NCBI RefSeq assembly: GCF_001742185.1
Contig: NZ_CP015750.1
Location: 2,666,001-2,730,000, forward strand
From: Pectobacterium wasabiae CFBP 3304
GTDB taxonomy: Bacteria > Pseudomonadota > Gammaproteobacteria > Enterobacterales > Enterobacteriaceae
Direction of reading: 5' to 3'
DNA: 64,000 bases
Shown: positions 1 to 64,000 of the stretch, piece after piece
How positions within the stretch are numbered: position 1 is the stretch's first letter
How the letters are laid out: each line of letters begins with the position of its first letter
Notes under the pieces: generated by a model
Database searches by the model: none
Told to the model about the DNA's origin: nothing
What the model saw: the letters and a program-made list of their open reading frames with translations, nothing else
Made by a program: the position numbers and the translations under genes

Positions 1-692
1 TCCAGCAGCAAATTGTTCACTACTTGCCGGGGTATCTGCCGGTCAGTATTGAAGAGCTTCAGCATGAGTTGTTGCAATGGGTTCAGGCGCACATTGTGAT
101 GTTGCAGAACATGGGGAAAAGTTTCCTGCATGGATTTGTGACAATGCTCATCGGTATGGTGCTTGGGGCGATAGTCTCACTTTATAACGTCGATCAGGAC
201 ACGGAAAAACCATTACTGAAAGCGGAATTGCTACGTCGGGTTTCGCTGCTGTCGGCATCGTTTCGCAATATTGTTTTTGCCCAGGTGAAAATTTCTGCGG
301 TTAACACAGTGCTGTCTGCTATTTTTATTCTTGGTGCTCTGCCGCTGTTCGGTGTTCATCTACCGTTTGCCAAAACGCTGGTGGTGCTCACCTTTGTTTT
401 TGGCTTGCTACCGGTTATCGGTAACCTGATTTCCAACTCGATCGTTTTTCTGTCTGGTTTATCCCTTTCGTTGCCGATCGCGTTGGTTGCACTGGTGTAT
501 TTGATGCTGATTCACAAGTTTGAGTATTTCCTGAATGCACAAATTGTCGGGACGAGGATTAAAGCACATGCGTGGGAAATCCTATTAGCGATGTTGGTAT
601 TTGAAGCGGCATTCGGCTTGTCTGGTGTCATTGCCGCCCCGATATACTACGCCTACCTGAAAAGTGAATTGAAAGAAGCCGCGCTGATTTAA
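1..692 (+). CDS. AI-2E family transporter (PerM/TqsA type), C-terminal part
   Basis: The reading frame is open to the left edge (codons before the first possible start read QQQIVHY), so this is the C-terminal part of a longer gene. About 230 residues remain, with roughly five hydrophobic segments and the family's characteristic end, including 'GLLPVIGNLISN' and a final helix 'SGVIAAPIYYAYLK'. The AI-2E exporter/PerM family are polytopic inner-membrane proteins that move autoinducer-2, ions or unknown solutes. The substrate here cannot be inferred. A hairpin terminator follows about 80 bp downstream. Confidence 0.8.
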   Translation, partial: QQQIVHYLPGYLPVSIEELQHELLQWVQAHIVMLQNMGKSFLHGFVTMLIGMVLGAIVSLYNVDQDTEKPLLKAELLRRVSLLSASFRNIVFAQVKISAVNTVLSAIFILGALPLFGVHLPFAKTLVVLTFVFGLLPVIGNLISNSIVFLSGLSLSLPIALVALVYLMLIHKFEYFLNAQIVGTRIKAHAWEILLAMLVFEAAFGLSGVIAAPIYYAYLKSELKEAALI

Positions 693-769
693 CCCTGCAT
701 TTCGGCAGGTGATTGAGACGATCGCCTGCTATGTCTTGCTCACTTAGCTAATCAAAAAACCAAAATGAA

Positions 770-803
770 TCAGCCCAATACAAGATTGGGCTGATTGTTT
801 TTA
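770..803. terminator. Rho-independent terminator between convergent genes
   Basis: A perfect 10-bp stem TCAGCCCAAT/ATTGGGCTGA (770-779 and 785-794) closes a 5-nt loop and is followed by TTGTTTTT. An A-rich stretch on the left side means it could also serve the convergent transporter gene on the minus strand. Confidence 0.8.
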
Positions 804-872
804 AGTGATGGCCGCTTTTAACTGATGGCGGTTTTTAATAACCGCCTGTTTTCAATCGATGACGGGTTCCAA

Positions 873-2399
873 TTAATGCTGTGCCGTCGCAACCTGTGGT
901 TTTGTCTCTTCTGACTGAACACCTAACGGGTTGTTACCCCAGCACTTCTCATATTCCCAACCCGTCAACTCTTCCGCAACAGCGCGAGCATGAGGCGGTA
1001 TATCACTAATGGCTCCACCCGCTTTGATACGTGCAATCTCTTCTAGCAGAATGCCGTGGTTCTTACGATCCAGCTTCATCTGCGTCGTGTAGTAAATTGC
1101 TACCAGCGCCAGAGCGATAACGCCCAGTGAGAACACGCCAACAATCGCCTGCACGGCAGATTCCGGCTGTACAGATTGCCCAGAGACAAAGCCGAATTGG
1201 CTCAGCGTCCAGCCCATTGCGAAGACAATGACGGAACGTACCATTTTGCCAGCAAACGTCATTGCACCTGCGTAAATACCCTCACGGCGACGTCCGGTCA
1301 GGACTTCATCCACATCGGCCAGGAAGGTATAAACCGTCCAGGGAATGTAGTAGATACCGCCAGTGCTCAAGCCAAATACCGCGGTAATGGCAAACAGGAC
1401 GAAGATAGTCATGTCTTCTGACCAGTTCGCAAAATAGAGCGCGGCATAGGCCAATACGCTGACAATCACCACCATCAGTGCCAGACGGAACGGCCGTGCA
1501 AAGCCCATTTTCACGCAAATACCGATGAAGGCTGCGGTAGAAATTAGCTGCATGACCGAGCTGAAACTGTTGAGGTGTGACACCAGCGCCGTATTCTGTT
1601 TCAGGCCAAAGACGATGAAGTAGGTAAATGCGGAAGCGAAAAGCCATTCAGCGCCGAAGCCAAACAGGTACATCCCCAGATGCTTGCGGAAAATACGCAG
1701 GCGGAAGGTGGAGGCCATATCTACGCTCAGTTTTTTCATGGCCTGCCACAGGCTGGATGTGCTTTCACGGACGATTTCGTTTACCGGACGCTCCCAGGAT
1801 GTCATATACAGTGCGATCATCGCAGTACACATAATGGCACCATAGACCAGACCGGTGTAGAAGAAGGGGGTCGCAGAGTCTTTACCGTAGACGGCAATAA
1901 ACTGTCCTGGAATGAATGCTGCCAGAAAGTTGGCGATTTTACCGAAAATGGCTTTAGAACCTGTCAGCTTAGAGCGCAGTTTAAAGTCAGAGGTCATTTC
2001 GGTAGCCAGCGTTTCATACGGCACCATGATCGAGGTATAAATCAGCTCGAACAGCACGTATGTCGCCAGATAGTACCAGAAGCCAAAGCCTTCAACCCAC
2101 AGCATGGGGTAGACCAGAACCAAAGGGGCACCCAGCAAAATAAAGAAGCGTCGGCGTCCAAATCGGCGACCAATACGGGTGTTGTAGAAGTTATCGCTGA
2201 TGTACCCCATGATCGGGTTACTGATAGCATCAATGATGCTGGCGACGGAGAAAATAGCAGCAGCTTGAACCAATGTTAATCCACAAAATGTGGTGTAAAA
2301 GTACATCAGCCATGCGCCGCTGATAGCGAGCGCGCCACTGCCAAGCAGGTTTGCACTGCCGTAGCAGAAGGTGTGTTTAAAAGAGATTGGTTTATTCAT
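873..2399 (-). CDS. GPH-family sugar:cation symporter, TogT-like (oligogalacturonide/hexuronide candidate)
   Basis: A 508-residue MFS protein of the glycoside-pentoside-hexuronide family. It has about 12 hydrophobic segments, an early 'GSANLLGSGALAISGAW' helix and the basic 'GRRFGRRRFFILLGAP' loop after TM2 that is typical of GPH symporters. A KdgR-like operator lies 21-35 bp upstream of the start (2420-2434) and uxuB lies 0.7 kb away, so uptake of pectin breakdown products, as by TogT of soft-rot bacteria, is the best guess. The substrate is inferred from context, not from binding residues. It is monocistronic: the next gene upstream is on the other strand. Confidence 0.75.
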   Translation of the reverse strand: MNKPISFKHTFCYGSANLLGSGALAISGAWLMYFYTTFCGLTLVQAAAIFSVASIIDAISNPIMGYISDNFYNTRIGRRFGRRRFFILLGAPLVLVYPMLWVEGFGFWYYLATYVLFELIYTSIMVPYETLATEMTSDFKLRSKLTGSKAIFGKIANFLAAFIPGQFIAVYGKDSATPFFYTGLVYGAIMCTAMIALYMTSWERPVNEIVRESTSSLWQAMKKLSVDMASTFRLRIFRKHLGMYLFGFGAEWLFASAFTYFIVFGLKQNTALVSHLNSFSSVMQLISTAAFIGICVKMGFARPFRLALMVVIVSVLAYAALYFANWSEDMTIFVLFAITAVFGLSTGGIYYIPWTVYTFLADVDEVLTGRRREGIYAGAMTFAGKMVRSVIVFAMGWTLSQFGFVSGQSVQPESAVQAIVGVFSLGVIALALVAIYYTTQMKLDRKNHGILLEEIARIKAGGAISDIPPHARAVAEELTGWEYEKCWGNNPLGVQSEETKPQVATAQH

Positions 2400-2416
2400 G
2401 ATCAGCCTAATTACAA

Positions 2417-2437
2417 ATATGAAACAATATTTCAGTT
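2417..2437 (-). promoter_or_regulatory. KdgR-like operator upstream of the GPH transporter
   Basis: The imperfect palindrome TGAAACAATATTTCA (2420-2434) in an A/T flank matches the KdgR box pattern (TGAAA...TTTCA) known from pectin-catabolism genes of Pectobacterium and Dickeya. It overlaps a second, perfect 14-bp palindrome AGTTCAATTGAACT (2434-2447). The rest of the 383-bp gap to the gene at 2783 is very A/T rich and shows no gene. Confidence 0.6.
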
Positions 2438-2782
2438 CAATTGAACTATCATTTCTTTATAATTTGCTCTATTGAAAAGAAAGTAAACTGACGATCACGC
2501 TTTCGAGCGCTTTTAATGACGATCTGTCAGGTTGATCATGAAATCAAATATTTTAATTTGCTTTTTATTTTTTTTTGATTTTCATTTTGTGTTCTTAATT
2601 TACAAAATGTGTATATTTATTACGGTGAGGTAGTATGTATGCAAACAGGTGACGAGGAAATATTGAGCCCTGCCCGACAAATCGATAGCATAGTGTGCAA
2701 TAACGCATTGACCTTATAGAGAAAATGGCGTCATCATCCCGAGCCGTGTGCTTTATCGTATTCCCTCATCAGGAGCCGTAAC

Positions 2783-3157
2783 GTGAGTCATTTGCTGGTC
2801 TACGCCATTATTTATGTGATTTTTATTGCTGTGGTTGGGTTGTTTGCTTTTCAGGCTTGGTTACCTTCTTCGGCCCCGCGTGGGTTGAGAGATCGTGCGG
2901 GTATCTTGGTCGGGGTATTACGCTGCGTCACGCTGTTTCTTGTGGTTTCCGCATTGCAAATTTTATTTCCCAATTCGCTGCTGGATAAGCTTGTCTGGCT
3001 GATCGCCGTAGCGATGTTGGCGATCGCGGTTATTGGTGGGGGAATGAGTTGGTCAGCGCTGCCGTGGCTGGATGAAACAAAAGGCAAAAGCCGCACTCTG
3101 GGGCTAGGCATCCAAAGTGCGATTTACCTTGCGCTGCTTGGGTTTATTATTATTTAA
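2783..3157 (+). CDS. Small conserved membrane protein, unknown function
   Basis: 124 residues with four strongly hydrophobic segments (about residues 5-25, 43-63, 68-88 and 107-124), so a polytopic inner-membrane protein with almost no soluble part. The GTG start at 2783 is preceded by AGGAG at 2771-2775 with 7-nt spacing, which supports translation. Its last 8 bases overlap the end of convergent uxuB. I recognise no family motif and assign no function. Confidence 0.7.
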   Translation: MSHLLVYAIIYVIFIAVVGLFAFQAWLPSSAPRGLRDRAGILVGVLRCVTLFLVVSALQILFPNSLLDKLVWLIAVAMLAIAVIGGGMSWSALPWLDETKGKSRTLGLGIQSAIYLALLGFIII

Positions 3158-4637
3158 CGTCGTGTATCAGTGCGGCCACGGTGTTCTTTGCGCCGTGATC
3201 GCGCAGCTTCAGATAAGCCTGTGCGATGGCATTGAATACATCGTGGTTTACTGGCAGGTCCTCGCCGAAAATAGAACGAATATTGAGAAACGCACTGACC
3301 CGTTCGGCACTATCTGAGGTTTCCGAAACGATGTGCCCAAGCTTGTCAGCCAACGGATCGCGAATTTCGATCGGGTTGCCCGCATCATCTTTTCCGCTGA
3401 CATAGCGCATCCAACCCGCGATCCCCAATGCCAGAGCACGATAGTCTCCTCCATTACGCACATGCCAACGTAGCGATTCCAACATGCGTTGAGGCAGCTT
3501 CTGTGAACCGTCCATTGCAATTTGCCAAGTCCGATGTTTGAGCGCTGGGTTGGAAAAACGAGCAAGCAACTGAACGGCGTAGTCTTTCAGATCGATATCC
3601 ACCACGCTGAGTGTCGGTGCCTGCTCCAATAACATGAGATGAGACACCGCCCGACGATAGTTCTCGTCGTTCATACAATCGCTGACGTGATTATACCCGG
3701 CGAGATAGCCAAGATAGGCTAAAAATGAGTGGCTGCCGTTCAACATGCGCAGTTTCATTTCTTCAAACGGCAGGACATCATGTACTAGCTGTACGCCCGC
3801 TTTTTCCCATTCGGGACGTCCGGCGGTGAAACGATCTTCGATCACCCATTGAATAAACGGCTCACAGGCTATCGCACAGGGATCGGTAACACCAAGGTGG
3901 TCTGCAATTTCCTGCAATGCTTCTGGCGTTGCCGCAGGAACAATGCGATCCACCATCGTATTTGGGAAGGAAACATTAATCTTGATCCACTCGATCAGAC
4001 TCTGATCGTTGATTCCTGCTGATTCCAGTACGGCAGCTTTGGCCGTTTTACCATTCTCTGGCACGTTATCACAGGAGAGTACGGTGAATGGCGCAATCCC
4101 GCGTTCGTGGCGCAAGCGCAGTGCTTCCGCTAGCAATCCTGGTACGGAGGCAGGACGACGCGGATCGGCGAGATCCTGTTGAATCAGTTTATTGGCACGA
4201 TCCAATTTGCCGCTCGAACCGTCCATACAATAGCCTTTTTCGGTAATTGTCAGGGAGACGATGGCGGTTTCTGGTGCGGCAAGTTTCTCAATAATGGCAT
4301 CAATGCCTTCTATTTTGGCATGTAGCGATTCACACACAGCACCGACGACAATCGGTTGGTTGCCCGTTGCGGCTTTTTCCAGCACGGTAAACAGGTGATC
4401 CTGCTGTCGCAATGCATTGATCATGGTGTCGTCGCTGAATAACACGACCTCACAAATCCCCCAGTCTCCTTCCACCTTATTCAGAACGCGATCGGTGAGC
4501 AGCGCCTGATGAGCGCGATGAAAAGCGCCAAAACCGATATGGACGATACGCGGCTTTAGCGCCCGACGATCGTAGAGAGGGAATTGGACGCTGGCAGGCA
4601 ATTCACAGGTGGCGATATTTTTTATTTTATCAGTCAT
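3150..4637 (-). CDS. uxuB: D-fructuronate reductase (mannonate oxidoreductase) UxuB
   Basis: A 495-residue member of the mannitol dehydrogenase family, close to E. coli UxuB (486 aa) along its whole length. It reduces D-fructuronate to D-mannonate with NADH in galacturonate/glucuronate catabolism in the cytoplasm. Visible signatures are the N-terminal Rossmann/substrate segment 'IVHIGFGAFHRAHQA', the catalytic-region motif 'MVDRIVPAATPE', and 'MKLRMLNGSHSFLAYLGYL' with the Lys and Asn of the polyol-dehydrogenase active site. uxuA is not in view. No KdgR-type palindrome was seen directly upstream. It lies convergent to a small membrane protein gene. Confidence 0.9.
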   Translation of the reverse strand: MTDKIKNIATCELPASVQFPLYDRRALKPRIVHIGFGAFHRAHQALLTDRVLNKVEGDWGICEVVLFSDDTMINALRQQDHLFTVLEKAATGNQPIVVGAVCESLHAKIEGIDAIIEKLAAPETAIVSLTITEKGYCMDGSSGKLDRANKLIQQDLADPRRPASVPGLLAEALRLRHERGIAPFTVLSCDNVPENGKTAKAAVLESAGINDQSLIEWIKINVSFPNTMVDRIVPAATPEALQEIADHLGVTDPCAIACEPFIQWVIEDRFTAGRPEWEKAGVQLVHDVLPFEEMKLRMLNGSHSFLAYLGYLAGYNHVSDCMNDENYRRAVSHLMLLEQAPTLSVVDIDLKDYAVQLLARFSNPALKHRTWQIAMDGSQKLPQRMLESLRWHVRNGGDYRALALGIAGWMRYVSGKDDAGNPIEIRDPLADKLGHIVSETSDSAERVSAFLNIRSIFGEDLPVNHDVFNAIAQAYLKLRDHGAKNTVAALIHDVK

Positions 4638-4959
4638 TTATTGCGCTTTCGGGTGGGGAGATCCATGACGTTAAAAGTAGCTGTGATTTGCAGACGGTGC
4701 AATACGATACGAGTAGATAGGTTACGGTGCGCACATTTTTTCCTCTGCACAAATTTTATCGCTTTTTCCGGTTCGGTCTAGCAGTAGTGTGTGGTTTTGC
4801 GAGGGGGCTCCAGCGTAATAATGTAACGCTGAAATTTAGTCTTGTTTTTACTAACTTATCTCCATTTCTTCTACATCATCAAGTGCTTTTCCCGATTGTA
4901 GTCTGCTATTTTGTCTCAATATTTTCCTCACTCCAACGATCAACAAAAAGGCCCGTAAG
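4638..4959. other. Divergent intergenic region uxuB-metY
   Basis: 322 bp between two divergent genes. It is AT-rich toward the right side and must contain both promoters. I looked for a KdgR box, Met boxes and a SAM-type riboswitch and saw none I could defend. Confidence 0.5.
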
Positions 4960-6240
4960 ATGAAACTTGAATCCCTCGCGCTACATCACGGTTATGAATC
5001 TGAAGCGACAACGAAGTCCGCCGCTGTGCCGATTTATCAGACAACCTCTTACACCTTTGATGACACGCAACACGGTGCCGATCTATTTGATCTGAAGGTG
5101 GCAGGCAATATCTATAGCCGTATTATGAACCCGACAAATGCGGTGCTGGAACAGCGACTGGCGGCCATTGAAGGCGGGGTTGGTGCGCTGGTACTGTCGT
5201 CCGGCATGGCGGCAATTAGCTATTCGCTTCAGGCACTCACGCAGGTTGGGGACAATATCGTCAGCACCAGCCAGTTGTATGGCGGCACCTATAACCTGTT
5301 TGCTCACACATTGCCGCGTCAGGGGGTTGAGGTACGGATGGCCTCTTTCGATGATTTTACGACGCTGGAATCGCTGATTGATGAACGCACTCGCGCGGTT
5401 TTCTGTGAGTCGATCGGGAATCCGGCGGGTAATATCGTGGATATTGCCAAAATCGCGGAGATTGCACATCGTCATGGTGTTCCGGTTATTGTCGATAACA
5501 CGGTGGCGACGCCTGTGCTGTGCCGACCTTTTGAGCACGGCGCAGATATCGTCGTCCACTCGCTGACCAAGTATATTGGCGGTCATGGCACTACGATCGG
5601 CGGGGCGATTATCGATTCTGGCAAGTTTGACTGGGTTGCGAATAAAGCGCGTTTCCCGTTGCTGAATGAGCCCGATCCTTCTTACCACGGAGTGGTGTAT
5701 ACCGAAGCCTTCGGTCCGGCGGCCTATATTGGGCGCTGCCGCGTAGTGCCGCTGCGCAATACTGGCGCGGCGCTTTCCCCTCATAGCACGTTCTTGTTGT
5801 TGCAGGGACTGGAAACCCTCAGCCTGCGTATCGAACGCCATTGCAGCAATGCGGAGGCGCTGGCTGGTTACCTGAATCAGCATCCGCTGGTGACGTGGGT
5901 GAATTATGGCGCATTGCCGGATAGCCCATACAAAGCGAACTGCGACAAAATTACCTCAGGTAAAGCATCCGGGATTATCAGCTTTGGCATCAAAGGCGGG
6001 AAAGCATCGGGTGGTCATTTTATTGATGCGCTGAAGATGATCTTACGACTGGTCAATATTGGTGATGCCAAATCGCTTGCATGCCATCCAGCAAGTACCA
6101 CGCATCGGCAGTTGAATGCGGAAGAGTTGGCGAAGGCGGGAGTGAGTGAGGATCTGGTTAGAATTTCAGTGGGTATTGAGCACATTGACGACATCATCGC
6201 AGATGTGGCACAAGCGCTGGAAGCTTCACAGAAAGAGTAA
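4960..6240 (+). CDS. metY: O-acetylhomoserine (thiol)-lyase, PLP-dependent
   Basis: 426 residues, the usual length of the Cys/Met-metabolism PLP family branch that makes homocysteine from O-acetylhomoserine and sulfide. The N-terminus 'HHGYESEATTKSAAVPIYQTTSY' region fits this branch, and the PLP lysine is in 'VHSLTKYIGGHG'. The C-terminal 'DAKSLACHPASTTH' motif is typical of O-acetylhomoserine sulfhydrylases rather than MetB/MetC. Because enterics normally use succinylhomoserine via MetB, this is probably an accessory sulfhydrylation route. It is monocistronic, with a strong hairpin after the stop. Confidence 0.85.
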   Translation: MKLESLALHHGYESEATTKSAAVPIYQTTSYTFDDTQHGADLFDLKVAGNIYSRIMNPTNAVLEQRLAAIEGGVGALVLSSGMAAISYSLQALTQVGDNIVSTSQLYGGTYNLFAHTLPRQGVEVRMASFDDFTTLESLIDERTRAVFCESIGNPAGNIVDIAKIAEIAHRHGVPVIVDNTVATPVLCRPFEHGADIVVHSLTKYIGGHGTTIGGAIIDSGKFDWVANKARFPLLNEPDPSYHGVVYTEAFGPAAYIGRCRVVPLRNTGAALSPHSTFLLLQGLETLSLRIERHCSNAEALAGYLNQHPLVTWVNYGALPDSPYKANCDKITSGKASGIISFGIKGGKASGGHFIDALKMILRLVNIGDAKSLACHPASTTHRQLNAEELAKAGVSEDLVRISVGIEHIDDIIADVAQALEASQKE

Positions 6241-6261
6241 ACGGTAGGGCGTTTGAGAAAC

Positions 6262-6291
6262 GCGTTGGAAACCTAAGTCGGTTTCCAACGC
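6262..6291. terminator. Perfect 12-bp hairpin between convergent genes
   Basis: GCGTTGGAAACC (6262-6273) pairs perfectly with GGTTTCCAACGC (6280-6291) around a 6-nt loop, 22 bp after the metY stop and 10 bp before the end of the L,D-transpeptidase gene. There is no U-run on either side, so it may stabilise 3' ends or be a weak terminator. Confidence 0.55.
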
Positions 6292-6301
6292 ATCATGGCA
6301 A

Positions 6302-7375
6302 TTACGAACGGTTGGCGTTGGCCTCTGTCGTCGTTTGTGACTCAACAGGGGCTGCGTTTTGTTCCGCATTTAGGCTGTCTTGTGACTGTGCTTCTGGAGT
6401 GACAGGTGCAGCAACAGATTCAACCGGGATCGCCGGCGAGACTTCTTCGATCAAACCATTGATTTTGGTCGGCATGCCAGAGCGTCTCTGGATTGCCTGA
6501 TCGACTTCGCTGGTGTTCACGCTGGCATCGGCCAGAACCTTGCTCACTTTTGGCGTCATGCTGATCGGTGCTGGAGAATCAGAATGGAACTCTTCTACTG
6601 TGCGAGACAACGGATTGTGAACTTCGACATAGCGTGAACCATCTGGCTCAACGGTGGCTTTCACTGGCTCATTGATGAACTGAACGCGTGTACCGACCGG
6701 AACGTTGTTGAACAGATATTTAATATCATCAGCACGCAGACGAACACAGCCGTGGCTGACGCGCAGGCCAATACCAAAATTGGCGTTAGTGCCGTGGATG
6801 GCGTACAGGTTACCGATGTACAGCGCGTACAGCCCCATCGGGTTATCCGGGCCTGCTGGGAACACGGCTTTCAGCGTTTCACCGCGTGCGGCATACTCTG
6901 CATGCATCTTCGCGGTTGGCGTCCAGGTTGGACCCGCTTTCTTGCGCTGAACAGAGGTTGTCCAGTTAATCGGCGTATCTTTACCTAACTCACCAATACC
7001 GATCGGTAGCACCACCACTGTCTTGGAGCCTTTCGGGTAATAGTACAGACGCATTTCTGCGCTGTTAATGACAATGCCTTCACGCGGTGCGTCTGGCAGA
7101 ATTAACTGATGAGGAATCACCATTTTGCTGCCGGGAACGGGCAGATAGACGTCCGCATCCGGGTTGGCTTCCATGATGTTGCTCAGCCCCATTTGAAACT
7201 GTGCTGCAAAATGCTCCAACGGCAGCGTGCTATCTCCCGGTACGGTGATTTCCAGATTCTCGCCTATTAGTCGGCTGTTAGCCGCAGGCAGAGGATAAAC
7301 AACGGCAAAAGCGGCCTGGCTGAATGCGGCGGCTGCAAGAACTAAAGTAAAGATCGCGCGAATACTCATTTTCAT
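6302..7375 (-). CDS. Periplasmic L,D-transpeptidase (ErfK/YbiS/YcfS family)
   Basis: 357 residues with a signal peptide (about 1-24, cleavage near 'QAAFA'). An early LysM-like segment ('[20 protein letters not shown]') is followed by a YkuD catalytic domain. The active-site signature is present as '[10 protein letters not shown]...SHGCVRL' with the nucleophilic Cys. Family members in the periplasm attach Braun lipoprotein to peptidoglycan or make 3-3 cross-links. The C-terminal tail after about residue 270 is low-complexity (Pro, Ala, Glu, Ser rich) and makes the protein longer than the 300-330 aa E. coli paralogs. Which paralog it equals is not clear. Confidence 0.88.
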
Positions 7376-7550
7376 TTCTTTATTTGAGTGATAAATGCGC
7401 CTCCGAATAGGGAGGCCGGGCTGCTAGGGTCGACAATGACCGGATGCGCATTATATGTGCAGAATGGCCTTTGAGGGAAACAACATGTGTAACTAATCAC
7501 ACTTTTTGACGCGCCAATAAGAGCGCGGGTTTATCGAGTATATCGCCAAC

Positions 7551-8348
7551 TCAGCTTTCCCCTTCCAGCATGGGTTTTGTAAAACGTCGATTAGCGAGTA
7601 CCGGAAGAACCTGACGGGCATGTGCCAGCCGTTCTGGCTGAATGTCGGCATAGATGAGCGCCGGAGTTTCCGGTGCCTGAACCACGACAACGCCTAAGGG
7701 ATCGACGACCATGCTGTTGCCGATATTCTTGGCGCCGCATTCGCCAACGGCAACGAGATAGGTGGTGTTTTCCAGTGCTCTTGCGCGCACCAGTAGCTCC
7801 CAGTGCGCTTCTTTCAGCGGCCCCTTAATCCAGGCGGAAGGGAGTACGAGTACGTCTGCGCCATCCAACACCAGACGGCGTGCGAGCTCAGGGAAGCGAA
7901 TGTCATAGCAGGTCATCAGCCCGACGTTCAATCCAGCGATGGTCAATAATGGCGGAATGACTTCACCTGCCAGAACGTTTTCCGATTCCTGTACGGAAAA
8001 CGCATCATACAGATGCAGCTTTCGGTATTGAGCGATGATCTCGCCGTTGCGCAGTGCCAGCAGTGTATTCCAGACTTTCCCTTCGTCATTTGGAATATGC
8101 ACACACAGCATGGTTGTCATGTCACTACCTTTGCTGGCCTCCAGCAGATGCGACACAAACGGGCCATCAAGCGGTTGGGCGGCGGTGAGCACCATGTTGG
8201 GGTTGGTGATATCGCGAGCCAGCACACCTTCAGGCAGCACCAGCAGATCGGCACCGTTTTGCTGTGCTGCCGACATAAATTCGGCGATTGTCTTGGCGTT
8301 TTGTTGCCATTCGCGGTCAACGGCGAATTGTCCCAGCGCGACTTTCAT
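7551..8348 (-). CDS. ybeM: Nitrilase-superfamily amidase, deaminated glutathione amidase-like (YbeM)
   Basis: 265 residues, similar throughout to E. coli YbeM/Nit1. The Glu-Lys-Cys triad is visible: Glu in 'LVLPEGVLARD', Lys in 'YRKLHLYDAF' and Cys in 'GLMTCYDIRFPEL'. Members hydrolyse the amide of deaminated glutathione, a repair reaction for transaminase side products in the cytoplasm. It starts 21 bp after the stop of the upstream cytochrome b561 gene, so the two may be co-transcribed, with no obvious functional link. Confidence 0.85.
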   Translation of the reverse strand: MKVALGQFAVDREWQQNAKTIAEFMSAAQQNGADLLVLPEGVLARDITNPNMVLTAAQPLDGPFVSHLLEASKGSDMTTMLCVHIPNDEGKVWNTLLALRNGEIIAQYRKLHLYDAFSVQESENVLAGEVIPPLLTIAGLNVGLMTCYDIRFPELARRLVLDGADVLVLPSAWIKGPLKEAHWELLVRARALENTTYLVAVGECGAKNIGNSMVVDPLGVVVVQAPETPALIYADIQPERLAHARQVLPVLANRRFTKPMLEGES

Positions 8349-8369
8349 TCTTGCCCCTTCTTTGCCTGA

Positions 8370-8906
8370 TTAATTGCGCTTGGCTGGCATCATGCGCAGC
8401 AGCGTGTTGTCTTTCATGACGTAGTGATGGAACAGGGCGGCGGCGGTGTGCAGGGCAATGAGCCAGTACCCTAACGGTGCCAACGTTTCATGCCAGCCAA
8501 TCAGCGTTTCAGCAAGGTCGAAATTCGGCGTAGCGGATGTTGGCATACTGATACCAAAAAGCATCCAGTCGCGGCCGTTGTAATAGCGTGAGGCAACGCC
8601 CAGTATCGGCAGAGCGATAAACAGCAGATAAATAACGGCGTGAGTGAGTGAACCCAGCAAATTCTGCAAACGGGACGGCGGTGGCGTAATCGCAGGCGAG
8701 GCATGGCGATGGCGTAACAACAGGCGGGCCAGCATCAGAACCAATATGGCTACGCCACAGCTAAAATGCGTAACAATCATCACGGTGCGTAGCAACGAAC
8801 CTCGTTCAGCAAATCCACGTAGTTCTATCGTCGCGTAGGTGACAACGAGCAACATAAAAACCAGCCAGTGCAGTGCAATCTGCGATGGTGCGAACTTTCC
8901 CTTCAT
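8370..8906 (-). CDS. cybB: Cytochrome b561 (CybB)
   Basis: 178 residues with four transmembrane helices and the conserved histidines that ligate two b hemes (the first in 'QIALHWLVF', others in 'THFSCG', 'GWHETLA' and 'IALHTAAALFHHY'). It matches E. coli CybB through to the C-terminal 'KDNTLLRMMPAKRN'. CybB is an inner-membrane di-heme protein that oxidises superoxide and passes electrons to ubiquinone. The 299-bp gap to nifJ downstream (8907-9205) contains no gene I can support, only the nifJ terminator. Confidence 0.88.
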   Translation of the reverse strand: MKGKFAPSQIALHWLVFMLLVVTYATIELRGFAERGSLLRTVMIVTHFSCGVAILVLMLARLLLRHRHASPAITPPPSRLQNLLGSLTHAVIYLLFIALPILGVASRYYNGRDWMLFGISMPTSATPNFDLAETLIGWHETLAPLGYWLIALHTAAALFHHYVMKDNTLLRMMPAKRN

Positions 8907-9171
8907 GTTTCATCCTCTGCAACGTTGAGATCGATTTAACACCGTAACGAGCGAATAATCCCATAAAGTATAAGGTAACGCGTCTCTTGTCAGCCCCTCT
9001 TTACCCTGCCTGACAAACTGGGCTATCCGCGTTGGATTCTTTAGTATTAATCCTCATTCGGTTCTCCGTTTATCGGGGGAAGGAGCAAACCAAATGGTAT
9101 TGATGAGTCGGCGTAAAAGAGGAAAGTGAGAAGGCAATGACAGAGGAAAAGGGATAATAAAAACGGCAAAT

Positions 9172-9194
9172 AAAAAACCGGCCGAAGCCGGTTT
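9172..9194 (-). terminator. nifJ terminator
   Basis: On the minus strand AAACCGGC-TTCG-GCCGGTTTTTTA, an 8-bp stem with a stable UUCG-type tetraloop and a U-run, begins about 12 bp after the nifJ stop. Confidence 0.85.
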
Positions 9195-9205
9195 GGGATG
9201 AAGGA

Positions 9206-12200
9206 TTATTCCTGCGGGTTTTTCTCTGCCTTGCCTGCCATCATGGTCAGGAAATCAAAGCGGCGGCGTAGATCCAGCTCGGCCTCTTCATAGAGCTGCG
9301 CGGCTTCTTCCGGCATCATGCTATTCAAGCGGCGGAAGCGTTGCTCTTTCAGCAGCGTTTCGCTCAGGCTGCTTGATGGTGGGCGAGAATCCGTCACCAG
9401 CGCCGCTTTACCTTCTTCGGCGCGACGTGGATCGAAGCGATAGAGCGGCCAGAAGCCGGTTGCCGTCAACTGACGCATCTGATCGTGGCTGAATGCCAGA
9501 TCGTAGCCATGCTCTTCACACGGGCTGTACGCGATAATCAGTGACGGACCTGGCCAGGCCTCAGCTTCCTGAATTGCTTTCACCGTTTGGTTCAATTGCG
9601 CACCCAGCGAGATCTGCGCGACGTATACATGGCCGTACATCATGACGTTGATGCCCAGATCTTTACGCGCTTTGCGTTTTCCTTTCTCGCCAAATTTGGT
9701 CACAGCGCCCAGCGGCGTGGCTTTGGACTGCTGGCCGCCGGTGTTGGAGTAACACTGCGTATCCAGTACCAGCACGTTGACATTTTCGCTCAGGCTCATG
9801 ACGTGATCCAAGCCGCCGTAGCCGATGTCATATGCCCAGCCGTCGCCACCGATGAGCCAGATAGATTTATCGACAAAGTGGTCGGCTTCGCTTGCCAGCA
9901 CGTTGGCATCGGTATCATTGATTGCTGACAGCAATCCACGCAACTGTTCAATCTGCTGACGTCGCAGATCGGGCGCGATGGACGCTTCCTGTAGCGCGTT
10001 CACCAGAGCTTGCGGCAGTTGCGGTGCCAATTTCTTGAGCAAACGCACGGCACGTTGGCGATGTTGATCGACGCTCAGACGGAAGCCCAGACCGAACTCG
10101 GCGTTATCCTCGAACAGCGAGTTTGCCCACGCTGGGCCGCGGCCATTGGCATCGGTGGTCCACGGCGTGGTGGGCAGATTTCCGCCATAAATAGACGAGC
10201 AGCCCGTGGCATTCGCCACCAGTAGACGATCGCCATAGAGCTGTGTCAGCAACTTGATGTATGGCGTTTCGCCACAGCCAGAACAGGCTCCTGAATACTC
10301 GAACAGCGGAGAAATAAGCTGAGAGGTACGGATATCAATACGTTCCAGCGTGGATTTGTCGATCTCCGGCAGTTGCAGGAAGAAATCGAAGTTCTCTTTT
10401 TCTGCTGTCAGATTATCCAGACGGGATTCCATATTGATGGCTTTGATTTCTGGGTTCTGACGGTCTTTGGCCGGACAGACTTCCACACACAGGTTACAGC
10501 CGGTGCAGTCTTCAGGGGCGACCTGCAACACGTATTTCTGGCCGCGCATGTCACGCGCTTTCACATCCAGTGATTGCAGCGAAGTTGGCGCATTCTCCAT
10601 CGCATTGGGCTGGACGACTTTGGCACGAATAGCTGAGTGCGGGCAGGCGGCGACACAGTGGTTACACTGCGTACAGAGCTGCGGTTGCCACAGCGGAATT
10701 TCTTCCGCGATATTACGTTTTTCCCACTTGGTGGTGCCGGTCGGCCAGGTGCCATCGGGCGGCAGGGCAGAAACGGGCAGCGTATCACCCAGCCCAGCCA
10801 GCATTGCGGCTGTGACGGTCTTGACGAAATCGGGTGCCGCGTCGGAAACCACGGGTGGGCGTTGCGGGCTGTCTGGATTGACGGCTTCTCGCGGGATTTC
10901 TGCTAGTGCTTCCAGCGTGGCGCTCAGTGCTTGCCAGTTACGCTCAACCAGTTCCTGGCCTTTACTGCCGTAGCTCTTGGCGATGGCAGTGCGCAGTTTT
11001 TCTACCGCGACATCCGCTGGCAGAATCTGTGACAGGTGGAAGAACGCCATCTGCATCACGGTATTAATGCGCGCCCCCAGATGGCACTCGCGGGCAATTT
11101 TGGCGGCGTTGATACTGTACACACGGGCATTACGCTGGTTCAGCCCTGCCTGCACCTCCTGCGGCAAACGGTGCCACAGATCGTCGCTGCTATACGGTGA
11201 GTTAATCAGGAAAACGCCGCCGGGTTTTAGCCGCTCGACCATGCTGTACTTGTCGATAAACTGCCACTGATGGCAGGCGACGAAATCGGCCTGATCGATC
11301 AGATAAGCGGAGTTGATCGGGTGTGGGCCAACGCGCATGTGGGAAACGGTGAGACTACCGGCCTTTTTCGAGTCATAGACAAAGTAGCCTTGCACAAACA
11401 TCGGGGTGGTTTCACCGACGATTTTGATCGCATTCTTGGTCGCAGAAACAGTACCGTCACTGCCCAGACCGTAGAACAGAGCCTCGAGTGATGCACTACT
11501 TGGAAAGTGCTGTTCCGGCAGCGGCAGAGATAAGTGAGTGACATCGTCATAAATCCCCACGGTAAAGCGTGGTCGTGGGTTAGCAAGCGCTAACTCATTA
11601 AAGATGGCCTGTATGCACTGCGGGGTAAATTCTTTGGAAGACAGCCCGTAACGTCCACCAATCACACGTGGCATAAGTGAACGCTCACCAGCGGAGAACG
11701 CCTCGGCCAGCGTGGTCATCACATCGAGATACAGTGGTTCAGCTAGCGCACCGGGCTCTTTAGTACGATCCAGTACCGCAATGCTCTTTGCCGTTTGCGG
11801 AATGGCGGCTAGCAGATGTTTGGCGGAGAACGGACGGTACAGGCGAATTTTCACCACGCCAACTTTCTCGCCGCGCGTCAACAGTGTATCGACCACTTCT
11901 TCACAGGTGCCGACGCCGGATCCCATCAGGATGACGACTTTGGTCGCTTCCGGGTGGCCGTAGTATTCAAACGGCTGGTACTGGCGTCCTGTGGCAGCGG
12001 CGAAATCGTTCATCGCTTGTTCAACGTGCTCATAAGCGGCGTCATACCAGCGGTTAGTGGCTTCACGCGCCTGGAAGAAGGTATCTGGGTTAGATGCCGT
12101 ACCACGAATCACTGGACGTTCCGGTGTGAGTGCTCGTTCACGGTGCGCATCAATGGCCTGCTGTGGCAGAAGTTGGCGGATAACCTCATCACTCAGCGGC

Positions 12201-12739
12201 TCAATCTTATTAATTTCGTGTGAGGTACGGAAACCGTCGAAGAAATGGATAAACGGTAGGCGGCTGTTCAGGCTGGCAATCTGTGAAATCAGCGCAAAGT
12301 CCTGGGCTTCCTGCACATTGCTGGCGCACAACATGGCGCAACCTGTCTGGCGTACTGCCATGACGTCCGAATGATCGCAAAAGATGGAAAGTGCATGTGT
12401 CGCCACTGTACGGGCTGCGACGTGCAGTACGAACGGGGTTAGCTCGCCGGCCAGCTTATACAACGTGGGGATCATCAGCAGCAAACCCTGCGATGAGGTA
12501 AACGTGGTAGCGAGTGTACCCGTTTGCAATGCGCCGTGGACGGTAGCGATCGCACCGCCTTCCGATTGCATTTCAACAACGCGTGGCGTGTCTCCCCATA
12601 TATTCAGCCCGCCGTCGCTCGACCAGGCGGCCGCGTGTTCAGCCATGCTGGAACTGGGGGTGATGGGGTAGATGGCGATGACTTCATTGCTTCGCCACGC
12701 CACAGAGGCGACTGCGTTATTACCGTCGGTGGTGATCAT
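9206..12739 (-). CDS. nifJ: Pyruvate:flavodoxin (ferredoxin) oxidoreductase NifJ/YdbK
   Basis: A 1177-residue single-chain enzyme, the same size as E. coli YdbK. It oxidises pyruvate with CoA to acetyl-CoA and CO2 and reduces flavodoxin or ferredoxin. Domains in order: N-terminal pyruvate/TPP pyrimidine-binding domain ('IYPITPSSSMAE'), transketolase-like domain II, EKR linker, two [4Fe-4S] ferredoxin motifs ('CTQCNHCVAACP' and 'CTGCNLCVEVCP'), then the TPP-binding C-domain with extra cluster cysteines ('SGACSGCGETPY') and 'GGDGWAYDIGYGG'. Single gene with its own terminator; the start is at the divergent gap 12740-13132. Confidence 0.95.
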   Translation of the reverse strand: MITTDGNNAVASVAWRSNEVIAIYPITPSSSMAEHAAAWSSDGGLNIWGDTPRVVEMQSEGGAIATVHGALQTGTLATTFTSSQGLLLMIPTLYKLAGELTPFVLHVAARTVATHALSIFCDHSDVMAVRQTGCAMLCASNVQEAQDFALISQIASLNSRLPFIHFFDGFRTSHEINKIEPLSDEVIRQLLPQQAIDAHRERALTPERPVIRGTASNPDTFFQAREATNRWYDAAYEHVEQAMNDFAAATGRQYQPFEYYGHPEATKVVILMGSGVGTCEEVVDTLLTRGEKVGVVKIRLYRPFSAKHLLAAIPQTAKSIAVLDRTKEPGALAEPLYLDVMTTLAEAFSAGERSLMPRVIGGRYGLSSKEFTPQCIQAIFNELALANPRPRFTVGIYDDVTHLSLPLPEQHFPSSASLEALFYGLGSDGTVSATKNAIKIVGETTPMFVQGYFVYDSKKAGSLTVSHMRVGPHPINSAYLIDQADFVACHQWQFIDKYSMVERLKPGGVFLINSPYSSDDLWHRLPQEVQAGLNQRNARVYSINAAKIARECHLGARINTVMQMAFFHLSQILPADVAVEKLRTAIAKSYGSKGQELVERNWQALSATLEALAEIPREAVNPDSPQRPPVVSDAAPDFVKTVTAAMLAGLGDTLPVSALPPDGTWPTGTTKWEKRNIAEEIPLWQPQLCTQCNHCVAACPHSAIRAKVVQPNAMENAPTSLQSLDVKARDMRGQKYVLQVAPEDCTGCNLCVEVCPAKDRQNPEIKAINMESRLDNLTAEKENFDFFLQLPEIDKSTLERIDIRTSQLISPLFEYSGACSGCGETPYIKLLTQLYGDRLLVANATGCSSIYGGNLPTTPWTTDANGRGPAWANSLFEDNAEFGLGFRLSVDQHRQRAVRLLKKLAPQLPQALVNALQEASIAPDLRRQQIEQLRGLLSAINDTDANVLASEADHFVDKSIWLIGGDGWAYDIGYGGLDHVMSLSENVNVLVLDTQCYSNTGGQQSKATPLGAVTKFGEKGKRKARKDLGINVMMYGHVYVAQISLGAQLNQTVKAIQEAEAWPGPSLIIAYSPCEEHGYDLAFSHDQMRQLTATGFWPLYRFDPRRAEEGKAALVTDSRPPSSSLSETLLKEQRFRRLNSMMPEEAAQLYEEAELDLRRRFDFLTMMAGKAEKNPQE

Positions 12740-13132
12740 GACTTATAGCCTTCTTGCTCACTAAGCCCTTTATTTTACATGGTCTTTTCGGGCGATGAAA
12801 ATGACTGGGCATAAACGAAAATGCGATTTTTATCGGAGGATTATCGCATTTCAGGAAAAAAGAGGGTGGAACGATGTATGCGGAGTTGTATCAAACTGTG
12901 TTTTATCTCCGTCATACTTCAAGCTATCTTTCTGTATGTTGCTTTCGTGATTAAGATGTAAGAAGAGCCGCGTTTCCGAAAGATGGGCGTTATTATATAC
13001 CGCAGAGTGGGTTGATGTCTTTTTGTACCTATTCAAGAGCACTGATGCATGATTTTGTTTGCTCATTACGGTCATGACAGGTAGCGTGCTTATATTAAAA
13101 CAACATCAGTAATAAACGTATGAAGGAACCGA
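12740..13132. other. Intergenic region nifJ / small unknown gene
   Basis: 393 bp between divergent genes. It contains a decayed copy of the CGTCATACTTCAAG repeat at 12909-12949. A 74-codon minus-strand frame here has no ribosome-binding site or recognisable product and is not annotated. Confidence 0.5.
12909..12949. repeat. Degenerate copy of the CGTCATACTTCAAG repeat
   Basis: The sequence CCGTCATACTTCAAGCT matches the left end of the full repeat at 50583-50779. The remainder has decayed (tcttTCTGTATGTTGC). Confidence 0.5.
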
Positions 13133-13561
13133 ATGATGGCGAATGATGAAATAAAAAATAAATTGGTTTCCGTACTAGCTTCACAACAGGCGCAGGGAAA
13201 AACGCCAGAACAGGCCGTCGAGAGCATCCTTCAGGCACTGGGTGGGCGAGTGGGGGATGTGTCTCGTATTTCGGTTTTGACGTCGACATTAATTGCCGAT
13301 GTGCTTTATACCGTGTATCAAGACGCGATAACACACCAGCAGATTGCAGTGATTTTACGCAAACTGGGCTACGCTGCGCGTGATATAGCTGTTGCCTCAC
13401 ACGCTATCTACCCTCAGTTGACGGCTCAGGATATTGGTCAGCTTTTGCAGAGTTCGGATATTTATCCGGCAATCGATCGCGCTGCGTTACTCGATGCGCT
13501 GATCTATGCAAGCTTCCCCAAAGCGGAAAGTGAGCAGGCTGCTGATGCTCTCGGCATTTAA
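13133..13561 (+). CDS. Conserved protein of unknown function (142 aa)
   Basis: A 142-residue soluble protein with no signal or membrane segment, predicted mostly helical. The first 30 residues ('LVSVLASQQAQGKTPEQAVESIL') and the middle ('QQIAVILRKLGYAARDIAVAS') look like repeated small helical units, the latter resembling a helix-turn-helix. Two adjacent ATG codons (13133 and 13136) follow GAAGGA with good spacing. It is transcribed away from nifJ. I do not recognise the family and give no function. Confidence 0.65.
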   Translation: MMANDEIKNKLVSVLASQQAQGKTPEQAVESILQALGGRVGDVSRISVLTSTLIADVLYTVYQDAITHQQIAVILRKLGYAARDIAVASHAIYPQLTAQDIGQLLQSSDIYPAIDRAALLDALIYASFPKAESEQAADALGI

Positions 13562-13639
13562 TATTAAACTCGCTAATACCAAAACTGCACCGAAGCGCAG
13601 ACAGCCAGACTCGTGACCTTTCCTATAGCCGCTATCGGG

Positions 13640-15208
13640 TTATTGCTTGATAGCGGTGACGTTCACATCGTTGACCCAAGCGTGACTTCCACTATTTCCT
13701 AGCGCCGTCGTTAGTGCGTACAGCCCCACTTTAGCACCTACCCACTTGCCGGGGCCTGCAGCGAAGCTATCGTCAAACGTACAATATTCCCCGTTATTGC
13801 CCAGCCAGGCGAACTGGCAAATGGCGTTTTGCCGCACGGTGACGCGCAGAGTTATGCTCTGCTGTCCAGGTAACACCGCTAAAGTCTTCTGGTGTTGTTC
13901 CAACTGCTGAGCATCACTCATCCAGCCGAATCCGGTTACCAATTCAAGACCTTCTGCGCTTTTCTCTACGCCGAGGAAAGCGAAACGCTCACCATAAATA
14001 ATCAGGCCACAGCGATCGCCTATATGCTCAAGAACCGGTGTAAGGTGTGTGGTGACCTCGAATTCCTCAGCCGGAAATTTTTGCATCAGAAAATTCGGTA
14101 CGTCATACCATGAAGGTTCACCCGCGCGGGTAGGCATGGGCTGGCAGAATAGTTGAAGCCCCGGCCGGTTGAGCATCAACCAGTGTTCGTCGGGGTTCGC
14201 TTGCCACTGCCATTGCCGCCCGAGTACTGCCGAAGAAAAATCGTCGGAGGTTAATGGCTGCTGCATGCTAATGGAGGCTCTTACGCGAGGTTTGGCGGCT
14301 TCCAACACCGGTTGCCCTAATCCTTGTGCATTATGCTGTTCACCGATCAGCGGCCAGTCGTTCTGCCAGCACATCGGCTGTAGGTGGACGACTCGTCCAT
14401 AGGCATGGCGATCCTGAAAATGTACAAACCAGCTTTCACCGTTATCTAATTCGACCCAGCCGCCCTGATGCGGGCCATTAACCGATGTGGTTCCCTGATG
14501 CAGTACGATTCTGCTTTGCCAAGGCCCATTCAGTGAGCGTGCGCGTAGCACCGTTTGCCAGCCAGTGGGAACCCCTCCCGCCGGTGCGAAAATGTAATAC
14601 CAGCCGTTGCGCTTATACAGTTTGGGGCCTTCGATGGTTGGCTGGGTTGTCCGACCATCAACTACGATCCTTCCTTCATCGAGTAGAGAGCGGCCATCTT
14701 CTGCCATCCTACAAAGTTGCAGCAGGTGTTTCTTACCGCTGCGGCTGAAGGCGAAAGCGTGGATTAGCCAAGCGGTGCCGTCGTCGTCCCAGAAGGGGCA
14801 TGGATCGATCCAGCCTTTAGCCTGTTTGAGACAATGCGGTGTGCTCCATTCATCTTTGGGATCGTCAGCCTGTGACATAAAGATCCCTTCATCGGGCGTA
14901 CTGAAAAACACCCAAAATTTTCCAGCATGATAGCGAATACTGGGTGCCCATACGCCTTTTCCAGGCTGAAATTGGTCGTATCCTGGCAGATCGAACCGGT
15001 TGAATACGTGATTGATTAGCGTCCAGTTCACGAGATCCTGAGAATGCAGGATCGGTAACGCAGGCATGTGGTTAAAGCTGGATGACACCATGTAAAAATC
15101 GTCACCGACGCGCACAATGTCAGGATCGGAATAATCGGCGCATAAAATTGGATTCTTATAGCGTCCGTTACCCAAATCTGGGTTCCAGGGAGAATGTACT
15201 GTACTCAT
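13640..15208 (-). CDS. GH43 family glycosidase (beta-xylosidase / arabinofuranosidase type)
   Basis: 522 residues with an N-terminal five-bladed GH43 catalytic domain (about 15-310) and a C-terminal concanavalin-like beta-sandwich (about 325-520), as in cytoplasmic beta-xylosidases. Catalytic acids are visible: base Asp in 'ADYSDPDIVRV', pKa-modulating Asp in 'GWIDPCPFWDDDG', and acid Glu in 'PTIEGPKLYKR'. There is no signal peptide, so it acts on imported oligosaccharides. It starts 53 bp after the GPH transporter upstream, forming an operon that imports and cleaves xylo- or arabino-oligosaccharides from plant hemicellulose. Xylosidase versus arabinofuranosidase cannot be decided. Confidence 0.88.
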   Translation of the reverse strand: MSTVHSPWNPDLGNGRYKNPILCADYSDPDIVRVGDDFYMVSSSFNHMPALPILHSQDLVNWTLINHVFNRFDLPGYDQFQPGKGVWAPSIRYHAGKFWVFFSTPDEGIFMSQADDPKDEWSTPHCLKQAKGWIDPCPFWDDDGTAWLIHAFAFSRSGKKHLLQLCRMAEDGRSLLDEGRIVVDGRTTQPTIEGPKLYKRNGWYYIFAPAGGVPTGWQTVLRARSLNGPWQSRIVLHQGTTSVNGPHQGGWVELDNGESWFVHFQDRHAYGRVVHLQPMCWQNDWPLIGEQHNAQGLGQPVLEAAKPRVRASISMQQPLTSDDFSSAVLGRQWQWQANPDEHWLMLNRPGLQLFCQPMPTRAGEPSWYDVPNFLMQKFPAEEFEVTTHLTPVLEHIGDRCGLIIYGERFAFLGVEKSAEGLELVTGFGWMSDAQQLEQHQKTLAVLPGQQSITLRVTVRQNAICQFAWLGNNGEYCTFDDSFAAGPGKWVGAKVGLYALTTALGNSGSHAWVNDVNVTAIKQ

Positions 15209-15261
15209 ATCATCATCCTGATAGTAAAGGGCGGGCAGCGTGCTACCCGCAGATATTGCGA

Positions 15262-16710
15262 TCAGGCTGCGCCTTTTGGCGTCAGGCCCTGATCGACAGG
15301 AAGTTCGCTTTCCGCCGCACGGTCGGCTGTGTTGTGACGTTTCGCCAGATCGGCCTGAATAGTTTCCATCGTTTTATCGTCCAGCTTGTAAAAACGCACC
15401 AGCCAATAAAGTACCAGATAGGAAAGTGATGGGCCGATGCTCAGCAGGCCAATGATGCCAGCGGTAGCAAGTGGCGTTTGTGTAGGAGAACCCGCCACAT
15501 AGCCGAACCAGCCGAGCGAAAAGCCGACGATGGCTCCCGCAATTGCCATACCCAGTTTCAGTGCGAACAGATTGCCAGAGAAAGAGAGGCCAGTAATGCG
15601 GCGGCCCGTTTTCCACTCGCCGTAATCGGCGGCGTTCGCCATCATGTTCCATTTGAACGGTTGGTACATCTGGTGGAAAAATCCGATCAAAAAGTAGAGC
15701 GGGAAGACGACAGCCAGCCACTGTGGCGGCACCATGAACAAGATGATGCCGACAAACACCAGCAACAGGTTGATATTTTTGAACAGGCTTATGCTGCTGA
15801 AGCGTTTACCAAAATAACCCGCCATCATCGCACCAATAATGGTGCCGACGACGCTGGTGGTGATAAACGCGGATTTCATCGCGGTGCCGGCTGCGCTACC
15901 TTGTTCCGGCCCAACCATCAGGTAGGTTGCATAGTACAGTGTCGCCGCGCCGCGCATGACGCCAGCCATGCTGGAAAAGAACGTAATAATAGCCACGATG
16001 CGCCACTGATCGTTGCTCAGCAGATTTCTGACATCGTCCCAGACGTTCTGATTTTTATCTACGGCAGGGTTGATACGTTCGTTTGTGGTGAAGAAGCAAA
16101 AAAACAGCATCACAACAGCCAGGCTACCCATAATCATCATGGTGCCCTGATAGCCTAATTGCTTGTTGGTGCCGCCAATCCAGTCGACCAGCCACAGCGT
16201 GCCGACTGACACCAGTAGCCCGGCCATTGAAGAAATAGTAAAGCGGTACGACTGCGCGGAAATCCTGTCTTTTTCATCGCTGGTGATGACACCGCCGAGT
16301 GAGCAGTAAGGAATGTTGATAAAGGTGTAGAACAGCATCAGCAACGTGTAGGTGATGTAGGCATAAACCAGTTTACCGGTGCCATTCAGCTCCGGTGTGG
16401 TGTAGGCCAACACGGCAATCACGGCGTAGGGGACGGCAAACCAGACCAGCCACGGGCGAAAGTGCCCCCAGCGGGTTTTGGTGCGGTCCGCAACGAGGCC
16501 AATCAGCGGATCAACGATGGCGTCCAGCACGCGAGTCACGAGAAACATTACCCCCACTGCGGCGGCGGAGATGCCATAAATATCGGTATAAAAGTAGGTA
16601 AGAAACATGGTTACGGAAGAATAAACGATGCCACAGGCGGCATCGCCCATGCCAAAGCCAATTTTCTCCGCAACGCTCAGCTTGTTATTGTTGGTCATTG
16701 GAAACTCCAA
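15262..16710 (-). CDS. GPH-family oligosaccharide:cation symporter (xyloside transporter type)
   Basis: 482 residues, about 12 transmembrane segments, closest in style to YicJ/YagG/XynP-type glycoside-pentoside-hexuronide symporters. It has the 'GFGMGDAACGIVYSSVTMFL' TM1 region, 'RVLDAIVDPLIGLVADRTKT' (GPH signature with Asp) and 'RWGHFRPWLVW' loop. First gene of a two-gene operon with the GH43 glycosidase, implying uptake of xylobiose-like oligomers. No dedicated regulator is adjacent. The 394-bp region upstream (16711-17104) is A/T rich and holds no gene I can support. Confidence 0.85.
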   Translation of the reverse strand: MEFPMTNNNKLSVAEKIGFGMGDAACGIVYSSVTMFLTYFYTDIYGISAAAVGVMFLVTRVLDAIVDPLIGLVADRTKTRWGHFRPWLVWFAVPYAVIAVLAYTTPELNGTGKLVYAYITYTLLMLFYTFINIPYCSLGGVITSDEKDRISAQSYRFTISSMAGLLVSVGTLWLVDWIGGTNKQLGYQGTMMIMGSLAVVMLFFCFFTTNERINPAVDKNQNVWDDVRNLLSNDQWRIVAIITFFSSMAGVMRGAATLYYATYLMVGPEQGSAAGTAMKSAFITTSVVGTIIGAMMAGYFGKRFSSISLFKNINLLLVFVGIILFMVPPQWLAVVFPLYFLIGFFHQMYQPFKWNMMANAADYGEWKTGRRITGLSFSGNLFALKLGMAIAGAIVGFSLGWFGYVAGSPTQTPLATAGIIGLLSIGPSLSYLVLYWLVRFYKLDDKTMETIQADLAKRHNTADRAAESELPVDQGLTPKGAA

Positions 16711-17104
16711 AAGAGGATTGAGGAACTTCTTGCTAGGCTCGCGGCTATTGTTATCCCCTTAGTAGAGGATTAACTATTGCGGATTTTATTAAGAAGGTTA
16801 CGTTTCTTGGTATGTGTTAGACAGGTCACAAAAAAATGCTAACAAAAGCAGCGTAACCAGAAGATATGCGGAGCTATTTCCATTTTATATCAATGTATTA
16901 ATGTGGCCTTTTTTCTGTTTTATCTGTATGACAAGTTATCTTATGATCTATAGAAAGCTTTAATCGATACGGTGTAAACCCAGGTGCATGATATTCATTC
17001 GTCGCTGTAGAAAATGCAGTTCATACAGTATTTTTAATCCGGTAGCATGGTAAGCCTTGGCTATTGTCGATACTGAAAAGTTAGCACCGGAGAAAAGACG
17101 CGTT

Positions 17105-17587
17105 ATGAATATTGTCATCCGCCCTGCGCAGAAATCAGATGCGAGCGTGATTTTGGATTTAATCATTGAATTAGCTGTGTATGAGAAGGCGCGCCACGAA
17201 GTGTTAGCCTCGCTTGAAGATATTGAAAATTCGTTATTTGGCGAAGATGCGACGGCCGAAACACTGATCTGTGAGATTGACGGCAAGCCCGCCGGTTATG
17301 CGATTTTCTTCATGAGCTATTCAACCTGGCTGGGGAAATATGGCATCTATCTGGAAGATCTCTACATTGCGCAGGCGTATCGTAATGTGGGAGCGGGTAA
17401 AGCGCTGCTGAAACAGGTTGCGCATCTCGCGCAGGAAAGGCAGTGCGGACGGTTGGAGTGGAGTGTGCTGGACTGGAACCAACCCGCGATCGATTTCTAT
17501 AAAAGCATTGGCGCAAAACCGCAAGATGAGTGGGTTCGCTATCGGCTGGATGAAAAGGGCATTGCTGATTTCGTCACGGCATCGTAA
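17105..17587 (+). CDS. GNAT-family N-acetyltransferase (SSAT-like)
   Basis: 160 residues from the ATG at 17105; a longer in-frame TTG start at 17057 would add 16 residues without homology. It covers a whole GNAT fold: N-terminal 'IRPAQKSDASVILDLI', the acetyl-CoA motif A 'YIAQAYRNVGAGKALLKQV', and motif B 'LDWNQPAIDFYKSIGAKP'. The 'SYSTWLGKYGIYLEDLYI' region resembles spermidine/thialysine acetyltransferases, so a diamine or amino-acid amine is a likely acceptor. It converges on a LysE exporter with a terminator between. Confidence 0.82.
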   Translation: MNIVIRPAQKSDASVILDLIIELAVYEKARHEVLASLEDIENSLFGEDATAETLICEIDGKPAGYAIFFMSYSTWLGKYGIYLEDLYIAQAYRNVGAGKALLKQVAHLAQERQCGRLEWSVLDWNQPAIDFYKSIGAKPQDEWVRYRLDEKGIADFVTAS

Positions 17588-17594
17588 ATACTGT

Positions 17595-17632
17595 GGCTCC
17601 TGTTGGCCTGAAGGCAGCAGGAGCCATATTTC
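17595..17632. terminator. Terminator between convergent GNAT and LysE genes
   Basis: GGCTCCTG (17595-17602) pairs with CAGGAGCC (17618-17625), followed by ATATTTCTT. Confidence 0.65.
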
Positions 17633-18259
17633 TTAACGCGTTGACGCCGCCAACGTGGTGCCTGCCAGAATAAAGATCCCACCCGTTGAGCGGTTGAACA
17701 GCTTGATGCGGCGTGGATTGGAAAACAGCCCCGATAAACGACGGCCAGTGCAGGCATAGATAAACATGATGCTGAAATCGAAGAAAGCCCAGGTCACCGC
17801 CAGAATGATGAGCTGTAAGGCGTGTGGGGCGCTAGTATCGATAAAATTTGGGAAGAGCGCGGCGAAAAACAGCAGATCTTTAGGATTGCTGATCCCAACC
17901 AGAAAGCCCTTTCGGTATAGCGGAAACCAGCCTGGAGCCCCTGTTTCCTGCACATCCTGCTCCACTGCGGTCATATCTTTGGAACGCCATGATGCGATGC
18001 CTAACCAGATGAGATAAACCGCCCCAATAATTTTTAATACGATAAACGCAGTGGTTGACGCGGCGAGGATGGCACCTAACCCCAATGCTGAACAGGACAT
18101 TAATATCATTGCCGCGCTGACTCCGCCGAGTACGGTTGCTGTTGCGCGTGAAGCGCCATAGCGCAAACCGTGCGACATGCTGATTAGGGCGGAGGGGCCC
18201 GGAATGGCAATTAGGGCGATGATGATTCCTGTATAAGCCAGCCAGAGGTGAAGGCTCAT
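17633..18259 (-). CDS. LysE/RhtB family amino-acid exporter
   Basis: 208 residues with about six hydrophobic helices and the LysE-family N-terminus, including 'IIALIAIPGPSALISMSHGLRYGA' (Gly-Pro motif followed by the G-R/G-Y helix). Members export amino acids such as lysine, threonine or homoserine lactone from the cytoplasm by proton exchange. Substrate unknown. The 372 bp upstream (18260-18631) holds no gene I can support and marks the likely left shoulder of the accessory region. Confidence 0.87.
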   Translation of the reverse strand: MSLHLWLAYTGIIIALIAIPGPSALISMSHGLRYGASRATATVLGGVSAAMILMSCSALGLGAILAASTTAFIVLKIIGAVYLIWLGIASWRSKDMTAVEQDVQETGAPGWFPLYRKGFLVGISNPKDLLFFAALFPNFIDTSAPHALQLIILAVTWAFFDFSIMFIYACTGRRLSGLFSNPRRIKLFNRSTGGIFILAGTTLAASTR

Positions 18260-18631
18260 GATTTCTCCTGCGAGTCGTTTATTGTGAAAGCGTGATTGAG
18301 AGCGGCGATGTGATGCGAGATATATTTACATACATACCGCTATTTCCCAACGCGCGATAGTAACAGAAAAAGGGGCTGATGGCGTTCTCCTTCTTATCAA
18401 CATTCTGTTGCCAACTCAGGTATGGGCGGAATGCCACTCACTGTTAGATCATGAGGGAGTATTAGTTTTTAAACACGACCTCATCATTGTTTGGATAAGT
18501 GATGAGATCGCCAATACAGGTGCTAATTGAAAAAATAGTTACGGGTATAGTCTGCATTTTTCTACCTAGCTAATCTGATTGTGTATAATTAAAGGCAAAC
18601 GATTTTCACCCCACAGTACATTCAAACTGAC

Positions 18632-18961
18632 ATGAGCGAAAAAAATACTGAAAATGAGGTTATTCAATACCTCATGGAGCATTATCCTATTAGGATTCAT
18701 TGGTTTAAATCCGGCATTAGGCAAGCCACTAAAGACTGGACATTGCAGGACGATTATCTGTTTCTGCCGGAAGATGCGCACGATTTCCTTCTCGATGTAT
18801 TTGGACATTTTAATATCGATTATTCAAATTTTGAGGGAAGAAATTATTTTGCATATGAGTACCCAATCTGGCAAAAGAAACCACTACCGAAGGCGTTAAA
18901 ACCACTCACTGTCGGGATGATCATTGAGTCAGCTAAAGCCGGGAAGTGGTTATATGATTAG
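18632..18961 (+). CDS. DUF1493 family protein
   Basis: 109 residues matching the DUF1493 pattern: an N-terminal helix 'ENEVIQYLMEHY', the core 'LPEDAHDFLLDVFGHFNIDYSNFE', an aromatic 'NYFAYEYP' and a C-terminal 'PLTVGMIIESAKAGKWLYD'. Family members are small acyl-carrier-protein-like enterobacterial proteins of unknown role. The gene is clearly more AT-rich than the core genes on the left, consistent with transferred DNA. Confidence 0.7.
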   Translation: MSEKNTENEVIQYLMEHYPIRIHWFKSGIRQATKDWTLQDDYLFLPEDAHDFLLDVFGHFNIDYSNFEGRNYFAYEYPIWQKKPLPKALKPLTVGMIIESAKAGKWLYD

Positions 18962-19177
18962 GGGTATGTGATTTTATGAGTATGTGAATATCAATGTAAG
19001 GCTATAATACTAATGTATCAATACAGATCAGGGTGTGAATAATCGATCTTTCACCCTTACGGATGATCAGATCCCTCTAAAGCATCTCATCATCTATCAA
19101 AAAAACCTTGTTCCTCTGACTGAAGATCCAGAGAAATCTCACAGTAATGGTTCTCTTCACAGAAGAGGCAATGTACA

Positions 19178-19453
19178 CTATCTGACCTTTTTGAAAATTA
19201 TAAGAATAAGAACCATAGCAATTAATGCCCCAGTAAAAGAAACCGTGAGTAACTGGTCAAAATACCCTTCGTACAACTTAGCTATCGCTCTACATGTTTC
19301 AACAGATATGCTATTTCCATAGGGCGCCTCTTGATATTTTTTTGTGATTCCAAAATCTAAGGTAATTAATAAAATCTTACCGAAATAAATTCCGAATACT
19401 AACAAAATCAGCAACCATCTGATAAAAAGTTTCATATTATTAGTTAATTTCAT
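19178..19453 (-). CDS. Small two-TM protein, possible immunity protein
   Basis: 91 residues with two transmembrane helices (about 8-28 and 68-88) and a polar loop containing a single Cys ('SVETCRAIAKLYEGYF'). Its ATG overlaps the stop of the upstream remnant (ATGA at 19450-19453), so the pair was translationally coupled. A small membrane protein directly after the 3' end of a large repeat-bearing protein is the layout of bacterial effector/immunity pairs. Function is inferred from arrangement only. Confidence 0.5.
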   Translation of the reverse strand: MKLTNNMKLFIRWLLILLVFGIYFGKILLITLDFGITKKYQEAPYGNSISVETCRAIAKLYEGYFDQLLTVSFTGALIAMVLILIIFKKVR

Positions 19454-19776
19454 AAGATCACTCCAAGTGAGCCACCAACCGCGCCGCCAGAAATACCAGT
19501 GGATGAACCTATGACGGACGCACTACCAGCAGCGACTTCTTCTCCTTCTCCTTCTCCTTCTCCTTCTCCTTCTCCTTCTCCTTCTCCTTCTCCTTTACCT
19601 TTACCTTTACCTTTAGCTGTCTGATCATCAGGTTTAACTCTTTCAATGTTGGGATATTTTTCCCTAAATAGATCAGTTACTTCAATAAATTTTATTGAAG
19701 AAATATCTGCACTTAATTTTCCTAAGTTATTCTGTAACGATAGAGGTACTGCAGGGTAGGCACCGAAACTATTGCG
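19450..19776 (-). pseudogene. C-terminal remnant of a Gly-Glu-repeat, glycine-zipper protein (effector-like)
   Basis: Minus-strand frame open for 108 codons from a TAG at 19777-19779 to TGA at 19450-19452, with no ATG, GTG or TTG near its 5' end, so it is a 5'-truncated gene. Order: a helical part ('SSIKFIEVTDLFREKYPN'), three Lys-Gly units, nine Gly-Glu units, then a Gly/Ser/Ala-rich hydrophobic end ('SVIGSSTGISGGAVGGSLGV'). The tail looks like a membrane-inserting glycine zipper. It is coupled by a 4-nt overlap to a two-TM gene. An antibacterial effector remnant is plausible but unproven; no domain was recognised. Confidence 0.45.
19541..19612. repeat. Hexanucleotide tandem repeat (9 x TCTCCT, 3 x TTACCT)
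   Basis: Nine perfect TCTCCT units (19541-19594) run directly into three TTACCT units (19595-19612). On the minus strand they encode Gly-Glu and Gly-Lys dipeptides in the remnant gene. Changes by whole units would keep the frame. Confidence 0.9.
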
Positions 19777-19971
19777 CTACAGGAGGTGACACAGCGACTT
19801 GAAAGCCGGATGGAGAGTTATCGCTTTGACATGAAAGAAGAAGCTCTGTTACAGGAAATCCGCCTCTATAGCGAATCCATTAAGAATGTGGATCAAAAAT
19901 TATTGACCAGCCCAATAACAAGAATGAAAAAAGCAGAGGCACTGCGTAAACAGCGGGAGAACGCAAAATGA
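19744..19971 (+). pseudogene. 5'-truncated phage-type gene upstream of ogr-like gene
   Basis: The frame is open from just after a TAG at 19741-19743 to TGA at 19969-19971, but the only early start (GTG 19786) has no properly spaced ribosome-binding site: AGGAG abuts it. The product is a charged helical segment ('SRMESYRFDMKEEALLQEIR...') ending in a Lys/Arg-rich tail. Its stop overlaps the ATG of the Ogr-like gene (ATGA), as in a phage operon. Probably the C-terminal piece of a prophage or satellite gene; the family is not recognised. Confidence 0.45.
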
Positions 19972-20216
19972 TGCATTGCCCGTTCTGCGGCCATGCCACT
20001 CATGCGCGTACCAGTCGCCCGTTATCGGAGAACGTCAAACAGCGTTATCACCAGTGCTGGAATATTGAATGCTCCGCAACATTCCGCACACTGGAATCGA
20101 TAGAGGAAATTATTCAGCCATCGAACCGAAGAGATCTGCCAGTGCCGAATATTCCGTTATCACCGGTCATGCAAAAAAAATATAAGGATTACCCAACCTC
20201 AACCCTGCGGAATTAA
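19968..20216 (+). CDS. Ogr/Delta-like zinc-finger late-gene activator (P2/P4 type)
   Basis: 82 residues, close to phage P2 Ogr and P4 Delta. The N-terminal 'MMHCPFCGHATHARTSR' with CxxC, then 'RYHQCWNIECSATFRTLESI' with the second CxxxxC pair, forms the single zinc-binding site of this family. Such proteins activate late promoters of P2-like phages by contacting the RNA polymerase alpha subunit. No P2 structural genes are in view, so this is a relic or belongs to a P4-like satellite that senses or exploits a helper phage. A terminator follows 43 bp after the stop. Confidence 0.85.
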   Translation: MMHCPFCGHATHARTSRPLSENVKQRYHQCWNIECSATFRTLESIEEIIQPSNRRDLPVPNIPLSPVMQKKYKDYPTSTLRN

Positions 20217-20258
20217 TTAGCCTAATTATAATTTCATTTCCGTTAATATCAGGACGTC

Positions 20259-20282
20259 GCCCGCCATTGCGCGGGCTTTTTT
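20259..20282 (+). terminator. Terminator after ogr-like gene
   Basis: GCCCGC (20259-20264) / GCGGGC (20271-20276) with a 6-nt loop and a six-T run. Confidence 0.8.
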
Positions 20283-20322
20283 CTCTGGCTAGCGATTTTT
20301 TGACCGTGCATGCATACGGCGC

Positions 20323-20508
20323 ATGGATTTGCATGCAATACTTACCTCCGAATCTGCCCTACAGCGCCAGTATTGGCGCGGCCTGAACGCTTCCATGCAA
20401 CTGCATGAAATGCGCTACATAAAGCGGGCAGGCGTGGCGGGGATAGCATTGCGCGCGTGGGGTAATGTTTTGCTATTGATTTTTTGCAACAAATTGAGGG
20501 TAGTATGA
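20323..20508 (+). CDS. Short phage-like reading frame, uncertain
   Basis: 61 codons from an ATG without a clear ribosome-binding site, basic and helical at the start ('LQRQYWRGLNASMQ...MRYIKRAG'), overlapping the first codons of the next gene. Its GC content resembles the ogr-like gene rather than the AT-rich gene downstream. It may be the remains of a prophage gene or chance; low confidence. Confidence 0.25.
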   Translation: MDLHAILTSESALQRQYWRGLNASMQLHEMRYIKRAGVAGIALRAWGNVLLLIFCNKLRVV

Positions 20509-22064
20509 GAGATCTTGGCGCTATGGGAGAAAGCTTTTTTGCTTATATTTGTGCGACTGTGGGCTTAGTTGCTAATGGTTCAAAAATAGATAAAACAGGA
20601 TGGGATTATTTTGTGGAGTTTCCTTTAAATGCTAATATCAATTCTAATGCCGACCTTATTCCTACACCTATCTCTTGCAGAATTCAAGTTAAAGCTACAG
20701 ACAAGAATAATAAAAAAATTCAAATAAAAATATCAAATTTATTGACTTTGGCAAAAGCACATACACCATCTTTTATATTTTTTTTAGAATTTAATGGAAA
20801 AAATGAACCTCAGGGTACATATTTAGTTCATCTTAATCATCAAATGATATTTTCTATTTTGAAAAGGGCAAGGGAGTTGAGTGTTTTGAATCAAGGAGGG
20901 GAGTTACATAAAAAAACAATGACAACCCATTACGATAATTCTCATAAACTTGATGAGAATACCGGTTTGTCATTAAAGAAAATGATAGAGAATTATGTCA
21001 ATAGAAGATATGAAAAATATGTTTATGATAAAATAAAGTATTTAAAGAATGCAGGGTATGAGAAAAGTGTAGCTAGCATATCTTTCAAGGTTAATACAAT
21101 CAGCGATCTTTGCGATTTAATAGATTCATCCTTGGGTCTCAAAAAAAGTGGAAGAATTACAGATTTTTCAGTTTCTGATACACGGTTTGGAATAAAAACA
21201 AATTCACATATAATAAAAGAGGAGAAAGGTGTACTTTCGTTTAATGGAACGGGGCACGTCTCTGAGGGTAAAATAATATTTATAGAGGATAAGTTTTCTT
21301 CCCCTTTGATTTTTAATTGCAGATTATATAGTAGTCCATTTAACTTTTTTGTTAAAAAAGAACTTATTAAAATAAAAATAGAAGGTGAATTTTTCATTAT
21401 TACCATAAACCCCTTTACCGGAAAAGTAACCTATAATTTTAACTATAATTCGGTTTTCATGCCACTGTATAAATTTAGAAATGCATTTCTTTTGATGGAG
21501 TTGCTTTTTTCTGGAGATAAGAAAGTAAAGGTAAGGACTGAGTTTGATGATTTTCCTGAAATGGTTTTTGACATCAAATGTCATGATAAAAAAACAACGT
21601 GGGTTAAAAATATTCAATCTTTTAATGACATGATTTATCTTTCACAAAGATTTAATATCCCTAGTGATGCTCAAACTACTATTGATTATGTGTTAGAAAA
21701 TCATGCTGAGTTTAGTAAAATATCTCAATTATTGCAGGCGAATGAAAAAGATATAAATCTCAGTTTTATGTTAACTGATAGCGAATCTAGGCCTATTACA
21801 GTTGATTCAGAGTATTTATGTGTTATTAATACCATCAGATTTGATTTTCTAGGGAGAAGCATAGTCATAATTATGTTATTTTATGGATATGCTTCTCAAG
21901 GTAATGAACATCGAATTAATTTTGAAGTTCATAGAAAGAGTATTGAGAAAGAATTTTCTTTTATCAATAATGAGATAACTAATGAAGATATACAGGAACT
22001 TATTGAAAATATTTTTGATCTACATAAAAATGATGGAATTAAAGTTGTAGTGTTAACAAAATAA
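20505..22064 (+). CDS. DUF4365-like protein with PD-(D/E)XK-type N-terminus; candidate defence gene
   Basis: 519 residues from the ATG at 20505, preceded by GAGG; an upstream TTG would add only seven residues. Residues 1-110 fit a DUF4365/PD-(D/E)XK nuclease core: Glu in 'GAMGESFFAYI', Asp in 'KTGWDYFVEF', and the 'CRIQVKAT' strand with Gln-x-Lys, followed by a segment on 'LLTLAKAHTPSFIFFLEF'. The remaining 400 residues are beta-rich and unrecognised, and could be a sensor or substrate-binding part. Codon use is very AT-rich against the 50% GC core genes, and it sits between ogr-like and integrase genes where phage satellites carry anti-phage cargo. Defence role is inference. Confidence 0.6.
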   Translation: MRDLGAMGESFFAYICATVGLVANGSKIDKTGWDYFVEFPLNANINSNADLIPTPISCRIQVKATDKNNKKIQIKISNLLTLAKAHTPSFIFFLEFNGKNEPQGTYLVHLNHQMIFSILKRARELSVLNQGGELHKKTMTTHYDNSHKLDENTGLSLKKMIENYVNRRYEKYVYDKIKYLKNAGYEKSVASISFKVNTISDLCDLIDSSLGLKKSGRITDFSVSDTRFGIKTNSHIIKEEKGVLSFNGTGHVSEGKIIFIEDKFSSPLIFNCRLYSSPFNFFVKKELIKIKIEGEFFIITINPFTGKVTYNFNYNSVFMPLYKFRNAFLLMELLFSGDKKVKVRTEFDDFPEMVFDIKCHDKKTTWVKNIQSFNDMIYLSQRFNIPSDAQTTIDYVLENHAEFSKISQLLQANEKDINLSFMLTDSESRPITVDSEYLCVINTIRFDFLGRSIVIIMLFYGYASQGNEHRINFEVHRKSIEKEFSFINNEITNEDIQELIENIFDLHKNDGIKVVVLTK

Positions 22065-22127
22065 AATATTTCATTCATTAGTTATGGGAAATATTAAGAT
22101 GATAATTTATGGAAGTAGATAAGCTCC

Positions 22128-23315
22128 CTACTTTCGGATTTCTTTACCCCACCAATCCATCAACTCTTTACGTTGCTCAAGGTAGGTAGAGCGGTTATAA
22201 GCCCGTCTAACCTCATTCTTATCACAATGCGCCAACGCCGCCTCAATCACATCAGGATTAAAACCGGCTTCATTCATTGCGGTGCTGGCTATTGGGCGTA
22301 AACCATGTGCGACCAGTTTGCCACCGTAGCCGATGCGTTTTAACGCAGCGTTGGCGGTCTGGCTGTTCATGGGTTTTTTAGGATCGTTGCGGCTGGGGAA
22401 TACATGTTTCCGGTTGCCGCTGATAGGGCGCATGATGTCGAGTAACTCCAGCGCCTGATCGGAGAGCGGAACGATATGATCGTGCTTGGTTTTCATGCGT
22501 TCAGCCGGAATACTCCACGTTCTTTTCTCAATATCGATCTCTGCCCATGCCGTGGCGGAGGCTTCCGCCGGGCGAATCAGCGTCAGTAGCTGCCATTCTA
22601 ATAAGCAACGGGTTGGAATGGACAGGTTAGACATGGCAATGGTGCGCATCAGCTTAGGGAGTTCTTCTGGCCGGATAGTCGGCATGTGCTGCTTTTTAGG
22701 GCGTTCAAAGGCCATACCAATGCCAGAGGCGGGGTTAGCGTCAATCAGCCCCGTATTGACCGCGTAAACCAGGATTTCGTTAATGCGCTGCACTAACCGC
22801 CTGACGGTTTCCAGTGCTCCGCGGGCTTTAATCGGTTCTAGCGCCTGTATCAGCGTGCGGGCTTTGATTTCCTGTACTGGGATATTCTCAATCGCCGGGA
22901 GCACGTCTTTTTCCAGCGATCGCCAAATGTCTTTGGCGTGATCTGAGCTGACTTTGGTCTGCTTCAATGTGAACCAATTACGTGCAACATTGATGAAGAT
23001 GCTTTCTACCGCGATTTGCGCTTCTTCGACTTCCTTAGCCACTTTTTCCTGTGGGTCTATTCCTTTGGCTAACAAAGACAGTTTTTCGTCTCTCATGGCG
23101 CGTGCGTCGGCTAATGACAATGCTGGGTAAGCGCCAAATCCGATCATGGTGCGCTGGCCGGTTATTGGTTTCTGGTAGCGGAAGCGCCACAGCTTTTTCC
23201 CTGTGGTTTTGACTAAGAGGAATAACCCGTTGCCGTCATGCAACGTCAGATCTTTGTCTGTCGCTTTGGCTTTTTGTACTTCAGCGTGGGTTAGGGGGCG
23301 GGTTGTCCGTGCTAT
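22128..23315 (-). CDS. P4-type tyrosine integrase (expected start codon reads ATA)
   Basis: A site-specific recombinase of about 395 residues. It has an N-terminal arm-binding DUF4102 region ('FGAYPALSLADARAMRDE'), a core-binding domain and a catalytic domain with Arg in 'LLTLIRPAEASA', Lys in 'RMKTKHDHIVPLS', 'AHGLRPIAST' (His, Arg), His in 'ALAHCDKNEV' and the nucleophile Tyr in 'RRAYNRSTYLEQ'. The family's usual beginning (ARTTRPLTHAEVQKAK) is encoded upstream of the first TTG (23243), but its start position is ATA at 23313-23315, 9 nt after AAGGA. Unless ATA or the TTG is used, translation is crippled. It lies next to ssrA in the same orientation, as usual for islands integrated there. 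Confidence 0.88.
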   Translation of the reverse strand: MARTTRPLTHAEVQKAKATDKDLTLHDGNGLFLLVKTTGKKLWRFRYQKPITGQRTMIGFGAYPALSLADARAMRDEKLSLLAKGIDPQEKVAKEVEEAQIAVESIFINVARNWFTLKQTKVSSDHAKDIWRSLEKDVLPAIENIPVQEIKARTLIQALEPIKARGALETVRRLVQRINEILVYAVNTGLIDANPASGIGMAFERPKKQHMPTIRPEELPKLMRTIAMSNLSIPTRCLLEWQLLTLIRPAEASATAWAEIDIEKRTWSIPAERMKTKHDHIVPLSDQALELLDIMRPISGNRKHVFPSRNDPKKPMNSQTANAALKRIGYGGKLVAHGLRPIASTAMNEAGFNPDVIEAALAHCDKNEVRRAYNRSTYLEQRKELMDWWGKEIRK

Positions 23316-23333
23316 GGGGGAATATCCTTCGTG

Positions 23334-23387
23334 ATTGGTATACGCCTTTTGGTATATATCCTACCGTATGCCAATTCGTATACCAAT
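23334..23387. repeat. Four arm-type/operator repeats between int and ssrA
   Basis: Two direct copies ATTGGTATACG (23334-23344) and TTTGGTATATA (23348-23358) face two inverted copies CGTATGCCAAT (23365-23375) and CGTATACCAAT (23377-23387). The outer pair is a perfect 11-bp inverted repeat. The position just upstream of int fits integrase arm-binding sites, or an operator for int. Confidence 0.6.
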
Positions 23388-23432
23388 AATCTCTGGATTC
23401 AGGCGAATACCGTCGGACAATGACGGACACAA

Positions 23433-23466
23433 AAAAGCCCGCAGGGCTTGCGCCATGCGGGCTTTT
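23433..23466. terminator. Bidirectional terminator between ssrA and int
   Basis: AAAAGCCCGC (23433-23442) pairs with GCGGGCTTTT (23457-23466) around a 14-nt loop. It lies 43 bp beyond the 3' end of tmRNA on the minus strand and separates it from the integrase promoter. Confidence 0.8.
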
Positions 23467-23508
23467 CGTACTTCATCGGACTTATCTGGTAATACCCGAT
23501 GTCTAAAT

Positions 23509-23871
23509 TGGTGGAGCTGGGGGGATTTGAACCCCCGTCCGGAACTACTCTACCGTCGGTACTACATGCTTAGTCAGTCTTTACATTCGCTTGCCAACTG
23601 CGGACAGACACGCCATTAACAAACTAGCCTGATTAGATTTAGCACTTCAACCCCAGGCAGGGCATCCACGCGATCTCTTTTGGGTTTGACCTCTCTTGAT
23701 CCCCGTCCTAAGAGCGGAGGCTAGGGAGAGAGGGCTCTTAGCAGGTTATTAAGCTGCTAAAGCGTAGTTTTCGTCGTTTGCGACTATTTTTTTGCGGCTT
23801 TTTACGAGGCAAACCGCCCCTCGGCATGCACCTTGGGCTTTGCAAATCCCGTCGAATCCAGAATCAGCCCC
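23509..23871 (-). ncRNA. ssrA: tmRNA (SsrA)
   Basis: The 363-nt gene has the canonical ends: 5' GGGGCTGATTCTGGATTCGA on the minus strand at 23871 and a 3' tRNA-like end finishing in CCAGCTCCACCA at 23509 with an encoded CCA and a T-arm (GGTTCAAATCC). The resume codons at 23752-23781 encode ANDENYALAA followed by TAATAA. Together with SmpB it rescues stalled ribosomes and tags truncated proteins for proteolysis. A TATACT -10 element lies at 23887-23892. Its 3' end is the integration site for the adjacent island. Confidence 0.97.
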
Positions 23872-23921
23872 CAAGAAACTGTCGCCAGTATACCAGAACT
23901 CACCGTTGTTAAGCCAGCGGC

Positions 23922-24404
23922 TTAGCGCTTGGCGTTCTTCATGATACGGGCTTTGTCTACTTTCCATTCACGTTCTTTGATGTCATCACGCTTGTCGTGA
24001 TCTTTTTTACCTTTCGCTACGCCAATTTTGACTTTACTCCAGGCATTTTTCCAATACATGGACAGCGCGACAACCGTATAACCGTCACGACTGACGCGGC
24101 CAAACAGTGAATCCAGCTCGCGTTTGTTGAGCAGGAGTTTGCGTGTGCGTATAGGGTCGCAAACGACGTGCGATGAGGCCACATTCAGCGGCGTGATCGT
24201 TGCGCCAAACAGATAAGCTTCACCTTTCATGAAGGTGACATAGCTGTCGCTGAGGTTCGCTTTACCTGCACGCAGTGATTTAACTTCCCATCCTTGCAGC
24301 GCAAGGCCAGCCTCAAATTCTTCCTCAATGGAGTATTCGTGACGGGCGCGTTTGTTCTGCGCAATGGTGGCGGAACCGGGTTTGTATGCTTTTTTCTTTG
24401 TCAT
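23922..24404 (-). CDS. smpB: SsrA-binding protein SmpB
   Basis: 160 residues, the same length as E. coli SmpB. It begins with a basic segment, contains the family core '[28 protein letters not shown]' in pieces such as '[16 protein letters not shown]', and ends in the basic '[24 protein letters not shown]' tail that occupies the mRNA channel. It binds tmRNA and delivers it to stalled ribosomes. It lies 50 bp upstream of ssrA in the same direction, as in E. coli. Confidence 0.96.
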
Positions 24405-24559
24405 AGTACCGTCATTATACTGGATGTCATTGGGAATGAAATCCCCGCCGTGCGTCCGTGTCGTGGTTAATGATATCGTGCGATAAGCTTCGCAGAGTTT
24501 TTGTCTGTCAGGCTATCAGTGCTATTATTTTGCGCGTTTTATGAATCTCGGAAAATAGT

Positions 24560-25006
24560 ATGCCAAAGATAAGTCGTTCAGCACTGGTGCCGTTCAGTGC
24601 TGAACAGATGTACAAGCTGGTGAATGATGTTGCTTCTTATCCCGCGTTTTTGCCGGGTTGTACGGGGAGCCGTGTGCTCTCCTCGTTAGAAGGGGAGATG
24701 ACTGCCGCCGTCGACGTTTCCAAAGCGGGTATTAGCAAGACATTTACTACACGTAATACGCTGACGCACAACCAGAATATCAATATGCAACTGGTCGATG
24801 GCCCATTCCGTCAGTTGGGCGGCGATTGGCATTTTACGCCGCTGAGCGCTGATGCCTGCAAAGTCGAGCTGCATCTGGAATTTGAATTCACCAATGCCTT
24901 GATTGAACTCGCTTTTGGCAAAGTATTCAAGGAGCTGGCCGGAAATATGGTGCAAGCTTTCACGCAGCGAGCAAAAGAGGTCTACCGTGTCCGTAATGCA
25001 GGTTGA
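24560..25006 (+). CDS. ratA: RatA family START/COQ10-like protein
   Basis: 148 residues with a START/polyketide cyclase-like fold throughout ('[25 protein letters not shown]', here split by eye at the conserved 'YPAFLPGC'). E. coli RatA was described as a toxin that blocks 70S ribosome association, while homologs resemble the ubiquinone-binding protein COQ10. The role here is not decided by sequence. It diverges from smpB and overlaps rnfH by 20 nt. Confidence 0.9.
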
Positions 25007-25277
25007 TGTGGTGTACGCGTTGCCAGAACGCCAGTATCTACGCACGGTGAAGCTGGAAGAGGGCAGTACGGTTGAGCAGGCTGTTGTGGCATCCGGTCTG
25101 CTGGAGTTGCGTCAGGATATCGATTTGCAGGTGAATAAAGTCGGAATTTACAGCCGTGCGGCGAAACTGACCGATGTAGTGCAGGATGGTGACCGCGTGG
25201 AGATCTATCGTCCTCTGATTGCCGATCCGAAAGAACTACGCCGCCAGCGGGCTGAACGTTCTAAGAATAAAGCCTGA
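24987..25277 (+). CDS. rnfH: RnfH family protein (RatB, UPF0125)
   Basis: 96 residues with a ubiquitin-like beta-grasp fold; the hallmark '[21 protein letters not shown]' region and the end '[22 protein letters not shown]' match E. coli RatB closely. The GTG at 24987 is chosen because AGAGG lies 6 nt before it; an ATG at 24996 is an alternative. It overlaps the end of ratA, so both are translated from one message. Function is unknown in the family. Confidence 0.87.
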
Positions 25278-25336
25278 GCAATACGGTTGAATGGAGGATG
25301 ATGTTTTCCTGCTCGTGAATTACCAAAATGCCCTTA

Positions 25337-25377
25337 CAAAAAAACACAGGCAAGCCTGAAATATTCAGATTTGCCTG
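25337..25377 (-). terminator. bamE terminator
   Basis: On the minus strand CAGGCAA...TTGCCTG (7-bp outer stem, with inner pairing of TCTGAA/TTCAGG) is followed by a run of T residues within GTGTTTTTTTG. Confidence 0.75.
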
Positions 25378-25415
25378 TTGTTGCACCCATCATACATCAA
25401 GCGATGTTGAAATAA

Positions 25416-25751
25416 TCAATCCAGCGCAGGCTTGTTGTTGATGTTGGTCAGCACACCACCGCTGCTGAAAGTGAGCGTCAGCGTTTGCTGTTTTATCGAT
25501 TCATGACCAGGCTGTTGGCGGAAGATGTAAAACCAGGTATCGCTGCCAAACGGATCCTGCATCATGGGGGTACCCAGCGTATAAGCGACCTGTTGCTTGG
25601 TCATGCCGGTGTGAATTTTTGCAACGTCAGCCGGTGCCAGATAGTTTCCCTGATTGATGTCAGGCCGATAGACCACCTTTTCCAGTGTGGAACAACCGGC
25701 AGTCAGCATAACAACCACCGCGGCGACGACAGTCAGCGTTTTACAGCGCAT
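25416..25751 (-). CDS. bamE: Outer membrane assembly lipoprotein BamE
   Basis: 111 residues starting at the ATG (25751) that begins '[12 protein letters not shown]', as in E. coli; an earlier in-frame start would add eight residues. The lipobox 'LTAGCS' gives a lipidated Cys after a signal peptide. The mature part has '[11 protein letters not shown]', '[15 protein letters not shown]' and '[12 protein letters not shown]', all family signatures. It is a periplasm-facing lipoprotein of the BAM complex that folds outer-membrane beta-barrels. Confidence 0.95.
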
Positions 25752-25841
25752 AGTGATTACATTCCTTAAGGGCATAGGTTGCCGATGATAATAGACCTTG
25801 CAGGACTTGGAAACCTACAAGGCGATTGTATGACCTCAGGA

Positions 25842-25868
25842 AGGTAAAAAAGTTGAGCTTTTTTACCT
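25842..25868. terminator. recN terminator
   Basis: A perfect 11-bp stem AGGTAAAAAAG/CTTTTTTACCT around TTGAG lies 37 bp past the recN stop, just before the bamE promoter. Confidence 0.75.
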
Positions 25869-25904
25869 GTTATGCCCCTTTCTAGCCCTTGGCGGCTGCA
25901 GATT

Positions 25905-27566
25905 TTACGCCGCCAGCAATTCTTTGGCATTCGCCAGCGTATTTTTGGTCACGGCGCTACCGCCCAGCAGTCTTGCCAGTTCTTGTAACCGCGCACGTTT
26001 ATCCAACGGCTGCATCAGGGTTTCCGTTTCTGCACCGTCCGTTTGTTTACTCACGAAGAAGTGTTGGTGACCACAGCCTGCGACCTGCGGTAAGTGTGTC
26101 ACACACATAACCTGTGTAGATTCACCGAGCTGACGCAGCATCCTGCCGACAATGGCGGCGGTTGGCCCGCTGATTCCCACATCGACTTCATCGAAGATCA
26201 TTGCGGGGGTGTCCATTTTCTTCGCGGTGATGACTTGAATAATCAGTGCGATACGCGACAGTTCGCCACCCGATACCACTTTCGCCAGCGCCTGATGTGG
26301 TTGTCCGGGGTTAGTGGTGACGCGGAATTCAATACTATCGGCACCGGTGGCCGTCAGGCTGTCTGGCGTAAACGTGACATCAATGGTGAAGTGACCGTGC
26401 GGCATTGCCAGTTCACGCATATTGACGGTGATGAGTTGTGCCAGTTCACTCGCGTGGTGCTGACGATGCACGTGAAGTTGTTGTGCCAGGTGCAACGCCT
26501 GCTGGTGGTATTCGCCGACGGCGGCGCTGAGCGTGTCATGGTCACTTTCCTGCTGTTCCAACTGTTGTTGCTCTTCCAATAGTTGCTGGTGAAATATGGG
26601 GAGCGTCTCTGGAGCAACATGGTGCTTGCGCGCCAACGCGAGTTGACGTGACAGACGCTGTTCCAGCTCATACAGCCGAATCGGGTCGAGGTCCATCTGT
26701 TCGCTGTAGTGGCGCAGTTCATCACTGGCTTCACTTAGCTGAATGCCTGCTTCTTCGAGCATCGACAGCACGCCGAACAGGGTTTCATCCATGCCGATCA
26801 GTTCACCGAGCTGATTTTTTACGCTGTGCAACATATTAAGTATGTTCTGCTCTTCGTCTTCGCTCAGCAACTGCATGGCTTGTTGGCTCATCGTCAGTAG
26901 CTGACCGCTATTTGCCAGACGTTTGTATTCAACATCAATTTGTTCGTATTCACCGGGTTGTGGGGAGAATTCATTCAGCTCTTTCAATTGATATTGCAGC
27001 AGTTCTCGGCGGGCCTCGCGTTCAATCGCCGCCTGTTGTAGTTGTGCCAGCGCGCGGCAGCTTTGGTGCCACTGATGCCAAACCTGCTGCATGGCAGCCA
27101 GCAATTTGGGTTCATCGGCATACGCATCCAGTAGGTGTTTTTGATGGTCGGGGCGTAGCAGGAGCTGATGAGCATGCTGGCCATGTACCTGAATCAAGTG
27201 CTGACCGAGTTCACGCAGTTGAGACAGTGGCACGGCAGTGCCGTTAATAAAGCCGCGTGAGCGACCATCGGCACTAATGACGCGGCGTAGCAGGCACTCG
27301 TTGCTGTCATCTAACTGGTTTTCTTCCAGCCACTGACGTGCAGTCGGGGTATCTGCCAACGCAAATCGGGCGCAGATATCGGCTCGGGCAGTCCCCGGCC
27401 TGACCATGCTGGCGTCAGAACGATTTCCCAGACATAAGCCGAGGGCATCAATCGCAATCGATTTCCCCGCACCGGTTTCCCCGGTGATCACGCTCATTCC
27501 TGACTGAAAATCGATTTCTAATTCGCGCACGATGGCGAAGTTACTGATAGTGAGTTGCGCCAGCAT
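25905..27566 (-). CDS. recN: DNA repair ATPase RecN
   Basis: 553 residues, E. coli size. An SMC-like protein: N-terminal Walker A '[19 protein letters not shown]', a long coiled-coil middle (about 160-370, Gln/Glu/Leu rich), C-terminal signature '[15 protein letters not shown]' and Walker B '[15 protein letters not shown]'. It acts in recombinational repair of double-strand breaks in the SOS response. Two LexA boxes lie in front of the start, so SOS control is directly supported. Confidence 0.96.
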
Positions 27567-27584
27567 GATAATTTTCCTGTATGG

Positions 27585-27626
27585 GACTGTGTTTACATAC
27601 AGTATAAACTGGTTTTATATACAGTA
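27585..27626 (-). promoter_or_regulatory. Two LexA boxes at recN
   Basis: CTGT-N8-ACAG (27587-27602) and CTGG-N8-ACAG (27609-27624) sit 20 and 42 bp upstream of the recN start. The second, read on the minus strand as TACTGTATATAAAACCAGT, is as in E. coli recN. Spacing of 22 bp puts both on the same face of the helix. Confidence 0.9.
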
Positions 27627-27644
27627 AAGTAGATTAGTAGAATC

Positions 27645-28523
27645 TTAGAATAATTTTTTTGACCAGCCAAGTTTTGAACTTAGTGTATTGAAATAACTGT
27701 AGTTTTTTGGATGTATCAAATTCAGGTGATGTTCGCTGCGGCGAATCAGTACCTCTTCGCCTTCCTGCACCGGTAGCGCAATCTGGCTGTCGCAACTGAT
27801 TTCCAGATCGTTAGTAATGCAAGAAAACTTCAGCCGAATTGTGCTGCTACTGTTGATGACCAGCGGGCGGGCAGACAAGGTGTGCGGGAACATAGGCACC
27901 AGTGCAATGGCTTCCAAAGACGGTGTCAGGATAGGGCCACCAGCAGAAAGCGAATAGGCGGTCGAGCCTGTGGGCGTGGCGATAATCAGGCCGTCCGAAC
28001 GCTGAGAAAATGCGAATTTGTCGTCAATATAGACTTCAAATTCAATCATATGTGCGACTTTTCCCGGATGAAGCACCACTTCATTAATGGCGGTACTGAT
28101 ACTGTCGGGCTGGTTTGCGCGGCAAACGTGCGCTTCCAGCATGAAGCGCTGTTCGCTCAGGTAATGGCCGTCGAGTACGTCAGAAAGTTGCTGCTGGGCG
28201 TGATCGGGGTCGAGATCGGTTAAAAAACCGAGATTACCGCGATTCACGCCGATCACCTTGATGTCATAACGCGATAGCACGCGCGCGGCACCCAGCATAT
28301 TGCCGTCACCGCCGACGACCACGGCTAGATCTGCCTGCTGACCGATATCGGCAAGGCTACCCGTCGGTGCATTTTTTAGGTTAAGTTCTCGCGCAATCTG
28401 CTGTTCGATCAGAACGGAGTAACCTTTTTCGGTGAGCCAATGATAGAGCATCTCATGCGTTGCCAACGCCGTTGGGTGGCGCGGGTGGCCGACAATGCCA
28501 ATACAATTAAACGGCTTGTTCAT
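27645..28523 (-). CDS. nadK: NAD kinase
   Basis: 292 residues when started at the ATG giving '[20 protein letters not shown]', equal in length to E. coli NadK. An ATG 18 nt earlier (28541) has a distant GAGG and cannot be excluded. The ATP-site motif '[15 protein letters not shown]', '[16 protein letters not shown]', and '[14 protein letters not shown]' are the family's NAD and catalytic loops. It phosphorylates NAD to NADP in the cytoplasm. It is divergent from grpE, and recN follows on the same strand. Confidence 0.93.
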
Positions 28524-28602
28524 TGTAAGCGGTGTGTTCATTGCTGTTTTGTCCTCAGCGTGGTGTATCGGCAGCGTTGGGAACCAATATATGACAGGTT
28601 CC

Positions 28603-28628
28603 CTTGAATCCCCGATTTTGATCCCCAT
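28603..28628 (+). promoter_or_regulatory. Sigma-32 (heat-shock) promoter of grpE
   Basis: CTTGAA (28603-28608), 14-nt spacer, CCCCAT (28623-28628), matching the RpoH consensus. The start codon of grpE is 44 bp further on. Confidence 0.85.
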
Positions 28629-28671
28629 AATAAGCAACTAGCGAGATTAATGCTAAACCGCGGAGAATTTC

Positions 28672-29259
28672 ATGAGTAGTAAAGAACAGAAAACGCCTGA
28701 CGAGCAAGTCCTGGATCAAAAGGAAGCAGCAAAAGGGCAGCAAGCGGATGCCACGCCAGAGACGGCAGACGTAGCTGACCCGCGTGATGCGCGCATCGCC
28801 GAGCTGGAAGCCCAGTTTAGTGAGCTGCAACAGCGCGAACGCGACAATATGCTTCGCGTTCGTGCCGAAGCCGATAACGTTCGCCGCCGTGCGGAAATGG
28901 ATATCGAGAAGGCGCATAAATTTGCGGTAGAGAAATTTGCCAATGAAATGCTGCCAGTTATCGATAATCTGGAACGTGCGCTGGATACGGCGGACAAAGC
29001 CAACGAATCATTGGCTGCGATGATTGAAGGTGTCGAATTGACGCTGAAATCGTTGCTGGATGCCGTGCATAAGTTTGGTATCGAGGTTGTAGGTGATGTG
29101 GGTGTACCGTTTAACCCAGAAGTGCATCAGGCGATGACCATGCTACCTTCGGCCGATCACCAGCCGAACCATGTCATGATGGTCATGCAAAAAGGCTACA
29201 CGCTGAACGGCCGTTTACTGCGTCCGGCGATGGTTGCCGTATCAAAAGCACAAGACTGA
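28672..29259 (+). CDS. grpE: Nucleotide exchange factor GrpE
   Basis: 195 residues. An acidic disordered N-terminus, a long helix/coiled coil (about 40-100, '[20 protein letters not shown]'), then the beta-wing '[11 protein letters not shown]' and the C-terminal '[21 protein letters not shown]'. It releases ADP from DnaK in the heat-shock chaperone cycle. A GGAG lies ahead of the ATG, and a heat-shock promoter is visible upstream. Confidence 0.95.
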
Positions 29260-29322
29260 TACCTTCTGCTTTTACGCGCCATCTGCTTTCTACGCATTCT
29301 ATTTACCACGTATCTTCATTCC

Positions 29323-29352
29323 AAACCCTGTGCTTGCTGCATGGGGTTTTTT
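29323..29352 (+). terminator. grpE terminator
   Basis: AAACCC pairs with GGGTTT across a short loop, followed by TTTTTTG. Confidence 0.6.
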
Positions 29353-29458
29353 GTTTATATCTTGTTAAGATTTGTTTGATAAAAAAGATGTTTTTTAGCT
29401 TTTGAATGACTCATCATCGTTAACTATCAAAAGAATTGGTATTACCACTCTAAATGCA

Positions 29459-29477
29459 CTTGATAATCATTATCGTT
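29459..29477. promoter_or_regulatory. Fur-box-like site upstream of mntH
   Basis: GATAATCATTATC (29462-29474) is a perfect palindrome of two Fur hexamers, 46 bp before the mntH start. MntH genes of enterics are known to be controlled by Fur as well as MntR; no MntR box was identified. Confidence 0.65.
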
Positions 29478-29519
29478 TTTGTGAGAGTAATAAAACAACA
29501 GTGTTAGAAGGGTCATACT

Positions 29520-30758
29520 ATGCCGAGTAGCCGTGCTATTGAGTCAACAAGCCGTACATCAAGGAAGGTCAAACTTTCTCTGATGGGCCCGGCTTTTATC
29601 GCGGCAATTGGTTATATCGATCCCGGTAACTTTGCCACGAACATCCAATCTGGTGCAGCCTATGGCTACACGCTGCTGTGGGTGGTGGTGTGGGCGAATC
29701 TGATGGCGATGCTGATCCAACTGTTGTCCGCCAAGTTAGGCATAGCAACCGGCAAGAATCTGGCGGAACATATTCGCGATCGTTTCCCGCGCCCGGCCGT
29801 TTGGGCATATTGGGTGCAGGCTGAAATTATTGCGATGGCGACCGATCTGGCCGAGTTTATCGGCGCGGCGATTGGCTTCAAATTGTTGCTGGGCGTGTCA
29901 CTGCTGGAAGGCGCGATCCTCACTGCTATTGCAACCTTCCTGATCCTCATGCTGCAACAGCGTGGGCAGAAACCGCTAGAGATGGTCATCGGCGGACTGC
30001 TGCTGTTTGTTGCTGCGGCGTATATTGTCGAGCTGGTATTTTCTCAACCTGAGCTGTCCGCGTTAGCCAAAGGCATGGCAATGCCTAGTTTGCCGACCTC
30101 CGATGCCGTGCTGCTAGCTGCGGGTGTGTTAGGCGCGACCATTATGCCGCATGTGATTTACCTGCACTCTTCGCTGACGCAACATGAGGGAAACCATACC
30201 CGTGCCGAACGCTATTCTGCAACGAAAGTTGATGTTGCGATTGCGATGACGATCGCGGGATTCGTCAATCTGGCGATGATGGCAACAGCAGCCGCAGCGT
30301 TCCATTTTAGCGGCAATCAGGATATTGCCGATCTGGATAAAGCCTACCTCACGCTTGAGCCGCTGTTAGGGAAAGCAGCCGCAGTCATTTTTGGTTTGAG
30401 TCTGGTGGCGGCGGGTCTTTCCTCTACCGTTGTCGGTACGCTGGCAGGACAGGTGGTGATGCAGGGATTCGTGCGTTTCCATATTCCGCTCTGGGTTCGC
30501 CGCACCGTTACGATGCTGCCGTCGTTTATCGTGATCCTGTCCGGTATGGATCCGACGCGGGTGCTGGTGCTAAGTCAGGTCGTTCTGAGCTTCGGGATTG
30601 CGCTGGCGTTGGTTCCCTTACTGTCCTTCACCGGTAACCGCGAACTGATGGGTTCGATGGTTAACGGCAAATGGGTACAGCGTATCGGACAACTCATTGT
30701 CGTGCTGGTCGTTTCCCTGAACATGTATTTGCTGGTTGATACCATGCTGGGGATATAA
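29520..30758 (+). CDS. mntH: Manganese transporter MntH (Nramp)
   Basis: 412 residues with 11 predicted helices. Nramp metal-site motifs are present: '[15 protein letters not shown]' in TM1 and '[15 protein letters not shown]' in TM6, whose Asp, Asn and Met contact the metal. A proton-driven importer of Mn2+ (and Fe2+) in the inner membrane. A Fur-like palindrome precedes it. Downstream it converges on a cluster of immunity-like genes. Confidence 0.95.
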
Positions 30759-30796
30759 GTTTGGGGTAGGTTTCGTTCTACGTGGGTTGTGCCACA

Positions 30797-31087
30797 TTAT
30801 TGATTCAGCGTGACGTAACCAATGTAGTGGGGTCCTTCCCACAAGGTCCATGTGCCAACACGAGAAAGTGTGTCTACTTGTTCTGCTGAAGCGATAACGG
30901 TTACGGTGGCTGAGGTTGTTTCTCCTGCGGCGATCTCACCGTCAAAATGGAATTGCCCCATAAAGTACGCGCCGCTAACCGGATCTTTATGATTAGGCCG
31001 ATAGCCGGAGCGGCAGGGGGTACGTCTGGCTGACTCTGCGGCTAAACATAACGTTACCTGAAATTCAGCGGTTTTATGTTCGTGCAT
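30797..31087 (-). CDS. Stand-alone EF-Tu domain III-like protein
   Basis: 96 residues with the outline of the C-terminal beta-barrel of elongation factor Tu: 'RRTPCRSGYRPN' matches the EF-Tu 'GGRHTPFFKGYRPQ' element, then 'DGEIAAGETTSATVTVI' the 'PGDNIKMVVTLI' strand, and 'LWEGPHYIGYVTL' the final 'REGGRTVGAGVV' hairpin. No GTPase domain is present. The ATG at 31087 overlaps the stop of the Imm53 gene by 14 nt, so they are co-translated. Its role is unknown; it may mimic EF-Tu against a toxin that uses or attacks it. Confidence 0.6.
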   Translation of the reverse strand: MHEHKTAEFQVTLCLAAESARRTPCRSGYRPNHKDPVSGAYFMGQFHFDGEIAAGETTSATVTVIASAEQVDTLSRVGTWTLWEGPHYIGYVTLNQ

Positions 31088-31376
31088 CACGACACCAGTT
31101 CAGAAAAACCGTTAACAGTTTTGTCAGATTACTGACGCTACAAAAACCAATGAATTGCAGGTTTTCCGTTTTGCAGAATAGCCAATCGTTGTCTTCTGAT
31201 TGCTCGCCTTGACTTAGGGGGGCAAAAGACTTGCCAGCAAGTGATGTTTCAGCCAGATCGATTTTTACTTTCCAGCCAGGGTTATCCAGCGTATCGATGC
31301 TAATGCCGAACGTGTGTTCCCACACTCCGTTACACTGCGCCTGATACCACTGTTGAATTTCCTGCAACTCGTTCAT
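31074..31376 (-). CDS. Imm53 family immunity protein
   Basis: 100 residues with the Imm53 pattern 'IQQWYQAQCNGVWEHTFGISIDTLDNPGWKVKIDL' (recognised in the pieces 'WYQAQCNGVWEHTFG' and 'TLDNPGWKVKIDLAET'). Imm53 proteins neutralise toxins of polymorphic toxin systems. No toxin gene is adjacent, so it is an orphan. It is the middle gene of a tight three-gene set, 21 bp after the unknown gene upstream. Confidence 0.75.
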   Translation of the reverse strand: MNELQEIQQWYQAQCNGVWEHTFGISIDTLDNPGWKVKIDLAETSLAGKSFAPLSQGEQSEDNDWLFCKTENLQFIGFCSVSNLTKLLTVFLNWCRDART

Positions 31377-31397
31377 TCATCATCGTCTCATGGGCGT

Positions 31398-32063
31398 TCA
31401 ATATGAGGTATTTTCTTGGTCTGCTGATGTTTCAGCGTCGGGGAAGATTTCTTGTAGTTCCACTCGTTTGCAAATGACAAAGCCAGAATCAAAGAGTAAT
31501 GCTTTAACGTTCCCTTTCATTTCAACTGATGGAACGAAGCGGGTTTTAAGCACGCTGGATAACGCCTGTTGATAGGCTTCCAGTAAAGGTTTGGGGCCGT
31601 TAGCGAGTAATCCGTTGCCATCATTGCCGAATATCGGCTCATCTTGGTGCCGATAAGTGTTGATATAACGGCTCATTGGTCGCCAGTCGCTGAGAAGATG
31701 TTGGTGAACCACCCAGATGCGCCCGAGTAGTTCATAGCTTGATGCTGTCGCTGCGGTGGAATAGTACAAGCCGCCTTTCTGTGCGTTGTAGTCCCATAAT
31801 AACGGATGCTGATCGGTAAATGTCAGTTCGCCTGAGCTGGTAGGTTGGATGTCATGCTCGACAACGCCATAGCAGCAAATCATAAAGTGACGCAGATAAG
31901 ACTCATGCGGTTCGCAGTAGACGGAGTAATTGTGTTGCTCGTCATAGCGCCAGTTATCACAACAGAAATGGATCGTTAGCGTGTTCGTATTGGTGTGTTG
32001 TACGCTGGAAATATAGCCGTTTAAATCCTCGTATAGCGCCTCGGCTAACTGTTCAATATCCAT
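31398..32063 (-). CDS. Unknown protein, first gene of an orphan immunity cluster
   Basis: 221 residues started at the ATG 'MDIEQLAEALY', which has GGAG seven nt upstream; a longer frame exists but lacks such a site. A soluble protein rich in Tyr, His and Trp, with an N-terminal helical part and a beta-rich middle containing two 'CC' pairs ('HFCCDNW', 'FMICCYG'). I do not recognise the family. Position before Imm53 suggests another immunity-type protein. Confidence 0.65.
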   Translation of the reverse strand: MDIEQLAEALYEDLNGYISSVQHTNTNTLTIHFCCDNWRYDEQHNYSVYCEPHESYLRHFMICCYGVVEHDIQPTSSGELTFTDQHPLLWDYNAQKGGLYYSTAATASSYELLGRIWVVHQHLLSDWRPMSRYINTYRHQDEPIFGNDGNGLLANGPKPLLEAYQQALSSVLKTRFVPSVEMKGNVKALLFDSGFVICKRVELQEIFPDAETSADQENTSY

Positions 32064-32194
32064 ATTTCTTGCTCCCTTAAGCGGTGGATTCCCAAAGAAA
32101 ATGCAGGTATTCCTGTTCATACTCGGCAAAGATGGATACCAGCATATCAGTATCTGCTTCGTACATCAGCAAGGCCCCGTGAAAGGAAACATCC

Positions 32195-32425
32195 TTAATC
32201 ACCATCAGGCGGTGCAGTGGGTTTCCCTGCCGCTTTTCTTAACGCCGTTACTGGCACGCCGCCAATCCCCCAGTTATCCGTTTCAACTTCATCAATCACG
32301 ACTACGGTCGTTTTTGGGTTTTTATTGAGCACATCGACCAGCAACTGTGTCACGCCCTCAATCAACTGACGTTTTTGTTCAGCGGTGACGCCTTCATTGG
32401 TGATTTTGATATTGACGTATGGCAT
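32195..32425 (-). CDS. 4-oxalocrotonate tautomerase family protein
   Basis: 76 residues from the ATG at 32425 with GGAG five nt before it; this start puts the catalytic proline at position 2 ('MPYVNIKITNEG'), which becomes Pro1 after Met removal. 'EQKRQLIEGVTQLLVDVLNKNP' and the 'VIDEVETDNWGIGG' beta-hairpin are family features. It is a small hexameric tautomerase with unknown substrate. An earlier in-frame ATG would bury the proline and is rejected. Confidence 0.85.
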   Translation of the reverse strand: MPYVNIKITNEGVTAEQKRQLIEGVTQLLVDVLNKNPKTTVVVIDEVETDNWGIGGVPVTALRKAAGKPTAPPDGD

Positions 32426-32601
32426 GGATTCTCCGGGGATTGTGGCGATCGACGATAAGGTTAGGAGATTTATCATACGACGATCGAAGACAAGAATGCC
32501 GTTATCCTGCCCGTTTTCTCATCAAATAAAAGGGGATATGATGAATTTACGTTGTTATAAATGAACGAGCCCTTCCAACCATCGATCGCCGAGGTGTTTG
32601 C

Positions 32602-33177
32602 ATGTCGTCTCCTATTGATATCGTCGAAAAGAAGCTGCTATCCGATAACTGGTATATTTTGAATAAATATACTTTTGATTTAAAAAGAAATAATGGCGGC
32701 GTAGTTCGCCAAATTCGTGAAGTCTACGATCGTGGTGATGGGGCGACAATTCTGTTGTACAACCGGGCGAAAGGCACGGTGATTCTGACTCGGCAGTTCC
32801 GTATCCCGACCTACGTTAACGGCAATGAAGGCGGCATGCTGCTGGAAACGTGCGCCGGCTTGCTGGACGATCATTCGCCTGAAGAGTGCATTCGTAACGA
32901 GGCGATCGAAGAAACAGGCTATGCGATCGGCAACGTTGAGATGTTGTTCTATGCCTATATGTCACCGGGCAGCGTGACGGAACGCGTGTACTTTTTCGCT
33001 GCTGAATATGATGAGTCGCTGCGGGATAATGCAGGCGGTGGTGTGGAAGATGAAGATATCGAGGTACTGGAGCTGCCGTTTAGTGAAGCCGTCGCGATGA
33101 TGAACGATGGCCGGATTAAAGACGGCAAAACTATCATGCTGCTACAGCACGCGATTATTCACGGTTGGTTTGCCTGA
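32602..33177 (+). CDS. nudK: GDP-mannose pyrophosphatase NudK
   Basis: 191 residues, the same length as E. coli NudK (YffH). The Nudix box is visible in '[22 protein letters not shown]', read as the Gly-x5-Glu-x7-Arg-Glu-x2-Glu-Glu pattern, followed by '[19 protein letters not shown]'. It hydrolyses GDP-mannose to GMP and mannose-1-phosphate. Divergent from the tautomerase gene. Confidence 0.93.
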
Positions 33178-33511
33178 GCCGACACCGCAGGATCGCGATG
33201 ATATTATCGCCACCAGCGAGAGCAATATTCGTACTATTCTGAATATGCCGCCGTAACCTATCTTTCTCCGTTGCGCGGTGTGTTTGCATCACGCGACGGC
33301 TTTTCCCCGTTTTGTCTGAATTTCTCCCGGTTGTCCTATTCGGCGTATCTGATTCTGACTGCAAATTGAACAAAAAACCGTCGAATAAAATAACTATATT
33401 AACCAGCATTCCCCCTCAGTTTTTGCCATCCTCGGTAGTGTAGCCATTGGTAAACATTATACTGGGTACTCTTTACCCTACAGACACAACAAAACCGAAA
33501 AGGTACATAAA
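33178..33511. other. Intergenic region nudK-maeB
   Basis: 334 bp without a gene; it must carry the maeB promoter. No operator or repeat was identified. Confidence 0.5.
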
Positions 33512-35791
33512 ATGGATGAACAGCTAAAACAAAGCGCCCTTGATTTCCACCAGTATCCGATTCCTGGAAAAATTCAGGTTTCCCCGACTAAGCCACTGGC
33601 GACGCAGCGCGATCTGGCACTGGCGTACTCTCCCGGCGTGGCAGCACCCTGTCTGGAAATAGCCGCAGATCCGCTGGCTGCTTACAAATACACGGCACGC
33701 GGTAATCTGGTTGCGGTGATCTCTAACGGAACGGCCGTTCTGGGTCTCGGCAATATCGGCGCGCTGGCCGGTAAACCGGTGATGGAAGGCAAGGGCGTTC
33801 TGTTCAAAAAATTCTCCGGCATTGATGTGTTCGATATCGAAGTCGACGAGCTAGATCCAGACAAGCTGATCGATGTGATCGCTGCGCTGGAGCCGACGTT
33901 CGGCGGTATCAATCTGGAAGACATCAAGGCACCGGAGTGCTTCTACATCGAGAAGAAACTGCGCGAGCGTATGAAGATTCCGGTCTTCCACGACGATCAG
34001 CACGGCACCGCGATCATCTGTACCGCCGCCGTTCTGAACGGCCTGCGGGTAGTAGAGAAGAATATTTCTGATGTGCGTCTGGTGGTATCCGGTGCGGGAG
34101 CGGCATCTATCGCCTGCCTGAATCTGCTGGTGGCGCTGGGTCTCCAGAAGCACAATATCGTGGTGTGTGATTCGCGCGGCGTGATTTTCCATGGTCGTGA
34201 CGAAAATATGGAAGAAACCAAAGCTGCTTACGCTATCGAAGATAATGGTGCTCGCAAGCTGGCTGACGTGATCCCTGACGCGGATATCTTCCTCGGCTGT
34301 TCTGGCCCCGGCGTACTGACACCAGACATGGTGAAAACTATGGCACCACGGCCGCTGATCATGGCGTTGGCAAACCCGGAACCGGAGATTCTGCCGCCGT
34401 TGGCGAAAGAAGTGCGACCAGATGCGATAATCTGTACTGGCCGTTCAGACTATCCGAATCAGGTGAACAACGTACTGTGCTTCCCGTTCATCTTCCGTGG
34501 CGCACTGGATGTCGGCGCGACCACAATTAACGAAGAGATGAAGCTGGCCTGCGTACACGCGATTGCCGATCTGGCGCTGGCGGAGCAGAGTGAAGTCGTC
34601 GCTTCTGCCTACGGCGATCAGGAGCTGTCATTTGGCCCGGATTATCTGATTCCGAAACCGTTCGATCCGCGCCTGATTATCAAGATTGCACCGGCAGTGG
34701 CGAAAGCGGCAATGGATTCTGGCGTGGCGACGCGTCCGATCGCAGACTTTGATGCCTATATCGAAAAATTGACCCAGTTCGTCTACAAAACCAACCTGTT
34801 CATGAAGCCGATCTTCGCACAGGCGCGTCAGCAGCCGAAGCGTGTGGTCTTTGCCGAAGGTGAAGATGCTCGCGTGCTGCACGCTACGCAGGAACTGGTC
34901 ACGCTGGGGCTGGCGTTCCCGATCCTGATTGGCCGTCCGAGCGTCATCGAAATGCGTTTGCAAAAGCTGGGGCTGCAACTGACCATCGGTAAAGATTTCG
35001 AAGTGGTTAATAACGAATCCGATCCGCGCTTCAAAGAATACTGGAGTGAGTATTTCGAACTTATGAAGCGTCGCGGTGTGTCACAGGAAAAAGCACAGCG
35101 CGCGGTGATCGGCAATCCAACGCTGATAGGTTCGATCATGGTTCACCGTGGCGAAGCGGATGCGCTGATTTGTGGCACGATTGGCACCTATGAAGAGCAT
35201 TTCGATGTGGTTGAGAAAGTGTTCGGCTACCGCGAGGGCGTGCACGTTGCTGGCGCGATGAATGCGCTGATGCTGCCGAGTGGCAACACGTTCATCGCCG
35301 ATACCTACGTCAACGCAGATCCAACGCCGGAACAACTGGCGGAAATTACGCTACTGGCGGCAGAAAGCGTGCGTCGTTTCGGTATCGAACCGAAAGTCGC
35401 GCTGCTGTCGCACTCCAGTTTCGGCACCTCGGACTCCCCGACGGCGCAGAAGATGCGTGCCACGTTGGCGTTGGTTAACAAGCTGGCGCCGGAACTACAG
35501 ATCGACGGTGAGATGCACGGCGATGCCGCGCTGGTGGAAGCGATCCGCCGTGAGCAGATGCCAGATAGCCCGCTGAAAGGCTCGGCTAATATTCTGGTCA
35601 TGCCTAACATGGAATCTGCGCGTATTAGCTATAACCTGCTGCGTGTTTCGTCTTCAGAAGGTGTGACGGTGGGGCCAGTATTGATGGGAATTTCGAAACC
35701 GGTCCACATCCTGACGCCGATTGCTTCGGTGCGCCGGATTGTAAACATGGTGGCGCTGGCCGTGGTGGAAGCACAAACCAAGCCGCTGTAA
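33512..35791 (+). CDS. maeB: NADP-dependent malic enzyme MaeB
   Basis: 759 residues. The N-terminal 430 residues form the malic enzyme ('[14 protein letters not shown]', NADP site '[16 protein letters not shown]', catalytic segment '[20 protein letters not shown]'). The C-terminal part from about 430 is a phosphotransacetylase-like domain ('[16 protein letters not shown]', '[18 protein letters not shown]') that is catalytically silent but regulates the enzyme by acetyl-CoA. It oxidatively decarboxylates malate to pyruvate, giving NADPH. AGGT precedes the ATG. Confidence 0.96.
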
Positions 35792-35812
35792 GTTATTTCC
35801 ATTAATACAGAC

Positions 35813-35845
35813 AAACCCAGTCGATGGTTGGCTGGGTTTTTATTT
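35813..35845 (+). terminator. maeB terminator
   Basis: AAACCCAG (35813-35820) / CTGGGTTT (35832-35839) with an 11-nt loop and T-rich tail. Confidence 0.85.
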
Positions 35846-35985
35846 ATCTCAGTTTATCGACCAAATAATCGACTAACCACGATGAACCGATGGAATAATT
35901 TTCTTTTTGTGCCATGATCCCGCCTCGTCTGTAGGGGGGCACTTTCCTCGGACTCGATAAAAAAACCAACGAGCGAATATCGGTT

Positions 35986-37260
35986 ATGGTCACACACGTA
36001 GTGAAAGAAAATACAGTAGAAAAAAGCGGTGCAGAAAAGCGTCTTCCTTCGCTATTTGGCGGGGCGATGATTATTGCAGGGACGATTATCGGGGCGGGGA
36101 TGTTCTCCCTGCCAGTGGTGATGTCGGGTGCCTGGTTTTTCTGGTCATTTGCCGTGTTGGTGTTTACCTGGTTCTGTATGTATCACTCGGGGCTAATGAT
36201 TCTGGAAGCTAACCTGAATTATCCGAGCGGTGCCAGCTTTGACACGCTGACCAAAGATCTACTGGGCAAGCGCTGGAATGTCCTTAACGGCATATCGATT
36301 ACTTTTGTCCTCTATATCCTGACCTACGCCTATATCTCGGCGAGTGGTTCCATTATTCATCACACGCTTGCTGAGATGTCGATCGATTTCTCTGCCCGTG
36401 TCGGCGGTTGCCTGTTTGCGCTGTTTGTCGCGTTGACCGTTTGGTGGAGTACGTCGGCAGTGAGTCGGATGACCGCATTTTTTCTGGCGGCAAAGATACT
36501 GACTTTTTTCATGACGTTCGGCAGTTTGCTGTGGAACGTTAAGCCTGCCGTTTTATTCAATGTTGCGCAAGAAGCGCCCAGCTATCTTCCGTATGTGCTG
36601 ATGACGCTGCCATTCTGTCTGACTTCTTTCGGTTTTCATGGCAACGTTCCCAGTTTGGTGAAGCATTACGGCCACAAGCCACAGGTAATCAAGCGTAGCC
36701 TGTTCATTGGTAGCGTGCTGGCGCTGGTGATGTATGTCATCTGGCTGATTAGCACCATGGGAAACATCGCCCGTCCTGACTTTATCGGAATTGCTGAGCG
36801 GGGCGGCAATATTGACGTTCTGGTGCAGGCGCTGGGCGGCGTGCTGAATAGCGCTTATCTGGACGTGTTGCTCACTGTTTTTTCCAACTTTGCCGTTGCC
36901 TGTTCGTTTCTCGGTGTCACGCTGGGGTTGTTTGATTATCTGGCTGATTTGCTGAAATTTGACGATAGCCGAATGGGGAGAGCCAAAACGGCGCTGGTGA
37001 CCTTTTTGCCGCCGATTATTGGTGGGCTGGTCTATCCGAACGGTTTTATTTACGCGATTGGGTTTGCCGGGCTGGCCGCTACCGTATGGGCGGTGATTAC
37101 GCCAGCGCTGTTGGCGCTCGCGTCGCGTCGCCGTTTCGGCAGCCCGCAGTTCCGCGTGTGGGGGGGCAATGTGATGATTGCGCTGGTGTTGTTATTTGGC
37201 ATCGGCACCGCGCTGATACATATTATTGCCAGCCTTGATCTGCTACCGGTTTATCGCTAA
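35986..37260 (+). CDS. mtr: Tryptophan-specific permease Mtr
   Basis: 424 residues, very close to E. coli Mtr over its length: '[22 protein letters not shown]' start, '[14 protein letters not shown]' and the C-terminal '[21 protein letters not shown]'. An 11-helix proton symporter of the aromatic amino-acid permease family in the inner membrane. It has about 10 extra residues at the N-terminus. I looked for a TrpR operator upstream and found none convincing. Confidence 0.92.
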
Positions 37261-37369
37261 GTCATATGCGCTTACCCGCCTTGCCTGCCAAAGCAGAGGG
37301 GGCGGGATAGTTACCACTCAAGATAACGATGGTTCCAATCACTATTCCCTAGTAATCATGCCCAAATAA

Positions 37370-37822
37370 CTATGACTTCCGTACCTGCTGCAACCACTTG
37401 TCCAGTTCATTGGCAAACTGCTGACGATCGCGTTGGTTTAAGGTGCTGGGGCCGCCGGTCTGTATCCCGCTTGCACGCATGGTGTCCATAAAATCGCGCA
37501 TGTTCAGACGCTCCCGAATGGTGTCCGGCGTATAGCGCTCCCCGCGCGGATTCAACGCGATGCCGCCTTTTTCTATCACTTCCGATGCCAGCGGAATATC
37601 CGCAGTGATCACCAGATCGCCCGTTTCAACGCGGCGTACAATTTCATTGTCGGCGACGTCAAAACCCGCCGAGACACGCAGCGTGCGAATGAAGCGCGAC
37701 GGCGGCACTTTTATGGTTTGGTTGGCGACCAACGTGACCTGCATTTGTGCGCGATCCGCCGCGCGAAAGAGCACTTCTTTGATAACGTTAGGACAGGCGT
37801 CGGCATCGACCCAAATCTGCAT
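37370..37822 (-). CDS. yaiI: UPF0178/DUF188 protein YaiI
   Basis: 150 residues, nearly collinear with E. coli YaiI, starting '[21 protein letters not shown]'-like and ending in the conserved '[19 protein letters not shown]'. A PIN-like family conserved in bacteria; function unknown. It starts 3 bp after the stop of hemF, so the two are probably co-transcribed. Confidence 0.9.
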
Positions 37823-37825
37823 GGC

Positions 37826-38797
<972 letters not shown>

Positions 38798-38939
38798 TCA
38801 GGCGAGCAGTATACCATCAATAAAATTGATCCCCGGTCACCCGTTGTGTGATTCCTGATAGCGGCACGCAATTTTGGATTGCGTCTGATAAAAATCACGC
38901 GATAATCACGATTTACCTTATTGTAAAATGGCGACTGTG

Positions 38940-39365
38940 ATGGAAATCCGCATATTCAGGCAGGATGATTTTGAAGCCGTGATCACCCTCTGGGAACGTT
39001 GCGATTTGCTGCGTCCGTGGAACGATCCTGAAATGGACATCGAACGTAAGCTCAATCACGATCCCGATCTGTTTCTGGTCGCAGAAGTGAACGGTGAGAT
39101 CATAGCATCGGTGATGGGTGGGTACGACGGCCACCGTGGGTCTGCATACTATTTGGGGGTACATCCTGATTTTCGTGGGCGCGGCATTGCAAATGCGTTG
39201 ATTAGCCGTCTGGAGAAAAAACTTATCGCTCGCGGCTGTCCGAAGATCCACCTGATGGTGCGTGAAGACAACGATGCCGTGATCGGTATGTATGAAAAAC
39301 TCGACTATGAGATCGTCGATAGCGTCACGTTGGGAAAACGCTTGATTGAAGATCGAGAATATTGA
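38940..39365 (+). CDS. ypeA: GNAT acetyltransferase YpeA
   Basis: 141 residues from the ATG of '[12 protein letters not shown]', matching the E. coli YpeA start. Conserved '[19 protein letters not shown]', acetyl-CoA motif '[21 protein letters not shown]' and end '[11 protein letters not shown]'. Substrate unknown. In E. coli yfeZ follows; here a sigma-factor operon follows instead. Confidence 0.9.
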
Positions 39366-39449
39366 TTGTTGGTGGTTACAATCATTCCCATCTGTGATGC
39401 TCGGAAGGGCGTTGTTTAAAAAGTGTTGCATCGTGTCACTGGCTTAGAT

Positions 39450-39467
39450 GATAATGAGTATCAATTA
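39450..39467. promoter_or_regulatory. Fur-box-like site upstream of the fecI-like gene
   Basis: GATAATGAGTATCAATTA contains two close matches to the Fur hexamer pair (GATAAT, then ATCATT-like) about 40 bp before the sigma factor start, suggesting iron control of the whole locus. Confidence 0.6.
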
Positions 39468-39504
39468 AACTAATATCATCTGCTTTTTGCCTGTTGAAAC
39501 CACT

Positions 39505-40026
39505 ATGACGCAGCTAACTTCTTTCTGGAGTGATTTTTACCAGACCCACCAAGGATGGCTGCGGGGATGGCTTTGTAAAAAAATGGGCTGTATCCATCAG
39601 GCAGATGATCTTACCCATGACACCTTTCTTAAACTCCTGACGCTTGCCGACCCTTCTGCTATCCGTCAACCTAAAGCCTATCTGATGGTGACGGCGAATC
39701 ACGTCATGATCGATCAGTTCCGTAAGCGTAAGTTGGAGCAAGATGCGTTATCTGCATTAGCGCTGCTGGTTGATGGAGAAGAAGAGCACTCTGCGGAATA
39801 CCGTGTTGCGATAAGCCAACTGGTGGCGACGGCGCTGCATATTCTGACCCATGAGCTAGACGAAAAAGTACAGCGTGCGTTTATTATGGCGCGTGTGGAA
39901 GGGCACGATTATCGGACGATTGCTGAGGCGTTGCATGTGAGCGAAAGTAGCGTAAAGCAATATCTGGCAAAAGCGATGGTGCATTTCCACAGTCGGATCT
40001 TTTTTCAGGAACAGGATGAAGCGTAA
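39505..40026 (+). CDS. FecI-type ECF sigma factor
   Basis: 173 residues from the ATG 'MTQLTSFWSDFY'; an upstream TTG would add six. Sigma region 2 is visible ('DDLTHDTFLKLL', 'YLMVTANHVMIDQFRKRK') and region 4 ('RAFIMARVEGHDYRTIAEAL', 'SSVKQYLAKAM'). FecI-type sigma factors transcribe TonB-receptor operons when a receptor signals through FecR. The stop lies inside fecR (11-nt overlap), so both are translated together. Confidence 0.9.
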   Translation: MTQLTSFWSDFYQTHQGWLRGWLCKKMGCIHQADDLTHDTFLKLLTLADPSAIRQPKAYLMVTANHVMIDQFRKRKLEQDALSALALLVDGEEEHSAEYRVAISQLVATALHILTHELDEKVQRAFIMARVEGHDYRTIAEALHVSESSVKQYLAKAMVHFHSRIFFQEQDEA

Positions 40027-40963
40027 CGCTGATTTTGAGCAGATCCAACAGCAGGCCGCTGAATGGATACTACGCTTCTCGGAAGTCGAGCAGGATAGCG
40101 ACGACGCAATATTACTGCATAAAGAGTGGCAGCAGTGGTGCCTGATAGATGCTCGACACCCTGTGGTTTATCATCAGATGCAGCAATTATGGACAAGTGC
40201 GACAGTCACACCTGCCTCGACATCACGTAAATCACGTCCATCCCGTTATGCTGCTCTGGCGATTTTCATCGCAGGGGGCTGGTTGCTAAGCCAGTTACCT
40301 TATGCTTATTGGTTAGCCGATCAACGAACGGTAGCGGGTGAAGTTCGACGTATTGTGCTGGACGATGGCAGTGAACTGATGCTCAACAGTAATTCGGCTG
40401 TGAATATCTCCTTTACATCACAGAAACGAACGATCACGTTGCTACGTGGCGAAGTCTATGCGCATGTTGCCAAAGATCCGCGCAGCAGACCGTTCGTGAT
40501 TGACAGTGCACAGGCAACGGCTCAAGCCTTAGGTACTCGCTATAGCGTGCGTGACGCCGGGGAAGATACGCTGGTAAGCGTTGACGAGTCTCGTGTTCGC
40601 GTTACTGCAAATAAGAATCCAGATATCCGTCTCGACCTTGGTGCTGGCCAACAAGTTGGACTCGATCAGCACCATATTACCCGACCTGTGAGTGCATCAA
40701 CGGAAGCGGGCTGGATCCACAACCAATTGATTTTTGAAAATGCACCGTTCACTCAGGTTATCGATGAACTTTCCCGTCACTATCCAGGGCTGATTTATCT
40801 GGATCCGCGCCAGCGTCAGGAACTCGAGCGTTTGCACTTTACTGGCGTTTTGCCATTGAATAACAGCCAGCAGGCACTTGAGCTACTGAAACACTCCCTT
40901 CCTATCTCCGTCCGACAGTCCTTTGGCTATATTTTCTGGATTGGTGAAAATAAAAATCGTTAA
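40016..40963 (+). CDS. FecR-type sigma regulator
   Basis: 315 residues. An N-terminal cytoplasmic sigma-binding part with DUF4880 features ('QQQAAEWILRFSE...WQQWCLIDARHP'), one transmembrane helix (about 76-97), then the periplasmic FecR domain ('EVRRIVLDDGSELMLNSNSAV', seen as 'RIVLDDGSELMLNSNSA', and 'ALGTRYSVRDAGEDTLVSV') and an STN-contacting C-terminal part. It relays receptor occupancy to the sigma factor. It is followed by the receptor after a 119-bp gap containing a second Fur-like A/T palindrome. Confidence 0.9.
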   Translation: MKRNADFEQIQQQAAEWILRFSEVEQDSDDAILLHKEWQQWCLIDARHPVVYHQMQQLWTSATVTPASTSRKSRPSRYAALAIFIAGGWLLSQLPYAYWLADQRTVAGEVRRIVLDDGSELMLNSNSAVNISFTSQKRTITLLRGEVYAHVAKDPRSRPFVIDSAQATAQALGTRYSVRDAGEDTLVSVDESRVRVTANKNPDIRLDLGAGQQVGLDQHHITRPVSASTEAGWIHNQLIFENAPFTQVIDELSRHYPGLIYLDPRQRQELERLHFTGVLPLNNSQQALELLKHSLPISVRQSFGYIFWIGENKNR

Positions 40964-40990
40964 TAATCAATGATAAAACAGATTTTTAAA

Positions 40991-41012
40991 TATAAATGAT
41001 AATTATTTTTAT
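40991..41012. promoter_or_regulatory. Fur-like A/T palindrome before the receptor gene
   Basis: ATAAATGATAATTATTTTTA resembles a degenerate Fur box and lies in the only sizeable gap of the operon, where the FecI-dependent receptor promoter would be expected. Confidence 0.4.
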
Positions 41013-41082
41013 TTTCTTCTGCCCGATTTCCGCTGAGCAACGTCTTCTCTCCTGAAAACATAAAATAATTCAGGGTAAATTC

Positions 41083-43893
41083 ATGCGTAATTTTTTGGGG
41101 ATGCGTAACACAATTTGGCCGATAACCGTGCTCACTCTGGCGTTAAGCGGGGGCAGTGCGGCGTTTGGTGCAACAGCACAATCAATACACCTTCCTGCAC
41201 AGTCATTGGAAAAATCATTAACACAATTGGCGCGGCAGACCGGTGTTAATTTTGGGGTTGATAGCCAACTGGTTGCAGGGAAGCAAGCTCCCGCGCTGGA
41301 AGGGAACTACACGGTTGAACAGGCTTTGGATCGGTTATTGAACAGTAATAACCTTTATGCGGAGCCTACGGAAGCCGGTAAAGCGTTTATCATTCGCCCC
41401 ATGGCCAGTATGTCGGCGTCGGATGATACTCAGACGATCAATACGAGTGCAGCGAATAGTCGTTCGGGAACCGAAAACAATGGCGATGTGATCACGGTAA
41501 AAGCGCAGATTTCGCCGGGACCGATGGAGATCGGCAGTCAGCAACTAGTGGCCGAGGAGATCGCAAAAAAGCCGACCGCTAATGGAAATATTACTGAGTT
41601 GCTGCGCACCAATCCAAACGTGCAATTCTCTGAAACGTCACGTAATAGTGAGACACCTGGAGAACTGGCTCCTGACGTTGTCTCGTTCCACGGTGAGAAG
41701 TTCTATAACAACAACTTCATGATCGATGGGATGTCGAACAACGATCGTCTGAACCCAGGCGTGAATGTCGGTGAGGTTGGGGCTGTCGCCAATGGGAATG
41801 GCCCTAATGATTTCCCATCTGGCCATCCTGAGTCTTTTTGGATAGACAGTAGCCTGATTGAAAGCTTGTCCGTTTATGACAGCAACGTGTCGGCGAAGTA
41901 TGGCCAGTTCACCGGTGGTGTCATTGATGCAAAACTTAAAAAACCGTCGTTTACCGAGCCATCCGGTTCTGTCTCTTACAGAACAACGCGTTCATCATGG
42001 ACGAAATATCATCTGGAGAAAAAAGAGGAAGCCTCGTTTAGTGCCGCAACCACGCTTAAGAAGCAGCCTAAATTTACCAAAAATTTTTATAACCTGAACG
42101 TTAGCCAGCCCCTTAATGATAATGCGGCGCTGATGTTTGTGTATAGCCGTAAGGAATCTGATATCCCATTCTGGCATACGATTTTCCAAAGATGGGAAGA
42201 TCAATCACGCGAATCCGAAACCTATATGTTACGTGGTGCGTGGGATGCGAATGAACGGAACCAATTTAGCTTATCACTCATGCATTCACCCCATAGTGCA
42301 AGCTATGTGCGTTCCAATATGAAGGATGCTGGTTTTACTGCTGAAGGTGGTGGATATAATGCCAATCTGAAGTGGGATAATCAGAATAAATGGGGAAAAG
42401 TTGCCACACAGTTAATATGGAAGCAGAACGAAAATACCATCAAAAATAAAGGAAATAATTTTTATAATTGGGTTAAAACAGACAGTATTGACTGGGTATC
42501 GAGCTATTCTGGAACTGCTGCTCAGGAAGGGGGATATGGCACGGTAAGAACCGAGCAGTCGGGCATTAATTTTAAGCAGGATTGGCAGCTAAATCCTTTT
42601 TCTGCCTGGGGTGTACAACACCAGTTTGATTTCGGCTTTGATACCGATTTTTCCGAGGCTCGTTATCAGCGTAAGAACAATTCCTATTCTTATGCTACTG
42701 CGAACAGAAAAAGTACTGTGGTATGTAACGGCGATTCTGCATGTATTGACGGTGAGCAGTATTTCCGCCAACGGACAGTATATGAAGCATCTGATGTAAA
42801 AGTGGCGGCAAGCACTTATGCAGTTTATTTACAAGATACATTAACCTATTCCCGCCTGGCTGTGACATCCGGTATTCGCGTTGATTATGACGATTACATG
42901 AAAAACGTGAATATCTCTCCACGTTTCAGTTCGAGCTATGATGTTTGGGGCGATCGTTCCACTGAGTTTTTCGGTGGAATAAACCGTTACTATGCGGGCA
43001 ATATTTTGGCTTATAAGCTGAGAGAAGCGCGTAAGTTGGGCTATAACGAATGCCGCGCTGAACATGTGAATTCGCGTGGATCATGTAATGCCTTGTCAAC
43101 GAGTTCCAGTAATACGCCAGGTGAGTGGGTCTTTAATAAGGCATCTACTCAAGCTGATTACCGATACACGTCATTAAATACTCCTTACAGTGATGAACTC
43201 AATCTCGGTGCGCAGCAGCGAATTTATGACACCGTTTGGACGTTGAAATGGGTTCATCGTGAAGCAAAAGACCAATTTGCTGCTGAGAAAAATAAAACCA
43301 CAAAAACCTATGAGTTAACCAATAACGGGAAATCCGAGTCCGACACATTTAGCTTGATGGTCAAGCCTGTTTCTCCCATTGAATGGAATTCTGCGGTATT
43401 CAGTTGGTCGGCGGGAGCGAATATTCATAAAAGTACCTCCTCAAATAAGGACTATGACACTGAGGTGGATCTCGATCGCCAGATTATCTATAACGGAAAA
43501 ATGATCCGCGCGATTGATAAACCCGCCGATAATTACAACCGCCCCTGGACGGCGTTTCTTGAGCTGAATACTGAAATACCCAACTGGCGTTTAGATTGGA
43601 CACAGCGTTTAAGTTATGTCGGCGGCTACAAAGCCATGAAACGGACTGAAACCATTAACTGTCCAGATGATGACCGCTGTTCCGGGTATGTCGGTTCTAC
43701 TGATGTATATGAAGAAGATCAGTATGGCAACAATATGCTGCTGGACTGGCGTGTGAATTATACCCAGCCATTAGGTAAGCAGAATCTAAAAGTGGGTGTA
43801 GATGTACTCAATGTCCTGAATAAAGCCAACAAGAACGAATCTAATTATGGATTAGGTCGTCAGTTCTGGCTGGATGTGACGTATTCATGGTAA
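41083..43893 (+). CDS. TonB-dependent receptor with STN signalling domain (FusA/YddB-like)
   Basis: 936 residues. Signal peptide to about 30 ('SAAFGA'), STN secretin/TonB signalling domain about 35-105 ('QSLEKSLTQLARQTGVNFGV'), a linker, a plug domain with the TonB-box region 'GDVITVKAQ' and 'VVSFHGEKFYNNNFMIDGM', and a 22-strand barrel ending in aromatic 'FWLDVTYSW'. Extracellular-loop-like cysteine pairs are seen in 'VVCNGDSACIDG', 'NECRAEHVNSRGSC' and 'NCPDDDRCSG'. Together with M16 protease and SbmA-type transporter this is the FusA/YddB arrangement for importing a small protein. Ligand unknown. Confidence 0.9.
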   Translation: MRNFLGMRNTIWPITVLTLALSGGSAAFGATAQSIHLPAQSLEKSLTQLARQTGVNFGVDSQLVAGKQAPALEGNYTVEQALDRLLNSNNLYAEPTEAGKAFIIRPMASMSASDDTQTINTSAANSRSGTENNGDVITVKAQISPGPMEIGSQQLVAEEIAKKPTANGNITELLRTNPNVQFSETSRNSETPGELAPDVVSFHGEKFYNNNFMIDGMSNNDRLNPGVNVGEVGAVANGNGPNDFPSGHPESFWIDSSLIESLSVYDSNVSAKYGQFTGGVIDAKLKKPSFTEPSGSVSYRTTRSSWTKYHLEKKEEASFSAATTLKKQPKFTKNFYNLNVSQPLNDNAALMFVYSRKESDIPFWHTIFQRWEDQSRESETYMLRGAWDANERNQFSLSLMHSPHSASYVRSNMKDAGFTAEGGGYNANLKWDNQNKWGKVATQLIWKQNENTIKNKGNNFYNWVKTDSIDWVSSYSGTAAQEGGYGTVRTEQSGINFKQDWQLNPFSAWGVQHQFDFGFDTDFSEARYQRKNNSYSYATANRKSTVVCNGDSACIDGEQYFRQRTVYEASDVKVAASTYAVYLQDTLTYSRLAVTSGIRVDYDDYMKNVNISPRFSSSYDVWGDRSTEFFGGINRYYAGNILAYKLREARKLGYNECRAEHVNSRGSCNALSTSSSNTPGEWVFNKASTQADYRYTSLNTPYSDELNLGAQQRIYDTVWTLKWVHREAKDQFAAEKNKTTKTYELTNNGKSESDTFSLMVKPVSPIEWNSAVFSWSAGANIHKSTSSNKDYDTEVDLDRQIIYNGKMIRAIDKPADNYNRPWTAFLELNTEIPNWRLDWTQRLSYVGGYKAMKRTETINCPDDDRCSGYVGSTDVYEEDQYGNNMLLDWRVNYTQPLGKQNLKVGVDVLNVLNKANKNESNYGLGRQFWLDVTYSW

Positions 43894-43918
43894 GTGATAA
43901 AAATAATAAAGGTCAGTG

Positions 43919-46696
43919 ATGAAAAATAAAATTATGTATTGGCTGACAGGTGTTATTTGCCTGTTAGCGGGAAGCATTGTGGGCGTGAGCCAGGCCGAAG
44001 AAATAAAAAGTCCGTTACCGGTTATTAAAGAAGGGACGCTGGCTAACGGGTTGCGTTATACCCTTGTGCCGCTGGAAGGGCAGAAGACGCGGGTCGATAT
44101 TCGCCTGATTGTTGATGTTGGTTCGATTGATGAAAACGACAATGAATCTGGTGTGGCACACATGGTGGAGCACATGGTGTTTCGCGCCAGCGATACGTTT
44201 CCTCAAGGTGTGAGCACGGAACTGCACAAACAAGGCTGGGTTCGTGCGCAGCACTATAACGCCATGACCAACTACGAACGCACCATGTACATGATGAGCC
44301 CACCGAAAGGTAATCGCGATCTGGGCGTGACGTTACAGGCGCTGAGCCAGATGACGGGTCATGCCAAGCTGTTGCAAAGCGATCTCGACGACGAGCGCAA
44401 AATTATTTTGGAAGAGTGGCGTGGCAAGCTGGGCGTCGCGGAGCGGATGAATCAGCAGCGCGTACAGGCGATTCGCCATGACTCGCGTTATCCTTCGCGC
44501 CCGGTGATTGGCACAGAAGCATCGATCAACGAGATGCCTGCCAGCGTACTACAGGATTTTTATCAGCGCTGGTATCGTCCGTCGAATATGCGCTTGATGA
44601 TCATTGGTGATATCACACCTGCGGATGCGGAACGTGAAATTCAACGCTATTTCACACCATTGCCCAATGTCGCTGTGCCTGTTCGTGATTATTACGAACC
44701 ATTATTGAAACCGCAGCTTAAAGTTATGCGTTTGCAGGATAGCCAAAGCGGCAGCAGTCAGGTGTCGTTTGTCTACCGTTTCAATGATAAAGACACATTA
44801 GGTCAACCTGAGTATCGTCACCGTTTACTGACGCAAATCACGATGTCTGCGGCCACGCGTCAGGTTCGCCGACAGAAATCGGAATTGCCGCAAGACGCCA
44901 GTAGTCTGGTGGTGCGTAAATCGGATATCGGTAAAACGACGGCAGCGCTGGGCTTTTTCGCCAATGTGATGCCGGGAGGCCATGACGCCGCGCTTTCTGC
45001 CGTACTGAAAGAAATTGAGCGGTTAAAACGCTATCCGTTAAACGAGCGGGACATCACGGAGATCGCATCCGACATTCGTGAAGTTGCGCAGCGTATGAGC
45101 GTTACCCCTGAAACCCGTGAGTTTGCGGACTGGGTACAGCAGTTGACCATCGTCTGGCAACAGGGTCGTCCTTATGTCGGCAGCCAGCAGCGCGGTAAAG
45201 ATGCGCTGGAAGCGCTGGACACCATCACGGTGGAAGATGTGAATCGCCATTTGCAACGCTGGCTAGCCTCACCGGATACGCTGGTGCAGTTTAGCGTGCC
45301 GGGCGCGACACCTTTCACGCTGCCTAAGCCGGAAGTGATTCTCAAATTGCAGAGACAGTGGGCGGTAGCGACGTTGGCACCGTTGCAGGTAGAAAAAGAG
45401 AAAGTCATCCCTGAGCTTCCTTCCGTGACACAAAGCGGAAAGCGTACAGCTGTGAAAACTTTTGCTGCACAAAAGGTAGAACAGTGGCAACTGAGTAATG
45501 GTGACCGCGTGGTATGGCTACGAACGCCAGAGGCAGGTAAAAACATCCACCTGACCGCCATCAGCCAAGCGGGATTTATGGCAACCTCAATGAATCCGTG
45601 GCAGGCACAGTTGGCAAGTCAACTGGTCAATCAAAGCGGCCCTGCGACGTGGAGTGGTGAAGCGTTAAGTAACTGGAAGAAAGAAAAAACGCTGTCGCTG
45701 AGCATCAATCAGGAATCGGATCAACTGACAGTCAGTGGCACCGCACCCATGGAGCAACTGGCAAGTTTGTTTGGGCTATACCGTGAGCTAAACGTTGCGC
45801 CGGGAATCGATCCGGATGTGATGAAAGAGAGCATGATGAGCCTGGCGCGTCAGAAAGCCAATGACGACCAGTCTGTTTCAGGTATACGTGCCAGTGAAAT
45901 TACTAAACTGCGCTTTGGTGGGCCAACCTGGCAACAGCCTGAAATTGCCGAACTGAAGCACATTACGGCACCAGCCTTACTGTCGCAGTGGCATAAAGCG
46001 GCTTTTGCGCCTGTTACTTATTATCTGGTGGCGGATATGCCTGCCGCACAACTGTTGCCGCAGGTAGAACGCTATCTGGCGACCATTCCGCGTCAGCCTG
46101 CTAGTGATGTCAAACAGCACCTTGCACTGCTGGGCCAGCGTGAAGCAACCTCTGCCATCAATATCGAACCGCGTGCTGATATCTTGACCTGGAGTTTCAC
46201 ACCGCATACGTGGACGCCGCAGGCTGCGGTACAGGTGAGCATTGCTCGTAGCATTGCAAATAAATACCTCAAAGCTAGCCTGCGTGATGACGCTCTGGGT
46301 ATTTACCGCATGCGTATCGATAGCGAGTTGGAAGATAAAAAACAGCGCATTGAGACAGAAGTGAACTTCACCACGGCACCTGGTCGTGCGCAAGAGCTGT
46401 GGAAGCTGGCGGAACAGCAGTTTGCTGAATTGCCATCAAAGATTACGCAGCAGGATGTCGACGAACAAAAAGCACGGTTCATCCGTATGGAAAAAGGACG
46501 TCAGAGCGATCTGACCACCATACAGCGCCGCTTGATGTTGAGCTACCGCCACTATGACGATCCGCGCTATTTGAGTAGCGTATCCAAACTGGCAGACAGC
46601 ATCACGCTGGAAGGCGTGCGCTCCATGTCGGCGAAGCTCTATAACCCCGATAACCGGGTGCTTTACATCGCCTTGCCACAAGAGGTTAAAGAGTGA
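43919..46696 (+). CDS. pqqL: Periplasmic M16 zinc protease, PqqL/FusC-like
   Basis: 925 residues from the ATG at 43919 (AAAGG seven nt before; a GTG one codon earlier is less likely). Signal peptide about 1-28 ('GVSQAEE'). Zinc site HxxEH in 'GVAHMVEHMVFRASDT' with the downstream Glu in 'DERKIILEEWRGKLG'. Four M16 subdomains, the second half without a zinc motif, as in PqqL and FusC. In the Fus system FusC cleaves imported ferredoxin in the periplasm to release iron. The gene follows the receptor by 25 bp and overlaps the transporter by 4 nt. Confidence 0.92.
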   Translation: MKNKIMYWLTGVICLLAGSIVGVSQAEEIKSPLPVIKEGTLANGLRYTLVPLEGQKTRVDIRLIVDVGSIDENDNESGVAHMVEHMVFRASDTFPQGVSTELHKQGWVRAQHYNAMTNYERTMYMMSPPKGNRDLGVTLQALSQMTGHAKLLQSDLDDERKIILEEWRGKLGVAERMNQQRVQAIRHDSRYPSRPVIGTEASINEMPASVLQDFYQRWYRPSNMRLMIIGDITPADAEREIQRYFTPLPNVAVPVRDYYEPLLKPQLKVMRLQDSQSGSSQVSFVYRFNDKDTLGQPEYRHRLLTQITMSAATRQVRRQKSELPQDASSLVVRKSDIGKTTAALGFFANVMPGGHDAALSAVLKEIERLKRYPLNERDITEIASDIREVAQRMSVTPETREFADWVQQLTIVWQQGRPYVGSQQRGKDALEALDTITVEDVNRHLQRWLASPDTLVQFSVPGATPFTLPKPEVILKLQRQWAVATLAPLQVEKEKVIPELPSVTQSGKRTAVKTFAAQKVEQWQLSNGDRVVWLRTPEAGKNIHLTAISQAGFMATSMNPWQAQLASQLVNQSGPATWSGEALSNWKKEKTLSLSINQESDQLTVSGTAPMEQLASLFGLYRELNVAPGIDPDVMKESMMSLARQKANDDQSVSGIRASEITKLRFGGPTWQQPEIAELKHITAPALLSQWHKAAFAPVTYYLVADMPAAQLLPQVERYLATIPRQPASDVKQHLALLGQREATSAINIEPRADILTWSFTPHTWTPQAAVQVSIARSIANKYLKASLRDDALGIYRMRIDSELEDKKQRIETEVNFTTAPGRAQELWKLAEQQFAELPSKITQQDVDEQKARFIRMEKGRQSDLTTIQRRLMLSYRHYDDPRYLSSVSKLADSITLEGVRSMSAKLYNPDNRVLYIALPQEVKE

Positions 46697-48366
46697 AGAA
46701 GATCGTGGTGCAGTTTGTCGATCTCTGCCGTCCCTTTTGGGGCGGCAAACGAAGTTGGCAGGCTTGGTTACTCCTGTTTGTTACTATCGGGATGGGCGGG
46801 ATGATCGTCTATCTCAACGTGTTGTTAAACGCGTGGAGTAAAACGTTTTATGATGCGCTAGGGGCATTCGACAGCGGTTTGTTGCTTTCCCTGATGAAAG
46901 AATATGGTATTTACATCCTGCTTTATATCGGGTCGATCGTGTATCAGGAATGGTTTACCAAACTGCTGATTATCCGCTGGCGCAGCGCGTTAACCGCAGA
47001 GCTGGTGGACAGTTGGCTGGCGAAGCGGGCATTTTATCGTATGTCGGTGGCGGGCAAGATTGATAACCCAGACCAGCGTATTGCCGAAGATATCAACCTG
47101 TTTGTCGACAAAGCCGTTAGCCTGGTCGTCGAGTTTTTGATCGTGACGGCACGCTTGTTTTCTTTTGTCGTTATCCTGTGGGGGTTATCGGGCGTTCAGC
47201 GCTTTACGTTGTTTGGTGAAGAGTGGGTAATCAAAGGTTATCTGGTTTGGATCGCTATTCTGTATACGCTGATCGGCAGTCTGATTACGCATGTGGTCGG
47301 GAAACGCCTGCACGATATTAATTACGATAAGCAAAAAGCGGAGGCAGATTTCCGCGCCGCGCTGCTGCGTAAGCATGATAATGCTGAGCAAATCGCGCTG
47401 TACGGCGGCGAAGCGCAAGAGAAACGTCATCTTCAGCGCCATTTCTCTGCCATTGTGTTGAACTGGGGACGTTTTATGAATGCCGAACGTAATCTGGGCT
47501 TTTTCACCACGGGTTATATGCGCGTGAGCCAGATTGTGCCGGTCTTTGCGGCGTTGCCTGCCTTCCTGAGTAAGACGGTCACTCTGGGCGGATTGATGCA
47601 GATCCGCGGGGCGTTTGCGCAGGTACACGGTGCGCTGAGCTGGTTTATCCATAAGTACAAGGAGTTTGTGATTCTGTCCGCCAGTATGGCGCGTCTGAGT
47701 CAGTTCAAAGAAGAAATCAGACGTCATCAGTCTGAACAGGCCGATGCGCCAGTAGGACAGGATTTACGCATTGAGCAACTCTCCTTTACTACGCCACAGG
47801 GCTCTCCGCTGTTGCAAAATGTGGATCTGAGTTGCGAAGCGGGTAGCTGGAGTAAATTTTCTGGCCGCAGCGGGTTGGGGAAATCCACGCTGCTGCGCAC
47901 GCTACATGGTTTATGGCCGTATTACGATGGCCGGTGGCAATCGCTCGAAGGGCGCAGCCTGCTGTTACCACAGCAAAGCTATTTAGGACAGGGCACGCTG
48001 GCGGAGATCCTCTGCTATCCCCATCCACCGCTGGCTGACAGCGAGATGTTGCGCCAGACGCTGGATAACGTCGGGCTGGGGGCGTGGCGCGATCGTTTAA
48101 GTGAGCAACTGAACTGGGATCGGGTGTTTTCCGGCGGCGAGAGACAACGTATCGCTTTTGCCCGTGCGCTGATTGCCAAACCCGATACGCTCTATCTGGA
48201 TGAAGCGACCAGTAATCTGGATCATGACTCTGCCAGACAGCTTCTGGCGCTGCTCAAGCTGGCGTTGCCGATGTGTACCGTGGTGGCGATTACGCACCAG
48301 ACAGAATTGGACGATCTGTTCCCACATCGTTATGACTTAACGGATTTCGCCTCGCCACGCAGTTGA
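46693..48366 (+). CDS. yddA: SbmA/BacA-type ABC transporter with fused ATPase, YddA/FusD-like
   Basis: 557 residues. About six membrane helices of the SbmA/BacA fold (1-320), then an ATPase domain with Walker A 'FSGRSGLGKSTLLRTL', signature 'FSGGERQRIAFARAL' and Walker B 'PDTLYLDEATSNLD'. Family members move peptides across the inner membrane; the E. coli homolog YddA and FusD are the inner-membrane step for fragments or emptied protein. GTG start overlaps the protease stop (GTGA) and AGAGG lies 7 nt before it. Confidence 0.9.
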   Translation: MKKIVVQFVDLCRPFWGGKRSWQAWLLLFVTIGMGGMIVYLNVLLNAWSKTFYDALGAFDSGLLLSLMKEYGIYILLYIGSIVYQEWFTKLLIIRWRSALTAELVDSWLAKRAFYRMSVAGKIDNPDQRIAEDINLFVDKAVSLVVEFLIVTARLFSFVVILWGLSGVQRFTLFGEEWVIKGYLVWIAILYTLIGSLITHVVGKRLHDINYDKQKAEADFRAALLRKHDNAEQIALYGGEAQEKRHLQRHFSAIVLNWGRFMNAERNLGFFTTGYMRVSQIVPVFAALPAFLSKTVTLGGLMQIRGAFAQVHGALSWFIHKYKEFVILSASMARLSQFKEEIRRHQSEQADAPVGQDLRIEQLSFTTPQGSPLLQNVDLSCEAGSWSKFSGRSGLGKSTLLRTLHGLWPYYDGRWQSLEGRSLLLPQQSYLGQGTLAEILCYPHPPLADSEMLRQTLDNVGLGAWRDRLSEQLNWDRVFSGGERQRIAFARALIAKPDTLYLDEATSNLDHDSARQLLALLKLALPMCTVVAITHQTELDDLFPHRYDLTDFASPRS

Positions 48367-48678
48367 TGTTGTCCGCAGGCTTTCCGGTTCTCGGAGGGCC
48401 TGCGGTTCTGGTAGGTTTCTTTTCGTATGCCCCCTATAATCTTCCGCAGGATTATCTAATACCGATCGTTTAAGGCTCAAGCTCACGTGGCGACCACGGT
48501 GCGAGGCATCCCTGCGGGAGCCTCATCCTCGTGTTTCCCCTCAATACACGATTAGGTAAATGCCAGACATCAGCGTCATTTTGTCTTTTACGGCACTTTT
48601 CGTCGCTCGCAGACTCCAACTCCCATCTTGCCAGAGGGGCTGATGACGGAAGCCGTTCAATTTTGAGGAGTACACACT
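48367..48678. other. Intergenic region yddA-yfeY
   Basis: 312 bp without a gene. It contains a bulged hairpin at 48503-48524 (GAGGC-a-TCCC-tgc-GGGA-GCCTC) that could be a terminator remnant or part of a transcript. No promoter was assigned with confidence. Confidence 0.45.
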
Positions 48679-49296
48679 ATGAATTTTCGCTCGCGCTCTT
48701 TGCGGTTACCGCTCGTGTTGGGTTTACCGCTACTGCTGGCCGGATGCAGCACGCTGTCCAATTTTTCCTGGTCCAGCCTATCGCCGTTTAACTGGTTCGG
48801 TAGTTCGCTGCAAATTACGGATGCGGGCGTCGGTGGTATTAATGCGGGTACGCCGTTATCTGAAGGCGCATTACAGAATGCGCTGGATGGCAATTATCAA
48901 CTGCGTAGCGGAATGGGAACCTCCAATGGTCAACTGGTCGCGTTTTATCAGGCGCTGGATGGCAAAGAGGTGAAGATGATCATCAGCGGCCAGCCGAAGG
49001 GCAGCGTGCGCAAAGTTGAGGTCATGGACCCGACGATTGGCAGTGCAGGTGGCGTGAAAATCGGTGATGCCTTTAGCAACACTTACAATAAAGCCTTTGA
49101 GTCTTGTCAGTTGGGACAAGGTGATGATGCGCAGGGCGTTGAATGTGCCGCGCCACAGAGCGCGCATATCAGCTACGTTTATTCCGGCGAGTGGAGCGGT
49201 CCAGAAGGCTTGATGCCGCCCGACGATATCCTGAAAAGCTGGAAAGTGAGCAAAATTGTGTGGCATGCGCAGGCGCGTAACACATCCGTTCTATAA
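48679..49296 (+). CDS. yfeY: Lipoprotein YfeY (DUF1131)
   Basis: 205 residues with a signal peptide and lipobox 'LLLAGCSTL'. The mature part has 'NWFGSSLQITDAGVGGI', 'YQLRSGMGTSNGQLVAFY' and the strongly conserved 'GEWSGPEGLMPPDDILKSWK'. In E. coli YfeY is a sigma-E-controlled envelope lipoprotein of unknown function. It is followed by yfeX, preserving the E. coli order. Confidence 0.9.
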   Translation: MNFRSRSLRLPLVLGLPLLLAGCSTLSNFSWSSLSPFNWFGSSLQITDAGVGGINAGTPLSEGALQNALDGNYQLRSGMGTSNGQLVAFYQALDGKEVKMIISGQPKGSVRKVEVMDPTIGSAGGVKIGDAFSNTYNKAFESCQLGQGDDAQGVECAAPQSAHISYVYSGEWSGPEGLMPPDDILKSWKVSKIVWHAQARNTSVL

Positions 49297-49466
49297 AGGG
49301 ACGTCTTGGCGTTAATGGACTAATTTGTCTTCACGCAAGGTAAAAGTCAGGCGGCTTCCGGTATGATACCTGTGCCGCCTGATCTTTTTTCGGCCGCCGT
49401 ATTTGCTGTAACCATGGTAGTAAACCATAACAACAAAAGAAAAAACTGACGCTTGAGGAAGCAGAA

Positions 49467-50366
49467 ATGACACCAATTCAAAGCGGTATTTTATTGGAAC
49501 ACCGCCGTTTTGCCATTTTTATGGAAGCGATGATTCAGGGAGAGTTTGATGCTATCCGGCAGGGATGCAAAAAATTCTGTCAGACATTACAAGATTTACA
49601 GCAGCAGTATCCCGATGCTGGGTTAGGTGCGGTGCTGGCATTTGGTAACGATGTTTGGCGCGATCTGGACTGCAACCACAGCGCGACGGAGCTGAAATCG
49701 TTTACGCCGTTGGGTAAAGGGCTTGCCCCGGCAACACAGCGCGATCTGTTGATCCACATCCAATCGCTTCGCCATGATGTTAACTTCACGCTGGCACAGG
49801 CGGCGCTGGCCGCGTTTGGTAGCGCGATTCGCATCGAAGAAGAAACACACGGTTTCCGCTGGGTGGAAGATCGTGATTTAAGTGGCTTTATCGATGGTAC
49901 GGAAAACCCACAGGGTGAAGCTCGGCACGCCGTGGCAATTATCTCTGAAGACCAGCCGGATGCAGGCGGTAGCTACGTGTTTACCCAACGCTGGGAACAC
50001 AATTTGAAGCAGTTGCAGCGTTTTAGCGTGGAACAACAGGAACAGATGATCGGGCGCACGAAGCAGGATAACGAAGAGCTGTCTTCCGATGAGCGCCCTG
50101 TGACCTCGCATCTCAGCCGCGTGGATTTAAAGGAAGACGGCAAAGGGCTGAAAATTCTGCGCCAGAGCCTGCCTTATGGCACCGCCAGCGGGAAGAACGG
50201 GCTTTACTTCGTTGCCTACTGCGCGCGTCTGCACAACATCGAGCAACAGTTGTTGAGTATGTTCGGCGATCGTGACGGCAAACGTGATGATATGCTGCGC
50301 TTTACGCGGGCCGTCAGCGGCAGCTACTTCTTTGCGCCGTCTTTGGCGAAGCTTTTGTCGCTGTAA
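49467..50366 (+). CDS. yfeX: Dye-decolorising heme peroxidase YfeX
   Basis: 299 residues of DyP peroxidase. Signature '[12 protein letters not shown]' with the catalytic Asp and the heme-site Arg/His region ('[16 protein letters not shown]', '[18 protein letters not shown]'). YfeX is a cytoplasmic heme peroxidase, sometimes proposed to release iron from heme; that proposal is debated. A GAGG-type site precedes the ATG. A clear terminator follows. Confidence 0.93.
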
Positions 50367-50384
50367 GATCTGACGCATTTTCCT

Positions 50385-50416
50385 GATGCCTGTGTTTGTG
50401 CAGGCATCGGTTTTTT
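50385..50416 (+). terminator. yfeX terminator
   Basis: GATGCCTG (50385-50392) / CAGGCATC (50401-50408) followed by GGTTTTTT. Confidence 0.85.
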
Positions 50417-50582
50417 CTGCTTCTTTTCATCGGCTACATTGCCGCGCTTTCTTCTCCTCTCTCTCCTCCTTTTTCCCTGTTATCTCTCGCTGTGACGTTA
50501 TGCCCTTTAGCGCTTAAAAACTCCGAAATATTATATATAAAGGTTATATGTTAACCAGCACTTCCCCTACACTGATTTGCGC

Positions 50583-50779
50583 TATGCCCGTCATACTTCA
50601 AGCTGCTTGTGCGTTGGCCGCCCTTACTCACCCCAGTCACTTACCTGAGTAAGCTCCTGGGGATTCGCTCGGTTGCCGCGTTACAAGGCCATAAATGAGC
50701 CTTGCCCTAAAGGGTCAACGCAGAGCGTTGTTCAAAACGTTAACGTTTTGTCACGCAACTCGAATTATTTAGGGTATAT
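50583..50779. repeat. Full copy (about 197 bp) of a dispersed inverted-repeat element
   Basis: The ends TATGCCCGTCATACTTCAAG...GC and GC...TCGAATTATTTAGGGTATA form imperfect 24-bp terminal inverted repeats. Inside are a hairpin CCCCAG...CTTAC/GTAAG...CTGGGG (50631-50662), an inverted repeat CAACGC/GCGTTG (50716-50730), and a perfect 18-bp palindrome (50733-50750). No reading frame. Non-coding, miniature-transposon-like; partial copies occur at four other gaps of the window. It fills most of the 484-bp yfeX-cysP gap. Confidence 0.75.
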
Positions 50780-50850
50780 ACAAAAACGGCTATGAAACGG
50801 CCCCGATAACAAAGCCTACCGAATAGGCTCTAACTCTGGCAGGACATAAG

Positions 50851-51879
50851 ATGAATCAAGTACAGGTGAAAGGCTGGCTGGTGAAAGGTTCTCTGGCGCT
50901 GTCATTGCTGCTGGGCGGGCAGAGTGCTGTCTCCGCTACCGAGCTGTTGAACAGCTCTTATGATGTGTCTCGTGAGCTATTTGTGGCGCTCAATCCCGGC
51001 TTTGAAAAGCAGTGGTTGTCGCAGTATCCCAACGACCCGCTAACAATCAAACAATCACATGCGGGTTCATCTAAACAGGCGTTGGCTATCCTGCAAGGGT
51101 TGAAGGCCGATGTGGTGACCTACAATCAGGTGACGGACGTCCAGATCCTCCACGATCGTGGGCAACTGATTCCCGCTGATTGGCAGGCACGTTTACCGAA
51201 TAACAGCTCTCCGTTCTATTCCACCATGGCTTTTCTGGTTCGCAAAGGTAACCCAAAAGGGATTCACGATTGGAACGATCTGGTACGTGATGACGTAAAA
51301 CTGATTTTCCCGAACCCGAAAACCTCCGGCAATGCCCGTTATACCTACCTTGCAGCCTGGGGCGCGACCAGTAAAGCTAACGGCGGCGATGACGCCAAAA
51401 CTCGCGCATGGATAACGCGTTTCCTCGCGAATGTCGCGGTATTTGATACCGGCGGTCGTGGTGCAACCACCACGTTTGTGGATCGCCAACTGGGCGATGT
51501 GTTGATCAGTTTTGAATCTGAGGTGAATAACATTCGTAACCAGTACGGTGCCGAGAACTACGAAGTGATCGTTCCGAAGGTCAACGTACTGGCGGAATTC
51601 CCCGTGGCGTGGATCGATAAGAATGTCGAGAAGAATGGCACGGAGCAGGCGGCAAAAGCCTATCTGAATTATCTCTATAGTCCAGAAGCACAAAAGGTGA
51701 TCACCGATTTTTACTACCGTGTGAATAACCCCGAACTGGCGCAAACGCTAAAATCTCGCTTCCCAGAAACCACACTGTTTCGAGTTGAAGATCAGTTTGG
51801 CTCGTGGCCACAGGTGATGAAAACCCACTTCGACACCGGTGGTGAACTGGATAAACTGCTGGCGGCTGGTCGTCAGTAA
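50851..51879 (+). CDS. cysP: Thiosulfate/sulfate-binding protein CysP
   Basis: 342 residues with a signal peptide (about 1-29, 'SAVSA'). Mature protein has the family's '[20 protein letters not shown]', '[13 protein letters not shown]' and sulfate-site '[12 protein letters not shown]'. The periplasmic binding component for sulfate and thiosulfate. First gene of a cysP-T-W set with 1-bp overlap to cysT. Confidence 0.92.
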
Positions 51880-52712
51880 TGTCTTTGGGTTCGGGTAAGC
51901 GGGTGCTGCCGGGATTCGCGCTGAGTCTGGGCAGCAGCCTGCTGTTTGTCTGTCTGATTCTGCTGCTGCCCTTAAGTGCGCTGGTGATGCAACTCTCAGA
52001 AATGAGTCTGGCGCAGTACTGGGCGGTGATATCTAATCCGCAGGTGGTGGCGGCCTACAAAGTAACGCTCTTGGCTGCGGGGCTGGCGACGGTCTTTAAT
52101 GCAGGATTCGGCCTGTTAATGGCGTGGATTCTGACACGCTATCGTTTTCCCGGTCGTGCCTTTCTGGATGGATTGATGGATTTACCCTTCGCTCTGCCCA
52201 CCGCCGTCGCGGGGCTGACGCTGGCCGCGCTGTTTTCAACGACCGGCTGGTACGGTGCATGGCTGGCAGAATACGGCATTAAGGTGTCCTATACCTGGCT
52301 GGGTATCACGGTTGCGATGGCGTTCACCAGCATTCCTTTTGTGGTGCGTACCGTGCAACCGGTGTTGGAAGATCTGGGGCCAGAATATGAAGAGGCGGCG
52401 CAAACGCTGGGGGCGAATCGCTGGCAGTGTTTTCGTTACGTCATTTTACCAGAGTTAACGCCAGCGCTATTAACCGGCACCGCGCTGTCGTTTGCCCGCA
52501 GTCTGGGTGAGTTTGGCGCGGTTATCTTTATTGCAGGGAATATCGCCTGGCAAACAGAGGTCGTTTCGCTGATGATTTTTATCCGCTTGCAGGAGTTTGA
52601 TTTCCCTGCTGCCAGCGCGATTGCCTCTGTCGTGTTAGCCGCGTCCTTATTGATACTGTTTGCTGTCAACGTGCTGCAAAGCCGTTTTGGTCAACGGACT
52701 CGGAGCGTGTAA
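51879..52712 (+). CDS. cysT: Sulfate/thiosulfate ABC permease CysT (CysU)
   Basis: 277 residues, six helices. The permease EAA loop is visible in 'EYEEAAQTLGANRWQCFRYVILP'-type sequence (pieces 'EEAAQTLGANRWQCF', 'SFARSLGEFGAVIF'). Inner-membrane half of the sulfate importer. Its stop overlaps the start of cysW (ATG at 52712, 1-nt overlap). Confidence 0.92.
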   Translation: MSLGSGKRVLPGFALSLGSSLLFVCLILLLPLSALVMQLSEMSLAQYWAVISNPQVVAAYKVTLLAAGLATVFNAGFGLLMAWILTRYRFPGRAFLDGLMDLPFALPTAVAGLTLAALFSTTGWYGAWLAEYGIKVSYTWLGITVAMAFTSIPFVVRTVQPVLEDLGPEYEEAAQTLGANRWQCFRYVILPELTPALLTGTALSFARSLGEFGAVIFIAGNIAWQTEVVSLMIFIRLQEFDFPAASAIASVVLAASLLILFAVNVLQSRFGQRTRSV

Positions 52713-53578
52713 TGGCAGAGATTCCTACTGTGACGCCGCGGCGTCAATCTCAGCCTGTTCGGCAGGCGCGCAACTGGGCGAGAACCGCGCTGATTGCGCT
52801 GGGCGTGATATTATCGCTCATCATGTTGGTCATCCCCTTGGTGTCAATTTTTGCCGCTGCGCTGGCGCATGGGCTGGGAGGCGTCTGGCGTAATCTGAGC
52901 GATCCCGACATGCTGCATGCGATTGGCCTCACGCTGCTGGTGGTCGCGATTGTTGTACCAGTGAATCTGGTCTTTGGCACGCTGCTCGCGTGGTTGGTTA
53001 CACGCTTTCAGTTTCCGGGGCGACAACTCTTGCTTACGCTGATCGACATTCCTTTTGCTGTCTCACCAGTGGTCGCCGGTTTGCTGTACCTACTCTTTTA
53101 CAACACTAATGGCCCGGTTGGCGGCTGGCTGGATGAGCAGGGGCTACAGTTGATGTTTGCCTGGCCAGGTATTGCGCTGGTGACAATATTTGTGACCTGC
53201 CCGTTTATGGTCAGGGAGTTGGTTCCGGTGATGATGAGTCAGGGCAGCCAAGAGGAAGAGGCTGCTGTACTACTCGGCGCATCAGGTTGGCAGGTGTTCT
53301 ATCAGGTGACGCTACCGAATATCCGCTGGGCGCTGCTCTATGGCGTCGTGTTGACCAATGCCCGTGCGATTGGCGAGTTTGGCGCGGTATCCGTCGTATC
53401 GGGCTCGATTCGTGGCGAAACTTACACGTTGCCGCTACAGGTTGAATTACTGCATCAGGATTATAACAGCGTGGGCGCGTTTACCGCGGCGGCGCTGCTA
53501 ACCGTGATGGCGATACTGACGCTGTTTATCAAAAGCGCTATTCAGTGGCGTGTAAAACGGCAAATGAATAAACACTAA
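52712..53578 (+). CDS. cysW: Sulfate/thiosulfate ABC permease CysW
   Basis: 288 residues, six helices, EAA loop 'EEEAAVLLGASGWQVFYQV' and 'NARAIGEFGAVSVVSG'. The second permease half. In E. coli the ATPase gene cysA follows directly; here a terminator and cysM follow and cysA is absent from the window. Confidence 0.92.
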   Translation: MAEIPTVTPRRQSQPVRQARNWARTALIALGVILSLIMLVIPLVSIFAAALAHGLGGVWRNLSDPDMLHAIGLTLLVVAIVVPVNLVFGTLLAWLVTRFQFPGRQLLLTLIDIPFAVSPVVAGLLYLLFYNTNGPVGGWLDEQGLQLMFAWPGIALVTIFVTCPFMVRELVPVMMSQGSQEEEAAVLLGASGWQVFYQVTLPNIRWALLYGVVLTNARAIGEFGAVSVVSGSIRGETYTLPLQVELLHQDYNSVGAFTAAALLTVMAILTLFIKSAIQWRVKRQMNKH

Positions 53579-53588
53579 CTTTTATCTC

Positions 53589-53615
53589 ACTCACGCAGCA
53601 GGCGTGAGTTTTTTT
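53589..53615 (+). terminator. Terminator between cysW and cysM
   Basis: ACTCACGC (53589-53596) / GCGTGAGT (53602-53609) with a 5-nt loop and seven T residues, 11 bp after the cysW stop and directly before the cysM ribosome-binding site. Confidence 0.85.
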
Positions 53616-53627
53616 AGGACTCAATTT

Positions 53628-54509
53628 GTGACGACGCTTGAGCAGTGTATTGGCAATACCCCACTGGTGAAATTGCAGCGTGTGACGCAGGGGTTAAACA
53701 GCGAAATCTGGCTGAAATTGGAAGGGAATAATCCCGCTGGATCGGTAAAAGATCGTGCTGCGCTTTCTATGATCCAGCAGGCAGAAGATCGCGGGGATAT
53801 CGTTCCCGGCGACAGGCTGATCGAAGCGACCAGTGGGAACACCGGTATTGCGCTGGCGATGATCGCGGCGGTAAAAGGCTATCGACTACGCCTGTTGATG
53901 CCGGACAATATGAGCTATGAACGCCAGACCGCGATGCGTGCCTACGGTGCGGAGCTGGTGTTGGTCAACCGCAAACTAGGGATGGAAGGCGCACGGGATC
54001 GGGCGAAACAGATGGTGCTGGCGGGGGAAGGGAAAACGCTCGATCAGTTCAATAATCCAGACAATTCGCTGGCGCACTTTCTCACGACGGGTCCAGAAAT
54101 CTGGCAACAGACGGCGGGGAAGCTGACCCATTTTATTTCCAGCATGGGGACAACCGGTACGATCTCTGGCGTCAGCCGTTATCTGAAGCAGCAGAATCCG
54201 GCAATTTGTACGGTTGGGCTACAGCCTGCGGAAGGGAGCCACATTCCCGGCATTCGGCGCTGGACGCCGGACTACATGCCGGGCATCTTTCGCGCCGATC
54301 TGGTCGATCGTATTTTGGATATGACACAGGTGGAAGCCGAAAATACGCTGCGGCAGTTGGCGCGTCAGGAAGGCATCTTTTGCGGCGTCAGTTCCGGTGG
54401 AGCGGTGGCTGGCGCACTGCGGCTTGCGGCGGAAAACCCCGGTAGCGTGATTGTGGCGATCGCCTGCGATCGCGGCGATCGGTATCTGTCTACCGGGGTA
54501 TTTGATTAA
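53628..54509 (+). CDS. cysM: Cysteine synthase B (O-acetylserine sulfhydrylase B)
   Basis: 293 residues from the GTG at 53628 (AGGA eight nt upstream), giving the family start 'VTTLEQCIGNTPLVKLQRV'. PLP lysine in 'NPAGSVKDRAALSMI', phosphate loop '[13 protein letters not shown]'. CysM can use thiosulfate as well as sulfide with O-acetylserine, fitting its place after a thiosulfate importer. It is slightly shorter at the C-terminus than E. coli CysM. A partial repeat copy follows. Confidence 0.93.
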   Translation: MTTLEQCIGNTPLVKLQRVTQGLNSEIWLKLEGNNPAGSVKDRAALSMIQQAEDRGDIVPGDRLIEATSGNTGIALAMIAAVKGYRLRLLMPDNMSYERQTAMRAYGAELVLVNRKLGMEGARDRAKQMVLAGEGKTLDQFNNPDNSLAHFLTTGPEIWQQTAGKLTHFISSMGTTGTISGVSRYLKQQNPAICTVGLQPAEGSHIPGIRRWTPDYMPGIFRADLVDRILDMTQVEAENTLRQLARQEGIFCGVSSGGAVAGALRLAAENPGSVIVAIACDRGDRYLSTGVFD

Positions 54510-54510
54510 C

Positions 54511-54544
54511 CTACTCGTCGTACTTCAAGTTGCATGTGCGTTGA
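54511..54544. repeat. Truncated left end of the dispersed repeat
   Basis: CTCGTCGTACTTCAAGTTGC followed by ATGTGCGTTGAC matches the left end of the element at 50583; the rest is missing. It lies between the convergent cysM and macB. Confidence 0.6.
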
Positions 54545-56494
54545 CTATTCCCGTTCCAGCGCGTGAATCGGTTCCATCCGTGCCGCGCGACGGGCGGGGA
54601 AGAAGCCAAAGATAATGCCGATCAGGCTGGAGCACAGGAACGCGGCAATAATCGAGGCGCTGGAATAGATCATCGCGAAATTGCTGCTGAATTGTGCGAA
54701 CAGCACGCCGATAGCTAGCGACAGCCCCACGCCGATTATGCCGCCGAACAGACAAACCAGCACCGCTTCGATAAGAAACTGCTGCATGATGTCGCTGGTG
54801 CGTGCGCCAACCGCCATGCGAACGCCGATCTCTCGGGTTCGTTCAGTGACAGACACCAACATGATGTTCATCACGCCGATACCGCCGACCAGCAGCGAAA
54901 TCAGGGCGATCATCGACACCAGCAGTGCGAGTGTGGTGGTGGTTTTCTCGATCATCTGGCGGATGTTGTCGGTGTTCATGATAAAGAAGTCTTTCGTACC
55001 GTGCCGCTGCGTCAGCAGCGTGGTGATGTTCTTCTCGGCGATGTTCATATCAATATTGTCTTTTACCCGCACCGTGATGCTTCTCAGGTAGGACTGCCCG
55101 ACCATGCGCTTCATCACCGTGGTGTATGGCACCCAAACGTTCAGATTTTCATCGCTGCCGAAGCCGCCCTGATTCTTGCTGACGACACCGATAATCCGCA
55201 CGGGTAGTGAGCCCAGCAAAATCACTTGCCCAATGGGGTCCTCGCCGTGGGGAAACAGCTTATCGCGCGTATTTTTGTCAATCACCGCATCCTGCGTCAG
55301 TTGATCGACGCTGCTGCGCGGGAAAAGCACGCCGCGATCCAACGTGTAGCCGCGCACGGTGAAGAACTGTTCGCCAACCCCAGAAACGCTAGCGGAAACG
55401 GCAATGTTGCCGTAGCGCATGGTGACGCTGGTGGAGATTGAGGGCGTGACGCTATGCACGTAGGGCTGCTGTGTCAGTGGTTGAATATCGCTGGCGCGCA
55501 GCGTCTGGATCGCGCTGGCATCCATGTCGCCAAAGCCTTTGCCGGGAAAAATTTCCAGCGTGCTTGTGCCCATCGAGTTGATATCGGCCAGCACCTGCTC
55601 CTGCGAACCTTTTCCCAGTGCGACTACCGAGACGACCGACGCGATGCCGATGATAATCCCTAACATGGTCAGGAAGGTGCGCATCCGCTGTGCATTCATC
55701 GCCAGTAGCGCCATTTTAAAGGCATCAATAAAGCGATCTTTGAACTGATTCAGAGCCGAGGTGGTAGGCGACGCGGTTTTAGGTAACGGCGCGGTGGCTT
55801 CTTCGGGACGCGTTTGCCGATCGGCAATCACTTCACCATCGCGCAGTTCGATGATGCGCTGCGCGTGTTCGGCGATCGTCATATCGTGCGTGACGATCAC
55901 AACGGTGTTGCCCTGTTTATGCAGGTCGCGAAGTATGCCCAGGACTTCGTTGCCGCTGTGGGTGTCCAGCGCCCCGGTCGGTTCATCCGCCAGAATGATA
56001 CCGCCAGCATTCATCAGCGCCCGCGCGATACTCACGCGCTGCTGTTGGCCACCGGAAAGCTGGCTGGGTCGATAGTGAAGGCGATTTTCCAACCCCAGTC
56101 TGCTTAGCAGATCTGCTGCCCGCTGACGGCGCGCCAGCCGACTCTTCCCGGCATAAATCGCAGGGACTTCAACATTCCCGAGCGCCGTCAGGTCACCAAG
56201 CAGGTGATAGCGTTGGAAAATAAAGCCAAAATGCTCGCGGCGCAGTTCGGCCAACTGATCGTTATCCAGTTCGCCAACGGCGCGCCCTGCCACCTGATAG
56301 TCACCGGCGGACGGCTTATCCAGGCAGCCGAGAATATTCATCAGCGTGGATTTTCCCGAGCCTGATGCACCGACAATCGCCACCATTTCTCCCTGGTTGA
56401 TGGTCAGATTAATATCTTTAAGAACGGTAACGTCCTGTTCACCGTTGGAAAAACGGCGGGTGATACCAGTCAGTTTAAGCAAAGATGTGGACAT
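54545..56494 (-). CDS. macB: MacB, macrolide/peptide exporter ATPase-permease
   Basis: 649 residues, MacB length. N-terminal ATPase with Walker A '[15 protein letters not shown]', signature '[15 protein letters not shown]' and Walker B '[12 protein letters not shown]'. Then one helix, a large periplasmic domain (about 300-520) and three C-terminal helices. With MacA and TolC it forms a tripartite pump that expels macrolides, enterotoxin-like peptides or siderophores from the periplasm. It starts 3 bp after the macA stop. Confidence 0.94.
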
Positions 56495-56497
56495 GCG

Positions 56498-57694
56498 TTA
56501 CATCCCCACTGGCGGGCCGGGATGCGTGGAGGTTACATCGCCGGGGGAGGGGCTGACAACGACCTGCTCCCCGACGCTGAGCCCCGAACGGATCTGGGTG
56601 CGCACGTTATCATTGAGGCCAAGCGTGACCAGACGTGATTCAACCTTTTTGTTCGCATTGACGACCTGCACGTACCACATGCCATTGCGCAAGGTTAACG
56701 CTGTCGCAGGGACGACGATGGCATTTTTCACCGAAGACAGCAGAATATTGACCTGCGCCGTCATCGAAATACGCAATACGCCATCAGGGTTTTGCACATC
56801 GAACTGACCGTTGTAATAAATTGCGGTACTGGATGAGGAACTGGAACTGCCTGTGCTGGATGATGTGGTTGCCGAGTCTGTGTTGATAGAGTCCGGCGCG
56901 GGCTCTATCGAACTCAACGTCGCTTCATAACGCTTATTCGGTTCGCCCAGAATGCTGAACCAGACCGGCATGCCGGTTTTCACCTTAACGACGTCGGCTT
57001 CTGAGATTTTTACCTTGATGGTCATGGTGTCCAGATTAGCGACTTTGGCAATGGTCGGCGTAGTCTGGATCGCGTTCACCGTCTGGCCTGCTTCAACCGG
57101 AATCGCTACCACCGTGCCCTCCATCGGTGAGCGAATTTGGGTATACCCAAGATTCACCTTGGCGGTGTTAACGGTGAGCTGCGCCTGAACGATTTGAGCG
57201 TCTAGCGCGTCGATATTGGCTCTGGTGGCATCAAGCGTTGCCTTCGCACTATCGTAATCGGCCTGAGCGCCCACTCCGCGCTTCATCAGCATTTGCTGAC
57301 GCTGCCAGCTTAATTCGTTATTACGCAATTCCGCTAGTTTGGCTGCTCGCTGGGCCTGAACGTTTTTTAGCGCGGCTTCGCCATTCTTTAATGTGTCCTG
57401 CTGGGTGAGGTCATCAATCTCGGCGATCAATTGCCCTTTTTTCACCTTATCACCCAATTTGACGTGCAGCGCTTTGATTTGCCCCGAGGCTTGAGCGCCG
57501 ACGCTAACCTGCTTCTGCGCCTCAATGTTTCCATCGGCGAGTACCGTTTGTTCGAGATCCGCGATCTCTGCGGCGGTGGTGACCGCGTTTGGCACGGGCG
57601 ATGGCTTGCTGAAAAACAGATGAATAAGCACGGCAATAGCAATAAGGCCAAGTGCGATCGTGATACGGCGTCGTGTAAAAAATCGTGATTGCAT
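56498..57694 (-). CDS. macA: MacA, periplasmic adaptor of MacAB-TolC
   Basis: 398 residues: inner-membrane anchor helix (about 11-29), lipoyl half-motifs around a coiled coil (about 95-190, 'QAQRAAKLAELRNNELSWQR' region), and beta-barrel and membrane-proximal domains. A Ser/Thr-rich linker ('SSSTGSSSSSSSTA') around residue 285 is unusual in length. First gene of the macAB operon, divergent from a two-component system. Confidence 0.92.
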   Translation of the reverse strand: MQSRFFTRRRITIALGLIAIAVLIHLFFSKPSPVPNAVTTAAEIADLEQTVLADGNIEAQKQVSVGAQASGQIKALHVKLGDKVKKGQLIAEIDDLTQQDTLKNGEAALKNVQAQRAAKLAELRNNELSWQRQQMLMKRGVGAQADYDSAKATLDATRANIDALDAQIVQAQLTVNTAKVNLGYTQIRSPMEGTVVAIPVEAGQTVNAIQTTPTIAKVANLDTMTIKVKISEADVVKVKTGMPVWFSILGEPNKRYEATLSSIEPAPDSINTDSATTSSSTGSSSSSSSTAIYYNGQFDVQNPDGVLRISMTAQVNILLSSVKNAIVVPATALTLRNGMWYVQVVNANKKVESRLVTLGLNDNVRTQIRSGLSVGEQVVVSPSPGDVTSTHPGPPVGM

Positions 57695-57732
57695 CAGGGG
57701 GAGTTGTCCTTAATAAGTGCGTATCAACGGGA

Positions 57733-57817
57733 GTAAATAGCGCAGGTGAGTAATTTACCCTGAGTCCGTAAAGGTAGCGGTAATCTTTGCTGAAAGAAAT
57801 GGTAAGGATTACGTAAA
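57733..57817. promoter_or_regulatory. Cluster of CpxR-like GTAAA repeats between macA and the response regulator
   Basis: GTAAA-N7-GTAAT (57768-57784) and GTAAG-N6-GTAAA (57802-57817) resemble CpxR boxes (GTAAA repeated after 4-8 nt), with a further GTAAA...GTAAT pair at 57733-57754. They sit in the divergent promoter region of macAB and the CpxR-like regulator. Confidence 0.5.
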
Positions 57818-57860
57818 TCTGGCTGCGAATATTAACGCCAGGCCTGAGAATACAACATAT

Positions 57861-57918
57861 ATACCGTCATATTTTACGTTGCTTGTGTGTTTTTTCTACA
57901 AATCGAATTATGCAGGGA
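57861..57918. repeat. Internally deleted copy of the dispersed repeat
   Basis: Left end ATACCGTCATATTTTACGTT followed after a few bases by the right end ACAAATCGAATTATGCAGGG, the centre of the full element missing. Confidence 0.55.
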
Positions 57919-57939
57919 CCCGATTAATAAGGACAGAAT

Positions 57940-58620
57940 ATGAATATTTTACTGGTCGATGATGACGTAGAGCTGGGCGATATGCTCTGTGAATATCTGA
58001 ATGCGGAAGGATTTTCGACCTCCCGGGTGCTGACGGGCAAAGAGGGCGTCGATGGCGCAATGTCGGGGGATTACACCGCGATGATTCTGGATGTCATGCT
58101 ACCGGATATGAGTGGGATTGATGTACTGCGCCAGATCAGAAAAACCGAGCAGTTACCCATCATTATGCTGACGGCGAGAGGGGATAATATCGATAGGGTC
58201 ATCGGTCTGGAAATGGGGGCGGATGACTATATGCCCAAGCCGTGCTACCCGCGTGAACTGGTGGCGCGACTGAGGGCGGTGCTACGTCGCTATGACGAGC
58301 AGCCGAGTACGAAACGGGACGAAAGCGCAGCGGCCAGTGGTGAACTGGTATTGAACCCTGCGACGCGCATCAGCGCATGGCGCGGGAAGCCGTTTGATCT
58401 GACGGCATCTGAATTTAATTTGCTGGAACTGCTATTGCGTTTCCCCGAGCGGGTGGTGTCAAAAGATGAACTGTCTGAAAAATGTCTGGGGCGTCGCCGT
58501 GAGGCTTATGACCGCAGCGTAGACGTACATATCAGCAATATTCGTCAGAAGCTTGGGGCATTGTCGGGCAACACGATGACGATTGAAACCGTGCGCAGCG
58601 TCGGATACCGGATTCGCTGA
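57940..58620 (+). CDS. OmpR/CpxR-type response regulator
   Basis: 226 residues. Receiver domain with acidic pocket 'LLVDDDVEL', phospho-acceptor Asp51 in 'ILDVMLPDMSG', Thr in 'IIMLTARG' and Lys in 'YMPKPCYPRE'. The C-terminal winged helix ends 'DRSVDVHISNIRQKLG' and 'ETVRSVGYRIR'. Residues before the winged helix resemble CpxR but this is not the cpxRA locus itself. It overlaps the kinase by one nucleotide. Probable target is macAB. Confidence 0.92.
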   Translation: MNILLVDDDVELGDMLCEYLNAEGFSTSRVLTGKEGVDGAMSGDYTAMILDVMLPDMSGIDVLRQIRKTEQLPIIMLTARGDNIDRVIGLEMGADDYMPKPCYPRELVARLRAVLRRYDEQPSTKRDESAAASGELVLNPATRISAWRGKPFDLTASEFNLLELLLRFPERVVSKDELSEKCLGRRREAYDRSVDVHISNIRQKLGALSGNTMTIETVRSVGYRIR

Positions 58621-59987
58621 TGATGATTCGTGGAAGGCTTTTCTGGAAGATATTGCTGGGATTCTGGCTGACGTTCCTCGTTATGTCTCAACTGCTGTGG
58701 TTGGCTTTTTCTCTGGACGGAGATCGCCATAAACCGCTGGAAGAGATGGTGGTATCGCGTATTGCGACAGTGCAAACAGAAATAGTGGCTGCGGCGTTAC
58801 AACATGGTGGCTTGGGCGAACTCAACGATGTGATATCGCTGCTGCCAGAAGAGGATCAACAATACATTTCCATCACGGCGTCACCGTTCCCGCTGTCGGA
58901 ACAGGATCTCGCCGCCTCACCACAGAACGCCCTGCTCGACGATGCTTTCACGCTGGATAAACGTGGCGCGCAGCGGGCCACTTACGTTATCAAGCAGGTT
59001 AGTGGCCCGGCAGGAAAGTGGTATCAGATACGTTATGACGCCGAGCGGCTGCGCAGTGAATTTCGTCCTCCTCGTCCCGTTGAATTTCTCAATGTGCCAG
59101 CGCCGTTTGTCATTATTGCGGGGTTTGGCGGTTTGCTATTTAGTTCGGTGCTGGCATGGAGTTTAGCTCGCCCGTTGAACCAGATTCGTGCCGGTTTTGA
59201 TCAGGTTGCGCAAGGCGATTTGAACGTACGTCTGCTGCCAGTGATGCGCAAGCGCCATGATGAAATCAGCGACGTGGCACGCGATTTTGATTCCATGGTC
59301 GAACGACTGGACAGCCTGGCCAGCACGCGCGAACAACTGCTTCATGATGTCTCGCATGAGCTACGTTCTCCGCTGGCGCGTTTGCAGCTTGCTATCGGGC
59401 TGGTGAGGCAGAACCCAGACAACCTGGAGAATTCCTTGCAGCGTATCGAACGTGAGGCACTGCTGATGGATAAGATGATTGGTGAACTGTTGACGCTATC
59501 GCGCACGGAGCATTCCGGCATTGAGGAGGCTTATTTCGATTTGCTGGGGTTAGTGACAGCCGTGGTAAATGATGCGCGTTATGAAGCACAGGTCACCGGC
59601 GTTGAAATCCTGCTCGCGGCGGATGAAGATGAAGACTACACGGTCAAAGGCAACGCGGAGCTGATGCGCAGGGCGGTCGATAATGTCATGCGCAACGCGC
59701 TACGTTTTTCTGCTCCTGCACAGCCGGTTGCCGTGTCGCTCATTGGCAATGAGCAGGAATGGATGATTCAGGTTGTCGATCAGGGGCCTGGCGTAGAGAA
59801 AAGTAAGCTCTCCAGTATTTTTGATCCTTTCATTCGTGTTGATTCGCCGCTGTCCGGCAAGGGCTATGGATTGGGGCTGGCAATAGCCCGAAAGGTTGTG
59901 CTGGCGCACGGTGGGCATATTGAGGCGGATAATGGTGAGCAGTGCGGATTAGTGATTCGCCTGTGTGTACCGCGCTGGAAAGCCTGA
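58620..59987 (+). CDS. CpxA-like sensor histidine kinase
   Basis: 455 residues. Two membrane helices (about 10-30 and 163-185) flank a periplasmic sensor; a HAMP domain follows ('SLARPLNQIRAGFDQVAQGD'). Dimerisation/phosphoacceptor box 'LLHDVSHELRSPLARLQLA', then the ATPase with N box 'DNVMRNALRFS', and G boxes 'VVDQGPGVE' and 'KGYGLGLAIARKVV'. It phosphorylates the co-encoded regulator. The signal is unknown. A bidirectional terminator follows. Confidence 0.92.
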   Translation: MMIRGRLFWKILLGFWLTFLVMSQLLWLAFSLDGDRHKPLEEMVVSRIATVQTEIVAAALQHGGLGELNDVISLLPEEDQQYISITASPFPLSEQDLAASPQNALLDDAFTLDKRGAQRATYVIKQVSGPAGKWYQIRYDAERLRSEFRPPRPVEFLNVPAPFVIIAGFGGLLFSSVLAWSLARPLNQIRAGFDQVAQGDLNVRLLPVMRKRHDEISDVARDFDSMVERLDSLASTREQLLHDVSHELRSPLARLQLAIGLVRQNPDNLENSLQRIEREALLMDKMIGELLTLSRTEHSGIEEAYFDLLGLVTAVVNDARYEAQVTGVEILLAADEDEDYTVKGNAELMRRAVDNVMRNALRFSAPAQPVAVSLIGNEQEWMIQVVDQGPGVEKSKLSSIFDPFIRVDSPLSGKGYGLGLAIARKVVLAHGGHIEADNGEQCGLVIRLCVPRWKA

Positions 59988-59992
59988 AACGA

Positions 59993-60017
59993 AAACGGCA
60001 CCATCCTGGTGCCGTTT
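59993..60017. terminator. Bidirectional terminator between kinase gene and crr
   Basis: AAACGGCACCA (59993-60003) pairs perfectly with TGGTGCCGTTT (60007-60017), 3-nt loop, serving the two convergent genes. Confidence 0.85.
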
Positions 60018-60053
60018 CGTGCAAACGTAGTAAACCATCCGTAGAGGAAAGGC

Positions 60054-60563
60054 TTACTTTTTGATACGGATAACCGGTGTTTCACCGACAACAACCGTAC
60101 CACTCAGTTTGGTCAATTCCTTGATTTCATCCATGTTGGAAATAACCACTGGTGTCAGAGTAGACTTCGCTTTTTCTTCCAGCAGAGCCAGGTCAAACTC
60201 GATAACGAGATCGCCTTTCTTCACGCGCTGGCCTTCTTCGGCGATGCGTTTGAAGCCTTCGCCTTTCAATTCAACGGTATCAATACCAAAGTGCACAAAC
60301 AGCTCAATGCCGCTGTCAGACTCGATGGAAAACGCATGGTTGGTTTCAAAAATTTTGCCGATGGTGCCATCTACTGGTGCAACCATTTTGTTGCCAGTTG
60401 GCTTGATCGCAATGCCATCACCGACGATTTTCTCTGCAAATACGACATCAGGAACATCTTCAATATTGACGATTTCACCGGACAGCGGGGCAATGATTTC
60501 GATGCTGCCAGTGTCTTTTTTATCGTCAGAAACCAGAGATTTCAATTTATCGAACAAACCCAT
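60054..60563 (-). CDS. crr: PTS glucose-specific enzyme IIA
   Basis: 169 residues, same length as E. coli. Active-site His91 (His90 without Met) in '[14 protein letters not shown]' and the second His in '[10 protein letters not shown]'. Phosphorylated by HPr; it passes phosphate to IICB and regulates adenylate cyclase and inducer exclusion. Third gene of ptsH-ptsI-crr; the 150-bp gap to ptsI contains a decayed repeat trace (CATACCCTAATCTTTCAAG at 60598-60616). Confidence 0.95.
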
Positions 60564-60713
60564 GATTCTCTCCTAAGCATTAATATTGGGCCAGCGCATA
60601 CCCTAATCTTTCAAGTTGTTGTGGCATTTGCGTTTTTTCGCTACCCCGACGGCGACGGTATCGACTGTCGGGGGTGCTGATTGCCACCTTGAAACCTATT
60701 AGGTAAAGCAGAA

Positions 60714-62441
60714 TCAGCAGAGCGTTTTTTCTTTAATAAAGCGGCTCACCAGATTGCTTAATTCTTGTGCTGTCGGTTGAGCTAGTGCTTGATCCGCCAG
60801 CGCCTTCGCATCTTCGTAATTCGCATTACGGATGATTTTCTTGATGCTCGGGATAGAGATCGCACTCATACTGAATTCGTCCAGACCCATTCCCAATAAC
60901 AGTAGTGTAGCACGTTCGTCACCGGCGAGCTCACCGCACATCCCTGTCCACTTGCCTTCGGCGTGAGACGCGTCGATGACCTGCTTAATCAGGGTAAGGA
61001 CGGCGGGGGACATCGGGTTATAGAGATGAGAAATCAGCTCATTACCGCGATCAACTGCCAGAGTATACTGGGTTAAGTCATTTGTCCCAATACTAAAGAA
61101 GTCGACTTCTTTGGCTAAATGAGAAGCAATGGCGGCGGCGGCAGGCGTTTCAACCATCACGCCGACCTCAATGCTTTCGTCGAAGGCTTTACCTTCTTCT
61201 CGTAGCTGCGTTTTCAGCATCTCCAGTTCAGCTTTTAGCTCACGTACTTCTTCCACGGAGATGATCATCGGGAACATGATACGCAGTTTGCCAAAGTTGG
61301 ACGCGCGTAGAATGGCACGCAACTGAGCATGCAGAATTTCTTTGCGATCCAAACAGATACGAATAGCACGCCAGCCAAGGAACGGGTTCTCTTCCTTCGG
61401 CAGATTCATGTAAGGCAGGTCTTTGTCGCCGCCGATATCCATGGTACGGACGATGACGGCCTGTGCACCAACGGCTTCGGCAACGGCCTTGTACGCCTGG
61501 AATTGCTCTTCTTCGGTCGGCAGCGAGTCACGATCCATGAACAGGAATTCGGTACGATACAGGCCAACGCCTTCTGCGCCGTTACGCTCCGCACCCGCGA
61601 CATCACGCACGGTGCCGATGTTGGCACAGACTTCAACCTGATGACCGTCCAGCGTGATAGCTGGCAGATCTTTCAACTTAGCCAGCTCATATTTTTCAGC
61701 GTGGTATTGCTGCTGAACGGCTTTTAATTCTTCGATCTTATCCGCAGTCGGATTCTGATAGATCTTGTTGTTGACCGCATCCAGAATCAGATAGTCGCCG
61801 TTTTTGACCTGACGAGTGACATCTATCGTGCCGACGATCGCAGGCAGTTCCAGCGAACGGGCCATAATGGAGGTGTGAGAGGTACGGCCACCGATATCGG
61901 TAATGAAGCCTAACACTTTGTCCAGATTCAACTGTGCGGTTTCTGACGGTGTCAGATCCGTTGCGACCAGAATCACTTCATCCTGAATATCGCCCAGATC
62001 GACGATGGTCATATTGAGAATGTTGCGTAGCAAACGCTTCCCGATATCACGCATGTCTGCGGCGCGTTCTTTCAGATATTCATCATCAAGTTCTTCCAGC
62101 GCTTTGGCCTGGTTTTCGATAACGGAAAACGCGGCGGCATCGGCGGAAGCATGTTCATCTTTAATCAGGGCTATGATTTCCTGCTCGAACTCTTCATCTT
62201 CCAGCAACATGATGTGGCCTTCGAAGATGGCTTCTTTCTCTGCGCCCAGCGTCTCGCCCGCTTTCTTCTTGATAGCTTCCAACTGTGCGGATGCTTTGGA
62301 ACGGCCAGTCAGAAAACGTTCAGTTTCCTGTTCTACCTGATCCGCAGAGATTTTTTTCCGGTTGATGAGAATTTCATCTTCTTTCAGTAACAGTGCCTTA
62401 CCAAAAGCAATTCCCGGTGATACTAATATGCCTGAAATCAT
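60714..62441 (-). CDS. ptsI: PTS enzyme I
   Basis: 575 residues. Phospho-His189 in '[14 protein letters not shown]', PEP-binding '[19 protein letters not shown]' and the active Cys in '[10 protein letters not shown]'. It transfers phosphate from PEP to HPr, starting the PTS. It follows ptsH by 46 bp. Confidence 0.97.
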
Positions 62442-62487
62442 AACCCTACCTTACTCGATTCTGATGTTCACTAAAAAGACCCGTCGG

Positions 62488-62745
62488 TTACTCGAGCTCT
62501 GCCATCAGTTTAACCAGATGTTCAACCGCTTTTTGTTCGTCTTCGCCTTCCGCAGCGATAGTAACCACAGTTCCTTGGGTTAAGCCGAGTGTTTGTAATT
62601 TGAACAGGCTCTTGGCGCTGGCGCTCTTGCCGTTAGACGTCACGGTGATTTCGGAGGTGAAGCCTTTGGCTTCTTTGACGAATTGAGCAGCGGGACGAGT
62701 GTGCAGGCCATTTGGTGCGGTGATAGTCACTTCTTGCTGGAACAT
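62488..62745 (-). CDS. ptsH: PTS phosphocarrier HPr
   Basis: 85 residues; phospho-His15 in '[13 protein letters not shown]' and Ser46 in '[13 protein letters not shown]'. It carries phosphate from enzyme I to all sugar enzymes IIA. First gene of the pts operon; the upstream region 62746-63109 holds no other gene. Confidence 0.97.
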
Positions 62746-63109
62746 GTTTTTTCCCCAACTTATGGATTAGATTAATGTTGTGGAACTAAAGTTTAGCTGA
62801 TTCACTGAACTTTAGCCTGTTTGGTTAGCGCCTGATTTATGTTACAGGGGCGAGCCACGATGCGACAAGAAAACCGTCAAACGTATTTCCTGAATAAAAT
62901 ACCATCAAACACCGCAGATTCCGCCACCCATTATCTTAACCCCGGTCGCAAAACGGCGATGTGGCTATCGTGCGCGGGGAACAAACAAGGTAATGAGGCG
63001 TGGCATTTGTCGGATATTAATTTCACGCATCAAAATAATTGCTTGGTTAAATACTAAACCTGATGCGGAAAAGCAATCTGTATGTGGTGGAAAGTTTGAA
63101 GTGTGCCAC
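62746..63109. other. ptsH promoter region
   Basis: 364 bp between ptsH and the cysK terminator. It contains an 8-bp inverted repeat CTAAAGTT...AACTTTAG around GCTGATTCACTG near 62788-62817. A 72-codon plus-strand frame here has no ribosome-binding site and is not supported. Confidence 0.5.
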
Positions 63110-63137
63110 AAAAAAGCACCTAAATAGGTGCTTTTTT
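63110..63137. terminator. cysK terminator
   Basis: Perfect 12-bp stem AAAAAAGCACCT/AGGTGCTTTTTT with an AAAT loop, 38 bp past the cysK stop; symmetrical, so usable from both sides. Confidence 0.9.
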
Positions 63138-63175
63138 AACACATTGTTTACTTAGTGTTCGAGGGGGCGACGTGG

Positions 63176-64000
63176 CTATTGTTGCAGTTCCTGCTCGGTG
63201 AACAGGTCGGCAAAGAGTGCGGTGCTGAGGTAGCGTTCGCCGGAAGAAGGCAGAATAACGACGATAGTTTTACCGTCAAACTCTTTCTCTTTGAGCAAAT
63301 TCAGCGCGGCAGCAACGGCTGCACCAGAAGAGATACCGGCCAGAATGCCTTCTTCTTCCATCAAACGGCGCGCGGTGCTGATCGCTTCTTCATTCGTGAC
63401 TTTTTCTACGCGGTCAATCAGTTTCAGATCCAGGTTATCAGGAATAAAACCTGCTCCGATGCCTTGAATCTTGTGCGGGCCGGGTTTTAGTTCTTCGCCT
63501 GCCAGCGCCTGAGTGATTACCGGTGAGTCGGTAGGTTCAACCGCCACGCTGATAATGGCTTTGCCTTTGGTGTTTTTGATGTAGCGGCTTACACCGGTCA
63601 GCGTACCGCCAGTACCGACGCCAGAGATAAAGACATCAACCTGACCATCGGTATCTTCCCAGATTTCAGGGCCGGTAGTTTTCTCGTGGATCTCTGGGTT
63701 AGCCGGGTTGCTAAACTGTTGCAACAGCAGATAACGCTTTGGATCGCTGGCGACAATCTCTTCCGCTTTGGCGATCGCGCCTTTCATGCCTTTCGCGCCT
63801 TCGGTCAGCACCAGGTTGGCACCCAGTGCTTTCAGCAGCTTACGGCGCTCAATGCTCATGGTTTCTGGCATGGTGAGCGTGAGTTTGTAACCGCGAGCGG
63901 CTGCGACGTAGGCCAGGGCAATCCCTGTGTTTCCGCTGGTAGGTTCAACCAGTTCAATACCTGGTTTGAGAACGCCACGCTTTTCTGCATCCCAAATCAG
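63176..64000 (-). CDS. cysK: Cysteine synthase A (O-acetylserine sulfhydrylase A), C-terminal part
   Basis: The frame is open to the right edge, so the N-terminal part with the PLP lysine lies outside. About 275 residues remain, including '[19 protein letters not shown]' (PLP phosphate loop), '[16 protein letters not shown]' and '[17 protein letters not shown]'. It makes cysteine from O-acetylserine and sulfide. It lies upstream of ptsH in the same orientation, as in E. coli. Confidence 0.95.

What the first reader, a model, noticed from the sequence alone, without database searches (positions are those of the whole stretch)
39505..48366. Signal-controlled Fus-like protein-import locus (FecI-FecR-receptor-M16 protease-SbmA-type ABC)
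Seen: a FecI-type sigma factor, FecR-type regulator, TonB receptor with STN domain, HxxEH M16 protease with signal peptide and SbmA/BacA-type ABC protein, with overlaps or short gaps. Known: FusA/FusC/FusD import and cleave ferredoxin in Pectobacterium, and E. coli has yddB-pqqL-yddA. Inference: a second, inducible system that takes up and cleaves a different, probably iron-bearing host or competitor protein. The sigma/anti-sigma pair and missing FusB distinguish it from the described Fus operon.
Basis: partly seen in the sequence, partly recalled or inferred. Interest (0 to 1): 0.82.

Follow-up and report, generated by a model that had tools for sequence, protein, structure and literature searches.

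The report
Swappable receptor module at ferredoxin-import locus
In this soft-rot bacterium the receptor and its TonB partner at the known iron-piracy (ferredoxin import) locus appear to be replaced by a different receptor with its own sensing switch, while the downstream protease and transporter stay the same; the same swap recurs in its genus.

Summary
All five genes are real and in order: FecI, FecR, STN-FusA-type receptor, FusC, FusD. But this is not a second system. It is the genome's only copy, at the canonical fus site hemF-ypeA-[fus]-yfeY-yfeX. In 25 Pectobacterium genomes the site holds fusB-fusA ('form 1', 15 of 25, one broken), fecI-fecR-STN receptor ('form 2', 8 of 25, window included), or no fus is found (2 of 25). 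None has both, and FusB tracks form 1 exactly. The label needs 7 changes on a recN-region tree and 7 on the FusC tree, as many as shuffled labels. Beyond the FusC signal peptide no FusC or FusD site separates the forms. So form 2 is an exchangeable entry-and-sensing module on an unchanged protease and transporter. The FusC residues reported to bind ferredoxin are kept, so plant-type ferredoxin remains the likeliest cargo, imported without FusB and probably inducing its own uptake; the ligand is untested, and the receptor pocket has diverged. New variant of a known kind; one earlier survey counts nearly all these species as fusABCD carriers (PMC6963963).

The parts
37826..38767 (-). hemF, left flank of the canonical fus site
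   Evidence: found beside the fus locus in most fetched Pectobacterium and near-relative loci
38928..39365 (+). ypeA-type GNAT acetyltransferase; the module's left boundary lies 1-8 bp after its stop in the three pairs where it could be seen
   Evidence: Acetyltransf_1 6e-21; breakpoints
39450..39468 (+). Fur-box-like site upstream of fecI (13 of 19 to a recalled consensus), inside a block conserved in 8 of 8 form-2 Pectobacterium loci
   Evidence: 17 places on the + strand of the window score 13 or more, so the conservation carries the weight, not the score
39505..40026 (+). fecI-type ECF sigma factor, part of the form-2 module
   Evidence: Sigma70_r2 and r4_2; NCBIfam FecI model 118.5 bits, below its 260-bit cut-off
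40016..40963 (+). fecR-type sigma regulator (anti-sigma)
   Evidence: FecR 8.4e-22; NCBIfam FecR model 152.2 bits, below its 385-bit cut-off
40998..41044 (+). promoter region of the receptor: Fur-like stretch 40998-41016, TGCCCGAT 41020-41027 and CGTC 41041-41044 (ECF-like -35/-10, inferred)
   Evidence: conserved in 8 of 8 form-2 Pectobacterium loci; TGCCCGAT and CGTC also in Symbiopectobacterium L017
41083..43893 (+). STN-bearing FusA-type TonB-dependent receptor (form 2)
   Evidence: STN and Plug; 735.6 bits to FusA 4zgv over residues 111-936; Foldseek top hit 4zgv, TMt 0.87
41245..41391 (+). STN signalling domain (residues 55-103)
41485..41505 (+). putative TonB box DVITVKA (form 1 has DTILVRS-type sequence at the same place, Asp aligned)
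43916..46696 (+). FusC, periplasmic M16 protease; the module's right boundary lies in its signal peptide (about codons 9-15)
   Evidence: 1831.5 bits to 6b03; breakpoints in 5 of 5 pairs; form-linked residues only at 2-10
44159..44173 (+). HMVEH zinc motif of FusC (residues 82-86 here; H80, E83, H84 in published numbering)
46693..48366 (+). FusD, fused SbmA/BacA-type membrane domain and ABC ATPase
   Evidence: 84-98% to FusD of the other Pectobacterium loci
48679..49296 (+). yfeY-type DUF1131 protein, right flank
   Evidence: the name yfeY is recalled
49467..50366 (+). yfeX-type Dyp peroxidase, right flank
   Evidence: the name yfeX is recalled

Best explanation
Shown by sequence: the module fecI-fecR-STN-receptor stands where other strains have fusB-fusA, and fusC and fusD downstream carry no form-linked difference beyond the FusC signal peptide. 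Inferred: under iron limitation Fur lets fecI-fecR be made. A protein ligand bound by the receptor signals through the STN domain to FecR and FecI, which switches on receptor-fusC-fusD. The ligand is pulled in by the general TonB or by the second TonB of the genome instead of the dedicated FusB, FusC cuts it in the periplasm, and FusD takes up a product. The likeliest ligand is a plant-type [2Fe-2S] ferredoxin, because the same FusC serves both receptors. The two receptor types are kept in the genus as a long-lived, recombining polymorphism.
For: One copy only in the genome. Same site in both forms. Mutual exclusion in 25 genomes: form 2 in 8, form 1 with FusB in 15, neither in 2, both in 0. 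The label needs 7 changes on the recN-region tree (25 rows, shuffled mean 7.0, AU p 6e-22 against one clade) and 7 on FusC (22 rows, AU p 5e-6). Closest mixed pair G005/G004: 98.1% identity up to 8 bp past the ypeA stop, then three short matches (62-110 bp), then 97.8% over 9.8 kb from about fusC codon 9. FusC beyond its first 100 columns: between/within-form distance ratio 0.95-1.15 and no disjoint site; FusD none at all. Ferredoxin-contact residues R180, R332, R796, R798, M392, A428 (listed in PMC6071955) are invariant in 14 form-1 and 8 form-2 FusC; Y298 varies alike in both. Receptor model: best PDB match FusA 4zgv, then YddB. Three form-2 genomes, the window's included, have just two TonB_C genes. 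Conserved promoter blocks.
Against: No ligand was tested. [quoted passage not shown] The receptor pocket is only 26% identical to a FusA. Unchanged FusC may reflect frequent recombination rather than the same substrate. In Symbiopectobacterium FusC 54-55 of all 61 arginines are kept, so retention of the four contact arginines there is weak evidence; Yersinia form-2 FusC has S at 392 and K at 798. Fur and ECF sites are pattern readings only.
Confidence: 0.62

Rival explanations
1. Form 2 imports a different protein (another iron-sulphur protein of plants, or a competitor's protein), and FusC is broad enough to cut it.
For: Pocket identity of the window receptor to a FusA is 26% against 48% elsewhere, and between the forms 27% against 47%; FusB, which binds ferredoxin itself, is absent.
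Against: The pocket is the more variable part within each form too (58% against 76% within form 2, 46% against 65% within form 1). Mature FusC shows no form-linked residue over 7 or more switches and keeps the ferredoxin contacts; a protease serving two unrelated proteins would be expected to show some.
Confidence: 0.25
2. The receptor swap is mainly an escape from bacteriocins that use FusA (ferredoxin-domain pectocins), with the same or nearly the same food protein. It can hold together with the best explanation.
For: FusA is the pectocin M1 receptor (PMC5095587, section 5 read). Form-1 receptors are unusually diverse (2.56 times the recN-region distance). Three of 25 genomes carry a Colicin_M gene, whose frames begin with a ferredoxin-like part (recognised by eye). 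In the 2012 panel 2 of 5 P. carotovorum and 5 of 5 P. atrosepticum strains were pectocin M1 sensitive (PMC3302902, passages).
Against: Carriers are G004 (form 1), G005 (form 2) and G008 (form 1): too few to test a link. The forms of the strains in the 2012 panel were not looked up.
Confidence: 0.3
3. A separate, second import system.
For: Different receptor clade and regulators.
Against: Only copy in the genome, at the canonical site, with orthologous FusC and FusD.
Confidence: 0.02
4. A siderophore receptor that happens to lie next to fusC and fusD.
For: STN receptors with FecI/FecR mostly serve siderophores or ferric citrate (general knowledge).
Against: The barrel is FusA-type: Foldseek TMt 0.87 to FusA and 0.85 to YddB against 0.53-0.77 for the other 48 matches listed; the order fecI-fecR-receptor-fusC-fusD is kept in two Symbiopectobacterium-type genomes and in G345.
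Confidence: 0.06

Closest known systems
Fus operon fusBACD of Pectobacterium (ferredoxin uptake)
   Same: Genomic site, FusC (84-92% among Pectobacterium), FusD, FusA-type barrel, order receptor-fusC-fusD
   Different: No FusB; fecI-fecR in its place; receptor has an STN domain and is about 43% identical to FusA, with a diverged pocket
YddA-YddB-PqqL of E. coli (protease-associated import system)
   Same: Receptor, M16 protease and SbmA-type ABC set; receptor model TMt 0.85 to YddB
   Different: Distant sequence (PqqL 170 bits); FecI, FecR and STN do not occur in the main text of PMC6793856
FecI-FecR-FecA ferric citrate system
   Same: ECF sigma factor, regulator, STN receptor; the receptor's N-terminus alone matches the FecA model (residues 18-118)
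   Different: FecI and FecR score far below the curated cut-offs; barrel is FusA-type; FecBCDE are not among the neighbouring genes seen
HasI-HasS-HasR hemophore system (with TonB homologue HasB)
   Same: Precedent for cell-surface signalling switched on by a protein-borne ligand (PMC9249621, passages)
   Different: HasR takes haem off the protein; no import and cleavage of the protein itself (passages; absence of an M16 protease is recalled)
Third kind of locus seen here in other Enterobacterales: divergent TonB-like gene, fecI-fecR-receptor-fusD-fusC
   Same: FecI/FecR control of a FusA/FusC/FusD set
   Different: Own TonB-like gene, order fusD-fusC, receptor 30-33% identical, FusC about 20% identical and mostly without the ferredoxin contacts

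Membership tests
Canonical Fus operon (fusBACD) | FusC orthologue with HxxEH zinc site | tested here: met
   1831 bits to 6b03; catalytic residues and ferredoxin contacts at the published positions
Canonical Fus operon (fusBACD) | FusD fused SbmA/ABC protein directly downstream | tested here: met
Canonical Fus operon (fusBACD) | FusB, a dedicated TonB-like protein | tested here: not met
   FusB query finds in G000 only a TonB at 61 bits; two TonB_C genes in the genome, neither at the locus
Canonical Fus operon (fusBACD) | Receptor inside the FusA clade | tested here: not met
   Sister clade, not inside: form-1 clade support 97, form-2 clade 94 (SH-aLRT, quick tree)
Canonical Fus operon (fusBACD) | Plant ferredoxin as ligand | not testable with these tools
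   needs a binding or growth assay
Protease-associated import systems (PMC6793856) | FusA-type receptor genetically linked to a FusC-type M16 protease | tested here: met
Protease-associated import systems (PMC6793856) | Periplasmic protease made under iron limitation | not testable with these tools
   signal peptide by eye; Fur-like sites only by pattern
FecIR-type cell-surface signalling | ECF sigma factor, FecR-type regulator and STN domain on the receptor, together | tested here: met
FecIR-type cell-surface signalling | Ligand-dependent transcription of the receptor genes | not testable with these tools
   needs a reporter assay
Ferric citrate Fec system | FecI and FecR equivalog score | tested here: not met
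   118.5 against a 260-bit and 152.2 against a 385-bit cut-off

The most novel reading that the evidence does not exclude
The genus keeps two receptor modules as a long-lived trans-species polymorphism at one protein-import locus, like a serotype or self-recognition locus. Form 2 imports a folded ferredoxin with a general TonB and no FusB, gated by ligand sensing, and is kept by conflict with bacteriocins that disguise themselves as ferredoxin.
Probability: 0.3. Interest if true: 0.8.

Novelty: new variant of a known kind. Interest (0 to 1): 0.62.

Why it matters
Ferredoxin import is the model case of a bacterium taking in a folded host protein, and FusB was found to be indispensable because it grips the cargo itself (PMC7593965). 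About a third of the Pectobacterium genomes examined (8 of 25) have the same protease and transporter but no FusB and another receptor. Such strains are a ready natural experiment on what FusB is needed for, on whether a protein ligand can switch on its own import through FecI-FecR, and on why receptors are exchanged. The finding also corrects a survey statement that all Pectobacterium species but P. betavasculorum appeared to harbour fusABCD (PMC6963963, passages).

Tried and rejected
Second system elsewhere in the genome: searched with receptor and protease, none. Replacement TonB: the TonB_C profile finds in the window's genome a general TonB (254-aa frame) and a 301-aa frame beside a gene that looks ExbB-like by eye. 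Frames of 252-255 aa and of 289-301 aa with similar scores occur in 8 of 8 form-2 genomes, so no TonB confined to form 2 was found by that profile. Origin of the regulators: the FecR search listed 120 of 233 matches; after the form-2 ones the best is unnamed (44%) and the nearest named are Pseudomonas, Nitrosomonas and Hylemonella at 37-39%; left open. Contact residues in deep relatives: not discriminating, because arginines are kept anyway and both forms show losses. Pectocin link: 3 of 25 carriers, not testable. Fur box by consensus: many chance matches, so only conservation is used. The first recN-region tree mixed strands and had a false long root branch; it was discarded and redone.

Literature: searches. 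Seen: PMC6793856 (section 6, passages), PMC6071955 (section 6, passages), PMC5095587 (section 5, passages), PMC7593965 (outline, sections 7 and 8, passages), PMC13253070 (section 10, passages), PMC3302902 (outline with abstract, passages); passages only of PMC6963963, PMC9249621, PMC10946231, PMC10991766, PMC11658791, PMC7843439; the rest as listings. In none of this did I find a FecI/FecR-STN form of the Pectobacterium fus locus. Supplements could not be opened, so S1 Table of PMC6793856 and Table S30 of PMC6963963 are unseen, and most subscription papers are not in the library.
Full report
WHAT IS THERE. The five genes are present at the stated coordinates with the stated domains. FecI and FecR overlap by 11 bp, FusC and FusD by 4 bp; the receptor follows FecR by 119 bp and FusC follows the receptor by 22 bp. 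The only Rfam match in the window at gathering threshold is a tmRNA far away.

WHERE IT IS. The window is part of a 5,043,228-bp one-contig genome. That length equals the one given for P. wasabiae in Table 1 of PMC6963963 (passages); the identification is an inference. The receptor and the protease have no second copy: the next protease match scores 42 bits, and the next receptor match is 38 bits in the STN region of another receptor. The protease matches PDB 6b03, 6b05 and 6brs at 1813-1831 bits. That these are the FusC structures of PMC6071955 is recalled; it fits that a form-1 FusC bears all the residues published for FusC (H80, H84, E165, R180, Y298, R332, M392, A428, R796, R798) at the published positions. 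The receptor matches FusA (4zgv) over residues 111-936 at 735.6 bits.

TWO FORMS AT ONE SITE. A scan of named genomes gave 17 loci. Of these, 11 have a FusA-type receptor and no fecI-fecR (form 1: L006, L007, L008, L010, L011, L013 Samsonia, L014 and L015 Brenneria, L016, L019 broken, L020 Erwinia) and 6 have fecI-fecR (form 2: L009 P. carotovorum DSM 30168, L012 P. fontis, L018 P. brasiliense CFBP8736, and L017 and the broken L021 and L022 Symbiopectobacterium). In the 10 form-1 loci other than Erwinia the order is ypeA-fusB-fusA-fusC-fusD-yfeY-yfeX, in two of them (L006, L007) with extra genes between ypeA and fusB. The Erwinia locus has fusB-fusA-fusC-fusD in other surroundings.

COUNTS IN THE GENUS. 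In 25 Pectobacterium genomes, the window's own included, FusC is found in 23 (G021 in pieces; G003 and G007 none). Receptor form 2 (80-100% identity, reaching the N-terminus) is in 8; form 1 (45-49%) is in 15, G021's in part. FusB (566-722 bits) is in 15 of 25, the same 15; the other 10 show only a TonB at 39-61 bits. No genome has both forms. In a family scan of 392 genomes, with at most two candidates scored in most genomes, 43 have a related receptor; four carry two different ones, each time a form 1 or form 2 with the third kind, never forms 1 and 2 together. By source names, P. brasiliense, P. aroidearum and P. carotovorum each hold both forms (120 of 238 matches listed).

THE MODULE MOVES INDEPENDENTLY. 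On a 4.7-kb recN-region tree of 25 genomes the label needs 7 changes (shuffled mean 7.0); one clade is rejected (AU p 6e-22). On FusC (22 rows; broken G021 dropped) 7 changes, p 5e-6; on FusD (23 rows) 7, of which 5 are forced by well-supported branches, p 4e-35; on yfeX+cysP (20 rows that had both genes in the fetched stretch) 6, p 1.6e-6. The recN region is one locus, so this is not a full species tree. With nine FusC from outside the genus the protein tree needs 8 changes (31 rows, 7 forced, shuffled mean 9.3); there the Symbiopectobacterium and Yersinia-type form-2 FusC stand together (support 82), outside the Pectobacterium mixture. Five mixed pairs were compared. The closest, G005 (form 2) and G004 (form 1), is 98.1% identical up to 8 bp after the ypeA stop and 97.8% identical again for 9.8 kb from about codon 9 of fusC, with three matches of 62-110 bp at 69-87% between. 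The left boundary is visible in 3 of 5 pairs (1, 6 and 8 bp after the stop), the right one in 5 of 5 (about codon 9-15 of fusC). Along FusC the between/within-form distance ratio is 2.65 in the first 100 columns (1 fixed, 7 disjoint sites) and 0.95-1.15 afterwards, with no disjoint site; FusD has none. At protein level the form-linked FusC positions are 2, 3, 5, 6, 7 and 10; FusD has none.

AGE. A plug-and-barrel tree (quick search) puts form 1 (16 rows, support 97) and form 2 (12 rows, support 94) in separate clades, with ten receptors of the third and other kinds as outgroup; two rows have long branches. Form 2 includes sequences named Symbiopectobacterium and Yersinia. The form-2 receptor differs among the 8 genomes by 0.15 on average (1.41 times the recN-region distance, the same as FusC among them), the form-1 receptor among 14 by 0.24 (2.56 times; FusC 1.31). 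I infer that both modules are old in the genus rather than a recent sweep.

CARGO. PMC6071955 (passages) names FusC residues that touch ferredoxin: R180, R332, R796, R798, Y298, M392, A428. Six are invariant in 14 form-1 and 8 form-2 FusC; Y298 varies alike in both (Y/F/L); the window has all seven. In two Symbiopectobacterium-type form-2 FusC (61% identity) the four arginines, M392 and A428 remain and 298 is M, but 54-55 of all 61 arginines remain as well. The Yersinia-type form 2 has I at 298, S at 392 and K at 798; Erwinia (Q at 798) and G067 (N at 796, L at 798), both form 1, show losses too. This places form 2 with ferredoxin-type FusC but does not prove the cargo. Against it, the receptor pocket (101 of the positions that PMC5095587 used in docking, mapped on P0075, which may differ slightly from the crystallised allele) is 26% identical to that FusA against 48% elsewhere; the control is that the pocket is the more variable part within form 2 (58% against 76%) and within form 1 (46% against 65%) as well.

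ENERGY. In LMG 2410, FusB is needed for ferredoxin import and the general TonB is not (PMC7593965, sections 7 and 8). FusB touches FusA at D53 of DTILVRST and also grips ferredoxin (PMC13253070, passages and section 10). Form 2 has DVITVKA in the window at this place, the aspartate aligned. The window's genome has two TonB_C genes; G014 and G015, also form 2, have two each of the same sizes. If the profile misses none, one of these two energises the receptor.

REGULATION. Upstream of fecI a block with GATAATGAGTATCAATTA, and upstream of the receptor a block with AAATGATAATTATTTTTATTT, TGCCCGAT and CGTC, are conserved in 8 of 8 form-2 Pectobacterium loci; the last two also in Symbiopectobacterium L017. 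I read these as Fur sites and an ECF promoter; this is inference.

STRUCTURE. The AlphaFold2 model (52 sequences, mean pLDDT 75.3, pTM 0.71) is closest to FusA 4zgv (TMt 0.87) and YddB (0.85); the other 48 listed matches lie at 0.53-0.77.

WIDER. Thirteen fetched loci of other Enterobacterales (L078-L090) have fecI-fecR-receptor-fusD-fusC; the contig of L083 ends within fecR, and in L078 the receptor lies in two frames. Twelve show a divergent frame of 259-281 aa next to fecI, and 4 of 4 tested are TonB_C proteins; the STN domain was tested by Pfam in L084 alone and is there. L091 (G157) has fusD-receptor-fusC without fecI-fecR. So FecI/FecR-controlled sets of this kind are widespread, as a rule with a dedicated TonB. 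Form 2 differs in having none at the locus.

LITERATURE. PMC5095587 (section 5) says fusA is in all cases examined with a TonB-like gene. PMC6963963 (passages) says all species but P. betavasculorum appeared to harbour fusABCD. PMC13253070 studied FusB conservation in the genus; 'wasabiae', 'parmentieri' and 'brasiliense' do not occur in its main text. PMC6793856 (section 6; FecI, FecR and STN absent from the main text) describes diverse contexts, but its tables were not seen. In the searches named under Tried and rejected I found no description of the swap.

Noticed in passing
L078-L090: A third kind of locus in other Enterobacterales: divergent TonB-like gene, fecI-fecR-receptor-fusD-fusC; its FusC-like protease is about 20% identical and mostly lacks the ferredoxin contacts.
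   Followed up: partly
L006 3429-5651, L007 3827-5913: The ypeA-fus gap takes up extra genes in some strains: a 740-aa TonB-dependent receptor in P. zantedeschiae, three frames including a nucleotidyltransferase-like and a phosphatase-like one in P. polonicum (all named by eye).
   Followed up: no
FusD of G001, G006, G008, G010, G011, G012, G023: FusD falls into two sequence groups (84-86% or 92-98% identity to the window), not tied to the receptor form: a further recombining allele pair.
   Followed up: no
L072 (G004), L073 (G005), L074 (G008): Open colicin-M-type bacteriocin genes with an N-terminal ferredoxin-like part in two form-1 genomes and one form-2 genome; G004 and G005 are close relatives with different receptors.
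   Followed up: partly
L019 and G021 fus locus: fusA and fusC lie in pieces in Pectobacterium sp. PL152, several breaks in one locus; sequencing errors or decay, not resolved.
   Followed up: no
P0017-P0019: Three receptors of about 900 aa, 49-51% identical to the window, basal in the form-2 clade, with an apparent STN region and a DDTIIV box by eye; no source names.
   Followed up: no
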